Shown here: in pieces, positions 1 through 64,000 of the stretch
How positions within the stretch are numbered: the stretch's first letter is position 1
Layout: each line of letters starts with the position of its first letter
Origin: Myxococcales bacterium
Lineage (GTDB): Bacteria; Myxococcota_A; Polyangia; Palsa-1104
Assembly (NCBI GenBank): GCA_003170275.1
Contig: PNAM01000106.1
Coordinates: forward strand, 36,052 to 100,051
Length of the DNA: 64,000 nt
Direction of reading: 5' to 3'
Made by a program: the position numbers and the translations under genes
Notes under the pieces: generated by a model
Told to the model about the DNA's origin: nothing
Seen by the model: the letters and a program-made list of their open reading frames with translations, nothing else
Databases searched by the model: none

Positions 1-2091
<2,091 letters not shown>

Positions 2092-2096
2092 CCCGC

Positions 2097-3035
2097 ATGG
2101 ATCTGCGCTCGCTGAAGCTGCACCTGATCGACCGGCACGTGCGGCTGGTGCTGGTCGACGCGACCGGTGAGCACGGCTGCGATCTCGAGGGCGAGCGCTA
2201 CGAGCGCGTCGAGGCGGCGGCGGCGCCGTTGTTGGCGGCGATCGAGAGCCAGCTGGGCGGCGCGTGCCATCTGGCGTTGCGCGCGATCTCGATCGATCCG
2301 ATCGCGCGCGTGGTGCGCGTGTCGCTCGAGGACCGGCAGGCGCGTCGCTTCGACGGCGCTGAGTACGAGCGGCTGACCGGCGGGTTGGCGCAGCTGGCGC
2401 GCGTGGCGGTCAACGAAGCGCGGCCGCGCAATCCGAATTTTCGCGGCACGCCGTCGGACGCGGGCTTCTGGCAGGACGTGTACGCGACGCGCCACGACGG
2501 CTTCGAGCTCGGCCGCGCGGCGCCGCCGCTCGAGCGCTGGTTCGCCGCGCATCCGCCCGCCGGGCTGACGGTGCTCAACGTGGGCTGCGGTCGCGGCCAC
2601 GACGCGCGCATGCTGGCGCGCCTGGGCGGGGACGTGGTGGCGGTCGATTTCGTCCCCGAGGTGATCGCCGAGGCGCAGGCGCTGGCGGTTCGCGACGGCG
2701 TGCGCGTGGACTTCCGCGTGCGCGATCTGTTCCAGCTCCCCAACGATCCGGAGCGCTACGCGCTCTCCGTCGAGCACTGCGCGTTCTGCGCGATCGATCC
2801 CGCGCGCCGCGAAGAATACGTCCGCGTGATCACCGAGCTCCTCAGCCCCGGCGCCACCTGGGTCGGCCTCTTCTGGTCGCACGGCCGTCCCGGCGGTCCC
2901 CCCTTCACCATCTCCCGCCCCGACCTCGAACGCCTCCTCGCCCCCCACTTCATCATCGACCACCTCGAAGTCCCCGCCGACTCCGTCGCCCTCCGCCACA
3001 CCCAGGAGCTCCTCCTCTCCTGCCACAAACGCTAG
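2097..3035 (+). CDS. SAM-dependent methyltransferase, TPMT-like
   Basis: 312 residues. The C-terminal two thirds are a class I Rossmann methyltransferase. The SAM loop LNVGCGRGHDARMLARLGG lies near 159-177, then an acidic VVAVDF strand, and a SVEHCAFCAIDP segment resembling thiopurine methyltransferase-type proteins. The first ~110 residues are an extra domain I do not recognise, ending just before RNPNFRGTPSDAGFW. The ATG follows the aconitase stop by 5 bases, so it is probably the last gene of that unit. The final ~50 codons change sharply to C-ending codons (see findings). The substrate cannot be inferred; halide, thiol or metalloid methylation are family possibilities. Confidence 0.8.
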   Translation: MDLRSLKLHLIDRHVRLVLVDATGEHGCDLEGERYERVEAAAAPLLAAIESQLGGACHLALRAISIDPIARVVRVSLEDRQARRFDGAEYERLTGGLAQLARVAVNEARPRNPNFRGTPSDAGFWQDVYATRHDGFELGRAAPPLERWFAAHPPAGLTVLNVGCGRGHDARMLARLGGDVVAVDFVPEVIAEAQALAVRDGVRVDFRVRDLFQLPNDPERYALSVEHCAFCAIDPARREEYVRVITELLSPGATWVGLFWSHGRPGGPPFTISRPDLERLLAPHFIIDHLEVPADSVALRHTQELLLSCHKR

Positions 3036-3036
3036 G

Positions 3037-5175
3037 CTAGGGGACGTCGAGGAGAGCGATTTCGGTGGAGGGGTGGGGGAGGCCGGATTCGAGGAGCAGG
3101 CGGTACTTGCCGGGGGGGACGGTCCAGGTGAGGCGCTGGGCGTAGAGGTAGCCCGGACGATTGTCGCCGAGCTGGGCCTCGGTGATTTCGGTGGGGACGG
3201 CGGGCTCGGGTTTTTTCCATTCGCGCGGCGGCGCGGGGATGCGTTGGAGGAGCCAGCGCGTCTTGGGCGGCGCGGTGGGCGCGGCGCGATCGATCTTCAT
3301 CCACACTTCGACGCCGGTGCGGGTCGGGTTGCGCAGCGCCACCAGCTTACCCCACGGCACCTTCACGTCGAGGCGGCGGCTCTGCTTGAGCAGCTCCTCG
3401 AGCCAGGCGTCGGCCACGTCCTGCTTGCCGCGCACCACGTTGTAGTTGTGGTAGCAGGTCACCACGTCCGGCTTGACGAGCGTCGGCCGCGCGACCACCG
3501 GCGCGTCTTTGGGCGGCGGCACGCCCGTCCCCGCCGCCACGCACGCGCTCAGCATCGACGCGGTCTCGACCGCGTGCATCGGCGGATAGCGGTGCGACAC
3601 GAACCAGCGCCACTTCCAGTCCGGCGGGTCGGGCACGAACGTGAATTCGCGAAACGCCGGCCGCTTGTCCCGCTCGTCGAGCATCAGGAAGCGATCCCAC
3701 ACGGTGCCCGGGTGCACCTTGAGCTCGCCGTAGAGCTGCCGCTTCTCCCACAACGGCGGCGCCAGCGCGTCGAGCAGCACCACCGCGCGCGGGTGCAGCT
3801 TGAGCTCGCCCGGCAGGTGCCCGACCGCGCGAATCAGCCGGTTGGAGCGGTCGACGTAGTACCAGAACTCGACGCGGTGGGGCAGGTTGTCGTGAACGAA
3901 GACGAAGTCCTCCGGCCCGGTGCGCTTGGCGACCTCCATCGCGAACAGCTGCTTGGAATAGTCCGCGTTGTAACCGGGCAGCCCGTGCGTGCCCATCATC
4001 ACGCGGCTCTCGAGCAGGTTCGCGTAGGCGTGCCGCGTCTCGACGGCGAAGTAGACCAGCAGCGCGCCGCTCACCGCCGCCAGCGCGATCGGCCGCCCGA
4101 AGCGCGCCAGCAAGCGGCGTAGATCGCCCGCCAGATCGACCACCGCGAGCGTCAGGAACGAGGAGAACCAGAACACGCGATACAGGTGCAGCGACGAGCC
4201 CTCGGCGAACGCGCAGATGTACAGCACGTTGATGGCGAAAAAGGTCAGCACCGCCTGATCGCGTTTGCGCGCGCGCCCGGTGAGCAGCCGGAAGGCGAAC
4301 AGGCCCAGCCACACGAAGCCGAGCGCCACCAGCGGCCAGCCGTACAAGATCTGCAGCCACAGCGAATGGCGCTCGAAGATGAACGCGGCCGACGCGTTGT
4401 GGCGCATCTGAAACGACGAGAAGAAGTCGGCCCACATGCCCTGCTTCCACAGAAAGACGAAGTGGAACGCCATCGTCGAGACGCCCATCGCCGCGGTCGC
4501 GCCGAACCAGATCCACGCCGCGCGCCAGCGGCCGGTCTTCTTGCCCCAGCCGAGCACCATGCAGCCGTGCAGGAACGCCTGCAGGTACGCCTCCCAGAAC
4601 AGCATCCCGCCGACGAATTGCGCCGCCAGCGCGATCAGGAGCCACCGGCGCGACGGCTGCTCCGTGTACGAGAGATACGCGTGGCAGGTGAGCAGCGAGC
4701 ACGCCATCGCCGGGAACATCGCGTCGGTGAGGATGCTGAACGACCACACGATCGGCAGCCCGACCCATACCGCGACCGCGAGCAGCGCCGCCTCGCGCGA
4801 CCACCACCTGCGCACCAGCGCGAACAGCGCCCAGATCAACAACAGGCCGGTCGCCACCGGCAGCGTGGTCGGCGTCCACAGATGATCGCCGAGCAGCAGC
4901 GTCCATGCGCCGAGCACGTGGTGGTAGCCGATCGGGTGGTGGAAGTAATAGTCGTTCCACGGCGGCACGTCGTACCCGGCGTGGGTCGCCGGCGTGACCA
5001 GGTGCTGCCGGAACGTGGTGCGCACACGCATCATGTACTCGGCCTCGTGATGGCCCATGTGGCCCCACAAGACCGGATGCGCGATGCCGAACGACGAGTA
5101 GCCGAGGTACAGGGCCAAGAGCGCGGCCAGCCCCACGCGCACGGGCCACAGTCGCTTTGTCGCCGGCGGCTCCAT
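3037..5175 (-). CDS. Membrane glycosyltransferase, GT39/ArnT-like
   Basis: 712 residues: an N-terminal half of about ten hydrophobic helices followed by a soluble domain of ~300 residues. After the first helix comes the acidic loop HMGHHEAEYMM (near 40-50), in the place where PMT/ArnT-type enzymes carry their catalytic acidic residue. Such enzymes use polyprenyl-phosphate sugars as donors on the outer face of the inner membrane. The family is inferred from topology and this loop. The start used is ATG at 5175; a TTG directly before it is also possible. It begins 17 bases after the FG-GAP gene and ends the minus-strand cluster, meeting the convergent methyltransferase tail to tail with one base between. 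Confidence 0.7.
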   Translation of the reverse strand: MEPPATKRLWPVRVGLAALLALYLGYSSFGIAHPVLWGHMGHHEAEYMMRVRTTFRQHLVTPATHAGYDVPPWNDYYFHHPIGYHHVLGAWTLLLGDHLWTPTTLPVATGLLLIWALFALVRRWWSREAALLAVAVWVGLPIVWSFSILTDAMFPAMACSLLTCHAYLSYTEQPSRRWLLIALAAQFVGGMLFWEAYLQAFLHGCMVLGWGKKTGRWRAAWIWFGATAAMGVSTMAFHFVFLWKQGMWADFFSSFQMRHNASAAFIFERHSLWLQILYGWPLVALGFVWLGLFAFRLLTGRARKRDQAVLTFFAINVLYICAFAEGSSLHLYRVFWFSSFLTLAVVDLAGDLRRLLARFGRPIALAAVSGALLVYFAVETRHAYANLLESRVMMGTHGLPGYNADYSKQLFAMEVAKRTGPEDFVFVHDNLPHRVEFWYYVDRSNRLIRAVGHLPGELKLHPRAVVLLDALAPPLWEKRQLYGELKVHPGTVWDRFLMLDERDKRPAFREFTFVPDPPDWKWRWFVSHRYPPMHAVETASMLSACVAAGTGVPPPKDAPVVARPTLVKPDVVTCYHNYNVVRGKQDVADAWLEELLKQSRRLDVKVPWGKLVALRNPTRTGVEVWMKIDRAAPTAPPKTRWLLQRIPAPPREWKKPEPAVPTEITEAQLGDNRPGYLYAQRLTWTVPPGKYRLLLESGLPHPSTEIALLDVP

Positions 5176-5192
5176 CAAACGGAAGGCAAGAT

Positions 5193-7532
5193 CTACAACC
5201 CGCCGAGCTTGAACGGCGTGAGCGGCAGCGGCTCGAGCTGGTCGGCGCCTTCACGCAAGCGATAGAAACGATCCATCGCCACGTTTGCAAAGCGCTGCGT
5301 CTTGCCGGTGGTCGGCCAGGTGACCTGGACGGCGCGGACCGCGGTCGCGCGTCCGAGGCCGAGCTCGCGCCGGAAGGGCGAGCTGCCGAAGCTCGATCCG
5401 CTCGACACCGTCGAGAAGATCTCGCGCGTGCCGCTCCCGGTCTCGACCGTGAGCTGGATGCGCGCGCCGATGGCCGCGCGGTTGGTCTTGGTGCCTTCGA
5501 GCTGCAGCTTGATCCAGTGGTTTGCGTTCCCCGGATTCTCGAACAGCGCGTTGCGCGCGACGTCGCCGGTGAACGCGCCGCCCATGACCGCGTAGATGTC
5601 CTGATCGCCGTCCTCGTCGAGATCGCCGAACGCGATGCCATGGCCCTTCTGCAGGTGGCCGAAGCCGCCGGCGGTGGTCACGTCCTGAAAGCGCTTGCCC
5701 TCGGCGTTGCGGAACATGCGGTTGGGCACGATCACCTCGTAGCTCGGGTTGCCGGTGCCGAGATAGAAGTCGAGCCAGCCGTCGTTGTCGAGGTCGCCGT
5801 AGTTGCAGCCCATCGGCTGCAGGATCTTGTCGAGCCCGACCAGCGCGCTCACGTCGCTGAAGGTGCCGTCGTGGTTGTTGTGGTAGAGGACCGAGGTGGC
5901 CTTGGGCACCGACGGCGGCTTCTGCCCCAGGTAGGACGCGGCGGTGAGGCCCGCGCCTTCGTACACGCCGAGGTTCGAGGGCGAGTCGCCGACGAACAGG
6001 TCCTCCCAGCCATCGTTGTCGTAGTCCCACACCCAGGTCGGGAAGCTGAAGATCGGCGCGCCCACGCCGGCCTTCTTGGTGACGTTGGAGAAGCGCAGGT
6101 CGCCGTCATTGTGAAGCATGACGTTGGCCTCCATCAGGTTCGACAGGTAGAGGTCCATCTTGCCGTCGTTGTCGAAGTCGCCCGCGACCACGCCCTTGAA
6201 GTAGCCGACCAGGTCGACGCCCGCCTGCGCGGCCACGTCGGTGAACGTGCCGTTGCCGTTGTTGTGGTAGAGCGCACACGGGTGGCGCTTGAAGCTGGGC
6301 ACGCCCGGGGGATGGTCGTGCTGCGCGTCGGTGGCGAGCGTCAGGTAGCTCCACAGCCCGCCGAGCGTGAAGGTCTCGCGGCCGACGAACAGGTCGACGA
6401 AGCCGTCGTTGTCGAAGTCGGCCCACACCACCGCTTGCGTGGGATGGAACGCGAGCAGCCCGGCGGCCACCGTGACGTCGGTGAAGTGGCCATGGCCGTC
6501 GTTGTGCAAGAGCGACATCGGCAGGTTGCCCCACGGGCCGGCCCACGCGCCGCGCGGGATGAGGATGTCCAGCGCGCCGTCGTTGTCGTAGTCGGTCTGG
6601 ACGATGTTGAGCCCGCCGGTGATCCCCTCGAGCCCCGCGTCCTTGGTGCGGTCGGTGAAGGTCCCGTCGGCGTTGTTGTGGAAGAAGTGAATCTGACCGT
6701 GATCGGACAGCATCATGCGTGAGACCACCACGTCGAGGTGACCGTCGCCGTCGAAGTCGTCGAGGATGACCCCGCCCGCGGCCCCCTCGAGATCGAGCCC
6801 GACCTTGCCCGCGACCTGCGGAAAGCGCGGCAGGTCGTGCTCGGAAGCGAAGGCGCTGGGCGGGATCAGCCACCTTGGCGGGACCTTGTCGGGGTACTCG
6901 CCGGACGTCATGTACGTGACGTTGAGGAGCCAGCGCGCGTTGAGGTCGTCGGGGAATTTCTCCAGCAGCGCGAGGTACTCCTTCATCGCGTTGCGCGCGC
7001 CGTCCTGAAGCTTGTGCACGCCCGCGCCGGCGAGCGGGAACAGGCACGAGTCGCCGTTGTGCATCGCGATGCAGTTCTGCTGCTCGCCGAGGCGCAACCA
7101 GGCGATCGCCAGCTGGCGCTGCAGCGCATGCTGGAACGTCGCGTCGAACAGCTCCGGGTGCGCGCTCGCCGCCTCGCGCACGCGCAGAAAGCCGTCCACC
7201 GCGCCCTGCGACTCACCCTTCTGGAGCGCTTTTTCGGCCGCCCTGGCCTCGAGCAGCACGCGGCTCCGATCGTCGGGCGGGTCCTTGATCTCGGTGAAGT
7301 AGCGCGCCAGCGGGGCGTAGATCGGCACCTGCTCGCTGTACACCCGGTTGGGATCGACGCCGAGCGCGAGCTCCTTGAGCCGATCGGCCATCGCGCGCGT
7401 GCCGTCGTAGCGCACCGGATCGGTCTTGGTGACCGACAGCCCGAACACGGTCGCGCGCAGCACCAGCGTGGTCGCCGCCAGTACCAGGCAGGTGACCAGG
7501 AGGAAGGCCCTCAGTTTTCGTCTTTTGGCCAT
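5193..7532 (-). CDS. FG-GAP/VCBS repeat protein with ASPIC/UnbV domain
   Basis: 779-residue secreted or membrane-anchored protein of the CRTAC1 type. It has an N-terminal hydrophobic segment (residues 7-32), an alpha-helical TPR-like region to about 230, then a run of FG-GAP repeats with calcium-binding loops such as DDFDGDGHLDVVVS and DYDNDGWEDLFVGD. This is a seven-bladed propeller fold. The ASPIC/UnbV module follows near 670-760 (RAAIGARIQLTV, then VQVTWPTTGKTQ). The NCIAMHNGDSCLFP motif before the repeats is typical of this subfamily. Function is unknown, probably extracellular binding or adhesion. It lies between the kinase gene (42-base gap) and the glycosyltransferase gene (17-base gap), so it may be glycosylated. 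Confidence 0.85.
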   Translation of the reverse strand: MAKRRKLRAFLLVTCLVLAATTLVLRATVFGLSVTKTDPVRYDGTRAMADRLKELALGVDPNRVYSEQVPIYAPLARYFTEIKDPPDDRSRVLLEARAAEKALQKGESQGAVDGFLRVREAASAHPELFDATFQHALQRQLAIAWLRLGEQQNCIAMHNGDSCLFPLAGAGVHKLQDGARNAMKEYLALLEKFPDDLNARWLLNVTYMTSGEYPDKVPPRWLIPPSAFASEHDLPRFPQVAGKVGLDLEGAAGGVILDDFDGDGHLDVVVSRMMLSDHGQIHFFHNNADGTFTDRTKDAGLEGITGGLNIVQTDYDNDGALDILIPRGAWAGPWGNLPMSLLHNDGHGHFTDVTVAAGLLAFHPTQAVVWADFDNDGFVDLFVGRETFTLGGLWSYLTLATDAQHDHPPGVPSFKRHPCALYHNNGNGTFTDVAAQAGVDLVGYFKGVVAGDFDNDGKMDLYLSNLMEANVMLHNDGDLRFSNVTKKAGVGAPIFSFPTWVWDYDNDGWEDLFVGDSPSNLGVYEGAGLTAASYLGQKPPSVPKATSVLYHNNHDGTFSDVSALVGLDKILQPMGCNYGDLDNDGWLDFYLGTGNPSYEVIVPNRMFRNAEGKRFQDVTTAGGFGHLQKGHGIAFGDLDEDGDQDIYAVMGGAFTGDVARNALFENPGNANHWIKLQLEGTKTNRAAIGARIQLTVETGSGTREIFSTVSSGSSFGSSPFRRELGLGRATAVRAVQVTWPTTGKTQRFANVAMDRFYRLREGADQLEPLPLTPFKLGGL

Positions 7533-7574
7533 GAACGCCAGAAGAGTACCGGCTCTTCCGCTGCCCGTCCTCTG

Positions 7575-9035
<1,461 letters not shown>

Positions 9036-9075
9036 CGGCTCGAAGTCTAGCAGACCCGCAACAAAGGAATGGCGC

Positions 9076-10458
9076 TTACGGCGTGACCACCATGACCGTC
9101 TTGAAGGTCGGCTTGGCGGGGTTGGTCAGGTCGATGGTCCACACCTCGATCGGCGCGGTGGTGAGGTCGCCGGTGGCGTTGTCCCAGCTCAGGTGGCTCG
9201 ACGTGCCCTCGAGATCGATGGTGCCGCCCGCGGCGAGCGCGCTGGCGCCGGTGGTGAAGCCGTTCGGGCCCACGTTGACGATCAACTGTCCGCTGGCGCT
9301 CATGCGCTGCAGCACCGCGGCCAGCGCCGAGCCGGTCGGCTGCACGCCGCCGGCGAGCCCGGCGATGCAGAGCGACAGCGCGTAGGTCGCGTCGTAGGCG
9401 TTGGCGACGAACGCGGTGTCGGCGGGATCGGTGCCGAACTGATTCTTGTAGGTGCTGGCGAACGATTCGTACACCACGCCCGTCGGCGTCGCCGGCCCGG
9501 TGCCGCTCACCCGCGCCAGCACGCTCGGGTCCGGGTTGAGCAGCAGGTCCGAGCCCTTGGCGCCGTCGGTGAAAAGAAACTTGGTCGCGGCCAGGTTGGG
9601 CCCGCCGCCCGAGAGCGCGGCCACCAGCACCTGCGCGTCGGTGTCGGCGACGATCACCGAGTAGTCTGGCGTATCGTCGGCCAGCTTGCCGACCGTGACC
9701 GCCGGGTCGGAGCCTTCTTCGTACTTCACCGTCGAGACCGGCGCTGTGCCCGAGGCCTTGGTCCACGAGTCGATGAACGCGCCGTCGAGGCCGAGGCCGT
9801 AGGCCGAATCGGCGTAGGCGATGTTGACGCGTGGCACCGGCGACGGCGACGGCGGGATCATGATGATCTGCGCCAACACCTTCGACTGCAGGTTGTCGCT
9901 CGCGGCGGTGCGCCACAGAAGGCCGTTGTCGTCGGCGTTGGTGAGCGTGGGAGAGGTCGCCGACGGGGAGATCAAGAGAATGTCGTTGGCCTTGGCCAGA
10001 TCGATCACCGCCTTGGTGTCGCCGCTGGTGGTCGGGCCGACCGCGCCGACGATGTGGTACTGCGTGATCGCCCTCTGGATCGCGCGCTCGGGCACGCCGT
10101 CGCCGGCGGTGTCGCACAACACCATGCCGATGGGCTTTTGCCCGACGGTGTTCACCTCGTTGATCGCCAGCATGGCCGCGTTGGCCATCTCGGTGTCCTT
10201 GTCCCCCGCGGCGCCGCTCAGTCGGAACAGCCCGGCCACCATCACCGTCGTGCCGTCCGGCTTGGCGCCCACCAATCCCGCGGTGCACAGCCGCTCCTCG
10301 GGGAGCGCGCCGACGCACAGGTGATCGCTGGTGCAATAGAACTGGCTGCCTCCGTCGACCTGGTGCCCCGCGCAGTCGGGGTCCTTGGTGCACTCGTCGA
10401 AGTTGAGCGCGACCGAGCAGCCGCCCCACAGCACGCACGCGCACAGCAGCAACCTCAA
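9076..10458 (-). CDS. LivJ-type periplasmic-binding lipoprotein
   Basis: 460 residues. Start chosen at TTG 10458, which overlaps the stop of the upstream TPR gene as TTGA. This gives a clean lipoprotein signal MRLLLCACVLWGGC with Cys14 as lipid site; a GTG further upstream (10503) would bury the signal. A Cys-containing linker (CTKDPDCAG, FYCTSDHLC) precedes a type I periplasmic-binding fold. That fold shows VAGLFRLSG, NAAMLAINEVN and the GAVGPTTSGDTKAV ligand-loop region typical of branched-chain amino-acid binding proteins. No ABC permease or ATPase genes are adjacent. The next gene is a membrane Ser/Thr kinase, so a sensory role is as likely as transport. Confidence 0.85.
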   Translation of the reverse strand: MRLLLCACVLWGGCSVALNFDECTKDPDCAGHQVDGGSQFYCTSDHLCVGALPEERLCTAGLVGAKPDGTTVMVAGLFRLSGAAGDKDTEMANAAMLAINEVNTVGQKPIGMVLCDTAGDGVPERAIQRAITQYHIVGAVGPTTSGDTKAVIDLAKANDILLISPSATSPTLTNADDNGLLWRTAASDNLQSKVLAQIIMIPPSPSPVPRVNIAYADSAYGLGLDGAFIDSWTKASGTAPVSTVKYEEGSDPAVTVGKLADDTPDYSVIVADTDAQVLVAALSGGGPNLAATKFLFTDGAKGSDLLLNPDPSVLARVSGTGPATPTGVVYESFASTYKNQFGTDPADTAFVANAYDATYALSLCIAGLAGGVQPTGSALAAVLQRMSASGQLIVNVGPNGFTTGASALAAGGTIDLEGTSSHLSWDNATGDLTTAPIEVWTIDLTNPAKPTFKTVMVVTP

Positions 10459-11270
10459 AACCGTCCCCCCGCCACCAGCCCGCCGCCGCCCGGCGCGAGC
10501 CACGGCCCAAGCGCGACGTGGGACGTCGTCTCGGCGCCCGTCCCCGTCCCCGTCCGATGAAAGCCGCGATAGAGGAAGTAGGCGGTCACCCCGACGGCCG
10601 CCGCGCCCACCGCGTACAGCAGATCGGCGCCCAGCGCCTGGGCCTGCGCCGCGTCGCGCAGCTGGCGCTTGTCGACCTCGCTCGCGCTCGCGGAGAAATC
10701 ACCGTGCAGCGACAGCGCGTTCAGCGACAGGCCGAGCGCCGTCGACAGCGCGGCCACGCCCACCAGCCCCAGGCTCAGCGCGATCACGCGATCGCGACGC
10801 CGCGTGCGATCGACCGCGTGCTGCCGCTCGGCCACCGGATCGACGGGCGGCGGCTCGACCTTGGCGGGTGCCTCGACGTGCGCCGGCGGCTCGTTCCTGG
10901 GCGGCTCGTTGCGGGGCGGCGGCTCGTTCTTGGGCGGCGCCTTGTGCTGCGGCACCATCAGCACCGCCAGGCGCGCCTCGGCCTTGGCCTTCAGCTTGGG
11001 ATCGGCGTCCTCGGCCGCGGCGTACTTGGCAAACGCGTCGGCCGCCTTCTCGCTGTCGCCCAGCCGGTCGTAGGCCTTGGCCAGGTTGTAGAGCAGCGCC
11101 GTGACCGGCTGCATCTTGAACGCGCGCTCGAGCAGCTCCACGGCGCGCTGGTACTCGCCCGCGTGGTAGGCCTGCGCGGCGTCGGAGGCCAGCTTCTCGA
11201 CCGGGTTGCGCTTCTCGGCGTGCGCGTGCACCGCGACGACGAGCACGAGCGCTGCGACGAGACGGGCCAC
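10455..11270 (-). CDS. TPR-repeat secreted/membrane protein
   Basis: 271 residues from a GTG start. It has an N-terminal signal peptide (MARLVAALVLVVAVHAHA), a TPR pair near 25-100 (AAQAYHAGEYQRAVELLERA; LYNLAKAYDRLGDSEKAADA) and a Pro/Asn/Glu-rich linker with repeated PPRNEPP. A double hydrophobic segment in the C-terminal third (around 165-185 and 215-235) follows. This layout, TPR plus Pro-rich linker plus two C-terminal helices, recurs next to myxobacterial kinases. It heads the minus-strand cluster, and its TTTTGA end overlaps the TTG start of the binding-protein gene, implying coupled translation. The role is unknown, presumably protein interaction at the envelope. Confidence 0.75.
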   Translation of the reverse strand: MARLVAALVLVVAVHAHAEKRNPVEKLASDAAQAYHAGEYQRAVELLERAFKMQPVTALLYNLAKAYDRLGDSEKAADAFAKYAAAEDADPKLKAKAEARLAVLMVPQHKAPPKNEPPPRNEPPRNEPPAHVEAPAKVEPPPVDPVAERQHAVDRTRRRDRVIALSLGLVGVAALSTALGLSLNALSLHGDFSASASEVDKRQLRDAAQAQALGADLLYAVGAAAVGVTAYFLYRGFHRTGTGTGAETTSHVALGPWLAPGGGGLVAGGRF

Positions 11271-11358
11271 GTCGTCGAGCGTATGGCCGCGGAGCCATGT
11301 ATGTCAATGCATAGGGGAACGGGTTGCCGACGGCAGTCGCTTCGGCGATGATGGGACG

Positions 11359-12582
11359 ATGAGATCGGCGCGCCGCATCGCGTGGGTCGCGCTGGGAGTC
11401 GCCGTTTCGGCAGCCGGCTGCGGCTTCCGTCAGCTCGGCAACGGCGACGGCGGCGCGGGGGACGGAGGAGGGTGCGGCGATCCGCCCGCCGGCCTTGTGG
11501 CGTGCTCGATGACCAAGGCGCGCGGCTTCGAGCCGCTCGGCGACGCCAGCTCCTACTCACACGGCTCCAGCCTGGCGCCGGCCGGGCTCGAGACCGCGGC
11601 GGTGTGGGAGGTCGCCGGCTCGACCGCGGCCGCGCCCGGCAAGCTGTACTTCGCGCTGATCGACGTCAAGGGCGCGGTCGGCAACACCAAGCTGCTCGTC
11701 GACGGCGGCGTCGACCCGGTGCTGTTGCGCGTGAACGACCAGCTCACGCTGTTCTGGCGCCAGGCCGACACCATCTACATGCAGCGCCTCGACGACACCG
11801 GCATGCTCCTCAACCAGGTGCCGGCGACCATCCTCAGCGGCACCACCGACGCGTTCTCGGTGGCGTGGAACGGCTCGGAGTTCGGCATGGTGCTCTCCGG
11901 CGCCAACAGCGACATGTATCAGGTGTATTGGCTGCGCGTGAGCATCGACGGCCTTGTGGTCGCCGGGCCGACCAAGTTGCCGCAGGGTGGCATCAACTCG
12001 ATCCAGCCGGCGCTGGTGTGGACCGGCTGCGAATACGCTGTGGCCTGGACCGACACGCGGCCGGGCACGCCGGCGATCTACTACGCGCGCTTCGCCGCCG
12101 ACTTCACCCGCAACAGCGACGATCTCATGCTCTCGGCGGCGGGCATGCGCGGCTCGTATCCGACGGTCGCCGCGCAAGACACCGGCGGCGTGGTGGTGTG
12201 CTACGAGCAGCTGGTGACCGCCAGCAACCAGGAGATCTTCTGCGCGCGCCTCGACGGAAGCGGCGTCACCAACACGCAGCAGCTCTCGAGCACGCCCGAT
12301 CCGTCGCAGAACCCGCACGCGGTCGCGCACGGCCAGAACGTGTGGGTGCTGTGGGACGACTACCAGCCGGCGGCGAGCGTGCCCAACGTGGTGTGGCAGT
12401 TCCTCGACGCGAGCGGCATGCCGCTGTTGGCCGCGCCGCGCGTCGATCCGGACGTCAACGCCGGCGGCTGGCGCGGCCACGGCTACTACAAGGAGAGCGA
12501 CGCGCTCTACTTCGTGCAGTACTACGGCGATCCGCAGACCAACGCGTTCAGCGCGCAGATCGTCACGGAGAACTGTTATTAA
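11359..12582 (+). CDS. Lipoprotein of unknown function
   Basis: 407 residues, start ATG 11359. The signal MRSARRIAWVALGVAVSAAGC ends in a lipobox, followed by a Gly/Asp-rich linker (GNGDGGAGDGGGCGDPP). The rest contains repeated beta-rich units with SVAWNGSEFGMV, VWTGCEYAVAWTD and NVWVLWDDYQP, which resemble propeller blades of the kind found in myxobacterial surface lipoproteins. I do not recognise a specific family. The stop codon TAA overlaps the proposed ATT start of the LOG-family gene, so the pair should be one transcript. The gene's end lacks the C-rich codon switch seen in terminal genes. Confidence 0.75.
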   Translation: MRSARRIAWVALGVAVSAAGCGFRQLGNGDGGAGDGGGCGDPPAGLVACSMTKARGFEPLGDASSYSHGSSLAPAGLETAAVWEVAGSTAAAPGKLYFALIDVKGAVGNTKLLVDGGVDPVLLRVNDQLTLFWRQADTIYMQRLDDTGMLLNQVPATILSGTTDAFSVAWNGSEFGMVLSGANSDMYQVYWLRVSIDGLVVAGPTKLPQGGINSIQPALVWTGCEYAVAWTDTRPGTPAIYYARFAADFTRNSDDLMLSAAGMRGSYPTVAAQDTGGVVVCYEQLVTASNQEIFCARLDGSGVTNTQQLSSTPDPSQNPHAVAHGQNVWVLWDDYQPAASVPNVVWQFLDASGMPLLAAPRVDPDVNAGGWRGHGYYKESDALYFVQYYGDPQTNAFSAQIVTENCY

Positions 12583-13156
12583 CGTCTGCGTCTATTGCGC
12601 GTCGAGCTGGGGCGCGTCGCCGGTGTACGCCGCCGCGGCCCGCGAGCTCGGGGCGGCGCTGGTGCGGCGCGGCCACGGGCTGGTGTACGGCGGCGGCAGC
12701 GTCGGGCTGATGGGCGCTGTAGCCGACGCGGTGCTGCACGCCGGCGGGCGCGTGATCGGCGTGATCCCACAGCCGATGGTCGATCGCGAGCTGGCGCATC
12801 GCGGGCTCACCGAGCTGCACGTGGTCGCCACCATGCACGAGCGCAAGCAGCTCATGCACGATCACGCGGGCGCGTTCATCGCGCTGCCGGGCGGGTTCGG
12901 CACCTTCGACGAGCTGTTCGAGACGCTCACCTGGGCGCAGCTCGGCCTGCACGGGAAGCCGTGCGGTCTCCTCGACGTCGACGGCTACTACCAGCCGCTG
13001 GTGGCGATGCTCGACAACGGCGTGCGCGCCCAGCTCCTGCGCCCCGAGCATCGCGCGATGCTCCTGCACGACACCTCCCCCGACGCGCTCCTCGACCGCT
13101 TCGCCACCTACCAGCCCCCCTCGGTCCCCAAGTGGATCAGCCGCGGCGAGGAGTAG
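12578..13156 (+). CDS. LOG-family Rossmann protein (TIGR00730 type)
   Basis: 192 residues of the lysine-decarboxylase-like LOG family, nucleotide 5'-monophosphate phosphoribohydrolases linked to cytokinin-type compounds. The family signature PGGFGTFDELFE lies near 104-115, and the N-terminal strand VCVYCASSWGASP matches the family's first Rossmann strand. That strand lies upstream of the first conventional start (GTG 12623). The only reasonable start is ATT 12578, with GGAG at 12567-12570 seven bases before it and overlap with the preceding TAA. The gene ends a transcription unit, overlapping the convergent M50-like gene by 20 bases, and shows the C-rich 3' codon switch. Confidence 0.85.
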   Translation: MNVCVYCASSWGASPVYAAAARELGAALVRRGHGLVYGGGSVGLMGAVADAVLHAGGRVIGVIPQPMVDRELAHRGLTELHVVATMHERKQLMHDHAGAFIALPGGFGTFDELFETLTWAQLGLHGKPCGLLDVDGYYQPLVAMLDNGVRAQLLRPEHRAMLLHDTSPDALLDRFATYQPPSVPKWISRGEE

Positions 13157-13901
13157 CGGTGGGCTGGCGCCAGGCGCGCCACACGCCGAGGGCGCACAGG
13201 CCGAGCGAGATCAGCGCGAGCAGGCAGCCCCACAACAGGTAGTGGCCGCCGAGCGCTTCGGCTACGCGCGAGATGTCCGAGGAGCGCCGCGCGCCGTCCA
13301 CCTCCGCCGAGGCGCTGAACAGGTAGTCGATGCGCGTCACCGTGTCGAGCGCGAGCAGCACGCCGATGCCCTGCGCGAGCAGGAGGCGGCGATCGGGCGT
13401 CGAGCGCCAGGCCATGTAGCCGAACCCGAGCGCAAGCAGCGGCATGGCGATCACGCCCGCCGGCGAGCGCACCCAGATCGCCACCGAGATCACCAGCGCG
13501 CCGGCGAGGAACGCGAGCAGGCCGCGCGCGCGCCGGCCGCCGTGCGCGAACGCCAGGATCGACGCGCCGGCTACCGGCGGCGCGAGCAGGCCGCCCATCG
13601 CCACCAGCGCGTCGCGCCAGCCGACCGAGACCGCGGTGTGCGCCAGGCCGGAGCCGTCGCCGAAGATCTCCAGCTTGACGAAGTGCCCGCCCAGGATCAG
13701 CGCGGTGAGCCCGTGCCCCATCTCGTGCACCCAGGTCGCCAGCAGCGTGAACGGATAGAGGATCTCGCGGCCGAACGGCACCAGCCGCTGGAACACCAGG
13801 ATCAGCACCACCGCGGTGACCAGTGCCCGGCGCGGCGTGCGGGTCGGCGGATTACTGGGCCCCTGCGCGGAGCGCAGAGTGGGTTGCGATGACGACGCCA
13901 T
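13137..13901 (-). CDS. M50B-like membrane metalloprotease
   Basis: 254 residues from ATG 13901. Several hydrophobic helices are present. The zinc-protease motif HEMGH sits in ATWVHEMGHGLTALILGG, early in the protein after one helix. The following GGHFVKLEIFGDGSGLAH stretch is typical of M50B peptidase-like proteins (site-2-protease relatives). A second zinc ligand of the NPDG type is not obvious, so proteolytic activity is inferred only from HExxH. The substrate is unknown. It is divergent from the glycosyltransferase gene across ~60 bases, and its 3' end overlaps the LOG gene. Confidence 0.7.
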   Translation of the reverse strand: MASSSQPTLRSAQGPSNPPTRTPRRALVTAVVLILVFQRLVPFGREILYPFTLLATWVHEMGHGLTALILGGHFVKLEIFGDGSGLAHTAVSVGWRDALVAMGGLLAPPVAGASILAFAHGGRRARGLLAFLAGALVISVAIWVRSPAGVIAMPLLALGFGYMAWRSTPDRRLLLAQGIGVLLALDTVTRIDYLFSASAEVDGARRSSDISRVAEALGGHYLLWGCLLALISLGLCALGVWRAWRQPTATPRRG

Positions 13902-13960
13902 ACTACAGAATACGCGCAAACCCCCGCAAAGTTGTCCTGCAATGTCGTACAAGAGATGAC

Positions 13961-14659
13961 GTGATCATCGACGCGATCCTCCCCGCGCTCGACGAGGAGC
14001 AGGCGCTTCCCGGCGTGCTGGTCGAGCTCGCGCGCACCTGCGTCAGGAACGTGGTGGTGGTCGACAACGGCTCGCGCGATCGCACGCGTGAGGTGGCGCG
14101 CGCGGGCGGTGCGATCGTGGTGGACGAGCCGCACCGCGGCTACGGCGCGGCCTGCCTGCGCGGGATCGCCGAGTGCCGGGCCTCGGCGCCGCGGCCCGAC
14201 GCGTTGGTGTTCCTCGATGCCGACGGCGCCGACGATCCGGCCGAGCTCGCCGAGCTGATCCTACCGCTCGAACGCGGCCAGGCCGATCTGGTGCTCGGCT
14301 CGCGCGTGCTCGAGCCGGGCCGCGTCGAGCCGGGCGCGCTCACGCCGCAGGCGCGCGCCGGCAACCTGGTCGCAACGCGCATGATCCGCCTGCTCTACGG
14401 CGTGCGGCACACCGACCTCGGCCCCTTTCGCGCGATCCGCTTCGAAGCGCTCGAGCGGCTGCAGATGACGGACCTCGACTGGGGCTGGACCGCCGAGATG
14501 CAGGTCAAGGCGATCCGGCGCGGCCTGCGCATCGTCGAAGTGCCGGTGAGCTGGCGGCGGCGGCGCGGCGGCAAGTCGAAGATCTCGGGCACGCTCAAGG
14601 GCGTGATCGGCGCCGGCTACAAGATCCTCACCACCATCGCCCGGCACGCGCGCGATTAA
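13961..14659 (+). CDS. Family 2 glycosyltransferase (polyprenyl-phosphate type)
   Basis: 232 residues. The GTG start at 13961, with AAGAG just upstream, places the first strand IIDAILPALDEEQALPGVL at the N terminus, as expected for GT-A enzymes. VVVVDNGSRDRT (near 28-39) is the nucleotide-sugar strand and FLDADGADDP (near 84-93) is the DXD metal site. GPFRAIRF and the C-terminal RRRRGGKSKISGT are typical of DPM1/UDP-glucose-dolichyl-phosphate-like enzymes. No membrane helices follow the catalytic domain. It could make the lipid-linked sugar donor used by GT39-like enzymes such as the one at 3037-5175, but that link is inference. Confidence 0.88.
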   Translation: MIIDAILPALDEEQALPGVLVELARTCVRNVVVVDNGSRDRTREVARAGGAIVVDEPHRGYGAACLRGIAECRASAPRPDALVFLDADGADDPAELAELILPLERGQADLVLGSRVLEPGRVEPGALTPQARAGNLVATRMIRLLYGVRHTDLGPFRAIRFEALERLQMTDLDWGWTAEMQVKAIRRGLRIVEVPVSWRRRRGGKSKISGTLKGVIGAGYKILTTIARHARD

Positions 14660-14667
14660 GGGGCCGA

Positions 14668-15534
14668 TTACGGCGACGCGGGCAGGCCGGTCAGCTTTTC
14701 GCTCACTTGCCACAGCTGCCGCGCGATCTCCGGATCCTGCGAGCGGCGCGACGACTGGCGCGGCTTGCAATCGATGAAATATTTTCCGCTCACGCCTTCC
14801 ACCTCGGGCGACGAGGCCAGGTAGATCGACGTGCGCGCGCCCTTGTCGACGCTGCGCAGAAACGGCTTGCCGAGCTTCATGAGCACGCGGAACCAGCGCG
14901 ACCCGTCGCCCTGGCCGAAGTTGGACGCCACCACTCCGGGGTGCAGGCTGTTGACGGTCACGCCCGTGCCCTCGAGCCGGCGCGCCAGCTCGTAGGTGAA
15001 GTACAGGTTGGCGAGCTTGGAGTCGCAGTAGACGCGGATGCCGGCGTAGCCCTTGTCGTGGTTCAGATCGTCGAAGTCGAGCTTGCCGCCCTTGTGGCCA
15101 GCCGACGAGACGTTGACGATGCGCGCCGGCGCCGAAGCCTGGAGCAGCTCGAGCAGGAGGTTGGTGAGCAGGAAGTAGCCGAGGTGGTTGGTGGCGAAGG
15201 TGGCCTCGATCCCGTCGACGGTGGTGCGCCGCTCCATGAGGATCGCGCCGGCGTTGTTGACCAGCACGTCGAGCCGCGCGTGGCGCGCCTTGAAGTCGGC
15301 CGCCAACTTGCGGATCGACTCCTGCGACGATAGATCGGCCAGCATCACCTCGACCTTGGCGCCGGGCGTCTTGGCGAGGATCTCCGCGACCGCGGCCTCG
15401 GCCTTCTGCGGATCGCGGCACACCAGGGTCAGCTCGAACCCACGCTCGGCCAGCGCGACCGCGGTCACCTTGCCGATGCCGGTCGAGGCGCCGGTGATCA
15501 TGCACGTCTTTCCCGAGCCGGAAGCTTCGTTCAT
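14668..15534 (-). CDS. Short-chain dehydrogenase/reductase, retinol-dehydrogenase-like
   Basis: 288 residues. The cofactor loop TGASTGIG is at 14-21, NNAG at 93-96, and the catalytic Ser144 (VSSAG), Tyr169 and Lys173 (YCDSK) are all present. This makes it a complete classical SDR, NAD(P)-dependent and cytoplasmic. HPGVVASNFGQG and the C-terminal KYFIDCKPRQSS resemble retinol-dehydrogenase/WW-oxidoreductase-type SDRs, which often act on aldehydes or lipids in bacteria. The substrate is not predictable. It is convergent with the GT2 gene (8-base gap) and divergent from the M48 protease gene (65 bases). Confidence 0.92.
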   Translation of the reverse strand: MNEASGSGKTCMITGASTGIGKVTAVALAERGFELTLVCRDPQKAEAAVAEILAKTPGAKVEVMLADLSSQESIRKLAADFKARHARLDVLVNNAGAILMERRTTVDGIEATFATNHLGYFLLTNLLLELLQASAPARIVNVSSAGHKGGKLDFDDLNHDKGYAGIRVYCDSKLANLYFTYELARRLEGTGVTVNSLHPGVVASNFGQGDGSRWFRVLMKLGKPFLRSVDKGARTSIYLASSPEVEGVSGKYFIDCKPRQSSRRSQDPEIARQLWQVSEKLTGLPASP

Positions 15535-15599
15535 CTTCCCATGATGCCAGAACCTGGCTCAACGCTGGAAATCTCCCGCCCGCTGCCGATATATTTGAT

Positions 15600-16754
15600 A
15601 TGGCAGTGCCGAAATCCACCTCGTCTCTCGACCTTCCGTCGGTCCTCTTCGAAGCCGACCAGACGATGCGCGAGGCCTTGCTCTCCGATCCCGACTTTGC
15701 CGAGGTGCAGAGGTCGTTTGTCAGCGCCGACCCGCCGCCCAAGCGGCTGCGCCGCCAGCTTCTCGAGCGCACCTCGCGGATCACACCGCGCATGGCGCCC
15801 GGCTTGTACCGGCTGATCGCCGAGTCGGCCGGCGCGCTCGGCCTCGATGCCAAGCAGATCGACGTGTTCTGCTTTCAGGATCCCGACATCAAGGCGTTCG
15901 CGCTGCCGCCAGACCGCCGGCGGCTCACGCTCGCGTTTGCCAACGGCACGCTCGAGCGGCTGACCGATGGCGAGCTGCGCTTCGTGATCGGCCACGAGCT
16001 CGGTCACGCGCTCTCCAACCACCTCGAGCTCAACGCCGAGTTCATCCGCGGCGACCAGCGGCTGGCGCCCATCCACAAGATGCGCTTCTTCGCCTGGCTG
16101 CGGTACGCCGAGCTGTCGGCGGATCGGCTGGGCATGCTCGCGTGCGGCGACTTCGACACCGCGATCCGCGCGCTGTTCAAGATGACCTCGGGGCTGTGCG
16201 ATCCGCGCTTTCTGCAGCACCTGCCGGAGGCGGCGGCGCAGTACACCGTGCTCGAGGCCGAGACGATGGAGAGCTTCGAGGAGGACTGGTTCTCGACCCA
16301 CCCCTACAGTCCGCTCAGGATGCGCGCGCTCGGCCTGTTCTCGCAGTCGCGACGCTACCACGAGCTCACCCGCAAGCCGTCCTCCAGGGCGCTGCTCTCG
16401 GAAGCCCAGCTCGAGCGACAGGTGGCCGAGGTCATCGAGCTCATGAACCCCACCTTCCTCCACCGGCGCTCGCCGCGCCTGAAGGAGGCGCAGCGCTTCA
16501 TCGAGCTCGCGTGCCAGGTGATGCGCGGCGACGAGCCGATCGACTGCCTGGACGAGCTGTCCGAGCCGCTCAAGGTCGGCCTGTCGGCGGTCCGGCGCCA
16601 GAAGATCGTCGAGGATGTGGTCTCGGTCGCGCTCTCGAAAGATCAGCCGTCGGATCAGCAGCATGACCTGCTCGAGGAGGTCGCCGGGAGGCTCCAGGTC
16701 GACCGCACCTTCGTCGACGCCGCGATCGCGCGCCTGCTGCGAGGCCTCGACTAG
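15600..16754 (+). CDS. M48-family zinc metalloprotease with TerB-like C-terminus
   Basis: 384 residues, no signal peptide or clear membrane helix. The protease core carries GHELGHALSNH (zinc ligands His132 and His136, catalytic Glu133) and a downstream ELSADRLGML with the third ligand Glu near 171, as in M48 peptidases. The last ~100 residues (VAEVIELMNPT to the end) are helical and resemble a TerB-like tail. This combination is known in predatory and myxobacterial proteomes. Lack of membrane anchoring suggests a cytoplasmic quality-control role rather than HtpX-type membrane surveillance. That is inference. Confidence 0.88.
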   Translation: MAVPKSTSSLDLPSVLFEADQTMREALLSDPDFAEVQRSFVSADPPPKRLRRQLLERTSRITPRMAPGLYRLIAESAGALGLDAKQIDVFCFQDPDIKAFALPPDRRRLTLAFANGTLERLTDGELRFVIGHELGHALSNHLELNAEFIRGDQRLAPIHKMRFFAWLRYAELSADRLGMLACGDFDTAIRALFKMTSGLCDPRFLQHLPEAAAQYTVLEAETMESFEEDWFSTHPYSPLRMRALGLFSQSRRYHELTRKPSSRALLSEAQLERQVAEVIELMNPTFLHRRSPRLKEAQRFIELACQVMRGDEPIDCLDELSEPLKVGLSAVRRQKIVEDVVSVALSKDQPSDQQHDLLEEVAGRLQVDRTFVDAAIARLLRGLD

Positions 16755-16818
16755 CCTGGTCGCCCGATGGCTACCGAGAGGCGAGGCGTGCAACGCTTGC
16801 GCGCCTCGTGTCCTGGCG

Positions 16819-16865
16819 CATTGTCACATTGCACATTGTCACATTACACGTTGCACATTGTCACA
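16819..16865 (+). promoter_or_regulatory. Three direct copies of CATTGTCACA upstream of the kaiC-like operon
   Basis: The 10-mer CATTGTCACA occurs at 16819-16828, 16834-16843 and 16856-16865. The second and third copies share the longer GCACATTGTCACA. Start-to-start distances are 15 and 22 bases. The block ends 12 bases before the GTG of the first operon gene and is clearly AT-richer than its surroundings. The array is seen directly; that it is an operator for a regulator or a multi-site promoter element is inference. Confidence 0.6.
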
Positions 16866-16876
16866 AGGGAACGGGC

Positions 16877-17317
16877 GTGTCAGTCTGGTCGCGGCCCAAT
16901 GTGAACAACCCAAGCCCAGAGCAGATGGACAGGGCCAGGCGATTGCTGGCGCACGAGGGCGCGGCTGGAAGCGTAGAGGAGTGCGCCCAGGCCGCGGGCC
17001 GGGTCTACGACAAGCTCCATGCGCACCTGGCTCCGCTGGTGGGCGCCGCCGGGGTCCAGGCGCTGCTCGCCCGCAGCGCAAAGCTGGCGCAGGGCGAGTT
17101 CGCTTGCCTGTCCGTCGCCGTCGTCGAGGACTCGACCAGGCTGCGCGACTGCTTGCGGTCGCAAGATCCCACCGTCGCCGCGGAGTCCGCCGCGGCGCTT
17201 TTTGCAACCTTCTTTGCGCTCATCACGGTCTTCATCGGAGAGCGGCTCACGACCCAGGTACTACGAACGGCGTGGCCGACGATCGAAGAGCTGGCGCGCA
17301 CGGAGAACGAGAAATGA
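16877..17317 (+). CDS. Small helical protein encoded upstream of the KaiC-like ATPase
   Basis: 146 residues from GTG 16877, with AAGGGA about 7 bases upstream. The earlier ATG at 16808 is unlikely because it translates the tandem-repeat block. The sequence is helical, with EQMDRARRLLAHEGAAGS, LVGAAGVQALLARSAKLAQ and ESAAALFATFFALITVFIGE. No catalytic motif is visible. Proteins of this kind are found beside KaiC-like ATPases in Deltaproteobacteria as far as I recall; no function is known to me. Its TGA overlaps the ATG of the KaiC-like gene (ATGA), so the products are probably made in a fixed ratio. Confidence 0.7.
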   Translation: MSVWSRPNVNNPSPEQMDRARRLLAHEGAAGSVEECAQAAGRVYDKLHAHLAPLVGAAGVQALLARSAKLAQGEFACLSVAVVEDSTRLRDCLRSQDPTVAAESAAALFATFFALITVFIGERLTTQVLRTAWPTIEELARTENEK

Positions 17318-18786
17318 GCGACCGCGTGCTGATTCGCAAGCTGCCATCCGGGGTGCCGGGCCTCGACGAGGTCTTGGGCGGCGGGGTTCCGGAGTTTTCC
17401 TTCAATCTGATCGCCGGCGGCCCTGGTAGCGGCAAGACGACCATGGCGCATCAGATCATGTTCGCGAACGCCAGCCCCGAGCGGAAGGCCGTGTACTTCA
17501 GCATCATCGGCGAGCCGCCGATCAAGATGCTCCGCTATCAGCAACAGTACGAGTTCTTCGACGCTGCCAGGGTAGGCGATGGCTCGGTTCGGTTCGTCTA
17601 CCTCGGCCAGCAGGCGCTCGATGGCGGGATGGCGAAGGTGCTGGAGGCCATCGAGCAGGAGCTCGAGAGGTCGAATCCGCAGATCGTCGTGGTGGACTCC
17701 TTTCGAGCCATGGCGCGAAGCGCGCTCGCCTCCGGGCCGGGCGGCGAGTTGGAGCTGACCAACTTCATGCAGCGCCTCGCGCTCACGCTCACCAGCTGCG
17801 AGGCCACCACCTTCCTCATCGGCGAGTATTCGGACGGCGAGCACGACAGCGCGGTGTTCACGGTGGCCGACGGGCTGCTGTGGCTCTACCAGGCCATCGA
17901 TCGCAACTCGGTCGTGCGCAAGTTGCACGTGATGAAGATGCGCGGCCAGGGGCAGATCCCCGGGTTGCACACGGCCCGCATTGCGGATACCGGCTACAGC
18001 GTGTTTCCGCGACTCCTCAAGCCGGCGGAGGTCATCACCGAGCACCCCCTCAAACATCGCCTCTCGACCGGAGTGCCGGCCCTCGACGAGTTGATGGGAG
18101 GCGGCATCCCGGGCGGGTACTCGGTGCTGATCGCCGGTCCTTCCGGCTCGGGCAAGACGGTGCTCTCCAATCAGTTCATCATCGAGGGAGTCGAGCGCGG
18201 CGAGAAGGGGATCGTCGCCATCTTCGAGAAGCGCCCCAACGACTATCTGCAGACCACGCCGCGCGGGGAGGAATTCGAGAAGCTGGTCGGCGAGAAGAAG
18301 CTCGAAGTCATCTATCTGCGCCCGCTCGATCTCTCGATCGACGAGACCCTCTTGGAGATCCAGAATGCCGTGCGTCGGCTCGGCGCGAAACGGGCGGTGA
18401 TCGATTCGCTGTCCGGCTTGGAGCTGGCGCTCGCGCCCACGTTCCGCGAGGATTTCCGTGAATCGCTGTATCGAATGATGGGAGCGCTAACCGGCCTCGG
18501 CGTCACGGTCATGGCGACGGTCGAGCTGGCGGACTCCTTCACCGATCTGCGATTCAGCCCGCAGGGCGTCGCGTTTCTCACCGACGCGATCATCATCCAG
18601 CGCTATCTCGAGATCGACGGGCAGCTCAAGCGCGCGCTGGCGGTCGTCAAGGTGCGCTCCAGCCAGCACTCCAAAGATCTGAGAGAGTACGAGATCTCGT
18701 CGGACGGCGGGATCGTCGTTGGCGGGGTGCTGCGAGGGTACGAAGGCCTGCTCACCGGGCGACCAAGCGGCGAGAGGGAAAAATGA
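17314..18786 (+). CDS. KaiC-like double RecA-fold ATPase
   Basis: 490 residues with two KaiC/RecA domains. Domain 1 has Walker A GGPGSGKTT (35-43, Lys41) and Walker B IVVVDSFRAM. Domain 2 has Walker A AGPSGSGKTV near 274-283 and Walker B AVIDSLSGLEL. The segment TDAIIIQRYLEI and KVRSSQHSKDLREY match the end of the KaiC CII domain. At the KaiC Ser431/Thr432 position this protein has Ala-Phe (GVAFLTDAI), so the clock phosphosites are absent. The tail beyond CII is short. KaiA and KaiB genes are not in the window. Overlaps with both neighbours (ATGA each side) tie it to the small protein and the histidine kinase. Confidence 0.93.
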   Translation: MSDRVLIRKLPSGVPGLDEVLGGGVPEFSFNLIAGGPGSGKTTMAHQIMFANASPERKAVYFSIIGEPPIKMLRYQQQYEFFDAARVGDGSVRFVYLGQQALDGGMAKVLEAIEQELERSNPQIVVVDSFRAMARSALASGPGGELELTNFMQRLALTLTSCEATTFLIGEYSDGEHDSAVFTVADGLLWLYQAIDRNSVVRKLHVMKMRGQGQIPGLHTARIADTGYSVFPRLLKPAEVITEHPLKHRLSTGVPALDELMGGGIPGGYSVLIAGPSGSGKTVLSNQFIIEGVERGEKGIVAIFEKRPNDYLQTTPRGEEFEKLVGEKKLEVIYLRPLDLSIDETLLEIQNAVRRLGAKRAVIDSLSGLELALAPTFREDFRESLYRMMGALTGLGVTVMATVELADSFTDLRFSPQGVAFLTDAIIIQRYLEIDGQLKRALAVVKVRSSQHSKDLREYEISSDGGIVVGGVLRGYEGLLTGRPSGEREK

Positions 18787-19994
18787 TGACCAAACAGGAG
18801 CACGACGCGAGCGTCGATCTGATCGCGAAGCAAACGATGATCGCCGATCAGCGCGAAGCGAACCAGCAGATGGTCAGCGTCGCGATTCGGGCGCAGGAGA
18901 GCGAGGAACGCTATCGCACCCTGTTCGACCTGTGTCCGGTGGCCGTCTATTCCTGCGATTCCTCGGGCGTGATCCAGAAATTCAACCGCCACGCCGCGGA
19001 GCTGTGGGGCCGCGAGCCGGTCCTGGGGGACGCCGACGAGCGGTTCTGTGGCTCGCTCAAGATGTTCCTTCCGGATGGCCGGTTCATGCCCCACGAGCAG
19101 TGTCCGATGGCCGAGGTGCTGAACGGCAAGCTCTCCGAGGTGCGCAACGCGGAGGTGCTCATCGAGCGGCCCGACGGCACGCGGGTCACCGTGGTGGTGA
19201 ACATCCGCCCGCTGAAGAACCAACGCGGAGAGATCACGTCCGCGATCAATTGCTTCCACGACATCACCGAGCGGAAGCAAGCCGAGAATCAGCTGGGCGA
19301 TTCACTGACTAAAGAACGCGAGATGGCGGAGTTTCGGGAGCTGTTCATCGGCATCCTCGGGCACGACCTGCGTAACCCGCTCTCGTCGGTCGTCACGTCC
19401 GCTGCCCTGTTGCTCCGGCGCGACCGCCTCAACGCTCAAGACGCCGAGACGGTCGCGCGCATCATCCGCTCGAGCCAACGGATGACCCAGATGATCACCC
19501 AGCTGCTCGGGCTGACGCAAGCTCGGCTGGGCGGCGGGCTGCCGATCGAGCCGCGGCCGACCGATCTGCGCGAAGTCTGCCGCAACGTCGTCGAGGAGTT
19601 CGAGACCATCATCGAGCTGGAGGTCGAGGGCGACCTGAGCGGCACCTGGGACACGGATCGCCTGGCGGAAGCGCTCTCCAACCTCGCCGGGAACGCGCTC
19701 GAGTACGCCGCCCCGGGAACGGCCGTGCGGGTCGAGGCGCACGGCGATGGAGCGGAGGTGATCGTCGAGATCAGCAACCAGGGCGAGCCCATTCCGGCGG
19801 AGGTGCTCCCGTTCATCTTCGAGCCGTTCCGCCGCGCCCAACCGCGCGAGAAGTCGGCGACCGGGCATCTCGGGCTCGGCCTCTACATCGCGCGCGAGAT
19901 CGTGCTCTCGCACGGTGGCACGCTCGAGGCGCGTTCGCTCGGCGGGACGACTACCTTTGCGATGCGTCTGCCACGCTGTCCGCCGGTAGGCTAG
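18783..19994 (+). CDS. Cytosolic PAS sensor histidine kinase
   Basis: 403 residues without membrane helices. A coiled N-terminal helix (about 5-40) leads into a PAS domain at ~42-170 (EERYRTLFDLCPVAVYSC to the PAC motif FHDITERKQ). HisKA follows with phospho-acceptor His194 in GILGHDLRNPL. The ATPase domain has N-box NLAGNALEYA and G-box GHLGLGLYIA. No receiver domain is attached and no response-regulator gene is adjacent, so it is an orphan kinase whose input or partner may be the KaiC-like protein. The start ATG 18783 overlaps the kaiC-like stop. Its last bases overlap the convergent ribbon-helix-helix gene by 4. Confidence 0.93.
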   Translation: MMTKQEHDASVDLIAKQTMIADQREANQQMVSVAIRAQESEERYRTLFDLCPVAVYSCDSSGVIQKFNRHAAELWGREPVLGDADERFCGSLKMFLPDGRFMPHEQCPMAEVLNGKLSEVRNAEVLIERPDGTRVTVVVNIRPLKNQRGEITSAINCFHDITERKQAENQLGDSLTKEREMAEFRELFIGILGHDLRNPLSSVVTSAALLLRRDRLNAQDAETVARIIRSSQRMTQMITQLLGLTQARLGGGLPIEPRPTDLREVCRNVVEEFETIIELEVEGDLSGTWDTDRLAEALSNLAGNALEYAAPGTAVRVEAHGDGAEVIVEISNQGEPIPAEVLPFIFEPFRRAQPREKSATGHLGLGLYIAREIVLSHGGTLEARSLGGTTTFAMRLPRCPPVG

Positions 19995-20203
19995 CCGATG
20001 CCGTTCTTGCGCAGCATGTCGAGGATGTAGTCGCGAATCGAGCTGCCTTCTTCGGCGGCGCGCGCCTTGAGCTGACGATGCGTCAGGATCGGCAGGTTGA
20101 CGGCCAGTCGCGCCTGCGGATCGAGGTGCTCGTCGACGCGGATCGGCGTCGCCTTCAGCGCTCGTGCCCCCTTGCTTCCGCTCCGCTTCGATCTCGCCAT
20201 CAT
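19991..20203 (-). CDS. Ribbon-helix-helix (CopG/antitoxin-like) protein
   Basis: 70 residues: a basic Ser/Lys/Arg-rich N terminus, then the strand LAVNLPILTHRQLKARAAEE and two helices ending SSIRDYILDMLRKNG, the usual RHH DNA-binding fold of antitoxins and partition regulators. ATG 20203 has GGGAGCG upstream. No toxin-sized gene follows (the next gene is the convergent histidine kinase), so it is either an orphan antitoxin or a stand-alone repressor. It is divergent from the HTH protein at 20395 across 191 AT-richer bases. Confidence 0.75.
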   Translation of the reverse strand: MMARSKRSGSKGARALKATPIRVDEHLDPQARLAVNLPILTHRQLKARAAEEGSSIRDYILDMLRKNGIG

Positions 20204-20363
20204 GCGCTCCCGAAACTCTCCGACGCCGGCGCGGCTTTCACGACAATTGCGAACGTAGGGACTGCGCGATATTGGACAAGAGACAGTCGAACCCGACCAT
20301 TTCTATTGTGTTAAAAATCTATCGGATGTACAAAAGTTCAAATGCACCATCGCTTTCTATGCT

Positions 20364-20382
20364 CCCACATCCTGGATGTGGG
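20364..20382. promoter_or_regulatory. Perfect 9-bp palindrome over the ribosome-binding region of the HTH gene
   Basis: CCCACATCC and GGATGTGGG are exact inverted copies separated by a single T. The right arm runs into GGGGGAAGAA, the ribosome-binding stretch of the gene starting at 20395. It could be an operator for autorepression, or in RNA a hairpin hiding the Shine-Dalgarno bases. The palindrome is observed; both roles are inference. Confidence 0.6.
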
Positions 20383-20394
20383 GGGAAGAAAAAT

Positions 20395-20601
20395 ATGACC
20401 CGCCGAGATCCCGATGAGCTCATGACGCCGTCCGATGCGGCGCGGATCCTCGGCCTCTCGTCGGACTCGGTGCGCTCGCTCAGCGACAGCGGTCGCCTGG
20501 CGACGCTGCGGACCGTGAGCGGTCGCCGCTTGTTCCGGCGCGCCGACGTGGAGAAGCTGGCGGCCGATCGCGCCGACACCAAGCGCCCGCGTAAGAAGTA
20601 G
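20395..20601 (+). CDS. Excisionase/MerR-type helix-turn-helix protein
   Basis: 68 residues. LMTPSDAARILGLSSDSVR followed by LSDSGRLATLRTVSGRRLF and RRADVEKLAA is the standard winged HTH of excisionase-like/MerR-type small DNA-binding proteins. A Lys/Arg-rich tail (KRPRKK) ends it. ATG 20395 is preceded by GGGGGAAGAA inside a palindrome. No integrase or recombinase gene is adjacent, so it is probably a transcription factor rather than a phage excisionase. It lacks an effector domain. Confidence 0.85.
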   Translation: MTRRDPDELMTPSDAARILGLSSDSVRSLSDSGRLATLRTVSGRRLFRRADVEKLAADRADTKRPRKK

Positions 20602-20635
20602 CCAAACCACCGCGCTCGGCGCGGGCTCTCGCGAC

Positions 20636-21070
20636 TCAGGCGTCGCGGTTCTTGACGAACTCGCTCTTCAGCTCGCCGCGCAGCCGCCGGGTCCAGTCGC
20701 CCGCGTCCTTGACGTGGCGTCCCTCGGGCAGCGACCCGAGATAGCTCGCCAGCCGCCGGCAGCCGGCCTCGACCGAGCCCTTTGCCTCCTCGCGCGCGGC
20801 GGCGAGCAGCGCGGAGAAGTACGCGTCGTCGACCATGTCGGTCTCGAGAATTCCGGCGGTCTCGTCGAGCGTGAGTGCGCGCACGAAGTCTTCCGCCGCC
20901 TCCACGTTGCGATCGAGCTGCACGTAGGCGGTCGCGCGGTCGACGAAGTGCTCGGGGTCGTCGGCCTCCTCGGCGATCGCCCGCGTCGACTCGGCTACCG
21001 CCTCGTCGTACTTGCCGTCCTGGATCAGCTTCGACGCGAACGACCTGCCGTATTGACCGGACATACCCAT
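20636..21070 (-). CDS. Small TPR-like protein
   Basis: 144 residues from ATG 21070; ATG 21064 is equally possible. Tandem helices KLIQDGKYDEAVAESTRAIA and FVDRATAYVQLDRNVEAAEDF match a TPR pair, followed by a helical region (YFSALLAAAREEAKGSVEAG). No signal peptide. Probably a cytoplasmic adaptor; nothing more can be said. It is divergent from yaeQ by about 20 bases. Confidence 0.65.
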   Translation of the reverse strand: MGMSGQYGRSFASKLIQDGKYDEAVAESTRAIAEEADDPEHFVDRATAYVQLDRNVEAAEDFVRALTLDETAGILETDMVDDAYFSALLAAAREEAKGSVEAGCRRLASYLGSLPEGRHVKDAGDWTRRLRGELKSEFVKNRDA

Positions 21071-21090
21071 AGCGCGGAGGATACACACGG

Positions 21091-21627
21091 ATGGCCCTCT
21101 CGTCGACGCGCATGGAGTATCGCATCAGCTTGAACAACCTCGACCGCGGCGTGGAGCGCTCGGAGACGGTGATCCTGGCGCTGCACCCGTCGGAGACGCT
21201 CGAGCACCTGACGCTGCGCGTGCTCGCGTGGTGCCTGTTCTGGGAGGAGGGGTTGGCCTTCGGACCGGGGCTGTCGACGCCCGAGGCGGCCGATCTATGG
21301 ACGCATGATCTGACCGGGCGGTTGACCACCTGGATCGAGGTCGGGTCGGCGACCGGCGAGCGGGTCAAGAAGGTGCTGCAGCACCACAACGGCGCCGGCG
21401 TGCAGGTGCTGTTCGCCGACGTGCGGCGGCGCGAGGAGCTGGTCGCCGAGCTGACCGGCTGGAAGCGCGCGGCGGAGATCGGCCTGTGGACCGTCGACGG
21501 ACAGCTGGTGCGCGAGCTCGCGGCGCGCCAGGAGCGGCGTCACAAGTGGGCCGTCACCTACGTGGGAGAGCACTTCTACGTCGATGTCGAGGGCGTGGGG
21601 AGTATGGATGGAGCGGTGACGCGCTAA
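21091..21627 (+). CDS. yaeQ: YaeQ family protein
   Basis: 178 residues matching YaeQ across its full length. It has STRMEYRISLNNLDRGV at the N terminus, TLEHLTLRVLAWCLFWEEGL, and the VGSATGERVKKVL stretch. The fold is PD-(D/E)XK nuclease-like, but the biological role of YaeQ is not established. The gene stands alone between convergent and divergent neighbours. Confidence 0.93.
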   Translation: MALSSTRMEYRISLNNLDRGVERSETVILALHPSETLEHLTLRVLAWCLFWEEGLAFGPGLSTPEAADLWTHDLTGRLTTWIEVGSATGERVKKVLQHHNGAGVQVLFADVRRREELVAELTGWKRAAEIGLWTVDGQLVRELAARQERRHKWAVTYVGEHFYVDVEGVGSMDGAVTR

Positions 21628-21635
21628 CTTAGCCG

Positions 21636-22454
21636 CTACGCCAGATTCAACGGCCGCAATCCCTCGCCGAAGCGCACCAGCAAGCTCGACTTCAGCACGT
21701 TCTCGATCTTCCCGCGCCCGTGCTCCGGGTGCACGATGATCTCGCCCGCCTTGTAGCGCGCCTTGGGATCGAACGGCTTGGGATCGACCGCGTCCGCCAG
21801 CTCCTTCTTGAGCGCCATCTTCGCATCCTGGCGCTTCTGCATCTCGCGCTCTTCGGGGCTCGATCCGCGCCGCGCGCCGGAGCCCATCATCTCGCCGCCG
21901 CCCATCGGACCGTTCTCACCGGCATGGCGCGCGCGCGCGGGAGGCTCGTTGCGATAGCCGTGGCGGCTGTGGCACACCACGCAGATCACCTGCTTGGGCA
22001 CGTCGCCGACCATGGCCACGATGTGGTGCTCGCGCATCTCTTTGCACTTGCCGCACCACGACTCCAGCTCGGAGCCCACCGACAGCTTGCTGCTCGGCGC
22101 GCCGCGCTGGGGCACGATCGACTTGGGTGGCTGGCGCTGCTCGAGGAACGGGATCGAGCCGGCGTCGCGGGCCGCTTCGGTCTTGGCGCCGGACATGCGG
22201 CGGGTCAGGAACGAGGCCGAGCGGCGCAGGTCGGTCAACCGGCGGCCGAGGCCGCGCTCGACGGTGTCCCGGTCCTTGGGCTCGCCCAGCGACGCGATCA
22301 GATCGCGGTAGCGCTTCGAGAGCTCCTCCACCCTGAGCCCCATCGCGAGCTGGCGGGCGTCTTCACCCGACTCGAGCGCCATGTCCACTTCGTTGATTCC
22401 GCTGAGCACTTCTTCGTTCAATTGGTCGTGCAGGGCTTTCTGGGCGTCATCCAT
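21636..22454 (-). CDS. Zinc-ribbon protein with C-terminal CarD/SH3-like segment
   Basis: 272 residues. The helical N-terminal half is rich in charged residues (MDDAQKALHDQLNEEVLSG; VEELSKRYRDLIASLGEP). A CxxC pair at WCGKCKEMREHH and a second at VICVVCHSRHGY would form one zinc ribbon. The end, ARYKAGEIIVHPEHGRGKIE followed by SSLLVRFGEGLRPL, resembles the small beta-barrel of CarD/UvrD-tail proteins that bind RNA polymerase. A role around transcription is possible but only inferred. I do not know a named family. Confidence 0.7.
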   Translation of the reverse strand: MDDAQKALHDQLNEEVLSGINEVDMALESGEDARQLAMGLRVEELSKRYRDLIASLGEPKDRDTVERGLGRRLTDLRRSASFLTRRMSGAKTEAARDAGSIPFLEQRQPPKSIVPQRGAPSSKLSVGSELESWCGKCKEMREHHIVAMVGDVPKQVICVVCHSRHGYRNEPPARARHAGENGPMGGGEMMGSGARRGSSPEEREMQKRQDAKMALKKELADAVDPKPFDPKARYKAGEIIVHPEHGRGKIENVLKSSLLVRFGEGLRPLNLA

Positions 22455-22535
22455 ACGGCCGCGAAGATACCCGATTCCCTGCCGCTGTCGAGGGGGCTTA
22501 TTTGCAGGCGGTTTCGCACTATCATTAGATGAACC

Positions 22536-22970
22536 GTGGGCAAGCCCGACGACGATCGCGAGGTGGCGCGCGCCGTGACGCTCGCGCGCTGGCTCGACGA
22601 TCGCTATCTCGATCCGGTTATCGGCTTTCTATTGCCCGGCGTGGGCGATCTGGCGATGTCGGGAGCGGGGCTGTACGTGGTGTGGGTCGCGTTGCGCAAG
22701 CGGCTGCCGGCGATCGTGATCGCGCGCATGCTGCTTAACTTGGGCATCGATGGGCTGGTCGGCGCGATCCCGATCGCGGGCGATCTGTTCGACTTCGTCT
22801 GGAAGGCGAACAACAAGAACGTCGCGCTCCTGCAGGCGCGGCACGCGACGCGCACGTCGAGCGCCGGCGATTGGCTGGCGGTGCTCGGTGCCGCGGCGTT
22901 GGTGGCGGTCGCGCTCGCGCTGCCGGTGGTCGCGCTGTACTGGATCTGGGTGAATATGTGGCCTCGCTAG
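22536..22970 (+). CDS. DUF4112 membrane protein
   Basis: 144 residues from GTG 22536. It matches DUF4112: LARWLDDRYLDPVIGFLLPG, then GVGDLAMSGAGLYVVWVA, RMLLNLGIDGLVGAIPIAGD and LFDFVWKANNKNVALL. The last ~35 residues form a transmembrane helix. Function unknown. It is followed 14 bases later by the DUF5329-like gene. Confidence 0.88.
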   Translation: MGKPDDDREVARAVTLARWLDDRYLDPVIGFLLPGVGDLAMSGAGLYVVWVALRKRLPAIVIARMLLNLGIDGLVGAIPIAGDLFDFVWKANNKNVALLQARHATRTSSAGDWLAVLGAAALVAVALALPVVALYWIWVNMWPR

Positions 22971-22984
22971 CGCGTCCGACCGGT

Positions 22985-23350
22985 ATGCGAACTCTCGCGG
23001 TCGTGCTGGTCGTTGGGCTCGCGCTGGTCGCCCTCGCGCCGTCGGCGCACGCCGCGCCGCTCTCTGAAGACGACAAGATCGAAGCGCTGATCCGCACGGT
23101 GGATCAGCTCAAGGGCGCGACCTTCGTGCGTAACGGCTCGACCTACGACTGCCACGACGCCGCCAAGCACATGCGCGACAAGTGGAAGTGGAAGAAGGAC
23201 GTGATCCACTCGGCGCGCGACTTCATCGTGGTCGCGGCCAGCTTCTCCACGCAGACCGGCAAGCCGTACCTGATCCGCTGGCAGGACGGGCGCGAGCTGA
23301 AGAGCGCCGAGTTTCTCGCCACGGAGCTGCGGAAGCTCGAAGCGCCTTGA
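22985..23350 (+). CDS. DUF5329-like periplasmic protein
   Basis: 121 residues. The signal peptide MRTLAVVLVVGLALVALAPSAHA is followed by EDDKIEALIRTVDQLKGATF, RNGSTYDCHDAAKHMRDKW and KPYLIRWQDGRELKSAEFL, matching small exported DUF5329 proteins. No enzymatic motif. It lies 20 bases before the histidine-kinase gene at 23371, possibly in the same transcript. Confidence 0.8.
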   Translation: MRTLAVVLVVGLALVALAPSAHAAPLSEDDKIEALIRTVDQLKGATFVRNGSTYDCHDAAKHMRDKWKWKKDVIHSARDFIVVAASFSTQTGKPYLIRWQDGRELKSAEFLATELRKLEAP

Positions 23351-23370
23351 TGTGCTAAAACCGACGCACT

Positions 23371-24975
23371 TTGACCCTACGCACCAAAGTCTCGCTGGTG
23401 CTCTCCGGCCTGCTGGTCCTGTGCATCGGGGCCACGGGCGCGATCCTGCTCTACGACTCGGCGCAGCACACCCGCCGCGAGCTGCGCTCCAAGCACCAGC
23501 TGCTCGCCGAGAATCGCGCGTTCGCGCTGCATGACAACTTCGACATCCTGGTGCTCGAGCTGACGCGCCTGGCCGAGCTGCCGCAGATCGATCTCGCGGA
23601 CAAGAACCCGCTGCCCGAATCGCAGCTGCTGGCGAGCGCGCACCAGAACTCGATCCTCTACAACACCGCGGTGCTGCTGATCTCCGCCGACGGAACCTGC
23701 GTCGAGGTCACGCCCAACCAGCCGCAGTACAAGTCGCAGCGCTACGGCGATCGCGCGTGGTTCCAGCTCGCCAAGAGCGGCGCCAACGGGCCGTTCTTTC
23801 GCGTCACCGACGAGCCGGTGCTCGGACGCACGCTCAAGATCGTAGCGCCGATCATCCGCCACAAGCAGTTCCAGGGCGCGCTGGTCGGCATGATCGCGCT
23901 CGACGAGGCCAACCTGATCACGCCGGCGCTGCGCGACGATCTGCCGCCGCACACCGAGGCGCTGCTGGTGGACGACACCGGGCGGGTGGTGTTTCCGTCG
24001 GATCGCGTGCGCGCCACGCCGTCGAGCGATTGGGACACGGTGATCAAGAAGGCCGGGCGCGGTGAGACCGGAACGTTCAGCGGGCAGGCCGAAGGCGAGA
24101 AGTCGCTGTTCGCCTATGCGCCGGTCAAGGCGGCGACTGGCTTCTCGGTGGTGTTCCGCTGGCCGTGGTCGGCGCTCGACGGCGAGCTGCGGCGCGAGGC
24201 GTGGGCGGTGGTGGGGATCCTGGTGGTGGGCATCGTGCTGGCCGGGCTGACCGGGCTGTTCCTGGCCGCGCTGTTGACCCGCCGGCTCGACGCGGCGGAG
24301 AAAGCGCTCGTCGAGGCGGAGCGCTTCGCCGCCATGGGCAAGACCTCGGCGGCGATCGCGCACGAGCTGAAGAACTCGCTCAACGGGCTGGGCATGGCCG
24401 TCGATCTGATCATCGAGGATCCGACCAACGCGGCGCGCATCGGCCGGCTGCGGCCGCAGGTGGTGTCGGAGATCACGCGCCTGCGCGACGTGATCGACTC
24501 GTTGCTCTCGTTCTCGCGCACGCCGCGGATCGCCCGCGCGCCGGAAGATCTGACGCTGGTGATCCACCGCGCGGTCGAGCTGCTGGTCGACGTGATCGTC
24601 GATCGCGGCGCCAAGGTCACCGTCGACACGCCGGCCTCGATCGAGCTGTCCTGCGACGGGCACAAGATCCAGGGCGTGGTGATGAACCTGGTCAAGAACG
24701 CGGTCGAGGCCGGCAAGCACGTGCGCATCTCGGCGTCGACGCAGGACGGCGAGGCGGTGGTCGAGGTCGCCGACGACGGCCCCGGGCTCTCCGACGAAGC
24801 GCGCCGCCACCTGTTCGAGCCGTTCTTCACCACCAAGCCTAACGGCACCGGCCTCGGCCTGCCCACCTCGTTGCGCTACGTCCAGGCGCACGGCGGCAAG
24901 CTCGAGGCGTTGACCGCCGCCGATCTGGGCGGCGCGCTGCTGCGCATGCGCCTGCCGAAGGAAGCCCAAGCATGA
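23371..24975 (+). CDS. Membrane sensor histidine kinase with periplasmic Cache-type domain
   Basis: 534 residues from TTG 23371; the ATG in the same frame at 23350 meets a stop after one codon. Helix 1 is at 5-27, then a periplasmic ~220-residue double-Cache-like domain (ILYNTAVLLISADGTCVEVT; YGDRAWFQLAKSG) and helix 2 near 272-295. There is no HAMP. HisKA carries His331 in IAHELKNSL (Ser for the usual Pro); N-box NLVKNAVEA and G-box TGLGLPTS follow. It is the NtrB/ZraS-like half of a two-component pair with the sigma54 regulator 10 bases downstream. It probably senses a periplasmic signal controlling the efflux operon. Confidence 0.93.
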   Translation: MTLRTKVSLVLSGLLVLCIGATGAILLYDSAQHTRRELRSKHQLLAENRAFALHDNFDILVLELTRLAELPQIDLADKNPLPESQLLASAHQNSILYNTAVLLISADGTCVEVTPNQPQYKSQRYGDRAWFQLAKSGANGPFFRVTDEPVLGRTLKIVAPIIRHKQFQGALVGMIALDEANLITPALRDDLPPHTEALLVDDTGRVVFPSDRVRATPSSDWDTVIKKAGRGETGTFSGQAEGEKSLFAYAPVKAATGFSVVFRWPWSALDGELRREAWAVVGILVVGIVLAGLTGLFLAALLTRRLDAAEKALVEAERFAAMGKTSAAIAHELKNSLNGLGMAVDLIIEDPTNAARIGRLRPQVVSEITRLRDVIDSLLSFSRTPRIARAPEDLTLVIHRAVELLVDVIVDRGAKVTVDTPASIELSCDGHKIQGVVMNLVKNAVEAGKHVRISASTQDGEAVVEVADDGPGLSDEARRHLFEPFFTTKPNGTGLGLPTSLRYVQAHGGKLEALTAADLGGALLRMRLPKEAQA

Positions 24976-24985
24976 GCGTGAGCCG

Positions 24986-26365
24986 ATGAAAGCGTCCGTT
25001 CTGGTGATCGACGACGAGAAGACCTTTCGCATCGTCGCCGAGGAGGCGCTCTCGTCGGAGGGCATGGACGTCACGACCGCGGCGTCGGGCGAGGCCGGGC
25101 TGCGCGCGTTCCGCGCCGATCCGTTCGATCTGGTGATCCTCGACAAGAACCTGCCCGACCACGACGGCGGCAAGCTGCTCGAGGTGCTGGTGCGCGAGTC
25201 CAAGGAGCGCGGCACCGACACGCTGGTGGTGATGGCTACCGCGTACGCGGATCTCGCCAGCGCGGTGCAGGCGGTCAAGGTGGGCGCGTTCGATTACCTG
25301 TCCAAGCCGCTGCAGCTTCCCGAGCTGCTGGTCACCGTCAAGAAGGCGCTCGAGGCGCGCCGTCTGCGCACGCAGGTACGCCAGCTCGAGGGACGCGCGC
25401 AGGCCGCGCTCGGCGTGTTCCAGCCCGGCACCTCTGCGGCGATGCGCCAGGTGATCGAGATGGTCGACAAGGTCGCGCAGGCGGTCGACACCACCGTGCT
25501 CATCCAGGGCGAGTCGGGCACTGGCAAGGAGCTGGTCGCCAACCTGATCCATCGACGCACGCCGGGGCGCGCGGAGCAGCCGTTCGTCGAGATCAACTGC
25601 GCGTCGCTGCCGGAGAACCTGCTCGAGTCGGAGCTGTTCGGCTATGAGCGCGGCGCGTTCACCGACGCCAAGGGGCAGAAGCGCGGCCTGTTTGAAGCGG
25701 CTGATCTCGGCACGCTGTTCCTCGACGAGGTGGCCGAGACCTCGCCGGGCACGCAGGCCAAGCTGCTCAAGGTGCTCGAGGACCACACCTTCCGGCGCCT
25801 GGGAGGCGTGCGCGATCTGACGGTCAACGTGCGCGTGGTGGCGGCGACCAACAAGGACCTCGCGGCGGAGGTCAAGCGCGGGGTGTTCCGCCTGGACCTG
25901 TACCACCGCCTCGACGTGTTCCACCTGCGCATGCCGCCGCTCCGCGATCGGCGCGACGACGTGATGCCGCTGGCGCGCCATTTTCTCGCCGCGTTCGCCG
26001 CGCGCATGCGCAAGTCCGCGCGCTCGTTCGCGCCGGAGACCGAGCGCATCCTGTGCGCGTACGACTATCCGGGCAACGTGCGCGAGCTCAAGAACCTGAT
26101 CGAGCGCGCGGTGATCCTCTCCGGCGCCGACGTGATCGATCCCGCGTGCATCGTGCTGTCGGGATCGTCCGCCACCGCCGCGCCGCAGTTCTTCGGCATC
26201 GAGCTCGGCGCCGACGGCAAGCCCCCCTCCCTCGACGCGCTCGAGCGCGCCTATATAGCCCGCCTGCTCGCCTTCACCCAGGGCAACCGCACCCAGGTCG
26301 CCCGCCTCCTCGGCGTCTCCTACCCCACCGTCGCCAAAAAGATCGCCGACTACCACCTCGACTAG
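24986..26365 (+). CDS. NtrC-family sigma54-dependent response regulator
   Basis: 459 residues: receiver (1-120, phospho-acceptor Asp53 in [10 protein letters not shown]), AAA+ domain (~145-385, Walker A GESGTGKE near 175) and a C-terminal Fis-type HTH ([20 protein letters not shown]). The sigma54-contact loop reads GAFTDA instead of GAFTGA. The AAA+ region otherwise looks intact ([47 protein letters not shown]). The last ~45 codons switch to C-ending codons. It lies directly upstream of a sigma54 promoter and the RND efflux operon, which is its most likely target. Confidence 0.95.
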
Positions 26366-26368
26366 CCG

Positions 26369-26410
26369 CTACAAGTTCCTTTCACCCCCCTACAAGAAAC
26401 TTTCACCCCC
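26369..26410 (+). promoter_or_regulatory. Two tandem 21-bp repeats, candidate activator sites
   Basis: CTACAAGTTCCTTTCACCCC plus C at 26369-26389 and CTACAAGAAACTTTCACCCC plus C at 26390-26410 match at 18 of 21 positions and abut exactly. They start three bases after the regulator's stop codon and lie about 120-160 bases upstream of the predicted start of the efflux transcript, the usual distance for sigma54 enhancer sites. The activator-binding role is inference. Confidence 0.5.
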
Positions 26411-26504
26411 GATAACAAGCGGACTTAACTTTTTAACTTGTTTGCCGCGAAACCATTTGGGTTTTCGAGAAAGTTAAATAGTTAAGTCCGCTTGTTATCG
26501 GGGG
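26406..26504. repeat. REPIN-like 99-bp inverted-repeat element (copies A and B of the REP)
   Basis: Two 34-bp arms, 26406-26439 and 26471-26504, are inverted copies with a single mismatch, separated by 31 bases that contain a small imperfect hairpin (CGAAACC/GGTTTTCG). Each arm contains the 30-bp core also found at 39891, 43331 and 44408. The arrangement, two REPs head to head around a short spacer with the GATAAC ends outward, is that of a REPIN. The same end orientation flanks the transposase gene at 43413-44414. It lies between the sigma54 regulator gene and its probable target promoter. Confidence 0.85.
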
Positions 26505-26517
26505 CACGGCGATTGCT
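26502..26517 (+). promoter_or_regulatory. Predicted sigma54 promoter of the RND efflux operon
   Basis: GGGCACGGCGATTGCT fits the -24/-12 consensus TGGCACG-N4-TTGCT with one mismatch (first base). The -24 GG (26503-26504) and the -12 GC (26515-26516) are separated by exactly 10 bases. Transcription would start about 12 bases after GC, near 26528, giving a leader of about 9 bases before ATG 26537. The GG pair is the last two bases of the right arm of the REPIN-like element. A sigma54 activator gene is immediately upstream. Confidence 0.75.
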
Positions 26518-26536
26518 GGGGTGGGGGCGGCCAATC

Positions 26537-29500
26537 ATGTTGGAAGCCCTGATCGATCTTGCCGTGAAGCGCCGGGTGGCGACGCTGGTGTTGTCGGTCG
26601 TGTTCGTGTTGTTTGGGATTCACACGTTTTCGAAGCTCAAGATCGAGGCGTTCCCGGACGTCACCAACGTGCAGGTCATGGTGATCACGCTCTTTCCGGG
26701 CCAGGCGGCCGAGGAGGTCGAGAAGCAGGTCACCATCCCGGTCGAGCGCGCGCTCAACGGCACGCCCAACGTGCTGGTGCAGCGCTCGATCACCTCGTTC
26801 GGCCTGTCGCAGGTGATCGTCACCTTCGAGGACGGCGTGGACATCTACTTCGCGCGCCACCAGGTCGCCGAGCGGCTCACCGAGGCCGAGGTGCCCGAGG
26901 GCATCACGCCCGGGCTCGGCCCCAACGACACTCCCGTCGGGCAAGTCTATCAGTACACGCTCGAGAGCGATCACCACTCGCCGTCGGAGCTGCGCGGCTG
27001 GCAGGACTGGGTGGTCGAGAAGCAGCTCAAGCGTGTGGCCGGCGTCGCGGACGTGGTCTCGTTCGGCGGCTATCAGAAGGAATATCACGTGCTCGCCGAC
27101 CCGTTGCGCCTGCGCAACAACGGGCTGTCGCTCAAGGACCTGATGGAGGCGGTGTCCTCCTCCAACGGCGCCACCTCGGGCGGCTACGTGCAGCACGGCG
27201 AGAGCGAGTTCGTGGTGCGTGGCCGCGGCTATCTGCGCAACAAGAACGACATCGAGAAGATCGTGGTGCGCGTGCAGAACGGTACGCCGGTGCTGGTGCG
27301 CAACGTCGCGACCGTGGTCGAAGGATTCATCCCGCGGCGCGGCGCGGTGGCTCGCAACGAGGCGATCGACTCGATCGAAGGCACCATCCTGCTGCGCCGC
27401 GGCGAGAACCCCAAGGACGTGCTCACGGCGGTGCACGAGGCGGTCGACGAGATCAACAAGGACGTGCTGCCCAAGGGCATGCGCATCGTCCCCTTCTACG
27501 ATCGCACCCGCCTGGTCGACACCACGCTCAAGACCGTCTCGCACAACATGATGGAGGGCGCCGCGCTGGTGGCCGTCGTGCTGTGGCTGTTCTTGCGCGC
27601 GATTTCCGGCTCGATCGCGGTGGCGGTGACCATGCCGCTGGCGCTTTTGACCGCGTTCGTCGGCCTCTATTATGCTGGCGTTCCTGCCAATCTATTGTCC
27701 ATGGGGGCGATCGACTTCGGCATCTTGCTCGACGGCGCGGTGATCCTCGTCGAGAACGCCTACCGCCACCTGGCCGAGGAGCAACCGCCGCCCGAAGAGG
27801 TGCCCAACGTGGTGGCGCGCGCCGCCAAGGAGGTGGTACGCCCGACGCTGTTCTCCATGTCGATCATCGCCGCGGCGATGATGCCGATCTTCACTCTCGA
27901 GCGCGTCGAAGGCCGCATCTTCCGGCCGGTCGCGCTCACCTACGCGTTCGCGCTGTTCGGCGCGCTGCTGTTCACGCTCACGCTGGTCCCGGCCTTCACC
28001 ACCATCCTGCTCAAGCATCGCAAGGTGAAGGAGGCCGAGCCGGCGTTCCTGATCTTCCTGCGGGACCGCTACCTGTCGGCGCTTCGCTGGGCGCTCAAGC
28101 ACCCCGCCTACACTGCGCTGGCGGCGCTGCCGATCCTGGTGCTCGCGCTGGCGATCGTGCCCAAGCTCGGCTCGGAGTTCCTGCCCGAGATGAACGAGGG
28201 CGACATCCACATCACCGTCACCCAGCCGAGCGCGGTGTCGCTCGAGCGCGGCGCGCAGGTGCTGCACGACACGCGCATGGCGCTGCTCAAGTTCCCCGAG
28301 GTCAAGGACGTGCTCACCGAGCAGGGCCACCCCGAGGACGGCACCGACGACGAGGCACCCAACCAGGCCGAGACCTTCGTGATCATGAAGGCCGAGAAGG
28401 ACTGGCACACCGGCCGCAGCAAGGAGCAGATCGTCGAGGAGATGCGCAAGGAGCTCGAGAAGCGGCCGGGCGTCGACTACAACTTCTCGCAGCCGATCAA
28501 GGACCGCGTCGAGGAGTCGATCTCGGGCATCCGCGGGCAGATCGTAGTCAAGATCTACGGCAGCGATCTGACGCTCATGCAGGAGCGGCTCGAGCAGATC
28601 AAGAACATCCTCACCGACGTGCGCGGCTCGCGCGACGTCGACGTCTACCGCGCGGGCTCGGCGGTGCACGTGGTGGCGGACATCGATCGTGACGCCACCG
28701 CGCGCGTCGGCGTCGCAGTGCGCGACGTGGAGGACGTGATCGAGACCGCGTACGGCGGCCGCGTCGCCACCTCGATGTGGGAAGACGAGCGCAAGGTGCC
28801 GGTGCGGATCAAGCTGCCCACCCCGTCGTCGGGCGACACCTTCTCGGTTGGCCGCCTGGAGATCCCCACCGACAAGCTGCGCTTGCCGCTGTCGTCGCTG
28901 GCGCACGTGCACGTCGATCTCGGCCGCACCCAGATCAACCGCGAGCAGGGCGGGCGCTTCCTGGCGCTCAAGTGCAACATCGAGGGGCGCGACATGGGCT
29001 CGTTCGTCGAGGAGGCGCAGCGCCGCGTCAAGAAGGACGTGCACCTGCCCGAGGGCTATTTCCTCACTTGGGGCGGCGAGTTCGAGAACCAGCGGCGCGC
29101 GATGAAGCGGCTGATGGTGATCGTGCCGATCTCGGTCTTGGTGATCTTCTTCCTCTTGTTCATGACCTTCCGCGCCACGCTTCCGGCGGTGGTGGTGCTG
29201 CTCGACGTGCCGTTCGCCACCGTCGGCGGCGTGTTCGCGCTCTATCTCACGCACACGGTGTTGTCGGTGTCGGCGGCGGTCGGCTTCATCACGTTGTTCG
29301 GCGTGGCGGTGATGGACGGAGTGCTCTTGGTGACCTACATCATTCAGGCGCGACAGAAACACGCGGAGACCGGCGGCGACGACGCGCAGGACGCGATCCT
29401 GCGGGCGGTCTCGCAGCGGCTCCGTCCGGTGCTCATGACCGCCATGCTGGCCTCGCTCGGCCTTCTGCCGGCGGCCCTGTCGCACGCGATCGGCTCCGAC

Positions 29501-29671
29501 ACGCAGCGGCCGTTCGCCATCGTCATCATCGGCGGGCTGATGTCCTCGACGCTCTTGACGCTGCTGCTCTTGCCGACGCTGTACGAGCTGACCGATCGGC
29601 TGTTCGGTGAAGGCCGCAAGCGTCGCCGCGACCTCAAGACCACCGCCCGGTTGGGCGAGGAGGAATCGTGA
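26537..29671 (+). CDS. RND heavy-metal efflux pump, CzcA/CusA family
   Basis: 1044 residues, the usual length of the HME-RND family: proton-driven inner-membrane transporter exporting metal ions through a tripartite CBA complex. The N terminus MLEALIDLAVKRRVATLVL is the first helix. The transmembrane block has GAIDFGILLDGAVILVENAY near 400-420, with the acidic relay residue in DGAVI. LGSEFLPEMNEGDIH marks the second periplasmic part. ATG 26537 was chosen over upstream in-frame starts because those translate REPIN sequence. The GTGA overlap with the next gene indicates coupling. The specific metal cannot be told from sequence by eye. Confidence 0.95.
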   Translation: MLEALIDLAVKRRVATLVLSVVFVLFGIHTFSKLKIEAFPDVTNVQVMVITLFPGQAAEEVEKQVTIPVERALNGTPNVLVQRSITSFGLSQVIVTFEDGVDIYFARHQVAERLTEAEVPEGITPGLGPNDTPVGQVYQYTLESDHHSPSELRGWQDWVVEKQLKRVAGVADVVSFGGYQKEYHVLADPLRLRNNGLSLKDLMEAVSSSNGATSGGYVQHGESEFVVRGRGYLRNKNDIEKIVVRVQNGTPVLVRNVATVVEGFIPRRGAVARNEAIDSIEGTILLRRGENPKDVLTAVHEAVDEINKDVLPKGMRIVPFYDRTRLVDTTLKTVSHNMMEGAALVAVVLWLFLRAISGSIAVAVTMPLALLTAFVGLYYAGVPANLLSMGAIDFGILLDGAVILVENAYRHLAEEQPPPEEVPNVVARAAKEVVRPTLFSMSIIAAAMMPIFTLERVEGRIFRPVALTYAFALFGALLFTLTLVPAFTTILLKHRKVKEAEPAFLIFLRDRYLSALRWALKHPAYTALAALPILVLALAIVPKLGSEFLPEMNEGDIHITVTQPSAVSLERGAQVLHDTRMALLKFPEVKDVLTEQGHPEDGTDDEAPNQAETFVIMKAEKDWHTGRSKEQIVEEMRKELEKRPGVDYNFSQPIKDRVEESISGIRGQIVVKIYGSDLTLMQERLEQIKNILTDVRGSRDVDVYRAGSAVHVVADIDRDATARVGVAVRDVEDVIETAYGGRVATSMWEDERKVPVRIKLPTPSSGDTFSVGRLEIPTDKLRLPLSSLAHVHVDLGRTQINREQGGRFLALKCNIEGRDMGSFVEEAQRRVKKDVHLPEGYFLTWGGEFENQRRAMKRLMVIVPISVLVIFFLLFMTFRATLPAVVVLLDVPFATVGGVFALYLTHTVLSVSAAVGFITLFGVAVMDGVLLVTYIIQARQKHAETGGDDAQDAILRAVSQRLRPVLMTAMLASLGLLPAALSHAIGSDTQRPFAIVIIGGLMSSTLLTLLLLPTLYELTDRLFGEGRKRRRDLKTTARLGEEES

Positions 29672-30972
29672 GCCGCGTCGTGTCGATGACGATCGCGCTG
29701 TGCGTCGCGCGCGTCGCACTGGCCCAGAACGGGTCGCCGCTGCTCTCGATGGATCAGGCGGTGGCGATCGCGCTCACCCGCAACCACGACGCGATCGCCG
29801 CGCGGCTCGACATCGACACCGCGCAGCTCGATCGCGTGCAGGCGGGGCTCTATCCCAACCCGATCTTCAGCTACACGCTCGGCAACGTGGTGCTCGGCCC
29901 GGCGAACCCGCAGGGCACTCCGCCCACGGTGATCGATCCGGGGGCGTTCGGTCAGACGGTGCACTCGCTCGGCCTCAGCGAGGTGATCGACGTGTGGGCC
30001 AAGCGCAACGCGCGCCTGCGCGCAGCCGATCGCTCGATCGAGCACAAGAGGCTCCAGGTGCAGGACGCGCTGCGCGAGATCGTCTTTGCGGTGCGCTCCG
30101 CCTTTGCCGACGTGCTGCGCGAGCAGTCCGAGTACTCGCTCGCCAAGGAGACGCGCGCCCGCTACGACGAGACGGTGCGGCTGTCGCGCGCGCGCTTTGC
30201 CGCCGGGGACATCTCCGAGGCCGAGCTGAAGAAGGTCGAGCTCGAGGGGCTGCGCTATCAGAACGGCGAGATCGACGCCGAGATGGAGCTCGATCTGGCG
30301 CGCCAGAAGCTGGCCGCGTTGCTCAGCCTGGGCGAAGCCGCGCAGCTGCCCATGCTCGAGGCCGAGGCGCTGCCCGATGCCAAGCGCACCCCGTACGTGG
30401 TCGCGAAGCTGATCGATCAGGCGCTCGCCGATCGGCCCGACGTGCAAGCCGCGCGCGTCGCCAAGCTGCTCAGCGAATCGACGCTCGCGCAAGCGCGCCG
30501 CGAGGCGTTCCCCGACATCTCGCTCGGGCTCACCTTCACGCACTCGGAGTTCACCGTCTCGGGCGACAACCCCAACTCGCTGGCGCTCTCGCTGTCGCTG
30601 CCGATCCCCACCTTCGATCGCAACCAGGCGAACATCGGACGCGCGCAGGTCGACATCCGGCGCGCCGAGAACGACGCCAAGCGCCTGGTGATCGTCGTGC
30701 AGCACGAGGTCGCCGACGCCGCGCGCAAGGCGCTGCGCTCGGACCGGCTGCTCGACGCGTTCGAGGGCGGCATGCTCGACCGCGCCGACAGCTCGCTGCG
30801 CGTGGCGGAGAAGTCCTACAAGGCGGGTGCGGTGTCGCTGCTCGAGCTGCTCGAGGCGCAGCGCACCTATCTCGAAACGCGCGCGCAATACCTGCACGCG
30901 CTGCACGACTACCGGCAGGCGGTGATCGACGTGCTACACGCCGTCGGCGCCGTTGATAGAGGTGCGAAGTGA
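29668..30972 (+). CDS. TolC-family outer-membrane efflux protein (CzcC-like)
   Basis: 434 residues from GTG 29668, which overlaps the pump gene's stop. It has a signal peptide (VVSMTIALCVARVALA) and two repeats of the TolC barrel and coiled-coil fold. Visible landmarks are LSMDQAVAIALTRNHDAIAA, LYPNPIFSYTLG, a long helical pair, and SYKAGAVSLLELLEAQRTYL near the C terminus, the standard OEP signature. It forms the outer-membrane exit duct of the tripartite pump. The order pump, duct, adaptor differs from the more common czcCBA order. Confidence 0.93.
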   Translation: MSRVVSMTIALCVARVALAQNGSPLLSMDQAVAIALTRNHDAIAARLDIDTAQLDRVQAGLYPNPIFSYTLGNVVLGPANPQGTPPTVIDPGAFGQTVHSLGLSEVIDVWAKRNARLRAADRSIEHKRLQVQDALREIVFAVRSAFADVLREQSEYSLAKETRARYDETVRLSRARFAAGDISEAELKKVELEGLRYQNGEIDAEMELDLARQKLAALLSLGEAAQLPMLEAEALPDAKRTPYVVAKLIDQALADRPDVQAARVAKLLSESTLAQARREAFPDISLGLTFTHSEFTVSGDNPNSLALSLSLPIPTFDRNQANIGRAQVDIRRAENDAKRLVIVVQHEVADAARKALRSDRLLDAFEGGMLDRADSSLRVAEKSYKAGAVSLLELLEAQRTYLETRAQYLHALHDYRQAVIDVLHAVGAVDRGAK

Positions 30973-30983
30973 GGAGCGAAGTG

Positions 30984-32096
30984 ATGCGTGTGTGGTGGTG
31001 TGCGATCCTGATCATGGGCGGCTGCTCGTCGGGCGGCGGTACCGAAGCGCCGGGCGGTGGCGGCGGCGAGCACGCCAAGGACTTCATCAAGATCGAGCCG
31101 GGCAGCCCGCACCTCGACTTCATCAAGATCGAGCCGGTGACGGAGAGCGATGCGGCCACCGCGGTGTCGTTGACCGGCAAGGTCACCTTCGACGAGGATC
31201 ACACGCAGCGCGTGGCCTCGCCGATCGACGGGCGCGTGATCGCGCTGCTGGTGAAGCCGGGCGACAAGGTCCGGGCGGGCCAGGCGCTCGTCGAGCTCTC
31301 CTCGCCCAACGTCGGACAGCTGCAGGCCGACGCGCAGAAGGCGCTACAGGACCTGAGCGTGCAGACCAAGGCGGTCGAGCGCGTGCACAAGCTGCAGGCG
31401 GACGGCGCGATCTCGGAGAAGGAGGTCGCGCAGGCCGAGGCCGACTTCAAGAAGGCGAAGAGCGACGTCGCGCGTACCACCGCGCAGCTCAAGTCGCTCG
31501 GCGTCTCCGCCTCCGATCCGGCGGTGAGCGTTGCGCTGCGCGCGCAGATCAACGGCGTGCTGGTGGAGCGCAACGTGCTGGTCGGTCAGGAGGTGCGCGC
31601 CGATGCCGCGATGCCGCTGATGACCATCACTAGCCTGGAGACGGTGTGGGTGATAGCGGACGCGTATGAGCAGGACCTGAGCCTGGTGCAGGACGGCGCC
31701 GGCGTGAGCCTGCACGTGCCCGCCTATCCGGGCGAGGCGTTCCCCGGCGTGGTGTCGCACATCGGCGACGTGGTCGACAAGGACACGCGCACGGTGAAGA
31801 TCCGCTGCTCGGCGCCCAACAAAGATCACCGCCTCAAGCCCGAGATGTTCGCCAAGGTCGATCTGCAGAACAAGACCGGCAAGAAGGTGGTGGTGATCCC
31901 GTCCAAGGCCGTGATCAACGACGGCGAGCTCACCAAGGTGATCGTCGCCACCGAAGGCAACGTGTTCCGCGGCCGCAAGATCGACGTCGGCCCCGAGGTC
32001 GACGGCAAGATCCGCGTCCTGAGCGGCCTCCAGGCCGGCGAAAAAATCGTCACCGACGGCGCCATCTTCCTAAAACGCGAAATCGAAACGAATTAG
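30984..32096 (+). CDS. RND periplasmic adaptor lipoprotein (CzcB/HlyD family)
   Basis: 370 residues from ATG 30984, chosen because GAGGAG lies 7 bases upstream and it gives MRVWWCAILIMGGC, a lipoprotein signal. After a Gly-rich linker come the barrel-sandwich/lipoyl half (VASPIDGRVIALLVKPGDKV), a coiled-coil hairpin (LQADAQKALQDLSV to VARTTAQLKSL), and the beta-barrel and membrane-proximal domains. It joins pump and outer-membrane duct. A short duplicated phrase, DFIKIEPG and DFIKIEPV, occurs just after the linker. The 3' end shows a clear C-ending codon switch. Confidence 0.92.
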   Translation: MRVWWCAILIMGGCSSGGGTEAPGGGGGEHAKDFIKIEPGSPHLDFIKIEPVTESDAATAVSLTGKVTFDEDHTQRVASPIDGRVIALLVKPGDKVRAGQALVELSSPNVGQLQADAQKALQDLSVQTKAVERVHKLQADGAISEKEVAQAEADFKKAKSDVARTTAQLKSLGVSASDPAVSVALRAQINGVLVERNVLVGQEVRADAAMPLMTITSLETVWVIADAYEQDLSLVQDGAGVSLHVPAYPGEAFPGVVSHIGDVVDKDTRTVKIRCSAPNKDHRLKPEMFAKVDLQNKTGKKVVVIPSKAVINDGELTKVIVATEGNVFRGRKIDVGPEVDGKIRVLSGLQAGEKIVTDGAIFLKREIETN

Positions 32097-32101
32097 GGAC
32101 G

Positions 32102-32590
32102 GTGCTACGGTTGGGGATGCTTGGCGGCATGTTTCGCGGCGCCTGGTCGATAGGCTACGAGATCTTGCGGCTGGTGCTGCGGCGGCCGGTGTTTGGTGTG
32201 ATGGTGGTGCCGATCGATGGGGATGGGCGGTTGGTGCTGATGCGGCGGCGTGACACCGGGACCTGGGGGCTGCCGGGCGGGATGGCGGAGTGGGGCGAGC
32301 GCGTCGAGGAGACGGCCGCGCGCGAGCTGCGTGAGGAGACCGGCTACTGCGTGCGACGCGTGGGACGGCTGGTCGGCGTGTACTCCGATCCGGCGCGCGA
32401 TCCGCGCATGCACTCGATCTGCGCGGTGCTCGAGGCCGAGGTCGAGCCGACCGCGGACACGCCGCTCAATCCGCTCGAGACCATCGAGGTGCGCGCGTTT
32501 GCGCTCGACGCGCTGCCCGCGGAGCTGGCGTTCGACACGCTGCGCATCGTCGACGACTGGCGCGCCCGAAAGCCGGCGGTGGTGGCCTGA
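32102..32590 (+). CDS. Nudix hydrolase
   Basis: 162 residues from GTG 32102; ATG 32117 or 32129 are alternatives without a decisive ribosome-binding site. The Nudix box is complete: G-x5-E-x7-REL-x-EE-x-GY, running from GGMAEWGERVEE to REETGY. The substrate is a nucleoside diphosphate linked to another group and cannot be told further. The N-terminal ~30 residues (GGMFRGAWSIGYEILRLVL) are mildly hydrophobic. Its TGA overlaps the ATG of the cytochrome gene (TGATG). It starts 5 bases after the adaptor gene but with a strong reversal from C-rich to G-rich codons. Confidence 0.93.
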   Translation: MLRLGMLGGMFRGAWSIGYEILRLVLRRPVFGVMVVPIDGDGRLVLMRRRDTGTWGLPGGMAEWGERVEETAARELREETGYCVRRVGRLVGVYSDPARDPRMHSICAVLEAEVEPTADTPLNPLETIEVRAFALDALPAELAFDTLRIVDDWRARKPAVVA

Positions 32591-34473
32591 TGAAGCGCGC
32601 GCTGTTGGCGCTGGCGCTGCTCGCCGGTTGCCATCCGCCGGCGGCGCGCACCGTCTCGAGCTCGTCGTCGCAAGCGGGCGGCGGCGAGCCGCGCGCGGGC
32701 GAGGTGGCGTCGAACATCGTGCGCGGCGACTACGCGGGATCGGCCGCGTGCCAGAAGTGCCACGCCGCGATCTACGCCGATTGGTCGCGCGCGCCGATGC
32801 ACAACATGACGCGCGTGCTGGGCGCGGCGACCGTCGTGCACGCGCCGTTCGCCGGCGAGCAGTTCCGCTTCAAGGACGACGTCGTGACCATGGAGCGCCA
32901 CGACGGCCAGCGCTACATGCGCCTCGCTAGTCGGGACAAGGACACGCAGGTCTATCGCGTCACCAAGGTGATCGGCGGGCACCACCGAGAAGACTTCGCG
33001 GGCGTCGAGATCACCGACGAGCCGGGCCGCCCGCCCGCGCCCGGCGCGCACGAGCACGTGCTGCCCGCCACCTACATGATCAACGCCGGCGCCTGGCGCT
33101 ACAAAGGCTACTCGGTCATGACGCCCGAGCGCCCCGGCTTGCGCGCGGGCGCCATCTGGTCGCGCGCCTGCATCTTCTGCCACAACACCGAGCCGTATCT
33201 CTCGGACATCCTCGGCGCGCTGGCCGGCCCGTCGACGCCCGCCTATCAAGGCGAGGTGGTCGACTCCATCTTGCCCGACGCGCGCCGCTGGTCGTTCCGC
33301 ATCACCGACGAGCCTGCGCTGGCGCGCGCGCTCGCCGACGAGGTGGCGTTTCTGCGCAAGCGGCGCCCGGCCGTCGACGCGCACCCGATCGCCGAGGTGC
33401 TCGCGCAAGCGGTGAAGACCACGCGCGCGTCGTTCGACGAGCCGCAGTTGGTCGAGGTGGGAATCGGCTGCGAGTCGTGCCACGGCGGCAGCCGCGAGCA
33501 CGTGCGTCACGTCGGTGTTACGCCCAGCTACGAGCCGCGCGCCGCGTTCTTGCAGGTGGTCGCGCCCGCCGCGTCGCCCTCGCCGTCGCCGGATGATCTG
33601 CGCGCGCAGCAGATCAACCGCATCTGCGCCCGCTGCCATCAGGTGCTGTTCACCAAGTACCCGTGGACCTGGGAGGGCGCGCCGCGCAACGCCGATCCCG
33701 GCGGCAGCAACATCAACTCCGGCGAGGGGCGCGACTTCCTGCTCGGCGGCTGCGCGAGCCGCATGAGCTGCGTCACCTGTCACGATCCGCACGCGCCCGA
33801 CAACCAGCGGCGCATGCTCGAGCTCGAGGGCGCCAAGGGCTCGGCGATCTGCCAGAAGTGCCATCCGCAGTACACCACGCCCGAGGCGGTGCGCGCGCAC
33901 ACGCACCACGATCCGGCCGGCGCCGGCGGGCAGTGCCTGAGCTGTCACATGCCCAAGAAGAACATGTCGCTCGAGAATCGCCTGACGCGCTATCACCGCA
34001 TCGGCTCGCCCACCGACGCGGCGCGCGTCGAGAAGGACCGCCCGCTCGAGTGCGCGCTGTGCCACGCCGACAAGACCGTCGCGCAGCTGGTGGACACGAT
34101 GGAGTCGTGGTGGAACAAGAAGTACGATCGCGCGGCGCTGCGCACGCTCTACGGCTCGCTCGACGCCAACGTCGTGCGCGCCACGCTGCAGGTGGGCAAG
34201 GCGCACGAGCAGGCCGCCGCGCTGACGCTGGCCGGCGAGGCGCGCGATCGCGACGCGCTCCCGTTGGTCGTCGCGCAGCTCACGCACCCCTATCCGATCG
34301 TGCGCTACTTCGCGGTGCGCGCGCTCGAGGCGATCCTCGGCCACGACGTGGCGATCGATCTGTTCCGCGACGACGCGCTCATCCGCGCCGACGGTGAGAA
34401 ACTGCTCGGGCGGCCATTGGGGCCTGGCGCGCCGTCACCTGCCCCAGTAGGTGCCCCCGATGGGGAGGAATAG
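32590..34473 (+). CDS. Octaheme c-type cytochrome lipoprotein
   Basis: 627 residues with eight CxxCH haem sites: CQKCH (54-58), CIFCH, CESCH, CARCH, CVTCH, CQKCH, CLSCH and CALCH. The signal MKRALLALALLAGC ends in a lipobox Cys14, so the protein is lipid-anchored and exported. HMPKKNMSLENR after site 7 and the ECALCH region fit the cytochrome c554/NrfA-like multihaem group. The last ~130 residues (VRATLQVGKAHEQAAALTL to GHDVAIDLF) look like HEAT-type helices. It may be an electron carrier or a reductase; no catalytic CxxCK or P460 site was found. Cytochrome c maturation genes are not in the window. Confidence 0.9.
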   Translation: MKRALLALALLAGCHPPAARTVSSSSSQAGGGEPRAGEVASNIVRGDYAGSAACQKCHAAIYADWSRAPMHNMTRVLGAATVVHAPFAGEQFRFKDDVVTMERHDGQRYMRLASRDKDTQVYRVTKVIGGHHREDFAGVEITDEPGRPPAPGAHEHVLPATYMINAGAWRYKGYSVMTPERPGLRAGAIWSRACIFCHNTEPYLSDILGALAGPSTPAYQGEVVDSILPDARRWSFRITDEPALARALADEVAFLRKRRPAVDAHPIAEVLAQAVKTTRASFDEPQLVEVGIGCESCHGGSREHVRHVGVTPSYEPRAAFLQVVAPAASPSPSPDDLRAQQINRICARCHQVLFTKYPWTWEGAPRNADPGGSNINSGEGRDFLLGGCASRMSCVTCHDPHAPDNQRRMLELEGAKGSAICQKCHPQYTTPEAVRAHTHHDPAGAGGQCLSCHMPKKNMSLENRLTRYHRIGSPTDAARVEKDRPLECALCHADKTVAQLVDTMESWWNKKYDRAALRTLYGSLDANVVRATLQVGKAHEQAAALTLAGEARDRDALPLVVAQLTHPYPIVRYFAVRALEAILGHDVAIDLFRDDALIRADGEKLLGRPLGPGAPSPAPVGAPDGEE

Positions 34474-35451
34474 GATCCGGTTGGCCTGCGCGCCCATCGC
34501 GGCGTAGAGCAGCTTGGGCGGCTCGTCCATCGGCTCGTCGGTGAGGCGGAAGGTCGCCCAGTGGATCGGCACCAGCTCGCGCGCGCCCAGCTCGTGGAAC
34601 GCGCGCGCGGTCTCCTCCGGCGCCATGTGTTGCGGGTGCATGAACCAGCGCGGCTCGTACGCGCCGATCGGCAGCATTGCGTAGTCGATGCCGGGATAGC
34701 GCTTGCCCACCTCGGGGAACGCGGCCGGATAGCCGGTGTCGCCGGCGAAATAGAAGCGCTGCCCGCCGGCGTCGATCACGTAGCCGCCCCACAGCGACTG
34801 GTTCTGATCGGTGGCGGTGCGCTGCGACCAGTGCTGCGCGGGCACCAGGTGCACCGTCGCCGCGCCGCCGTTGCGGCCGTGCACCTCGGTCGACTCCCAC
34901 CAGTCCAGCTCGGTCACCTGGTCGAGCCCGCGCGCGCGGAACCAGCGCCCCAGCCCGATCGGCACCACGTAGTGCACCGACGGCCCGAGCGCGCGCACGC
35001 TCTCTTCGTCCAGGTGATCGCGGTGGCTGTGCGAGATCACCACCAGATCGATCAGCGGCAGATCTTTTCTCGCCACACCCGGCGCCGCGAAGCGTTGAAA
35101 CAGCCCGCCGGTGTCGTCGCCGAAGTGCGGATCGGTGAGCATCGACAGCCCGCCCGCCTGGATCAGCACCGTCGCGTGTCCGATCCAGGTGATCGAGAGC
35201 TGCTTGCCGGCGTTCTCGCGCAGCCTCTTGCCGTCGTTCTCGACGAACGGCGCGCGAAAGCCGCTGGGCGTCGGGTCGTGCGGCTGAAGGCGCCACTTGA
35301 GCACGTCGCGCACGCCAGTGCGCTTGGGCCACTCGCCGGGGTTCTCGAACTGGCCGTCGTGCCACTCGGGCGACTGCGGATATTGCGGATGCAACGGCGC
35401 GTGCCCGGCGCAAGCGGCGAGGAGGCAGGCGATCGGAAGCGCGCGGCTCAA
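34435..35451 (-). CDS. Metallo-beta-lactamase-fold lipoprotein (NAPE-PLD/UlaG-like)
   Basis: 338 residues. Start TTG 35451 overlaps the stop of the channel gene (TTGA) and yields the lipoprotein signal MSRALPIACLLAAC. The fold shows ITWIGHATVLIQ, the zinc motif SHSHRDHLDEE near 188-200, the ligand Asp in YFAGDTGYP, and a final His in VPIHWATFRL. This set resembles N-acyl-phosphatidylethanolamine phospholipase D and ascorbate-phosphate lactonase relatives. A phospholipid-type substrate at the membrane is plausible. It is probably cotranslated with the Kir channel, and overlaps the end of the convergent cytochrome gene by 39 bases. Confidence 0.88.
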   Translation of the reverse strand: MSRALPIACLLAACAGHAPLHPQYPQSPEWHDGQFENPGEWPKRTGVRDVLKWRLQPHDPTPSGFRAPFVENDGKRLRENAGKQLSITWIGHATVLIQAGGLSMLTDPHFGDDTGGLFQRFAAPGVARKDLPLIDLVVISHSHRDHLDEESVRALGPSVHYVVPIGLGRWFRARGLDQVTELDWWESTEVHGRNGGAATVHLVPAQHWSQRTATDQNQSLWGGYVIDAGGQRFYFAGDTGYPAAFPEVGKRYPGIDYAMLPIGAYEPRWFMHPQHMAPEETARAFHELGARELVPIHWATFRLTDEPMDEPPKLLYAAMGAQANRILFLPIGGTYWGR

Positions 35452-36332
35452 ACGTGGTGTTCGGCGGCCAGCGGCTGCGTGTCGTGGAATTTCGTGTAGT
35501 CGATCTGCATCTTGCCGTTCGGCAGCGGGCTCATGATGTCGACGAAGCGGTGATTCCAGACGATCTCGTCGGCGAAATAAGTGTGACGCGCATGGACCTG
35601 CTGGGCAAACGTTTCGTCGATGCCGATGATCGACACCATGAACGTCGCGTTCGCCTCCTGGAGTTGCGCGGTGGTCTGCCCATACAGCGGGCTGTCGGGC
35701 GTCACCTGGTGCAGCGCCGTCCAGCTCAGCGCGAAGATCGCCGTGCTCGGCCGCGCCAGCTTCAGGTCGACCATGCGGCGGACGACCTCGCCTTCCTTGG
35801 TGACCTCGCGACGCAGCATCACCAGCCGCATCTGCGCCTCGACCACCTGGTTGCCGCGCTCGTTGGCCACGCGCAGGGTCAGCGACTGCACGCCGTCGCG
35901 GTTCGACATGGTCAGCACGCGCGAGAAGACGATGCGCGCGGTCGGCCGCGAGAACTTGGCGAACATCAGGCCGGTGGCCATGGCCATCGACAACATGCCG
36001 ACCAGCGCTTCGACGGTGACCAGCGCGTTGGCGTAGATCGACTGCGGCACCATCTTGCCGTAGCCGATGGTGGCCATGGTCTGCACGCTGAAGAAGAACG
36101 AATCGAGGAACGAGCGGCTCTTCGCGTTCTCGATCGCGTCGGGATCGAGCAGGTAGAGCAGGGCGAAGACGGTGTTGATCGAGACGTAGACCGCCAGCAG
36201 CGTCAGGATCAGCCGGGTCCACGAGATGGTCAGCATGTGGTGGTACACGTCGCTCAGCGGGCGCTGCTTGAGCCCGATGCTCTCGACGCTGTCTCGGATG
36301 TTGCGCGGGCGCGAATCGACAGGCTGCGGCAC
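35448..36332 (-). CDS. Inward-rectifier-type potassium channel (KirBac)
   Basis: 294 residues: slide helix and TM1 (about 35-62), pore helix, selectivity filter TIGYG (88-92), TM2 (about 103-125), and a C-terminal immunoglobulin-like cytoplasmic domain (SLTLRVANERGNQVVEAQMR; MVDLKLARPSTAIFALSWT). This is the full KirBac layout; it conducts K+ through the inner membrane and is gated by the cytoplasmic domain. The start is a GTG. It is followed, with a TTGA overlap, by the lipase-like lipoprotein gene. Kir channels respond to phospholipids, so the pairing is suggestive. Confidence 0.92.
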   Translation of the reverse strand: MPQPVDSRPRNIRDSVESIGLKQRPLSDVYHHMLTISWTRLILTLLAVYVSINTVFALLYLLDPDAIENAKSRSFLDSFFFSVQTMATIGYGKMVPQSIYANALVTVEALVGMLSMAMATGLMFAKFSRPTARIVFSRVLTMSNRDGVQSLTLRVANERGNQVVEAQMRLVMLRREVTKEGEVVRRMVDLKLARPSTAIFALSWTALHQVTPDSPLYGQTTAQLQEANATFMVSIIGIDETFAQQVHARHTYFADEIVWNHRFVDIMSPLPNGKMQIDYTKFHDTQPLAAEHHV

Positions 36333-36334
36333 GA

Positions 36335-36352
36335 CGACACTATATCGTGTCG
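36335..36352. promoter_or_regulatory. Inverted repeat at the start of the Kir channel gene
   Basis: CGACAC-TATATC-GTGTCG, two 6-bp arms around a TATATC spacer, lies 2 bases upstream of the channel's GTG. On the minus strand the same bases include TATAGT, which could serve as a -10 box of a nearly leaderless transcript. Operator or promoter role is inference. Confidence 0.35.
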
Positions 36353-36362
36353 GGAGCGAAAA

Positions 36363-36452
36363 TCAGCCGGTGAGCGCCAGACAAAAAGCCGCTGCTCCCA
36401 GGATGGCGAGCAGGACCCACGGCAGGTTTCGGGCTCCACCTTGCGTCCTCAT
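36363..36452 (-). CDS. Possible 29-residue single-helix membrane peptide
   Basis: MRTQGGARNL then PWVLLAILGAAAFCLALTG: a short basic head and one hydrophobic helix, in the 260-base gap between the acyl-CoA-ligase-like and Kir genes, same strand as both. Hydrophobic short ORFs with charged heads are often real small proteins, but no convincing ribosome-binding site precedes it. It is listed as a candidate only. The rest of the gap holds an AT-rich patch with the palindrome AACGAATTCGTT at 36501-36512. Confidence 0.3.
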   Translation of the reverse strand: MRTQGGARNLPWVLLAILGAAAFCLALTG

Positions 36453-36592
36453 GCGACCGGGTAATCGCAAGGTACGCGCCACCCCGAAGGCCGGAAAATG
36501 AACGAATTCGTTAATAATTACCGACGTGCAACCGAGCGTAGGCGGGGGGAATCCGGAGGGTGCCGGGGACAACTGACCCCAGGCTGGACCTG

Positions 36593-38080
36593 CTACGACG
36601 TAGTGGGCGGCGCGAGGTCGTCGCGGATGAACTCGATGCGGCGCGGAACCTTGTAGGGCGCCAGGTTCTTCGCGCAGTGATCGATCAACTCCTCGGCGCC
36701 GCACTTGCCGAGCACCACCACGCTGGCGACCATCATCGGGCCACCGAGCGGGTCGGTGATCACGCGCACCGTGGCGCTCTGCACCTTGGGGAACGACTCG
36801 AGGCAGCCCTGCACCTCGCCGAGCGCCACCCGCTTGCCGTCGACCTTGACCAGCTGGTCCTCGCGGCCGGAGAGAAAGATGCGCCCGCTCTTGTCGATGC
36901 TGCCGAGATCGCCGGTGCGCAGCCAGCCCGCGCCGTCGAAGCCGCCCACCGGCACGTCGCCGTTGCGGCCGCGTCCGACGCCCGCGCCGATCGCGCTGCG
37001 CGCGCACGCCTTGGAGCGAACCCACATCGGACCTTCGCCCGACGCGGACAACGCCTTGGCGCCGGTGCCGACCTTGATCTCCACGCCGTCGATCGCCTTG
37101 CCGACCGAGCCGGCCGCCGAGGACTTCCCATGGCCCAGCCGCTCGCACGCGACCAGCCCGGTCTCGGTGGTGTGATAGACCGGCAGGATGCGCACGCCCC
37201 AGCGGGTCTTGAACGACTCCGCGGTCGCTTCGGGCAGCGTCGAGCCGCCCGACAGGTAGCGCGCGCGCTTGATCTTGAGCGCCTTGGCGGTCGGCAGCTT
37301 GGCCAGCCCGGCGTATAGCGCGGGCGTGCCGGGCAGCATGTCGATCTCCTGCTCGCGCAACAGCTTGACGATGCGCTTGGGCGCCACCTCGTCCTCGAGG
37401 TAGAGCGTCGCGCCGAAGCGCAGCGCGAGCGCGAGCCCGAGATCGAAGCCGTACGCGTGATACAGCGGCACAGTGGTGAGGATGCGATCTTCGGGCGTCA
37501 CGTCGAGCGCTTTGGCGATGTTGACCGCGCCGGCCTCGAGGTTCTCGTCGGTACGCAACAGACCCTTGGGGTCGCCCTGCGAATCGTTGGTGAACAGCAC
37601 CACCGCGGCCTTGGGCGGCGTCTCCGAGGTCTGCTTGTAGATGGAGCAGGTGAGCAGCGTGCCCTGCAGGCGACGGCGCGACTCGAGCGCCTCGCCGTTG
37701 GCACCGCGCGCGCGCTCGTCTTCCTTCATCGCGCCCGGCTGCTGCTGCGTCTCGACGCCGCCGCGCGGGCGGGTGATCAGCGCGCGCAACGGCGCGTGCG
37801 TGAGGATGAGCGAGAGGTCACGCGTGCCGGTGGTGGGATCGAGCGGGACCACCGTCGCGCCGATCTTCGACAGCGCGAGCGTGAGGATGGCGAAGTCGGG
37901 CACGTTGCCGAGCATCAGGCCCACCCAGTGGCCCTTGGCGATGCCCATCGCGCCGAACTCCTGCACGCGCCGCTCGACGCGATGCGAGAGCCCGCGCCAG
38001 GAGAGGTACGTGTCGCGGTAGACGAGCGCCTTCGCGCTTCCGCGCGTGTGCGTCGCCTCAGTCAACCACTTGTGCAGCAA
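36593..38080 (-). CDS. Acyl-CoA-ligase-like AMP-binding protein, C-terminally shortened
   Basis: 495 residues of the ANL superfamily. The Walker-like A3 loop is degenerate: VLFTNDSQGDPKGLL rather than TSGTTGxPKG. A5 YHTTETG, A7 GWLRTGDLG and A8 GREDQLVKVDGKRV are present. The protein stops at VPRRIEFIRDDLAPPTTS, before the A10 segment whose Lys completes adenylation. No frameshift restoring it was seen downstream. It may have lost adenylation, or use only the thioester step. The substrate is unknown. The first ~130 residues are normal for the family. Confidence 0.82.
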   Translation of the reverse strand: MLHKWLTEATHTRGSAKALVYRDTYLSWRGLSHRVERRVQEFGAMGIAKGHWVGLMLGNVPDFAILTLALSKIGATVVPLDPTTGTRDLSLILTHAPLRALITRPRGGVETQQQPGAMKEDERARGANGEALESRRRLQGTLLTCSIYKQTSETPPKAAVVLFTNDSQGDPKGLLRTDENLEAGAVNIAKALDVTPEDRILTTVPLYHAYGFDLGLALALRFGATLYLEDEVAPKRIVKLLREQEIDMLPGTPALYAGLAKLPTAKALKIKRARYLSGGSTLPEATAESFKTRWGVRILPVYHTTETGLVACERLGHGKSSAAGSVGKAIDGVEIKVGTGAKALSASGEGPMWVRSKACARSAIGAGVGRGRNGDVPVGGFDGAGWLRTGDLGSIDKSGRIFLSGREDQLVKVDGKRVALGEVQGCLESFPKVQSATVRVITDPLGGPMMVASVVVLGKCGAEELIDHCAKNLAPYKVPRRIEFIRDDLAPPTTS

Positions 38081-38127
38081 CGTTCCTCCTCTTCCGGCGT
38101 GACCCAGCTTAGAGTATTAACACCGTG

Positions 38128-39867
38128 ATGTGCAAGCGGTACCCACGACTGTCCGCCGTCGCCCTGTGGGGGCTGACGTGGTCCGCCTGTGGCGATCGCG
38201 TCCTCCCGCGGCCCGCCGAGCCGGCCCAGAAACCCGCCGAGCTGCCCCCCGACGCCAAGGGCCGCCTCGATCTATACGTGCGCGAGGATCTCGACGCCGA
38301 GCTGGCCTACAGCCCGACGCTGGCCACCTGGCTGGGCATGCACGGCTACGACGACCGCATCGACGACGTGCGCGCCGAGGCGCAGGTCCGCGAGGCGCTG
38401 CGCTGCAAGGGCGTGCTCGAGCACACCCGCGCCCTCGACGACCGGGAGCTCGACGCGCTGCGGCGTCTGGACAAGCAGCTCCTCGAGCGGCGCTGCCAGC
38501 ACACGCTGCTCGAGCTCACCGAGCTGCGGCCGCTCGAGCGCAACCCGCTCGCCTACGTGGACCTGGCGCAGAGCGCGGTCGCCGAGCTGGTGGCGGAGGA
38601 TCAGGTGCCGCTGCCCGATCGTGCGCGCGCGCTCACCGCGCGGCTGTGGAAGATCCGCCCGCTGCTCGACGAAGCGCGCCGCAACCTGCGTTCGACCGCG
38701 CCCGAGCTGGCGGTGCGCAAGGCGGTCGAGTTGGCGCAGAGCGCGCGCTCGTTTCTCGTCGAGACGCTGCCCAAGGCGGTGCAGCTGTCCGACCCCAAGC
38801 TGATGGATGACTTTCGCGCCGCCAACGGCGACGCGTCGCGCGCGCTCGACGACTTCGCCGGCTGGTTGCAGAAGGATCTGCAGCCGCGCGCGCGTGGTGA
38901 GTTCGCGCTCGGACGCGATCGATTCATGGAGCGCCTGCGGCTGTCCGAGGCGCTCGATCCCGAGGTCACCGCCGAGCAGCTGCTGGCGCTCGGCGAGCGC
39001 GAGCTGAAGGAGTCGCGCCGTCGCTACGACGACGCGGTCAAGCAGCTCCAGGTGGGCAAGCCCGCCGTCGACGTGAGCAAGTTGATCGAGGACGATCACG
39101 GCAAGCCCGACGATCTGCAGCGCGAGGCGCAGGCCGCGGTCGAGGCGATGGTCGCGTGGGTGCGCAACAACAAGCTGGTCACGCTGCCCAATCCCGAGCG
39201 CCCGAGGGTCGTCGATATGCCGCCGGCGCAGTGGGGCTTCGCGCAGCTCAGCATCGCCGGCCCGCTCGACCGGCCGCGCGACGCGTACCTGTACATCGAT
39301 CCGATCGACAAGAGCTGGCCCGACCGCCGCAAGCAGGAGCACCTGAAGGCGTTCAACCGCTCGGTGATGGCGCTGACGCTGATGCACGAGGTGCTCGGCC
39401 ACTTTCTGCAGCAGGAGCGCGACCGCCGCGCGCCGACCACCATGCAGAAGATCGCGCTGGCCGGCACGCTGGTCGAGGGCTGGCCGCACTACGTCGAGCG
39501 CATGATGGTGGAGCAGGGGTATGGCGGCGGCGATCCCAAGCTGCGCATCGCCGTCGAGCGCTCGGTGCTGCTGCGCGCCGGGCGGTTGGTAGCGGCGGTC
39601 AAGCTGCACGCGTTCGGCGCCAAGCTCGACGACGTCACCAAGCTGCTCATCGACGAAGCGCTGCTCGAGGACTACCAGGCGCGCCGCGAGGCCGAACGCG
39701 CCGCGCTGGAGCCGATGGTGCTGGTGGATACGCTCGGCCGCCTCCAGATCGAAAAGCTGCGCGACGACTGGCGCGCAGCCAACGCAGGCGCCCCGCTCGG
39801 CGCCTTCCACGACGCCCTGCTCGGCCACGGCTCCATCCCCGTCGCCACCATCGCCAAGCTCAGATAA
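38128..39867 (+). CDS. DUF885 family lipoprotein, putative metallopeptidase
   Basis: 579 residues from ATG 38128 (GTG 38125 also possible). MCKRYPRLSAVALWGLTWSAC gives a lipobox. The DUF885 signature is clear: LTLMHEVLGHFLQQ near 418-431 (HExxGH, zinc-type) and LVEGWPHYVERMMVEQGY near 448-465, the second conserved Glu region. Members are predicted zinc carboxypeptidase-like enzymes; the substrate is unknown. The 3' end is C-rich in wobble positions, and its stop codon lies inside the degenerate REP copy at 39862-39883. It is divergent from the ligase-like gene. Confidence 0.88.
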   Translation: MCKRYPRLSAVALWGLTWSACGDRVLPRPAEPAQKPAELPPDAKGRLDLYVREDLDAELAYSPTLATWLGMHGYDDRIDDVRAEAQVREALRCKGVLEHTRALDDRELDALRRLDKQLLERRCQHTLLELTELRPLERNPLAYVDLAQSAVAELVAEDQVPLPDRARALTARLWKIRPLLDEARRNLRSTAPELAVRKAVELAQSARSFLVETLPKAVQLSDPKLMDDFRAANGDASRALDDFAGWLQKDLQPRARGEFALGRDRFMERLRLSEALDPEVTAEQLLALGERELKESRRRYDDAVKQLQVGKPAVDVSKLIEDDHGKPDDLQREAQAAVEAMVAWVRNNKLVTLPNPERPRVVDMPPAQWGFAQLSIAGPLDRPRDAYLYIDPIDKSWPDRRKQEHLKAFNRSVMALTLMHEVLGHFLQQERDRRAPTTMQKIALAGTLVEGWPHYVERMMVEQGYGGGDPKLRIAVERSVLLRAGRLVAAVKLHAFGAKLDDVTKLLIDEALLEDYQARREAERAALEPMVLVDTLGRLQIEKLRDDWRAANAGAPLGAFHDALLGHGSIPVATIAKLR

Positions 39868-39920
39868 CGGACAACAAGCGCGCAGATAACGGATAACGAG
39901 CGGACTTAACTTTTTAACTT
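39862..39920 (+). repeat. REP copy C with a partial tandem duplication
   Basis: The 30-bp core at 39891-39920 matches the copies at 43331 and 44408 with one mismatch. In front of it, 39862-39883 and 39884-39905 are 22-bp tandem near-copies (18 of 22 identical), so the left half of the element is duplicated. It fills the space between two convergent genes: the DUF885 stop is inside it, and the PBP stop (39923-39925) lies three bases beyond the core. Confidence 0.8.
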
Positions 39921-39922
39921 GT

Positions 39923-41191
39923 TTAGCGGGTGGCGAGGCGGGTGCCGCTGACGGTGCCGTCGCCGTGGAAGTAGCCGGCGAGAATCTCTTCGGCGACCTG
40001 GTGCGCCTTCTTGTGCCAGTTCTCGCCGTTGCCGACCAGCACCGCGACGGCGATCTCGGGCCGCTCGGCGGGTGCGAAGCCGACGAACCACGAGTACGCC
40101 AGATACGGAGCCGCGCGGTTGAGCGAGCCGGTCTTGCCGGCGACCGCGACGCCCGGCAACAGCGGCCGGCCGGTGCGCTTGTCGTGGAAGCCGAGCCGCG
40201 CGGTGCCGTACTGCGTGGTGCCGACCATCATGCGGGTGACCTCGCGCGCGGTGTCCTCGGAGATCACGCGGCGCTCGGGCGCGCCCTCGGGGCGGAAGCT
40301 GTCGCCGGCGCGATCGACCACGCGGTCGATGATGCGCAAGGGCGGGGTGACGCCGCCGCGCGCCAGGGTCGCCGCCAGGTACGCGCCGTGGAGCGGCGAG
40401 AGCGTGGTGTTCCAGAAGCCGGCCGCGGTGCGCGCGAACTCGAGCCCGTTGGTGCGCGGCACCGAGGCCTGCGACGCTTCGACCGGCATGGCGAACGGCA
40501 GCGCCTCGCCGAAGCCGAACCCGCGCGCGATTCGCTGAAGGCCGATCGGATCGAGATGATCGTGCGCGAGCCGCGCGATGATCGCGTTCTGCGACTTGGC
40601 CAGGCCGAACGCCAGCGAGTTGCACGCCGAGTCCAGCCTCGGATTCGCCGTCAGGTTGGACGCCTCCACCGAGTGCACGCCGTCGTGGTAGCAGACGGTG
40701 GTGTCGGCCGAGAGCCCGCCCTCGATCAGCGCGGAGGCCGTCACCAGCTTGAAGATCGACGCGGCGGGCGCCCAGGATTTGAGCGTCAGGTCGGCGGCGG
40801 TCATGCGCGGCTCGGCGGTCGAGTGGCCGGCCAGCGCCAGCACGCGCCCGTCGTCGACCGACAGCACCACCGCGGCGGCGTAGGGCGCAGGATAGGCGGC
40901 GATCGCGCGCTCGGCCTGGCGCTGCACCGACGGGTCGAGCGTGAGCTCGAGGCGTCCACCGTCGCGCATCACCTCGACGAAGCCGTCGGCGTCGGCCTGC
41001 ACGCGCTGCCAGTCTAGCTCGCCTTTGGTGCGCGAATGCGCGGGCGGGCGGGGCAGGGCTGCAGCGATCGCGGCGGGCGCCGCCGAGGCGAGCTGCCCGC
41101 CGCGCATCATGGAAAGGATCGCGAGCGCCGCGAGCGAGAGGAAACACAGAGTGGTGGTGAGCTTGCGACCGGTCTGCAATTGCCTAAGCAT
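39923..41191 (-). CDS. Penicillin-binding transpeptidase domain protein
   Basis: 422 residues from ATG 41191, chosen because GAGGT precedes it by 4 bases. One N-terminal membrane helix (about 10-30) is followed by a periplasmic transpeptidase. Active-site Ser145 is in ASIFK (SxxK), SQN is in KSQNAI, and KTGS is near 353. It acts in peptidoglycan crosslinking. It lacks the large N-terminal dimerisation domain of PBP2/FtsI and is short for a class B PBP, similar to PbpA-type or DacB-like myxobacterial proteins. Divergent from the FHA-GGDEF gene. Confidence 0.88.
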   Translation of the reverse strand: MLRQLQTGRKLTTTLCFLSLAALAILSMMRGGQLASAAPAAIAAALPRPPAHSRTKGELDWQRVQADADGFVEVMRDGGRLELTLDPSVQRQAERAIAAYPAPYAAAVVLSVDDGRVLALAGHSTAEPRMTAADLTLKSWAPAASIFKLVTASALIEGGLSADTTVCYHDGVHSVEASNLTANPRLDSACNSLAFGLAKSQNAIIARLAHDHLDPIGLQRIARGFGFGEALPFAMPVEASQASVPRTNGLEFARTAAGFWNTTLSPLHGAYLAATLARGGVTPPLRIIDRVVDRAGDSFRPEGAPERRVISEDTAREVTRMMVGTTQYGTARLGFHDKRTGRPLLPGVAVAGKTGSLNRAAPYLAYSWFVGFAPAERPEIAVAVLVGNGENWHKKAHQVAEEILAGYFHGDGTVSGTRLATR

Positions 41192-41243
41192 ATCGACCTC
41201 TTGACTGGCTTGTAACCAATCGTACGACATGTAGGTTGATGTA

Positions 41244-41255
41244 GCAAAATTTTGC
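41244..41255. promoter_or_regulatory. AT-rich palindrome between divergent PBP and FHA-GGDEF genes
   Basis: GCAAAATTTTGC is a perfect 12-bp palindrome in the middle of the 124-base divergent spacer, in a locally AT-rich stretch. A shared operator is possible; nothing else supports it. Confidence 0.3.
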
Positions 41256-41315
41256 AGCTTTTAATGGTTGGGTGCTGACGCGCACAGGTATTTCCGGCTA
41301 ACATCGACGGCTCTT

Positions 41316-42178
<863 letters not shown>

Positions 42179-42194
<16 letters not shown>

Positions 42195-43327
42195 CGCTCG
42201 CGTTCGGCCTTGCGTTCGCCGCGTGCAGCACGCCCGATCACGAAGCGCCGCAGGATCTCGCGGTCTCGCTCGATCTGGCCATCGGGCCGCGCGGGCCGAA
42301 CGATCACCCGCCCGAGCCGCTGCTGGTCTCGCACGGCGGGCCGGTGCTGAAGGCGATGGAGCTGTGGACGGTGGTGTGGGCGGGCGAAGAGGATCTCGGC
42401 GCGCAGCTCGATCAATTCCACGCGTGGATGTTCGGATCCGATGCGTGGAAGGCGTTGGCGCAGTATGGCGTGGGGCCGGGCAAGGCGATGGGCGTCATCG
42501 ACATTACCGACACGCCGGCGCCCGCCACCGTCGACGACATCGCGTTTCAGCTGTACACCAACAAGCTCACCGCGCAGCCGAAGTACGCGGCCAATGCGAA
42601 CACGGTGTTCGCGTTCGTCCTGCCGGTGGGCACCGTGCTGACCGTCGGCGGCTATCCGGGCTCGTGCACCGAGTTTCGCGGCTATCACTACGAGACCAAC
42701 GCGGGGTTGCCGTACATCGCGCTGCCGCAGTGCCAGGACAACGATGGGCTGTCGGCGTTCGACATCCTGACCACGGTCGCGACGCACGAGGCGGGCGAGA
42801 CCGCTACCGATCCGCGGCCGTTCGTCGCGCCTGCGTGGGTGAACGCCGATTACGGCAGCTACGGCGAGGTCGGGGACTTGTGCACCGCGCTCAACGTCAA
42901 GCTGCCGGCGCCGGGGCGCGCGCCCGACGACGCGGGAGTCGGTGGCTACTTCGTGCAGCGCCTGTACTCGAACGAGGCCGCCAGGTTGGGCAACGTCGAT
43001 CCTTGCGTGCCGGCGCCGGCAGGAGTGGCGTACTTCGGCGTTGCGGTCGATCCGTTCAACATCGACGTCAGCACGCTCGGCCCGCACCTCGCGCACCTCG
43101 AGCCGTTCGCGTTCGGCGGCGCCGGCGCGCTGAGCTGGAGCCTGCCGGACTGGACCACGCCGCTCCACTTCGATCCGAGCGAAGGCAGCGCCATGCCAGG
43201 CGAAACCATTCCGCTCACCATCACCGTCACCGCTCCGCTCAACTCCGGCAGCTACGTCTTCCCGCTCCGTGCCACCAACGCCAACGGCGACCAGAACCTC
43301 TGGTTCTTCTCCCTCGACGTCCGTTAA
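42179..43327 (+). CDS. Secreted lipoprotein with HEAGE motif, putative metalloprotease-like
   Basis: 382 residues from TTG 42179, overlapping the GGDEF gene's end, with GGACGGA just upstream. The signal [16 protein letters not shown] gives a lipobox, followed by a [12 protein letters not shown] linker. [12 protein letters not shown] near 201-212 resembles the HE(x)xxE-ATDP motif of secreted exported proteinases. [17 protein letters not shown] precedes it. No third zinc ligand is obvious. The C-terminal ~70 residues look like a beta-sandwich. The wobble base shifts to C over the last ~120 bases. REP copy D starts 3 bases after its stop. Confidence 0.75.
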
Positions 43328-43330
43328 AGC

Positions 43331-43360
43331 GGATAACAAGCGGACTTAACTTTTTAACTT
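43331..43360 (+). repeat. REP copy D (left end of the transposase unit)
   Basis: Starts GGATAACAAGCGGACTTAAC and ends TTTTTAACTT. It contains two direct TTAACTT heptamers. A single copy has no strong self-hairpin; structure arises only when two copies are inverted. Confidence 0.85.
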
Positions 43361-43412
43361 TTGTTCGCAACTTCTGATCCGCCGTCCCGATAACCGTCGA
43401 GGAGGTGCGGAC

Positions 43413-44414
43413 ATGAACCGATACACCCGCCTGGACGCTCCCGGCGCCGTCGTGCACGTAGTCTCGCGATTCGTCAATCGTGAGTTCCGCCTGAAACGGC
43501 CGGAGGAACGCGCGGAATACCTCGACCGCGTTGCCAGCGCTCTCTTGCTCTCGGATTGGACCCCCGTCGCGTACGTCCTGATGAGCTCGCATGTTCACTG
43601 GGCGCTGATCGCGGGCGTACGGGCCTCGGCCTCCTTCATCCAGCCCCTTCACTCCGGCTTCGCGCGCTGGCTCAACCGTCGCCAGCAGCGGCTCGGCCCG
43701 TTGTTCGCCGGGCGCCATTCGACGATTATCTGCGACGAGAGACATGCCGTGCGGCTGCTGGCCTACCTGCACAACAATCCCGTGCGAGGCGGCGTAGTAC
43801 GCGATGCCGCGGATTCGACCTGGTCGAGCCATCTGGACTACGTGGGAGAGCGGCGTCCGCCGAGTTGGCTCGACGTCGCGGCGGGGATGCGCCTGGGCGG
43901 ATTCGAGCCGTCGAACGCGGGACGCATCGCTTTCGCAGAGTTCGTCGGATCGCGCAGAACTGTCCCTCGTACGGTCGAATTTTCAGATGACGCGCTCCCC
44001 GAGCTGCGCTCCCGCTGTCGGCGGGTCAGCGGCGCGCCTGCGGAGATCTCGTCGCAGCGGTTGGTGACCGGCGCCGTCGGCCGGGTCGAGATCGTGGCCG
44101 GTGCGGGAACCAGGGTCCGCCCCCGATGGCCCGGGAACCCGGCAGCGCTGGTCGAGGCGGTTGCGAGCCAATTGGGAATTGATCCAGTGCGCATGAGCAC
44201 GCGTGACCGGCATCGTGACGTCACGGAGGCTCGGCGACTCGCGATTGTGACGTGGCGGGATTTCCTGGGTCGGGGGCAGGGCGAAATGAGCGATGCGCTT
44301 GGCATTTCGGCGCCTGCCGCGAGCCACTTATTTCGGCGCGCCAGCCTCGACCTCCGGCAGACAGCGAGTCGGCTCGGACGCGAGCTCTGGGACCGGGCCG
44401 CCCAAACAAGTTAA
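43413..44414 (+). CDS. REP-associated tyrosine transposase (IS200/Y1-type HUH) with DnaA-like C-terminal domain
   Basis: 333 residues; GGAGG lies 7 bases before the ATG. The Y1/HUH nuclease domain is at ~1-150. It has the metal-binding HUH pair His60-Val-His62 (MSSHVHWALIAG), GPLFAGRHSTII, and the catalytic Tyr118 in LLAYLHNNPVRGGVV followed by STWSSHLDY. The C-terminal ~90 residues (ALVEAVASQLGIDPVRMSTR to SAPAASHLFRR) resemble the DnaA domain-IV-like HTH carried by some RAYTs. These single-strand transposases recognise and mobilise REP sequences. Its stop codon is supplied by the right-hand REP, so C-terminal Thr-Ser is encoded in the repeat. Confidence 0.92.
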   Translation: MNRYTRLDAPGAVVHVVSRFVNREFRLKRPEERAEYLDRVASALLLSDWTPVAYVLMSSHVHWALIAGVRASASFIQPLHSGFARWLNRRQQRLGPLFAGRHSTIICDERHAVRLLAYLHNNPVRGGVVRDAADSTWSSHLDYVGERRPPSWLDVAAGMRLGGFEPSNAGRIAFAEFVGSRRTVPRTVEFSDDALPELRSRCRRVSGAPAEISSQRLVTGAVGRVEIVAGAGTRVRPRWPGNPAALVEAVASQLGIDPVRMSTRDRHRDVTEARRLAIVTWRDFLGRGQGEMSDALGISAPAASHLFRRASLDLRQTASRLGRELWDRAAQTS

Positions 44415-44437
44415 AAAGTTAAGTCCGCTTGTTATCC
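44408..44437 (-). repeat. REP copy E (right end of the transposase unit)
   Basis: Exact reverse complement of copy D. It supplies the transposase stop codon (44412-44414) and ends three bases before the stop codon of the convergent TPR gene (44441). Confidence 0.85.
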
Positions 44438-44440
44438 GTG

Positions 44441-44974
44441 TTAGCGGCGGCCGCCGGGGATTACGGTGAAGGCGCGGCGCATGCGCTCGCGGCGGAGTGG
44501 CTCGAGGCCGGCTTTGAGCAGCGAGGATTCGGGGCAGCGCTTGAGGCCGGTCTCGAACGTGGCCATCGCCTCGTCGGCGCGATCGAGCGCGTCGAGGATC
44601 GCGGCCTTCTCGTAGTACAGGTCCTCGAGCAGCCAGTCGTCGTCGGGCCCCATGTGGCGGAAGGCGCGCTCGACCGCCTTGAGCGCATCCGGGTAGCGCT
44701 CGAGATCGGCCAGCACCGCCGCGCGGACGTAATGCGCCTCGGCGGCCCGCGGCGCGCGACGCACCGCCATCTCGGCCGCCGCCAGCGCCGCCGGATCGTC
44801 GTCGAGCGACGAGAGGATCTGCGATTTCAAGATCCACGCCTCGGGCTCGGACGGCCGCGCCCGCAGCGCGCGGTTCACGTACTCGTTCGCTTCCCACAAG
44901 TCGCCGGCGCCTTCATAGCCGCCGAGCAACGCGCGGGCCATCTCCATGCAGTCGTCGAACTCGTCGTGCCGCAT
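44441..44974 (-). CDS. TPR-repeat protein
   Basis: 177 residues of helical repeats: ANEYVNRALRARPSEPEAWI, AALAAAEMAVRRAPRAAEAH, YPDALKAVERAFRHMGPDDD and ADEAMATFETGLKRCPESSL. This gives about four TPR units. No signal peptide; presumably a cytoplasmic scaffold. The stop lies just outside REP copy E. Divergent from apbE by 44 bases. Confidence 0.82.
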   Translation of the reverse strand: MRHDEFDDCMEMARALLGGYEGAGDLWEANEYVNRALRARPSEPEAWILKSQILSSLDDDPAALAAAEMAVRRAPRAAEAHYVRAAVLADLERYPDALKAVERAFRHMGPDDDWLLEDLYYEKAAILDALDRADEAMATFETGLKRCPESSLLKAGLEPLRRERMRRAFTVIPGGRR

Positions 44975-45018
44975 TACTCCCCAAAGGTACCACTCGTGCT
45001 ATCAGTTGCCCAGCGACC

Positions 45019-46071
45019 ATGAAAAACGCGAGAGGGATTTGCCTTGCAGTGATGCTCGTCGCTTGTTCCATCGGCAGACAACCAGCGCACGCCTCACCCG
45101 TGCTCTCGAACGACAAGCACCTGGTGACCAAGAACGGCAGCGCGATGGGCACCGAGGTGCGCATCTCGATCTACACGGACGACGACGAAGGCGCGCTCAA
45201 GGCCGCCGACGCCGCGTTCGCCGAGATCCAGCGCCTCGAGGCGCTGATGACCACCTGGCGCGCCGACAGCGAGATCTCGCGCGTGAACGCCGCCGCGGGC
45301 TCGGGGCCGGTCAAGATCTCCGACGAGTCGCTCGAGGTGATCGAGATGGCGCAGCGCTCGTCGGAGCTCTCCGGCGGCGCGTTCGACATCAGCTTCAACG
45401 CGATGCACGGGCTGTGGAAGTTCGACGAAGATCTGGAGAAGAAGGTTCCACCCGCCGCCGAGATCAGAAAGCGCATGGCGCTCATCGACTACCGGCAGAT
45501 CAAGGTCGACCGTTCGAACAAGACCGTGTTCCTCGCGAAAAAGGGCATGTCGATCAACCTGGGCGGCATCGCCAAGGGCTACGCCGTCGATCGCGCGGTG
45601 GCGATCCTCAAGAAGGCCGGCTTCACCGACGCGATCGTGCAAGCGGGCGGCGATCTGATGTGCGCCGGCTCGAAGGGCGGCAAGCCGTGGACCACCGGCA
45701 TCCGCGATCCGCGCTCCGGCCGCGACGACGTGTTCGCGGTGATGCAGCTCGTCGACCACGCGTTCTCCACCGCCGGCGATTACGAGCGCTACTTCATCCT
45801 CGGCGGCAAGCGCTACCACCACATCATCGATCCCAAGACCGGCTACCCCGCGACCAAATCGCGCTCGGTCACCATCTACGCGCCGACCGCGCTGCTCGCC
45901 GATGCGATCGACGACGCGGTGTTCATCCTCGGCTGGAAGAAAGGCCTCGAGCTGGTCGAGAGCCTCGAGGACGTCGGCGCGGTGGTGGTGGACGATCAAG
46001 GCAAGGTACACATCTCCAAACGCGTGCGGGAGCGCGTGCACGTGCTCCATCCGCCGACGGACGCGCCATGA
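45019..46071 (+). CDS. apbE: FAD:protein FMN transferase
   Basis: 350 residues with a lipoprotein-like signal (MKNARGICLAVMLVAC). It covers the whole ApbE family: GSAMGTEVRISIY, the WRADSEISRVNA region, MSINLGGIAKGYAVDRAV, QAGGDLMCAG and the C-terminal HHIIDPKTGYPAT. ApbE covalently attaches FMN from FAD to Thr residues of periplasmic proteins such as NqrC/RnfG. No Rnf/Nqr genes are in the window. It is coupled by ATGA overlap to the following lipoprotein gene. Confidence 0.94.
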   Translation: MKNARGICLAVMLVACSIGRQPAHASPVLSNDKHLVTKNGSAMGTEVRISIYTDDDEGALKAADAAFAEIQRLEALMTTWRADSEISRVNAAAGSGPVKISDESLEVIEMAQRSSELSGGAFDISFNAMHGLWKFDEDLEKKVPPAAEIRKRMALIDYRQIKVDRSNKTVFLAKKGMSINLGGIAKGYAVDRAVAILKKAGFTDAIVQAGGDLMCAGSKGGKPWTTGIRDPRSGRDDVFAVMQLVDHAFSTAGDYERYFILGGKRYHHIIDPKTGYPATKSRSVTIYAPTALLADAIDDAVFILGWKKGLELVESLEDVGAVVVDDQGKVHISKRVRERVHVLHPPTDAP

Positions 46072-46718
46072 GTCCACGCCTCGCGCTGACCGCGCTGCTT
46101 GTCCTCGCGCTCGGCTGTCACCACAAGCCGGCGCCGATCGCGTCGCCCGCCGAGCTCGAATTCTGGCGCTGGTTCTCGGCGAATTCCGATCGACTGCTGG
46201 CGTTCGAAAAAGATCAGGAGCCGATCTTCGCCGAGCTGTCGTCGCACCTGACGGCGGTGCACAAAGATCTCGCGTTCGAATTCGGACCGGCCGCGCAGCC
46301 GCGCGAATTCGTCGTCAGCGCGGGCGGGATTCGCGCGGCGTTTCCGACGGTGAAGAGCCTGGTCGCCGCCGCCCCGCCCGAGCCGGCGTGGAAGGTGATC
46401 GCGTTCCGCCAGCGTAAGGACATCGGCATGCGCATCAAGGTCGGGCCGCGCGAGCTGGGCGCCGAGGACATCTGGTTCAGCGCCGTGCCCGACGGCGATC
46501 GCCTCGGCCTGACGCTGTTCGTCAAGGGACTGTCGAAGGAGAACGACGCCGCGCTGGCGCAGCTCATGTACCTGATGCTCGACACCACGCTCGGCGAGTA
46601 CGACGTCGAGACGCGCCTCGGCGCCATCGAGCGCAAGCCGGCGCCGCCCGATCCCGCGGCCGCGCACCTGCGCCCGCTCAAGGAGCTCGCCGCGTTCGTC
46701 GACAGTCAGAAGAAGTAA
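46068..46718 (+). CDS. Small lipoprotein of unknown function
   Basis: 216 residues. Signal MSPRLALTALLVLALGC with a lipobox. LEFWRWFSANSDRLLAFEKD and LTAVHKDLAFEFGP at the start of the mature part, and LMYLMLDTTLGEYDVETRLG later, are reminiscent of proteins in which a helical pair packs on a beta sheet (DUF695/DUF4375-like). I cannot name a family. Cotranslated with apbE and convergent with the acyltransferase gene, meeting it with no gap. Confidence 0.7.
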   Translation: MSPRLALTALLVLALGCHHKPAPIASPAELEFWRWFSANSDRLLAFEKDQEPIFAELSSHLTAVHKDLAFEFGPAAQPREFVVSAGGIRAAFPTVKSLVAAAPPEPAWKVIAFRQRKDIGMRIKVGPRELGAEDIWFSAVPDGDRLGLTLFVKGLSKENDAALAQLMYLMLDTTLGEYDVETRLGAIERKPAPPDPAAAHLRPLKELAAFVDSQKK

Positions 46719-47864
46719 TCAGCCGAACAGAACGGAGCGACGCTCTTTGAGGAGCTCGTCGATCATCGCCTGGATGCGGTTGCGCACCTGCTCGGCGAGC
46801 TTGTTGACCAGGATGCGATCGTTGGCGCCCTCGGCGCCGTACTCGGCGTTGTAGTAGAGCGGCTCGCCGAACGCGATGAACCACTTGGTCGGCAGCGGCA
46901 TCAGCCCGAACGGCCCGAGCGCCGGAAACGTCGGCGTCACCGGGATGTACGGGATGCCGAACGACTTCGCCAGCCAGGTGATCTTCGACAGCATCGGGTG
47001 GATCTCTTCGGCGCCCACCACCGCGGTCGGGATGATCGGCGCGTCGCACTTGAGCGCCAGCTTGACGAACCCGCCGCGTCCGAAGCGCTGCAACTGGTAG
47101 CGCTCCTTGAACAGCTTGCCGATCCCCTTGATGCCCTCGGGGAACACCGCGACCAGTTGATCCTGCTCGAGCAACCGCTCGGCGTTCTCCTGGCACGCGC
47201 GCACGCCGCCGATGCGGTTCATCAGCGTGCCGAGGTACGGGAAGTGAAACACGAAATCCTCGACCAGCGGCCGCACCGCGCGATGCGCCGAGTGCTCGTG
47301 CTTGACCGCGTGCATGATCATCGCGCCGTCGTACGGCAGCGTGCCCGAATGGTTGGCGACGATCAGCGCGCGCCCGTCCTCCGGGATGTGCCCGAGCCCC
47401 TGCGTGGAGACGCGGAAGTAGCTCTTGTAGAGGAACTCGAGCAGCGGCTCGACGCGCGCCGCCACCTGCGGATCGCGTCCGAACTCGTCGACCGTGTCCG
47501 AGCGATCGCGCATGGCCAGCTCGCGCCAGCGCTTCCAGATGAACTCGAGCGGCAGCTTGTTGCGCTGCCCGCCGTGCTCGCCGGTGTGCGCCGGCAAGAG
47601 CCGCTCGCGCACCGACTTCTCCAGATGCTTGACCTCGTCGACCAGCCCCGAGTGACGCGCCGCCGGCGGGCGATCGATCGACGGCCCGTACTCCGACGGC
47701 GGCGTCGCTTCGACCGAGCTGTAGGTCCCCCCGCCGTTCCCGTTCCCGTTCCCGTTTTCGGGCGCGTCCTCCTTCTTCGCCTTCGGCTTCTTCGCCTTGG
47801 GCGCGGAATCGGGAGGCGGCTCGCCGTTGCCGAATGGATCGTCGCCGAGGATCTGCTTGGACAT
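46719..47864 (-). CDS. Lysophospholipid acyltransferase, PlsC-like
   Basis: 381 residues. The ~100-residue N-terminal extension is Lys/Pro/Asn-rich (APKAKKPKAKKEDAPENG). The acyltransferase core has block I NHSGTLPYDG near 168-177, block II GGVRAC, block III AVFPEGIKG, and block IV PIIPTAVVGAEEI. It transfers an acyl group to a glycerophospholipid at the inner membrane, as in DAGAT/MGAT-type acyltransferases. Its ATG directly follows the TAG of the epimerase gene, so the two are an operon. Confidence 0.9.
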   Translation of the reverse strand: MSKQILGDDPFGNGEPPPDSAPKAKKPKAKKEDAPENGNGNGNGGGTYSSVEATPPSEYGPSIDRPPAARHSGLVDEVKHLEKSVRERLLPAHTGEHGGQRNKLPLEFIWKRWRELAMRDRSDTVDEFGRDPQVAARVEPLLEFLYKSYFRVSTQGLGHIPEDGRALIVANHSGTLPYDGAMIMHAVKHEHSAHRAVRPLVEDFVFHFPYLGTLMNRIGGVRACQENAERLLEQDQLVAVFPEGIKGIGKLFKERYQLQRFGRGGFVKLALKCDAPIIPTAVVGAEEIHPMLSKITWLAKSFGIPYIPVTPTFPALGPFGLMPLPTKWFIAFGEPLYYNAEYGAEGANDRILVNKLAEQVRNRIQAMIDELLKERRSVLFG

Positions 47865-48932
47865 CTATGCCACCCCCTCCTGCACCTTGAGCGTCACCGG
47901 ATCCTGCAGGTGCACCCCGAGAAAGTCGTTGATGATCGCTTTGATGTCGTAATGCGGATGGAAGCCCATCACGCGTTTGGCCTTCTCGCCGTCGGCGACG
48001 CACAGGAAGCGGAGAAAATCGAGGAAGTTGGGCGGCGAGTCGAAGATCTGCGTCGCCCACAGCGCGCGGCTGATCGGGTGCGCCAGGAAGTGCGGAATCG
48101 GCAGCGGCACCTTGCCCATCATCGCCAGGATCGTCGAGTAGGGCAGCACGCCGTCGCCCACCACGTTGAACTCGCCGGGAAAGTCGGCGTCGACCGCCTG
48201 CACGAACGCCTCGGTGACGTCGCGCTCGTGGACGAACTGCATGAGCGGATCGTAGCCCATCAGCGTCGGCGCCACCGGCCGCGAGAAGAAGCGCGTGGCG
48301 AAGTTGCGGATGGTCGGCCCGAGCGTCGCCGCGGTGCGCAGCGTGGTCACCATCGTGTCGCTGTTCTCCGCGCGGAAGCGGCGGATCTGCTTCTCGACCT
48401 CGGCCTTGTCCTTGACGAAGCGCGAGCGCGACGCCTCGCCGCGCAGCGGATGGTCCTCGCTGATGAAGTTGGGATTGAGCGGGTGCGCGCCGTAGACCAC
48501 CGTCTGCGACCACACCACCAGCTTGCGCACCTGGGTCTCGGCGCACGCGTTGAGCACGTGCATGGTGCCGATCGACTCCAGCTCGTGCGCCCACGCGGCG
48601 GCGTGCGTCGGCGAGGAGAGGAACGCCGCATGCACCACCGTGTCCACGCCTTCGCGCTTCCAGATCGCGGCAAGATCGGCGTCGGCGGTCGGCAGCGTGA
48701 GATCGATCTTGTGAAACTGCGTCTTGCTCATCGGGAACGTCGGCTTGCGCACGTCCACCGCCAGCAGCTTGTAGTAGCGCCGGTCGCGCTCGAGCCGCTT
48801 GATCAGCTCGGCGCCCATGTAGCTGTACGCGCCGGTGATCGCGACGACCCGTTGCTCCGGGTCGAACGGCTTCTTCTGCACGATCGCCTTCTTCTTGGGC
48901 GCTTCTTTTCGTGGCTTTTTCGGTGCGGCCAT
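47865..48932 (-). CDS. NAD-dependent epimerase/dehydratase family protein
   Basis: 355 residues from ATG 48932 (TTG 48953 gives an implausible extension). A Lys-rich head (KKPRKEAPKKKAIVQKKP) precedes the extended SDR Rossmann fold: VVAITGAYSYMGAEL, VVHAAFLSSPTHAAAW and a catalytic-type YGAHPLNP. The canonical YxxxK is not evident, so it may be an atypical sugar epimerase or lipid-modifying SDR. It sits before the acyltransferase gene, suggesting a membrane-lipid pathway. Confidence 0.82.
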   Translation of the reverse strand: MAAPKKPRKEAPKKKAIVQKKPFDPEQRVVAITGAYSYMGAELIKRLERDRRYYKLLAVDVRKPTFPMSKTQFHKIDLTLPTADADLAAIWKREGVDTVVHAAFLSSPTHAAAWAHELESIGTMHVLNACAETQVRKLVVWSQTVVYGAHPLNPNFISEDHPLRGEASRSRFVKDKAEVEKQIRRFRAENSDTMVTTLRTAATLGPTIRNFATRFFSRPVAPTLMGYDPLMQFVHERDVTEAFVQAVDADFPGEFNVVGDGVLPYSTILAMMGKVPLPIPHFLAHPISRALWATQIFDSPPNFLDFLRFLCVADGEKAKRVMGFHPHYDIKAIINDFLGVHLQDPVTLKVQEGVA

Positions 48933-48985
48933 GTGGGCCGTAAGGTAGTGCAAACGAGGGGGCGCTTCAAGGCGCTACGGAGAGG

Positions 48986-49309
48986 TCATTTCCGCTTGCG
49001 CGAGCCGGGCACTTCTCCGTCGAGATCCTGGTTGGTCATGGTCATCGGCGCGTTGGAGGGCGCGGCCTCTTGCGGCGGCGCGGCGGCGGCGGTCGGGGTC
49101 GGCTTCGGCGAGGCGCGATTGGACGCGACCGCGGCGGAGAGATCGTCCCGCTCGATCGGCATGGTCTGGTGCGTCTCGCGCGCGCGAACCGGCTTGGCGT
49201 GCTTGGCCGAGCGCGCCTGTTTCTTGTGGGCCGGGTGCTTCTTTGCGTGGACCGCATGAGGCGCCGCGACCATCGCGAAGAACAGGAGGGCGAGCCCGAG
49301 ATTGCGCAT
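48986..49309 (-). CDS. Small exported Lys-rich protein
   Basis: 107 residues from ATG 49309. A clear signal peptide MRNLGLALLFFAMVAAPHAVHA is followed by a Lys/Ala/His-rich stretch (KKHPAHKKQARSAKHAKPVR) and a Pro/Ala-rich tail ending GSRKRK. Composition suggests a periplasmic or surface polycation that binds nucleic acid or lipopolysaccharide. No family is recognised. Confidence 0.65.
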   Translation of the reverse strand: MRNLGLALLFFAMVAAPHAVHAKKHPAHKKQARSAKHAKPVRARETHQTMPIERDDLSAAVASNRASPKPTPTAAAAPPQEAAPSNAPMTMTNQDLDGEVPGSRKRK

Positions 49310-49455
49310 GTACACCCACACGAGCAAGCCCGGGGCCAGCGCTCGTTGGCCGACCCGCCGCGGAGTCATTGGGGAAACCGTCCAGCGGCTGGGGTCTCGG
49401 CCCCCACTGCACGGTCGAGTGTCCATCCCCCGACGCAGTGTGGTAACTGAGGATC

Positions 49456-51291
49456 ATGAATCCGCCGCGCATCCGGGTGCTGCCGCCCGAGCTCGCCGAT
49501 CAGATCGCGGCGGGCGAGGTGGTAGAGCGGCCCGCGTCGGTGGTCAAGGAATTGGTCGAGAACGCACTCGATGCGGGCGCGCGCAAGATCGAGGTGGCGA
49601 TCGAAGGCGGCGGGCTGCGCCGCATCACCATTAATGATGATGGCACGGGCATGACCCCGGAAGAGGCGCACCTGGCCATCCGCCGTCACGCCACCTCCAA
49701 GCTGCGCGTGCTCGACGATCTGTTCGCCATCTCGACGATGGGTTTTCGTGGCGAGGCGCTGCCGTCGATCGCGGCGGTGTCGCGGTTGACGCTGACCACG
49801 CGCGCGCAGGAAGCAGCGGACGCGGACGGCGCCTACCGCCTCGAGATCGTCGGCGGCATCGCGGGCGAGGCGCGCGCGGTGGGCGGCCCCGTCGGCACCG
49901 AGGTCGACGTGCGCGATCTGTTGGCCAACGTGCCGGCGCGGCTCAAGTTCATGAAGGCCGAGGCCACCGAATCGGCGCACGTCACCGAGACCGTGCTGCG
50001 GCTCGCGCTCGCCAACCCGATGGTGCACTTTCGATTGCGCTCGCAGGGCCGGCCGGTGTTCGATCTGCCGCCGCACGCGAGCGGTCACGAGCGCGCCAAG
50101 GTGGCGCTCGGCCGCGGCAGTCGCACGCCGGTGCAGCTCCACCTGGCGGCGGGCGAGGAGGGCGGCGTCCACGTCGAGGCGTACCTGGGTTCGCCGGACG
50201 AGAGCGCGGGCACGTCGCGCAATACCTATCCGTTCGTCAACCGCCGCTTCGTGCGCGATCGCGGGCTCCTGCAAGCGATCTTGATGGGCTACGGCGAGCT
50301 CCTCGAGCGCGGCCGCTATCCGCTGGCGGTGGTGCACGTGACCGTCCCGGGCGCGAGCGTCGACGTGAACGTGCATCCGCAGAAGCTCGAGGTGCGGTTC
50401 GCCGAGGCGCAGGTGGTGTACGCGGCCGTGCGTCACACGATCGCGCGCGCGGTGGCGACGGCGCCGTGGCTGCTCGGCCCGCGGGCGCAGGACGGAGCGG
50501 GCGCGCAGGGGACCAGCTACTCGCTGCCGCGCGCGGGCTCGGGCGTGTTGCGCTTGTACGAAGGCGATCCGCGCCGCGGCTACGGCGAGAAGCGCGAGCA
50601 GGTCGCCGAGGCGCTGCGGCTGTTTGCGCCGTCGCCGTCGCTGCCCGGCTTCCACGCGTCGCCGCCGTCGGCGGTCCCTCAGGCGCACGATGCGGAGCGC
50701 TTCTTCTCGACGCTGACCTACCTCGGCCAGCTCGATCGCACCTATCTCGTGTGTGAAGCGCCGGGCGAGTTGGTGCTGATAGATCAGCACGCCGCGCACG
50801 AGAGCGTCGCCTTCCAGCGGCTGCGCGAAGCGCACGATCGACGCCAGGTGCGCACGCAGCGCCTGCTCTTGCCCGCCACGCTCGAGCTCGACGAGCGCCT
50901 GCTGGCGACGGCGCGCGAGCACCTCGCGCTGTTGCAGACGCTCGGCTTCGACGTCGAGCTGACCGGCGAGCGCGCGGTGACCGTGCGGTCGATGCCCGAG
51001 ACGCTCGCCTCCGCCGCCCCCGCCGAGATGCTCTCCGAGGTGCTCGCCGAGCTCGAGGCCAAGGAGGGCGCCGGCGTCTCGTCGCTGGTGCAGGATCACC
51101 TCGATCATATCCTCGCCACCATGGCCTGCCACTCGGTGGTGCGCGCCGGCGACGTGCTCTCCGAGCGCGAGGTGCGCGCGCTGCTCGAATCGATGGACGG
51201 CGTCGACTACCGCGCCCACTGCCCGCACGGCCGCCCGGTCCTGCTGCGCCTCCCCATCGCCGAGCTCGAACGCCGCTTCGGCCGCACCTAG
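49456..51291 (+). CDS. mutL: DNA mismatch repair protein MutL
   Basis: 611 residues. The GHKL ATPase N-terminal domain has RVLPPELADQIAAGEVVERP, NALDAGARKIEV, NDDGTGMTPEEA and ISTMGFRGEALPS, all intact. In the C-terminal dimerisation/endonuclease domain the metal motif DQHAAHESVAFQ near 442-453 has Gln where the DQHA-x2-E-x4-E consensus has its last Glu. HCPHGRP and the ACHSVVRAG motif are present. It works with MutS in strand-directed repair. The 3' end is C-rich in wobble positions. Confidence 0.97.
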   Translation: MNPPRIRVLPPELADQIAAGEVVERPASVVKELVENALDAGARKIEVAIEGGGLRRITINDDGTGMTPEEAHLAIRRHATSKLRVLDDLFAISTMGFRGEALPSIAAVSRLTLTTRAQEAADADGAYRLEIVGGIAGEARAVGGPVGTEVDVRDLLANVPARLKFMKAEATESAHVTETVLRLALANPMVHFRLRSQGRPVFDLPPHASGHERAKVALGRGSRTPVQLHLAAGEEGGVHVEAYLGSPDESAGTSRNTYPFVNRRFVRDRGLLQAILMGYGELLERGRYPLAVVHVTVPGASVDVNVHPQKLEVRFAEAQVVYAAVRHTIARAVATAPWLLGPRAQDGAGAQGTSYSLPRAGSGVLRLYEGDPRRGYGEKREQVAEALRLFAPSPSLPGFHASPPSAVPQAHDAERFFSTLTYLGQLDRTYLVCEAPGELVLIDQHAAHESVAFQRLREAHDRRQVRTQRLLLPATLELDERLLATAREHLALLQTLGFDVELTGERAVTVRSMPETLASAAPAEMLSEVLAELEAKEGAGVSSLVQDHLDHILATMACHSVVRAGDVLSEREVRALLESMDGVDYRAHCPHGRPVLLRLPIAELERRFGRT

Positions 51292-51426
51292 CTAGCCGGC
51301 GTCGACGGTCGGCAGCGGGGGGACGTTCCATTCGTGGTGCGTGCCGAGGAGAAAGAGCAGGGCGGCGGCCAGGGTCACCAGGGCCAGCGCGATCAGCGTG
51401 TTTCGGGTCGAGTTTCCGTCACTCAC
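51292..51426 (-). CDS. Possible 44-residue single-pass membrane protein
   Basis: GTG start at 51426, stop at 51292, in the 160-base gap between mutL and miaA. The product begins MSDGNSTRNTLIALALVTLA, continues with AAALLFLLG to complete one hydrophobic helix, and ends THHEWNVPPLPTVDAG. Its codons are strongly G/C-ending like real genes here. It is too short for usual gene calling and no clear ribosome-binding site is seen, so it is a candidate. Its stop lies one base after the mutL stop and its start faces miaA. Confidence 0.45.
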   Translation of the reverse strand: MSDGNSTRNTLIALALVTLAAALLFLLGTHHEWNVPPLPTVDAG

Positions 51427-51451
51427 GCGGCGATGGTACAAGACCAGCGTC

Positions 51452-52336
51452 GTGCTGGCGATTGTCGGGCCTACTGCGTCGGGGAAGACTGCGATCGCGA
51501 TCCGGATGGCGGAGGCGTGGGGCGCGGAGATCGTGTCGTGCGACTCGATGCAGCTCTATCGCGGGCTCGACGTCGGGACCGCCAAGCCGACAGCGGACGA
51601 GCGGGCGCGGGTGCCGCATCATCTGATCGACGTCGCGGAGCCCGACGAGGCGTTCTCGGCAGGGCGGTTCGTCGAGCTGGCCGATCGCGCGATCGCCGAG
51701 ATCACCGCGCGCGGGCGGCGCGTGCTGATCGTCGGCGGCACCGGGCTGTACCTGCGCGCGCTGCGCTGGGGGCTGTTCGACGCGCCGCCCAAGGATTGCG
51801 AGCTGCGCGAGCGGCTGTACGGCGACGAGCGCGAGAAGCCGGGCACGCTGCACGAGCAGCTCCTGGCGGTCGACGCGCCGAGCGCGAGCAAGATCGCGCC
51901 GCGCGATCTGGTGCGCCTGGTGCGCGCGCTCGAGGTGCACGCGCTGACCGGCCGGCCAATCAGCGAGCACCACGCGTCGCAGGAGATCAAGGAGCGCCAG
52001 CCGATGCGCGTCGCGGTGCTCGAGCCCTCGCGCGCGCTCCTCGACGAGCGGATCGAGGCGCGCGTGCACGCCATGCTCGCCGCCGGCCTGGTCGACGAGA
52101 CGCGCCGGCTGCGCGCGCGTCACGGCGCCCAGATCGCGCCGTTGCAGGCGGTCGGCTATCGCGAGGTCGGGCTGTTCCTCGACGGCAAGCTGGCCGAAGC
52201 CGAGCTCCCCGCGGCGATCCTGCGCGCCACCCGCCACTACGCGCGCCGCCAGCGGACCTGGTTCCGCAAGGAGCGCGACGTGGTGCGTTACGAGGACCCC
52301 GATCTCCTGTTCAGCACCGAGGCGGCTTTAGGCTAG
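51452..52336 (+). CDS. miaA: tRNA dimethylallyltransferase
   Basis: 294 residues from GTG 51452 (GTG 51398 is an alternative). The P-loop GPTASGKT is right at the N terminus (6-13), as usual. The prenyl and tRNA-binding landmarks IVSCDSMQLYRGLDVGTAKP, HHLIDVAEPDEAFSAGRF, GGTGLYLRAL and QAVGYRE are present. It attaches the dimethylallyl group to A37 of tRNAs reading UNN codons. The next gene, accA, starts 12 bases later. The family's other usual partners, mutS and hfq, are not adjacent. Confidence 0.95.
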   Translation: MLAIVGPTASGKTAIAIRMAEAWGAEIVSCDSMQLYRGLDVGTAKPTADERARVPHHLIDVAEPDEAFSAGRFVELADRAIAEITARGRRVLIVGGTGLYLRALRWGLFDAPPKDCELRERLYGDEREKPGTLHEQLLAVDAPSASKIAPRDLVRLVRALEVHALTGRPISEHHASQEIKERQPMRVAVLEPSRALLDERIEARVHAMLAAGLVDETRRLRARHGAQIAPLQAVGYREVGLFLDGKLAEAELPAAILRATRHYARRQRTWFRKERDVVRYEDPDLLFSTEAALG

Positions 52337-52348
52337 AGTGGGCCCTTC

Positions 52349-53323
52349 ATGCCGGTGATCGACACGCGCCAGACGCTCGACTTCGAGCGGCCCATCGTCG
52401 AGCTCGAGAACAAGATCGAGGAGCTCAAGCAGCTCGGTGGCCCGCAGCTCGACCTGGAGATCCGGCGGCTCGAGCGCAAAGCGCGGCAGCTCCAGCGCGA
52501 GGTGTTCTCCGAGCTCTCGCCGTGGCAGAAGGTGCTGCTCTCGCGCCATCCGCTGCGGCCGTTTACGCTCGATTACATCGGCCGGCTGATCGACAACTTC
52601 GTCGAGCTGCACGGCGATCGCGCGTTTCGCGACGACGAGGCGATCGTCGGCGGCGTCGGCAAGTTCCGCGGCAGGCCGGTGATGGTGATCGGCCACCAGA
52701 AGGGTCGCGGCACCAAGGAGAACATCCGCCGCAACTTCGGCCAGCCGCGTCCCGAGGGTTTTCGCAAGGCGCGCCGGCTGATGGAGACCGCCGCGCGCCT
52801 GAGCCTGCCCATCCTCACCTTCATCGACACCGTTGGCGCGTACCCCGGCCTCGAGGCGGAGGAGCGCGGCCAGGCCGAGGCGATCGCCAAGAACCTCGAG
52901 GTGATGGCGCGGCTCAGGGTGCCGGTGATCTCGACGGTGATCGGCGAGGGCGGCTCGGGCGGCGCGTTGGCGCTGGGCGTCGCCGACCGCATCCTCATGC
53001 TGGAGTACGCCGTGTACTCGGTGATCTCGCCCGAGGGCTGCGCGTCGATCTTGTGGAAGGACCAGAAGAAGGTGGCCACTGCCGCGCAGGAGCTGAAGAT
53101 GACCGCCACCGACGTGGTCGAGCTGGGCGTGGCCGATCGCGTGCTCGCCGAGCCGCCCGGCGGCGCGCATCGCGACCCCGATCAAGCCGCCAGCACCGTC
53201 GGTGACGCGATCGCCCAGGAGCTCGAGGTGCTGTCGGCGCTGAGCGTCGAGGCGCGCCTGCAGCAGCGCTACGACAAGTTCCGGCGCATGGGCTCGTTCC
53301 TCGAGAGCGGCACAAACGCCTGA
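52349..53323 (+). CDS. accA: Acetyl-CoA carboxylase carboxyltransferase subunit alpha
   Basis: 324 residues, the normal AccA length. LDFERPIVELENKIEELKQL at the N terminus, LTLDYIGRL-type region, GHQKGRGTKENIRRNFGQP, IDTVGAYPGLEAEERGQAEA and GEGGSGGALALGVADRILML are the signature regions. It works with AccD to transfer the carboxyl group from biotin to acetyl-CoA, the committed step of fatty-acid synthesis. accD is not in the window. Confidence 0.98.
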   Translation: MPVIDTRQTLDFERPIVELENKIEELKQLGGPQLDLEIRRLERKARQLQREVFSELSPWQKVLLSRHPLRPFTLDYIGRLIDNFVELHGDRAFRDDEAIVGGVGKFRGRPVMVIGHQKGRGTKENIRRNFGQPRPEGFRKARRLMETAARLSLPILTFIDTVGAYPGLEAEERGQAEAIAKNLEVMARLRVPVISTVIGEGGSGGALALGVADRILMLEYAVYSVISPEGCASILWKDQKKVATAAQELKMTATDVVELGVADRVLAEPPGGAHRDPDQAASTVGDAIAQELEVLSALSVEARLQQRYDKFRRMGSFLESGTNA

Positions 53324-53347
53324 TCGCGCTTACAATCTAGCAAGGAC

Positions 53348-55186
53348 ATGACCCCCGAGCTGCTGGTCCTGCTCGCCGCCTCGATGGTGGCGCTCCAGAT
53401 CGTCTCGCTGATCCTCCGGCGCGAGCACGTGGAGGACAGCCCGTACCTCGCGCTGTTGGTGGTCGACCTGGGCCTCCTGGTGTTCGCGCACGTGACCCAT
53501 CGTCACGAGTCGCTGCTGGCGTTCGTGTCCGAGGCGGCGGCGGGCGTGCTCACGCTCGCGCCGCGGCTGCTCGATCTGCTCGAGCGCGCGTCGCTCGGCC
53601 GCGACGATTTTCGCCGCGCGGCGCGCCTGGCGCTGCTGCGCGAGCTGATCGTCCCCGGGCGCACCATGGCGCGGCGCCGCCGGCAGCTCGACGATCTGGC
53701 GGAGGCGCGCGCGGGCAACGCGTCGGCGGTCGCGCGCCGGCTGCGCGCCGAGATCGACGTCTGTCACGATCCGCTGCAAGCGCTCGCGCTGCGCGAAGAG
53801 CTGGCGACGGTGTTGTTCTTCGATCAGCGCTACGCCGAGGGCGTGGCCGAGGTCGAGCGCCACCTCGGGATCGATCACGTGGCGCGCCGCCCCACCTTCG
53901 CCGCGTACCTGTTGCGCGCGTACGGCGAGACCGGGCAGCTCGATCGCGCCGCGCAGGTGCTGGCGCTCCTCGAGGACGGGCCGGTCGGCCGCGATCCTGC
54001 CGCCGCCACGCTGATCGCGCAGGCGCGCCTCACGTTCCTGGCGTTCTCGGGACAGGTCGCGCACGTCGAGGCGCTGCTCGCCGGCGAGGCGGGCCACTCG
54101 CTGCCCGATCGCGCGCACGACTTCCTGCTCGAAGTGGCGCGCGCCCGCTCGGCCGGCACCGTGCACCGCCCGCCGGCGCCGCTGCCGCCCGAGGTGCGCG
54201 CGCTGGCCGAGACGGTGTTCCGTCGCGCCTCATCGGTGGGGACCGGGCTGGCGGCCAGGCGTCCCCAGCGCCGCACCCGCGCCACCTACGCGCTGCTGAT
54301 CGCCAACCTGGCCATGTTCGGCGTGCTCGTGCTGATGCCCGGCGGACCGGAAGACGGCGGCACGCTGGTGCGCGCCGGCGCGTTGTTCCGCCCGGCGGTG
54401 GAGGCGGGCGAGTGGTGGCGGCTGTTCACCGGCATGTTCCTGCACGGTGGGTGGATGCACCTGGGCATCAATATGTACGGGCTGTTCCTGCTCGGCCGGT
54501 TCACCGAGGAGGTGTTCGGCAGCGCGCGCTTCCTCGCGGTCTACCTGCTCGCCGGCCTGGGCGGCGCGATCGCGTCGACGCTGCTCGGCGCGGGCGCGCT
54601 GTCGGTCGGCGCGTCGGGCGCGATCATGGGGCTGCTCGGCGCGCTGATCGTCACGCTGGTGCTGCGGCGCGGGAGCTGGCCCGAGGTGTGGCGCAAGACG
54701 CTCTTGTGGAACCTGCTGCTGCTTGGCGCCATGCAGATCTACATCGGCTTTCAGGTGGCGATGATCGACAACGCCGCGCACGTGGGCGGCATGGTGGCGG
54801 GCGCGGCGGCGACGCTCTTGCTCGCGCCCGGCGGCGTGGTACCCGATACGCGCGTCGGGCGCGGCGTGTCGATCGCGATCGCGCTGGTGCTCACGCTCGC
54901 CGCGGCGTCGGCCGGCGTGCTGACGTTGCGGCGGCCGCTCGGGACCACGCTCGCCAACGTCGACACCCACGAGGTGCAGGTGGGCGACGCGCGCATCCTC
55001 GTGCCGACCTATTGGGTGCTCGACGCCAACGAGCAGCGCGTCGAGGACCCGTACCTCGACGTGCGCGTGGTGCCGCGCCTGGAGGCCGGCCAGGTGCGCA
55101 TCGATTCGCCGCAGACCGGCGACCCGCGCTACCAGACGTTCCTTCAGCGCATCGCCTCGACCGCGCGCAGGCGTTCTGGCTTATAA
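53348..55186 (+). CDS. Rhomboid-family intramembrane serine protease with large N-terminal region
   Basis: 612 residues. The N-terminal ~300 residues contain two hydrophobic helices and a helical region like TPRs (QALALREELATVLFFDQRYA). The rhomboid core lies at ~320-495: WWRLFTGMFLHGGWMHLGIN, catalytic Ser in GASGAIMG near 421, and catalytic His in HVGGMVAG near 477. A C-terminal soluble domain of ~90 residues follows. It cleaves membrane-protein substrates within the bilayer. Fusion to a long N-terminal scaffold is seen in myxobacterial rhomboids. Confidence 0.9.
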   Translation: MTPELLVLLAASMVALQIVSLILRREHVEDSPYLALLVVDLGLLVFAHVTHRHESLLAFVSEAAAGVLTLAPRLLDLLERASLGRDDFRRAARLALLRELIVPGRTMARRRRQLDDLAEARAGNASAVARRLRAEIDVCHDPLQALALREELATVLFFDQRYAEGVAEVERHLGIDHVARRPTFAAYLLRAYGETGQLDRAAQVLALLEDGPVGRDPAAATLIAQARLTFLAFSGQVAHVEALLAGEAGHSLPDRAHDFLLEVARARSAGTVHRPPAPLPPEVRALAETVFRRASSVGTGLAARRPQRRTRATYALLIANLAMFGVLVLMPGGPEDGGTLVRAGALFRPAVEAGEWWRLFTGMFLHGGWMHLGINMYGLFLLGRFTEEVFGSARFLAVYLLAGLGGAIASTLLGAGALSVGASGAIMGLLGALIVTLVLRRGSWPEVWRKTLLWNLLLLGAMQIYIGFQVAMIDNAAHVGGMVAGAAATLLLAPGGVVPDTRVGRGVSIAIALVLTLAAASAGVLTLRRPLGTTLANVDTHEVQVGDARILVPTYWVLDANEQRVEDPYLDVRVVPRLEAGQVRIDSPQTGDPRYQTFLQRIASTARRRSGL

Positions 55187-55208
55187 ACCGTTCGATCGGA
55201 GGCCTCGC

Positions 55209-55649
55209 GTGGGGAAGGTCCAGGAACAGCACGTGGCGCGGGCGGTCTCCGAGGTCGAGCAGGGCGCCGGCGATCCCAAGCACGTCGCGTCGGTGGTGGG
55301 CGCGTTCATGCAACGCCAACCGATGATCGGCCACTACGTGCAGGCGCACACCGCCGAGGTCGGGCTCGAGGGGATGGTCCTGGTGCTGCTGCACGCCTCG
55401 GTGGTGGCGCGCTCGGTCGAGCTGTGCGCCGGTCGCAGGCTGAAGGTCGTGCAAGCGCGCGACCTCGACGTCGCCGCCTCGGCCCTCGACTCCGGCGAAA
55501 AGACCCTGGCCGCCGCCGAACCCGAAATCATGGGCTACCTGAACGGTAACATCTCCCCCCAAGACCCCACCATCGGCGGCAAAAAACGCGGCATCGCCAT
55601 GGCGCTCCTCCGCGTAATCCTCCGCGCGCTCCTCCAGCAACTCCCGTAG
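55209..55649 (+). CDS. Conserved-looking helical protein of unknown function
   Basis: 146 residues from GTG 55209. The sequence is helical (HVARAVSEVEQGAGDPKHVA; LLHASVVARSVELCAGRRL) with a C-terminal hydrophobic helix (KKRGIAMALLRVILRALLQQ). No known motif. It shows the strongest C-ending codon shift in the window: first 33 codons 18 G-ending and 13 C-ending, last 33 codons 5 G-ending and 23 C-ending. It is convergent with thyX across 19 bases. Confidence 0.7.
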   Translation: MGKVQEQHVARAVSEVEQGAGDPKHVASVVGAFMQRQPMIGHYVQAHTAEVGLEGMVLVLLHASVVARSVELCAGRRLKVVQARDLDVAASALDSGEKTLAAAEPEIMGYLNGNISPQDPTIGGKKRGIAMALLRVILRALLQQLP

Positions 55650-55668
55650 GCAGGGACGGCGTCTCTGG

Positions 55669-57237
55669 CTAGATCGTGCGGGAGTATTGGTCGATGCTGA
55701 GCTTCCAGACCGGGACGCCGCAGTAGCGGTCGCCTTCGGGGCACAGGGGCCTGGTCGTCGTCATGAGGCGCAGGCCGCAGGGCGGCAGGAGGTAGCGGCC
55801 GATGGTGGGCTCGACGTCGCGAATCTGGCGGGCTTCGTCGAGGGAGGCGCGCCAGATCTCCTCCTGCGCGTTGTAGCAGAGGCGGCTCTTGAGCTTGTGG
55901 TGCAGGTTGAGCAGATCGGACGACTCGGTGAAGCGCACCGCGACGGCGTTCGGCAGGAGATACGAGGCGGCCTCCTCCGAGGCGCCCAGCTCGCGCAGAC
56001 GCACCACCGCGCGCCAGGTGCGCTCCATCGAATCGCGGTAGATGTTGTGCGCTGCGGCGTTTTGCCGCACCAACTCCGGAACGATGTAGTCGGGCTCGCC
56101 GGTGAGCTGCGCCGCCAGCACCGGGCGCGAGGCGGGGGTCATGCGGTGGCGCTGATCCTGCGAGTCGGCCGCGTGCGACAGCTTCTTGCGGAAGGTGTAG
56201 CTGGCGTGGTGCAGCACGCGCGACAGCTTCGACATGGTCAGCACGTTCATGGTCTCGCCGAAGTAGCGGTTGTGCGCAGGATCGAGCGCCAGCGTCAGCG
56301 CCTCGTCGTCGGTCATGCGCGCGCGCGGCACGCCCAGCACCTCGCGCACCGCCTGCGCGACCGCGCGCTCGTTGTTGGCCTTGCGATCGACCAGGCGCGA
56401 CACCCTGCCGTCGAGCTCGCGGTCGAACTCCTCGGCGAACGCGTGCGCATCGGCCTCGCGCGCCGGCAGCGGCCGCGCGGCGAAGTGCTGGTACTCGGGC
56501 GTCTCCTCGAGCGGCAGCGGCTCTTCCAGCACGGTCTTCCAGTTCGGATCGTGCGCCAGCAGCGCGTCGACCATGCGCCCGACCACCGCGCGCGTCTCGG
56601 TCGGCGCGTCGAGCTGCTCGCACAGCCGCCAATAGCGCAGCAAGGTGATGCCCGACACCGTGTGATACAGGTACGCGAAGGTCGAGACCGGCAGGACGTA
56701 CCGCGCCACTTCCTGGGCGCGCTTCTTGACGTCCTTCTTGTACTCTTCCTTTTTCGCGCGCGCGGGAAAGATGCGGAAGTACTCGCGCGCCGTCGGTGGC
56801 GTGAGCACCTCGATGAGCCGCTGGTAGGCGGCGATCTGCGCGACCGCCGCCTCTTCGTACACCGCGCGGGCGGCGTCCGACAGCGGCGGCACCGCGTAGC
56901 TGCCCGCCTTGACCTCGACGTAGCGCTGCGAGACCTGCTCGGAGTTGTAGAATGGATGCGAGTGCAGGAACGACCAGATGAAGTGACGCGACACGTTCTC
57001 GAGCGAGAACTGAAAGTGCGCGTGCTGCAGCGTGGTGTGGTGGCCCGCCTCGAAGATGCTGCGCGCCAGCCGATCGCGCGTCTCCGGATTCTTCGCCACC
57101 TGCTCGGCGGTGATGATCCCCTTGGACGAATAGCAGGTGCGCGCCGTCGCCACCGCGTTGTCGAACGGCGAGGAGAAGGCACCCACGAGCTTGACCACCG
57201 GAGCGGCGGACGCGAAGGCGAGCTGCGCCATGGGCAT
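55669..57237 (-). CDS. thyX: Long two-domain ThyX-like flavin-dependent thymidylate synthase
   Basis: 522 residues from ATG 57237, about twice a usual ThyX. The N-terminal half has ThyX landmarks (EAGHHTTLQHAHFQFSLENV, NSEQVSQRYVEV), but its signature has SHP in place of RHR. The C-terminal half, near residue 340-390, carries HHASYTFRKKLSHAADSQDQ then RHRMTPASRP, an intact RHR. It looks like two diverged ThyX-type domains sharing one active site. It would methylate dUMP using FAD and methylenetetrahydrofolate; thyA is not in the window. This long form occurs in Deltaproteobacteria and relatives. Confidence 0.85.
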   Translation of the reverse strand: MPMAQLAFASAAPVVKLVGAFSSPFDNAVATARTCYSSKGIITAEQVAKNPETRDRLARSIFEAGHHTTLQHAHFQFSLENVSRHFIWSFLHSHPFYNSEQVSQRYVEVKAGSYAVPPLSDAARAVYEEAAVAQIAAYQRLIEVLTPPTAREYFRIFPARAKKEEYKKDVKKRAQEVARYVLPVSTFAYLYHTVSGITLLRYWRLCEQLDAPTETRAVVGRMVDALLAHDPNWKTVLEEPLPLEETPEYQHFAARPLPAREADAHAFAEEFDRELDGRVSRLVDRKANNERAVAQAVREVLGVPRARMTDDEALTLALDPAHNRYFGETMNVLTMSKLSRVLHHASYTFRKKLSHAADSQDQRHRMTPASRPVLAAQLTGEPDYIVPELVRQNAAAHNIYRDSMERTWRAVVRLRELGASEEAASYLLPNAVAVRFTESSDLLNLHHKLKSRLCYNAQEEIWRASLDEARQIRDVEPTIGRYLLPPCGLRLMTTTRPLCPEGDRYCGVPVWKLSIDQYSRTI

Positions 57238-57337
57238 ACAGTAACAAACTCGTCCAAGAACTTGCACCCGTTCGTTCGCAGCTTCATAAAGGGAACGTCG
57301 CAGGGGGGATCGGTCTTGCACTAAAGGAGGGAATCGG

Positions 57338-57556
57338 ATGGCGACGAAGCGGGTTCAGAGCGAAAAGAAGACCAGCGCGCCCAAGCGGGTGCGGGCCGTC
57401 AGGGCCGTCGACAGCGTCGAGCTGGAGAACGTGTTTTCCATTGATCACGACGCGATTTCCCGTCGCGCGTTCGAGCGCTTCCAGGCGCGCGGCCAGTCCC
57501 ACGGCCAGGACCTGGAAGACTGGCTCGCGGCGGAGCGGGAGCTCGCCAAAAGCTAG
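57338..57556 (+). CDS. DUF2934 domain protein
   Basis: 72 residues. The N-terminal Lys/Arg-rich half is followed by HDAISRRAFERFQARGQSHG and QDLEDWLAAERELAKS, which match DUF2934. AAAGGAGG at 57323-57330 is an unusually perfect ribosome-binding site eight bases upstream of the ATG, suggesting high expression. Function unknown. It is divergent from thyX by 100 bases and heads a short run with the next gene. Confidence 0.9.
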   Translation: MATKRVQSEKKTSAPKRVRAVRAVDSVELENVFSIDHDAISRRAFERFQARGQSHGQDLEDWLAAERELAKS

Positions 57557-57605
57557 GGCTTCCCGGTTGGCACGGCTCCTGCTGTGACCTCACTCGAGGC
57601 CCCGG

Positions 57606-58220
57606 ATGTCCGTCTCAGCCCCGATCGATCTGCACCACCTCGATGCGACCCTGGACCTGTGGATGTGCATGTGGCGTCCCGAGGAGCAGGTCTCGTTCGA
57701 GACCGCGTTGGTGCGCTCGATGACCGACGAGCATCCGCGCCGGACGCGCCTGTTGGCGCTGGCCGCCTGCCACGTGATCGCGACGCCGCGGCTGCTCGGC
57801 GCGGCGGCCCGCGTCGCCGAAGCCGCAGTCTTTCGGCTGGACGACATCCACGAGGTCGAGCAGGCCACGCTGTCACGTCACAACCTGCTCAAGGCGGCGA
57901 CCCGGATGCGCGGCAACGTGCTGGGCATCGAGCTCTTGCTCGCGCGTGTGGTCGCCGGAGCGCAGGACCGGTCCGCCGACGCGCTGCTCGAGTGGGTCGA
58001 CGTCCGCGATCTGGTCGCGGTGGCACGCACCACCGTCGACGCGCGGCTATTCTCGGAGATCGAGCAACGCATCGGCCGTCGCGGCAGATATCAGCGCGGC
58101 CGCGCCGCCAATGTGCTCGGCTTCACCATTCGCCCGCAGCCGGCCTTCGCCACCGCGGGCGCCGGCCACTGGGGCGACCACTCACCGGAAATCGGAGACC
58201 TGCGCCGGACCGGCAGTTAG
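57606..58220 (+). CDS. Hypothetical protein, mostly helical
   Basis: 204 residues from ATG 57606. LDLWMCMWRPEEQVSFETAL, HPRRTRLLALAACHVIATPR and RMRGNVLGIELLLARVVAG form amphipathic helices; no motif or membrane segment. It lies 49 bases after the DUF2934 gene on the same strand, probably cotranscribed, and meets the convergent lipoprotein gene without a gap. Confidence 0.65.
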   Translation: MSVSAPIDLHHLDATLDLWMCMWRPEEQVSFETALVRSMTDEHPRRTRLLALAACHVIATPRLLGAAARVAEAAVFRLDDIHEVEQATLSRHNLLKAATRMRGNVLGIELLLARVVAGAQDRSADALLEWVDVRDLVAVARTTVDARLFSEIEQRIGRRGRYQRGRAANVLGFTIRPQPAFATAGAGHWGDHSPEIGDLRRTGS

Positions 58221-59693
58221 CTACGGGATCGGCGCGACGTACAGGCCTTCTTTGCCCTTGACCGAGTTGTCGACGTACACGACCTGCGTGTTGTCGGTCG
58301 AGATGAAGAAGTCCTGCTCGGCCTTGGTCGCGATGATGGTGGCCGGCGCGGCGGTGGACAGATCGACCGACTTGAGGGTCGCGGTGCCGCCGGTGGTCGT
58401 CGAGACGTAGCCGTCGTTGTAGAGGAACTTGGAGCCGCCCGCCGCGAACGAGAGCCACACGCGCGTGGCGATCTGATTCTGCTGTCCCACCATCTTGACC
58501 GGCAGCGAGTTGAGCGTGCCGGCGAAGTCAGTCGTATCCACATCGGTGTAGAACACGACGTACTTGTCGTCGGTGGTGAACGGATCGCCGTAGAGCGAGC
58601 CGGTCGGCATGGCGTCGAGGGTGACCGGGTTGCCGGCGACCTCCGTCTTGGCCACGAACATGTCGTAGAGCCCGCTGTTCTGGTCGAACATGTTGCTGAA
58701 CACCAGGTAGGTCTGGTCGCCCGCGACGCCGTCGATTCCGTTGACGTTCATCGACATCAGCGTGGTCGGCGCCGGCGTGGCGACGGTGGCCCGCTTGAGC
58801 GCGCCGTCCAGGGTCGAGTAGACCACTGCGCTGCCGTCGAGGGTGATGAACCCGTCGGACACCGAGGTGTCGATCACGGTCGCGCCGACGGTCCCGATGG
58901 TCCGCACCATCCCCATGTTGTTCGAGTCGATGCTGAACACCTTGGTGCCGCTCGAGTCGACCGAGAAGAAGTCCGTCGCGTTGGTGAACAGCACGGTGGG
59001 CGTGCCGGTCGTCGGGTCGACCACCGAGATGGTGGCCGGGCTCGGGCCCGCGTCGCCCGCGTCGCCGCAGTAGCTGGCGAGGAACATCCCGTTGGCGGCG
59101 GCGACGATCGGCGGGCAGCTCGGATCGATCGACCGGCCGCTGACCACCAGATGCTTGGCGGTGCCGTCGCTCTTGGCCACGTAGAGGTCGGCGGTGGTGC
59201 CGGAGGCGCTCACGTTGTCGGTATAGATGATGTACATACCGTCGGGGCTCGCGCTGACCGAGCCGATCAGCGATCCGCTCGAGAGCGCTTGCGCCCCGCC
59301 CGCCGTGGTCCACACCGTGAGCGAGCCGGTGTTGGTGGTGGGGTCGGTGCCGCTCCAGCTGAAGACGACCTTGCCGCGGATGCGCATCGCGGGGAACCCG
59401 TTTGCGTCCATTCCGACCGCCGGGTCGACGGTCTGGACGGTGCCGCCCGCGATCGGGATCTCCTTCATCGCGATGCCGTCCTGAAACAGGATCGTGTTGT
59501 CCTTGGTGAGGCCGAGCGCGAGCAGGCTCTTGGTCGGGACCAGGTTGGTGCCGGTGATCACCGTCGGCTGCGGCGAGAGATCGGGCGTCGCCAGATCGGA
59601 GACGCCGGCGTCCATGCCCAGGTCACCGTGGCTCGCGCTGTTGCCGCATCCCACCACCAACATCGCCAACGCCATCCAGCCGAGCTTCGCCAT
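58221..59693 (-). CDS. Lipoprotein with beta-propeller-like repeats
   Basis: 490 residues from ATG 59693, with GAGGGGTGACGGAA upstream. Signal MAKLGWMALAMLVVGC gives a lipobox, followed by a DLGMDAGVSDLATPDLSP linker of the local lipoprotein style. The body repeats blades such as SVSASPDGMYIIYTDN, FFSVDSSGTKVFSIDSN and DQTYLVFSNMFDQNSGLYDM, similar to TolB/WD40-like propellers. Extracellular or periplasmic binding role inferred. Last gene of the minus-strand run that starts at the D,D-carboxypeptidase. Confidence 0.75.
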   Translation of the reverse strand: MAKLGWMALAMLVVGCGNSASHGDLGMDAGVSDLATPDLSPQPTVITGTNLVPTKSLLALGLTKDNTILFQDGIAMKEIPIAGGTVQTVDPAVGMDANGFPAMRIRGKVVFSWSGTDPTTNTGSLTVWTTAGGAQALSSGSLIGSVSASPDGMYIIYTDNVSASGTTADLYVAKSDGTAKHLVVSGRSIDPSCPPIVAAANGMFLASYCGDAGDAGPSPATISVVDPTTGTPTVLFTNATDFFSVDSSGTKVFSIDSNNMGMVRTIGTVGATVIDTSVSDGFITLDGSAVVYSTLDGALKRATVATPAPTTLMSMNVNGIDGVAGDQTYLVFSNMFDQNSGLYDMFVAKTEVAGNPVTLDAMPTGSLYGDPFTTDDKYVVFYTDVDTTDFAGTLNSLPVKMVGQQNQIATRVWLSFAAGGSKFLYNDGYVSTTTGGTATLKSVDLSTAAPATIIATKAEQDFFISTDNTQVVYVDNSVKGKEGLYVAPIP

Positions 59694-59746
59694 TTCCGTC
59701 ACCCCTCGAGTGTAGGCGCCACTTTTCCCGCCTCTCCGGCCCGAAG

Positions 59747-60604
59747 TCAAGGCTCGTGCCAGTCGCGCGTCAGATCGAGCCACATCGCCAACCCCTGGAA
59801 GCGGCCGTACTTCCGGTAACGGCGGTGCGCGGACGCGTCGATGTCGCGGGCGCGCGGGTAGAGTTGCTCGAGCTTGCCGCGGCACCAGGAATCGAGGCCG
59901 AGATACGCGTAGCCGCCGAGCAGGCGCAACAGGTTGTCGGCGGCATACGGCCCGATGCCCGGCAGCTCGAGGAGCTCGTCGCGCATCGCCTCGGCGTCGC
60001 TGCGGGCGCGCAGGCGTTCGAGATCGAGCGCGCCGCTCGCCACCGCGCGCGACAGGTGGACCAGATGCAGAGCGCGATAGCCGGAGCGCACCTCGCTGCG
60101 GAAAAATTTCTCGTCGTGCGTCGCGAGCTGCGCGGCGGTCGGGAACGCGCGCCGTCCGGATGGCGCCGGCGTGCCCAGCTCGACCAGCCGGCCGACCATC
60201 TGCCGCGTGAACGCCCACGAGCAGTTGGTGGTGAGCAGCATCTTGACCACGTCTTCGAACACCGTCGGAGCGCGCAACAGCCGCCCGGCGCCGCGCCGCC
60301 GCGCGTAGCGGAGCCGTGGATCCTCGTCGGTGAGCGCGTAGAACGGCTCGAGCTCTTCGTCGAGGCGCAGCATCGCCGCCACCTGCGCGCGCACCTGGTT
60401 GCGATCCGCCGGCGGATCGATCGTCACGCGCAGCCCGTCGGCGATCGCTACGTCGTGCGCGACGCCGTCGATGAGGAGCACACGCTCGAGCCGCCCGCGC
60501 GCCGCCTCGAAGGCGAACGGCGGGAGGTCGTACCAACCGTGGCTGCGCGCGGTGGTGGTGAGGTCGAACCCGGCCGGTGGCCGGAGGGTGAGCGAACGGA
60601 TCAG
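59747..60604 (-). CDS. HhH-GPD DNA glycosylase (3-methyladenine type)
   Basis: 285 residues if started at CTG 60604, whose TGA-overlapping CTGA joins it to the upstream lipoprotein gene. This restores the family's N-terminal domain RSLTLRPPAGFDLTTTARSH and GWYDLPPFAFEAARGRLERV. A start at the first GTG (60481) would delete ~40 residues of it. The catalytic part has the helix-hairpin-helix LPGIGPYAADNLLRLLGG and the attacking Asp in LGLDSW near 238. It removes alkylated bases in base-excision repair. The frame is sure, the start codon only inferred. Confidence 0.85.
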   Translation of the reverse strand: MIRSLTLRPPAGFDLTTTARSHGWYDLPPFAFEAARGRLERVLLIDGVAHDVAIADGLRVTIDPPADRNQVRAQVAAMLRLDEELEPFYALTDEDPRLRYARRRGAGRLLRAPTVFEDVVKMLLTTNCSWAFTRQMVGRLVELGTPAPSGRRAFPTAAQLATHDEKFFRSEVRSGYRALHLVHLSRAVASGALDLERLRARSDAEAMRDELLELPGIGPYAADNLLRLLGGYAYLGLDSWCRGKLEQLYPRARDIDASAHRRYRKYGRFQGLAMWLDLTRDWHEP

Positions 60605-61380
60605 GGCTGGCAGGTGTAGGCGATGACTTTGGCTTTGGCCGTGTCGTTGAGCACCTTGCAGGTGCCCGCGGTGCAGCCGGCCGCGCCCGCGCCGTCACAC
60701 TGCTGATCGCAGGTGGTGCCGCAAATGAAGCCGGCCTTGCAGTGATCGGTCGCCTGCGCGCAGGTCATGCCGTTGGCCACGCCGTTGGTGTCGTTGGAGA
60801 TGAACACGCACGCCATGCCGACCACCGTCCCCATGCCGTTCGAGATCGGCGTGCACTGCGTCTGCGCCGGGCAATCGGTCTGGCCGCCGCAGTCGTAGAG
60901 GCAGTACGGCTTGCCGCCCGCCGCGCCCGCGCAGGTGAGGCCCTGGGCGCACGGCTTGCCGTTCCCCCCGGCGCCGCAGAGGATGCCCGCGGTGTTGCCG
61001 GGCAGGCACGCGCCGCCGACCACGCCGGCGTCGCCGGAGGTGAGCGAGACGCACAACCGATCGCACGAGCACTGCGTCGGCGTGTTGGGATTGCACTGGT
61101 AGAAGCACTTGCAGCCGGTCGTCTCGTTGACGCCGACCTGGCCGGTGGGACAGTTCGCCGTGCTGCAGTCGATCGTTTGATCGCCGGTCATCGGCGTCGT
61201 GCTGCACACGCCGCTGCCGCCGTCGTTCAGGTTCATGGACAGGTCGTTGCCGCCGCCGCCGTCGCCCAGGGTCATCGACAGGTCGTGGTTGCCGCCGCCG
61301 TCGCCGCCGTTGTTGGTGGTGTTGTCGCCGCAGCCGGCCGCCAGGATGGTGAACGCGAGGAGTAGGGTAGGAGTGCGCAT
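60601..61380 (-). CDS. Cys-rich secreted lipoprotein
   Basis: 259 residues from ATG 61380. Signal MRTPTLLLAFTILAAGC has a lipobox. A Gly/Asp linker with two DLSM repeats (NHDLSMTLGDGGGGNDLSMN) follows. The mature part has about 25 cysteines in EGF-like spacing (CKCFYQCNPNTPTQCSCDRL; CGAGGNGKPCAQGLTCAG), implying many disulfides. Surface or adhesive protein is the usual guess for such myxobacterial proteins. The last stop overlaps the proposed CTG start of the DNA glycosylase. Confidence 0.75.
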   Translation of the reverse strand: MRTPTLLLAFTILAAGCGDNTTNNGGDGGGNHDLSMTLGDGGGGNDLSMNLNDGGSGVCSTTPMTGDQTIDCSTANCPTGQVGVNETTGCKCFYQCNPNTPTQCSCDRLCVSLTSGDAGVVGGACLPGNTAGILCGAGGNGKPCAQGLTCAGAAGGKPYCLYDCGGQTDCPAQTQCTPISNGMGTVVGMACVFISNDTNGVANGMTCAQATDHCKAGFICGTTCDQQCDGAGAAGCTAGTCKVLNDTAKAKVIAYTCQP

Positions 61381-61398
61381 GCGCGGAATATACACCAG

Positions 61399-62544
61399 CT
61401 ACCGTTTCAGGGAACGGGTCATGGGACGGGTCGCGATCGCGTGCTGGATGCGCGCCACCAGCCACTCCAGCTCGGCGTTCGAGAGACCGACGCCGAACGC
61501 CACCGCGCGACAGTCCGAGCGCGCCACCACGAAGGGCAGCGCGGCCGGGTACTCGGTGCGGCGGGTCAGGTTGTGGTAGCGCGGCTCGACGGCGGAGGCG
61601 ACGTGCACGTCGTCGAGCTCCTCGATCGGGAACAAGGTCCGGCGCGTGCCGAACAGGCTCAGGCGCTCGACGGTGAGCGCGCTGTGCCCGACGGTGACGC
61701 GCCACTTCGACGTGGCCGCGTGGAGCCACGGCAGCACGCCGAGGAACAGCGGCGCGAGCATGACCAGCCCGAAGCAGATCGCCGGCCCGGACGACTGGTA
61801 GCGATTCGCCGGCCACAGCAGCGCCTCGATCGGCACCAGCAGCACGAACGCGGCCGAGCCCAGGATGCCGGCCGGCGAGGTGCGGAAGCGGCCGGGGATC
61901 TCGATCGTGGTGTCTTCCATCCCGTCGGTGGCGACCACTTTGCAGCCGGTGGGCGGCTCGGGCGCCTTGCGGTAGGTGGTGGCGGTGCGGAACGGATCCG
62001 AGGTGCCGAGCACCAGCGCGCCGGGCACCTCGTCGGTGCGCAGCAGGCGATCGCGCAGCGGCTCGTCGAGGTGGTTCACGTCGCGCAGCTCGCCGTGGTC
62101 CTCGAGCGACAAGCCGATCGTGCGCGCCAGCTCGCGGGCCTTGAGCCGCGCCTTGCGGTAGTCCTGGTGCCCCTCGAGCCACACGTCGGCGCCCTGGCCC
62201 TTGAGCTCGATCGGAAACGAGATGCGCGCGCCGGTGTGGCGGCCGCGCGTCTCGATGCCGTGGATCGAGACCCGATCGAACGACGAGAACGGGCGCGACT
62301 CGTTCGACCAACGGGTCAGCACGCCCCAGTACGTGACGCAGCGCTTGCCCTCGAAGTCGAGCGTCACGCCCGAGCGCCCGAGCGCCAACATCACGCCGGC
62401 CACGCTCATCCCCACCGTCACCCACGTGACGCCCACGGCGTGGTCGAAGCACATTCCCACACACACCGCGGTCATCGCCACGCCGATCAGCCGCTGCACC
62501 GGGCTGACCCGGGAGAAATTCAGAGGCCGGCGCGCTTCAGCCAT
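61399..62544 (-). CDS. Membrane protein with paired helices and PH-like domains, unknown
   Basis: 381 residues. Two hydrophobic hairpins (around 20-55 and 225-275) separate two beta-rich stretches (KRCVTYWGVLTRWSNESRPF; KWRVTVGHSALTVERLSLFG) with similar TxxxG...F patterns, a layout like duplicated bPH domains. No enzymatic motif. Its start overlaps the D,D-carboxypeptidase gene by 25 bases, so the two are probably coupled. Confidence 0.7.
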   Translation of the reverse strand: MAEARRPLNFSRVSPVQRLIGVAMTAVCVGMCFDHAVGVTWVTVGMSVAGVMLALGRSGVTLDFEGKRCVTYWGVLTRWSNESRPFSSFDRVSIHGIETRGRHTGARISFPIELKGQGADVWLEGHQDYRKARLKARELARTIGLSLEDHGELRDVNHLDEPLRDRLLRTDEVPGALVLGTSDPFRTATTYRKAPEPPTGCKVVATDGMEDTTIEIPGRFRTSPAGILGSAAFVLLVPIEALLWPANRYQSSGPAICFGLVMLAPLFLGVLPWLHAATSKWRVTVGHSALTVERLSLFGTRRTLFPIEELDDVHVASAVEPRYHNLTRRTEYPAALPFVVARSDCRAVAFGVGLSNAELEWLVARIQHAIATRPMTRSLKR

Positions 62545-63392
62545 TTACGCTCGAGCAGCCACTGCGCGACGCGGCCGAAGTCGCCGAAGCGCGTCATCTT
62601 GCCGACCGCGCCCAGGAACACCATCGCCACCGGACGATCGGTCTGCATCTTGACCGCGATCGCCAGGCAGTAGAGCGCGAGATCGGTGTAGCCGGTCTTG
62701 CCGGTGATCACCTCGTAGCGGCCGTTGCGCGCGATCACGTCGGTGTTGGTGTACTCGATGGTCCAGCCCGGCTTGCCGACCGGGTGCGCCACGTAGTGCG
62801 CCTTCTGCGTGATCTCGGTGATGGTGGCGTTGCGCATGGCCGCTCGCAGCAGGTGCACCAGGTCGCGCGCGGTCGAGGTGTTGTTCGAGTTGAGGCCGAC
62901 CGGATCCTCGAAGCGCGTGTTCTTGAGGCCGAGCTCGACCGCCTTGGCGTTCATCGCCGCGACCAGCTGCGGCGGATCGAGGCCGACCGCGCGACCGAGC
63001 GCCGGCACCGCGCGGTTGTCCGAGGCCATCAGCGCCGCGTGCAAGAGATCGCGGTTGGTGAACGCCAGCCCGACCGGCAGCCGCGAGCGCGCGCCGCCGG
63101 TGGCGATCAGGCGATCGCTCTCGGTCATGGTGGTCACGCCGTCGAAGTCGAGCTTGTGGTCGAGCACCACCAGCATGGCCATCAGCTTGGAGATCGACGC
63201 GATCGGCCGAACCTCGTCGGCGTTCTTCATCACCAGCTCTTCGTTGGAGGTCAGATCGACGACCGCCGCGGCCTGCGCCTGGATGTTGGGCAGCCCCTGC
63301 CTGGTATAGGTGGACACGCCGCGCGACTTGCGAGCGACGGCAGGCGAGGCGCAAAGCCCCAGGATCAACAGGGAAGAGCAGAGCCGCGTCAT
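62520..63392 (-). CDS. D-alanyl-D-alanine carboxypeptidase/endopeptidase (S11 family)
   Basis: 290 residues. Signal peptide MTRLCSSLLILGLCASPAVA, then active-site Ser66-Ile-Ser-Lys69 (SISK), SDN at 124-126, and KTG in GKTGYT near 232. It is a short, soluble S11 (PBP7/PbpG-like) enzyme without the C-terminal membrane anchor helix. It trims peptidoglycan peptides or cleaves DD-crosslinks in the periplasm. It starts the minus-strand run of five genes down to 58221. Confidence 0.93.
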   Translation of the reverse strand: MTRLCSSLLILGLCASPAVARKSRGVSTYTRQGLPNIQAQAAAVVDLTSNEELVMKNADEVRPIASISKLMAMLVVLDHKLDFDGVTTMTESDRLIATGGARSRLPVGLAFTNRDLLHAALMASDNRAVPALGRAVGLDPPQLVAAMNAKAVELGLKNTRFEDPVGLNSNNTSTARDLVHLLRAAMRNATITEITQKAHYVAHPVGKPGWTIEYTNTDVIARNGRYEVITGKTGYTDLALYCLAIAVKMQTDRPVAMVFLGAVGKMTRFGDFGRVAQWLLERKWLKRAGL

Positions 63393-63471
63393 CGTACCTC
63401 TAAGTATTGGTCAACTGCGGAGCCCAATCAAATTGTGCGATCTTCGTCACTGGAGAGGGGTTCTACCTCAC

Positions 63472-63500
63472 TTGACCGCCAGCCCTGATTATCGCATTGT
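63472..63500 (+). promoter_or_regulatory. Predicted sigma70-type promoter of the B12-domain gene
   Basis: TTGACC (63472-63477) and CATTGT (63495-63500) with exactly 17 bases between. Start would be near 63507, 23 bases before ATG 63530. CGGGGGAAAG follows as a plausible ribosome-binding region. The match is good for a -35/-10 pair in GC-rich DNA, but is by eye only. Confidence 0.4.
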
Positions 63501-63529
63501 CTCGTTTTCTCGGGGGAAAGTCTGACGGC

Positions 63530-64000
63530 ATGGCCAAGATTTATCTGATCTCGCCCACTCATTACACTCCGGACGGGAACCTGGTGAAATCGGTTCACTA
63601 TTGGACCTCGGCCATCACCCTTCCATACCTGAAGGCGCTCACCCCGCGCGAGCACCAGGTCACCTTCACCGACGAGCTGATGCAGGACGTGGACGTCAAC
63701 ACCGACGCCGACATCGTCGGCTTGACCGCCATGGGGCCGCAGATCGCGCGCGCCTACGACCTGGCCGACTACTTTCGCGCCCGAGGCAAGAAGGTGGTGA
63801 TGGGCGGCTCGTGGGTGTCGCTCAACACCGACGAGGCGCTGCTGCACTGCGACGCGGTGGTCAAGGGCGAGGCGGAGTACGTCTGGAAGGACCTGCTCGA
63901 CGACTTCGGCGCCGGCCGCAACAAGCAGATCTACCACTCCGAGAAGTGGCACTCGATGGTCGGCATGCCGCGCTTCGACTACAGCTCGCTGCCGCTGTTC
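63530..64000 (+). CDS. Cobalamin-binding radical-SAM-type protein, 3'-truncated by window
   Basis: First 157 residues of a protein that runs off the window. MAKIYLISPTHYTPDGN at the start, DVDVNTDADIVGLTAMGPQI, YFRARGKKVVMGGSWVSLN and DAVVKGEAEYVWKDLLDD form a B12-binding Rossmann-like domain without the DxHxxG cobalamin-His loop. This is the usual N-terminal half of B12-dependent radical SAM methyltransferases and related enzymes. The radical SAM CxxxCxxC motif would lie further downstream, beyond 64000, so the class is inferred. Confidence 0.8.
   Translation, partial: MAKIYLISPTHYTPDGNLVKSVHYWTSAITLPYLKALTPREHQVTFTDELMQDVDVNTDADIVGLTAMGPQIARAYDLADYFRARGKKVVMGGSWVSLNTDEALLHCDAVVKGEAEYVWKDLLDDFGAGRNKQIYHSEKWHSMVGMPRFDYSSLPLF

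Follow-up and report, generated by a model that had tools for sequence, protein, structure and literature searches.

Gene organization of the efflux locus

The analysed stretch of 64,000 nucleotides, referred to as the window, has a G+C content of 68% and is part of contig C80 of an 8.17-Mb draft genome (G000), whose contamination was estimated at 6%. It contains a two-component regulatory gene pair followed by a three-gene efflux operon. From the regulator gene to the permease gene, tandem 21-bp repeats, a hairpin-capable repeat, a sigma54 motif and the start codon at 26537 follow one another in this order. The features of the locus are as follows.

23371-24975, plus strand: sensor histidine kinase gene (dCache, HisKA and HATPase_c domains)
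24986-26365, plus strand: NtrC-type response regulator gene (receiver, sigma54-activating AAA+ domain with an ERGAFTDA loop, Fis-type HTH)
26369-26383, minus strand: distal candidate enhancer dyad, GAAAGGAACTTGTAG
26390-26404, minus strand: proximal candidate enhancer dyad, GAAAGTTTCTTGTAG, 21 bp from the distal dyad
26411-26439, plus strand: left arm of the inserted repeat, unit GATAACAAGCGGACTTAACTTTTTAACTT
26440-26470, no strand: spacer/loop of the inserted repeat
26471-26499, minus strand: right arm of the inserted repeat
26502-26517, plus strand: putative sigma54 -24/-12 promoter, GGGCACG-GCGA-TTGCT
26528, plus strand: predicted transcription start, placed 12 bases after the GC
26537-29671, plus strand: RND permease gene, CusA/CzcA heavy-metal efflux family
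29668-30972, plus strand: outer-membrane efflux protein gene, OEP/TolC type
30969-32096, plus strand: periplasmic adaptor gene, CusB/CzcB-type

The RND permease scored 978.8 bits against the curated TIGR00914 cut-off of 701.45, which places it in the CusA/CzcA family. Both the sigma54-activator gene directly upstream (24986-26365) and the RND target (26537-29671) named in an earlier note on this DNA are present. An RpoN gene was found in the G000 genome, and together with the sigma54-interaction domain of the activator it assigns the locus to the sigma54/NtrC-type systems. The domain layout resembles that of the Escherichia coli sigma54 two-component systems ZraSR and AtoSC. The best NCBIfam matches of the regulator include AtoC (397 bits, cut-off 714) and ZraR (327 bits, cut-off 760); both scores are far below the curated equivalog cut-offs, and the regulator is therefore neither AtoC nor ZraR. 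The histidine kinase is missing approximately 69 residues at the HAMP/linker position (around residue 303-308) that are present in the orthologs compared; the loss is in-frame and could alter signalling. An Rfam search of the window gave no match.

The predicted sigma54 promoter and the candidate enhancer dyads

The promoter motif consists of GGGCACG (26502-26508), four unspecified bases (26509-26512) and TTGCT (26513-26517), with 10 bases between the -24 GG (26503-26504) and the -12 GC (26515-26516). The exact 10-base spacing described in the earlier note was confirmed, and 11 of 12 positions match the consensus TGGCACG-N4-TTGCW, as expected of a sigma54 promoter. Only three sites on both strands of the 64 kb score 11/12 with the invariant GG and GC, and none scores 12/12. 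When upstream sequences were randomised with a first-order Markov model, a match of at least 11 within 60 bp of the start appeared in 0-2 of 2000, or roughly 1 in 2000. The leader predicted from the start at 26528 is 9 nt long at the RND gene, and 7 nt long in a related locus (L138, described below), so that translation would be nearly leaderless. This short predicted leader is the main oddity counting against the promoter. A further sigma54-like site, TGGCACGGCTCCTGCT (11/12), is located at 57568-57583 of the window, directly ahead of a possible start codon.

The tandem repeats (26366-26386 and 26387-26407) contain, when read on the minus strand, GAAAGTTTCTTGTAG and GAAAGGAACTTGTAG, two imperfect dyads of the form GAAAG-N3-CTTKT. 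Their centres at -130 and -151 relative to the predicted start are within looping distance, and such a pair is kept in two other lineages. The candidate enhancer that had been noted upstream of the hairpin element is supported by these dyads, at approximately 26369-26404, and by their conservation in two relatives. The exact 15-base dyad occurs only twice in the whole 8.17-Mb genome, both times at this enhancer, and the frequency of one-mismatch sites equals that in a reversed control. Over ten genomes, the exact double-dyad pattern was found only at this enhancer and upstream of the RND gene of genome G059.

Conservation in genomes without the repeat

The comparison of the intergenic region with relatives lacking the repeat, proposed in the earlier note for close relatives, was carried out with genomes from outside the genus, and two of them, G031 and G059, keep both the promoter and the enhancer. 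G031 (locus L082), which belongs to another family, has the same order of kinase, regulator, permease, channel and adaptor genes with an extra gene between the regulator and the permease, and carries GGGCACGTGCCTTGCTGG directly ahead of the RND permease. In G059 (L113, and the near-identical contig L138; these are practically the same sequence and were counted as one lineage), there is no intervening gene, as is also the case in the window, and the permease has CGGCACGCGGTTTGCTGG ahead of it. Both genomes thus have GGCACG-N4-TTGCTGG just upstream of the RND start. The dyads are GAAAGATTCTTGT and GGAAGAAAGTTGT in L082, and GAAAGAATCTTTA and GAAAGAAACTTTC in L138/L113; within each pair they are 23 bp apart and oriented opposite to the window pair, which is 21 bp apart. 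Equally good dyad pairs were found in none of 400 randomised sequences for each relative, and since the motif came from the window, L082 and L138 provide independent tests of it. The recognition region of the regulator is nearly identical among the orthologs, as would be expected if the operator is conserved.

Genome G015 (L108), from which the repeat is absent, has TGGCACTGCGCTTGCTAG, i.e. TGGCAC-N5-TTGCTAG, before its RND gene; this gene is 75% identical and its promoter is good, and the dyad pair is absent there, which counts against the explanation preferred below. Five RND orthologs with 77-79% identity (L114-L118) have neither the enhancer upstream nor a good promoter motif near the start, and this joint absence counts in its favour. 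No dyads reaching at least 16/20 were found at regulator orthologs lacking an adjacent RND gene (L139-L141 and L151) or near other RND homologs. In the window genome, an RND paralog with 81% identity (L110, G000:C58:159855-162548) has a weaker sigma54-like sequence, GGGAATGACGCTTGCA (9/12), 28 bp before its start, and the enhancer dyads are absent from it.

By this phylogenetic footprint the predicted promoter is real, and the adjacent sigma54 activator very likely drives it. The assignment of a sigma54 promoter to the efflux operon in the earlier note is thereby supported, as relatives without the repeat keep the promoter and the enhancer.

The repeat family

By complementarity alone, the arms of the inverted repeat extend over 26406-26439 and 26471-26504 (34 nt, 97% complementary). 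The RNA fold of the hairpin has a z-score of -11.2, and the G+C content of the repeat is 37% compared with 68% in the window. A 21-base core, AGCGGACTTAACTTTTTAACT, is present in 46 copies in the genome, 45 of which are exact; allowing 1 to 3 mismatches added a single copy, the right arm at the efflux operon (26471-26499). Alignment of the copies defined the unit as GATAAC[A/G]AGCGGACTTAACTTTTTAACTT, and the letters beyond GATA are not conserved. There are seven intact inverted pairs, all in the same head-to-head order. One full pair (G000:C110:10555-10653; L024 1056-1154) lies in the gap that separates rpoN from a CTP-synthase-like gene, 134 bp ahead of the start codon of rpoN. The repeat was not found in 57 relatives; of 317 further genomes in the class, 316 lack its core, and the remaining one has a single site with two mismatches. 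No copy of the core was detected in IMG/VR.

Convergent genes clearly flank approximately 17 copies and tandem genes 7, and no copy is clearly flanked by divergent genes, according to a tally with rough thresholds based on codon statistics over 240 bp on each side of a copy. Many copies supply the stop codon of a neighbouring gene. This mostly convergent, gene-end location, the high stability of the 34-bp hairpin and the unusual 9-nt leader would fit an explanation in which the sigma54 motif has arisen by chance, transcripts of the RND operon come from read-through of the kinase and regulator genes or from another promoter, and the repeat is a terminator or mRNA-end hairpin. The occurrence of the promoter and the enhancer at matching places in two independent lineages, together with the regulator, makes such an explanation very unlikely.

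The earlier note had called the element REPIN-like, and we retain the term in this qualified form. The dispersed inverted pairs capable of forming hairpins (46 units including the seven pairs) agree with the label, but other defining properties of REPINs are missing. Judged by position, no Y1_Tnp (RAYT) gene is near any copy: the genome has 11 Y1_Tnp genes, the nearest of them approximately 11 kb from a copy, and none was present in the eight repeat loci scanned. The single unit of 29 nt is not palindromic: neither the unit itself nor one copy taken with its flanks folds better than shuffled sequences, and a somewhat better fold was obtained for a copy extended upstream by TCCGC (z = -2.25). 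Singlets have not decayed, since 45 of the 46 cores, including those of the singlets, are identical and the lone variant belongs to a pair. Hence the family resembles REPINs (PMC3116915) in its dispersed and extragenic distribution, inverted pairs, variable spacer and hairpin folding, and differs from them in lacking a RAYT near the copies, in its non-palindromic unit and in singlets that outnumber the pairs and are intact. It also resembles the GTAG/CGTC-tagged REPs (PMC3733652) in its location at gene ends, mainly convergent or tandem, and in supplying the stop codons of neighbours. Unlike those elements, the unit has no GTAG or CGTC tag and ends in GATAAC. In the literature available to the search, no paper on REPINs together with sigma54 was found.

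Relation of the repeat to the promoter

The earlier note had taken the GG of the promoter as the last GG of the repeat arm, and had proposed that the element may have created the promoter. The first point is not borne out: the family unit ends at 26499, and the GG is at 26503-26504. The outer CCCCC and GGGGG, which extend the arms to 26406 and 26504, are not family sequence, and the promoter GG is accordingly not the end of the element. The CCCCC comes from the enhancer repeat, as each of the 21-bp repeats leads into TTTCACCCCC; the GGGGG belongs to the promoter region.

Creation of the promoter by a mobile repeat that brought or completed the -24 GG is nevertheless suggested by several features. 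The repeat end and the promoter start are 2 bp apart, and the complementarity of the arms reaches through the GGGGG. A second copy, a singlet at G000:C17:83091-83131 (L019 310-338; L165 ~4090-4140), lies between the end of another sigma54-activator gene, of the FHA type, and a small gene. On its outer side, 3 bp separate this copy from TGGCACGGGACGTGCT, and a start codon follows 13 nt after the GC of that site. When the outer flanks of both loci were aligned, only 11 of 5000 shuffles did as well. On the other hand, essentially the same promoter is present in G031, G059 and G015, all without the repeat, and this indicates that the promoter is older than the repeat. The outer flank letters are not conserved over the 46 copies, and such a site stands beside only two of them. 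The alignment of the flanks is due mostly to the sigma54 consensus itself. We regard an origin of the promoter from the repeat as highly improbable, and this part of the earlier proposal is not supported.

At no fewer than two places in the genome, a sigma54-activator gene is followed first by a repeat unit, then by a sigma54-type site at a distance of 2-3 bp, and finally by the start of a gene. From the background density, the number of sigma54-like neighbours expected by chance within 3-4 bp is estimated at approximately 0.004 over 46 copies. At C17, the activator has an 81% identical counterpart in genome G002, where the downstream gene and the intergenic region are replaced. Were it not for the C17 arrangement, no particular association of the repeat with sigma54 promoters would need to be considered. 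A general tendency of the family to settle in sigma54 control regions and to become a working part of them, serving as a load-bearing loop spacer at the efflux operon, seems quite unlikely on the sequence evidence.

Spacing between the enhancer and the promoter

The hairpin element fills the space between the enhancer and the promoter, as the earlier note had described, since 89 of the approximately 97 bp are the repeat (family unit 26411-26499). Relative to the predicted start, the centres of the proximal and distal dyads have the positions -130 and -151 in the window, -74 and -97 in L082, and -94 and -117 in L138. These spacings are within or near the range of 80-150 bp upstream published for activator sites (PMC7910581); another published range is 100-150 (PMC7057263). 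The proximal dyad centre and the -24 GG are separated by 105 bp in the window, compared with 49 bp (L082) and 69 bp (L138). The repeat accounts for 89 of the 105 bp and only 16 bp remain, which argues against a mere addition of the repeat to an otherwise normal spacer. Judging from the geometry, the native spacer may have been lost or may formerly have been very short, and the repeat would now provide the looping distance.

A function of the repeat beyond that of a spacer was also considered, namely that it has been co-opted into the switch through the regulator, a DNA-bending protein or melting of the AT-rich arms. Its low G+C content (37% within the 68% of the window), its filling of nearly the entire space between the enhancer and the promoter and the presence of ACAAGCGGACTTA in the left arm (26415-26427), with a 7/10 dyad match 23 bp from the proximal site, are consistent with such a role. 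However, a 7/10 match is easily reached by chance, and the likeness of ACAAGCGGACTTA to the dyads is probably fortuitous; moreover, the same arm occurs at 46 places without dyads. Matches to the IHF consensus have two mismatches, lie mostly within the repeat arms and were not credited. We consider co-option unlikely; it would add to the preferred explanation given below and not exclude it.

Proposed mechanism and comparison with known systems

The sequence elements, their conservation, the absence of the repeat elsewhere and the geometry are best explained by a conserved sigma54 switch of a histidine kinase and a response regulator for the efflux operon, with the repeat placed later between the enhancer and the promoter. 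We assign this explanation a probability of roughly 0.8. The kinase and the NtrC-type regulator (23371-26365) would switch on the adjacent CusA/CzcA-type operon (26537-32096), presumably in response to a metal signal. The regulator is predicted to bind the two tandem imperfect dyads (GAAAG-N3-CTTGT, 26369-26404), to oligomerise there and to contact the sigma54 RNA polymerase at the promoter (26502-26517) through a DNA loop. The switch predates the repeat. The genome-specific REPIN-like inverted repeat (26411-26499) would have come later without creating either part, and may have replaced the native spacer or entered where little spacer remained. Nearly all of the DNA that separates the enhancer from the promoter is now repeat, and the distance of the enhancer from the predicted start exceeds that in the relatives by approximately 35-55 bp, still in a working range; this change of spacing may tune the promoter.

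Sigma54 two-component control of copper-tolerance genes is known from CorSR of Myxococcus xanthus (PMC3707914). The present locus resembles CorSR in its histidine kinase and receiver-AAA+-HTH_8 regulator, its metal-handling target operon and its putative sigma54 promoter of the TGGCACG-N4-TTGCW type. In contrast to CorSR, the target in the window is a CusA/CzcA-type RND operon adjoining the regulator, and a repeat lies inside the control region. As a switch, the locus is of a familiar and ordinary type; what varies is the spacer, which consists almost entirely of the repeat.

The repeats of this genome form a very uniform family without a known mobiliser. The two dyads, unique in 8.17 Mb, would constitute a single-target operator for an uncharacterised metal-efflux regulator. 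The locus offers a natural enhancer-promoter pair with a repeat as its spacer, and the relatives keep a shorter spacer of ordinary sequence. Without the repeat, the proximal dyad centre would be only approximately 16 bp from the -24 element. The locus lets the importance of the length, bending and sequence of the spacer for sigma54 looping be asked.
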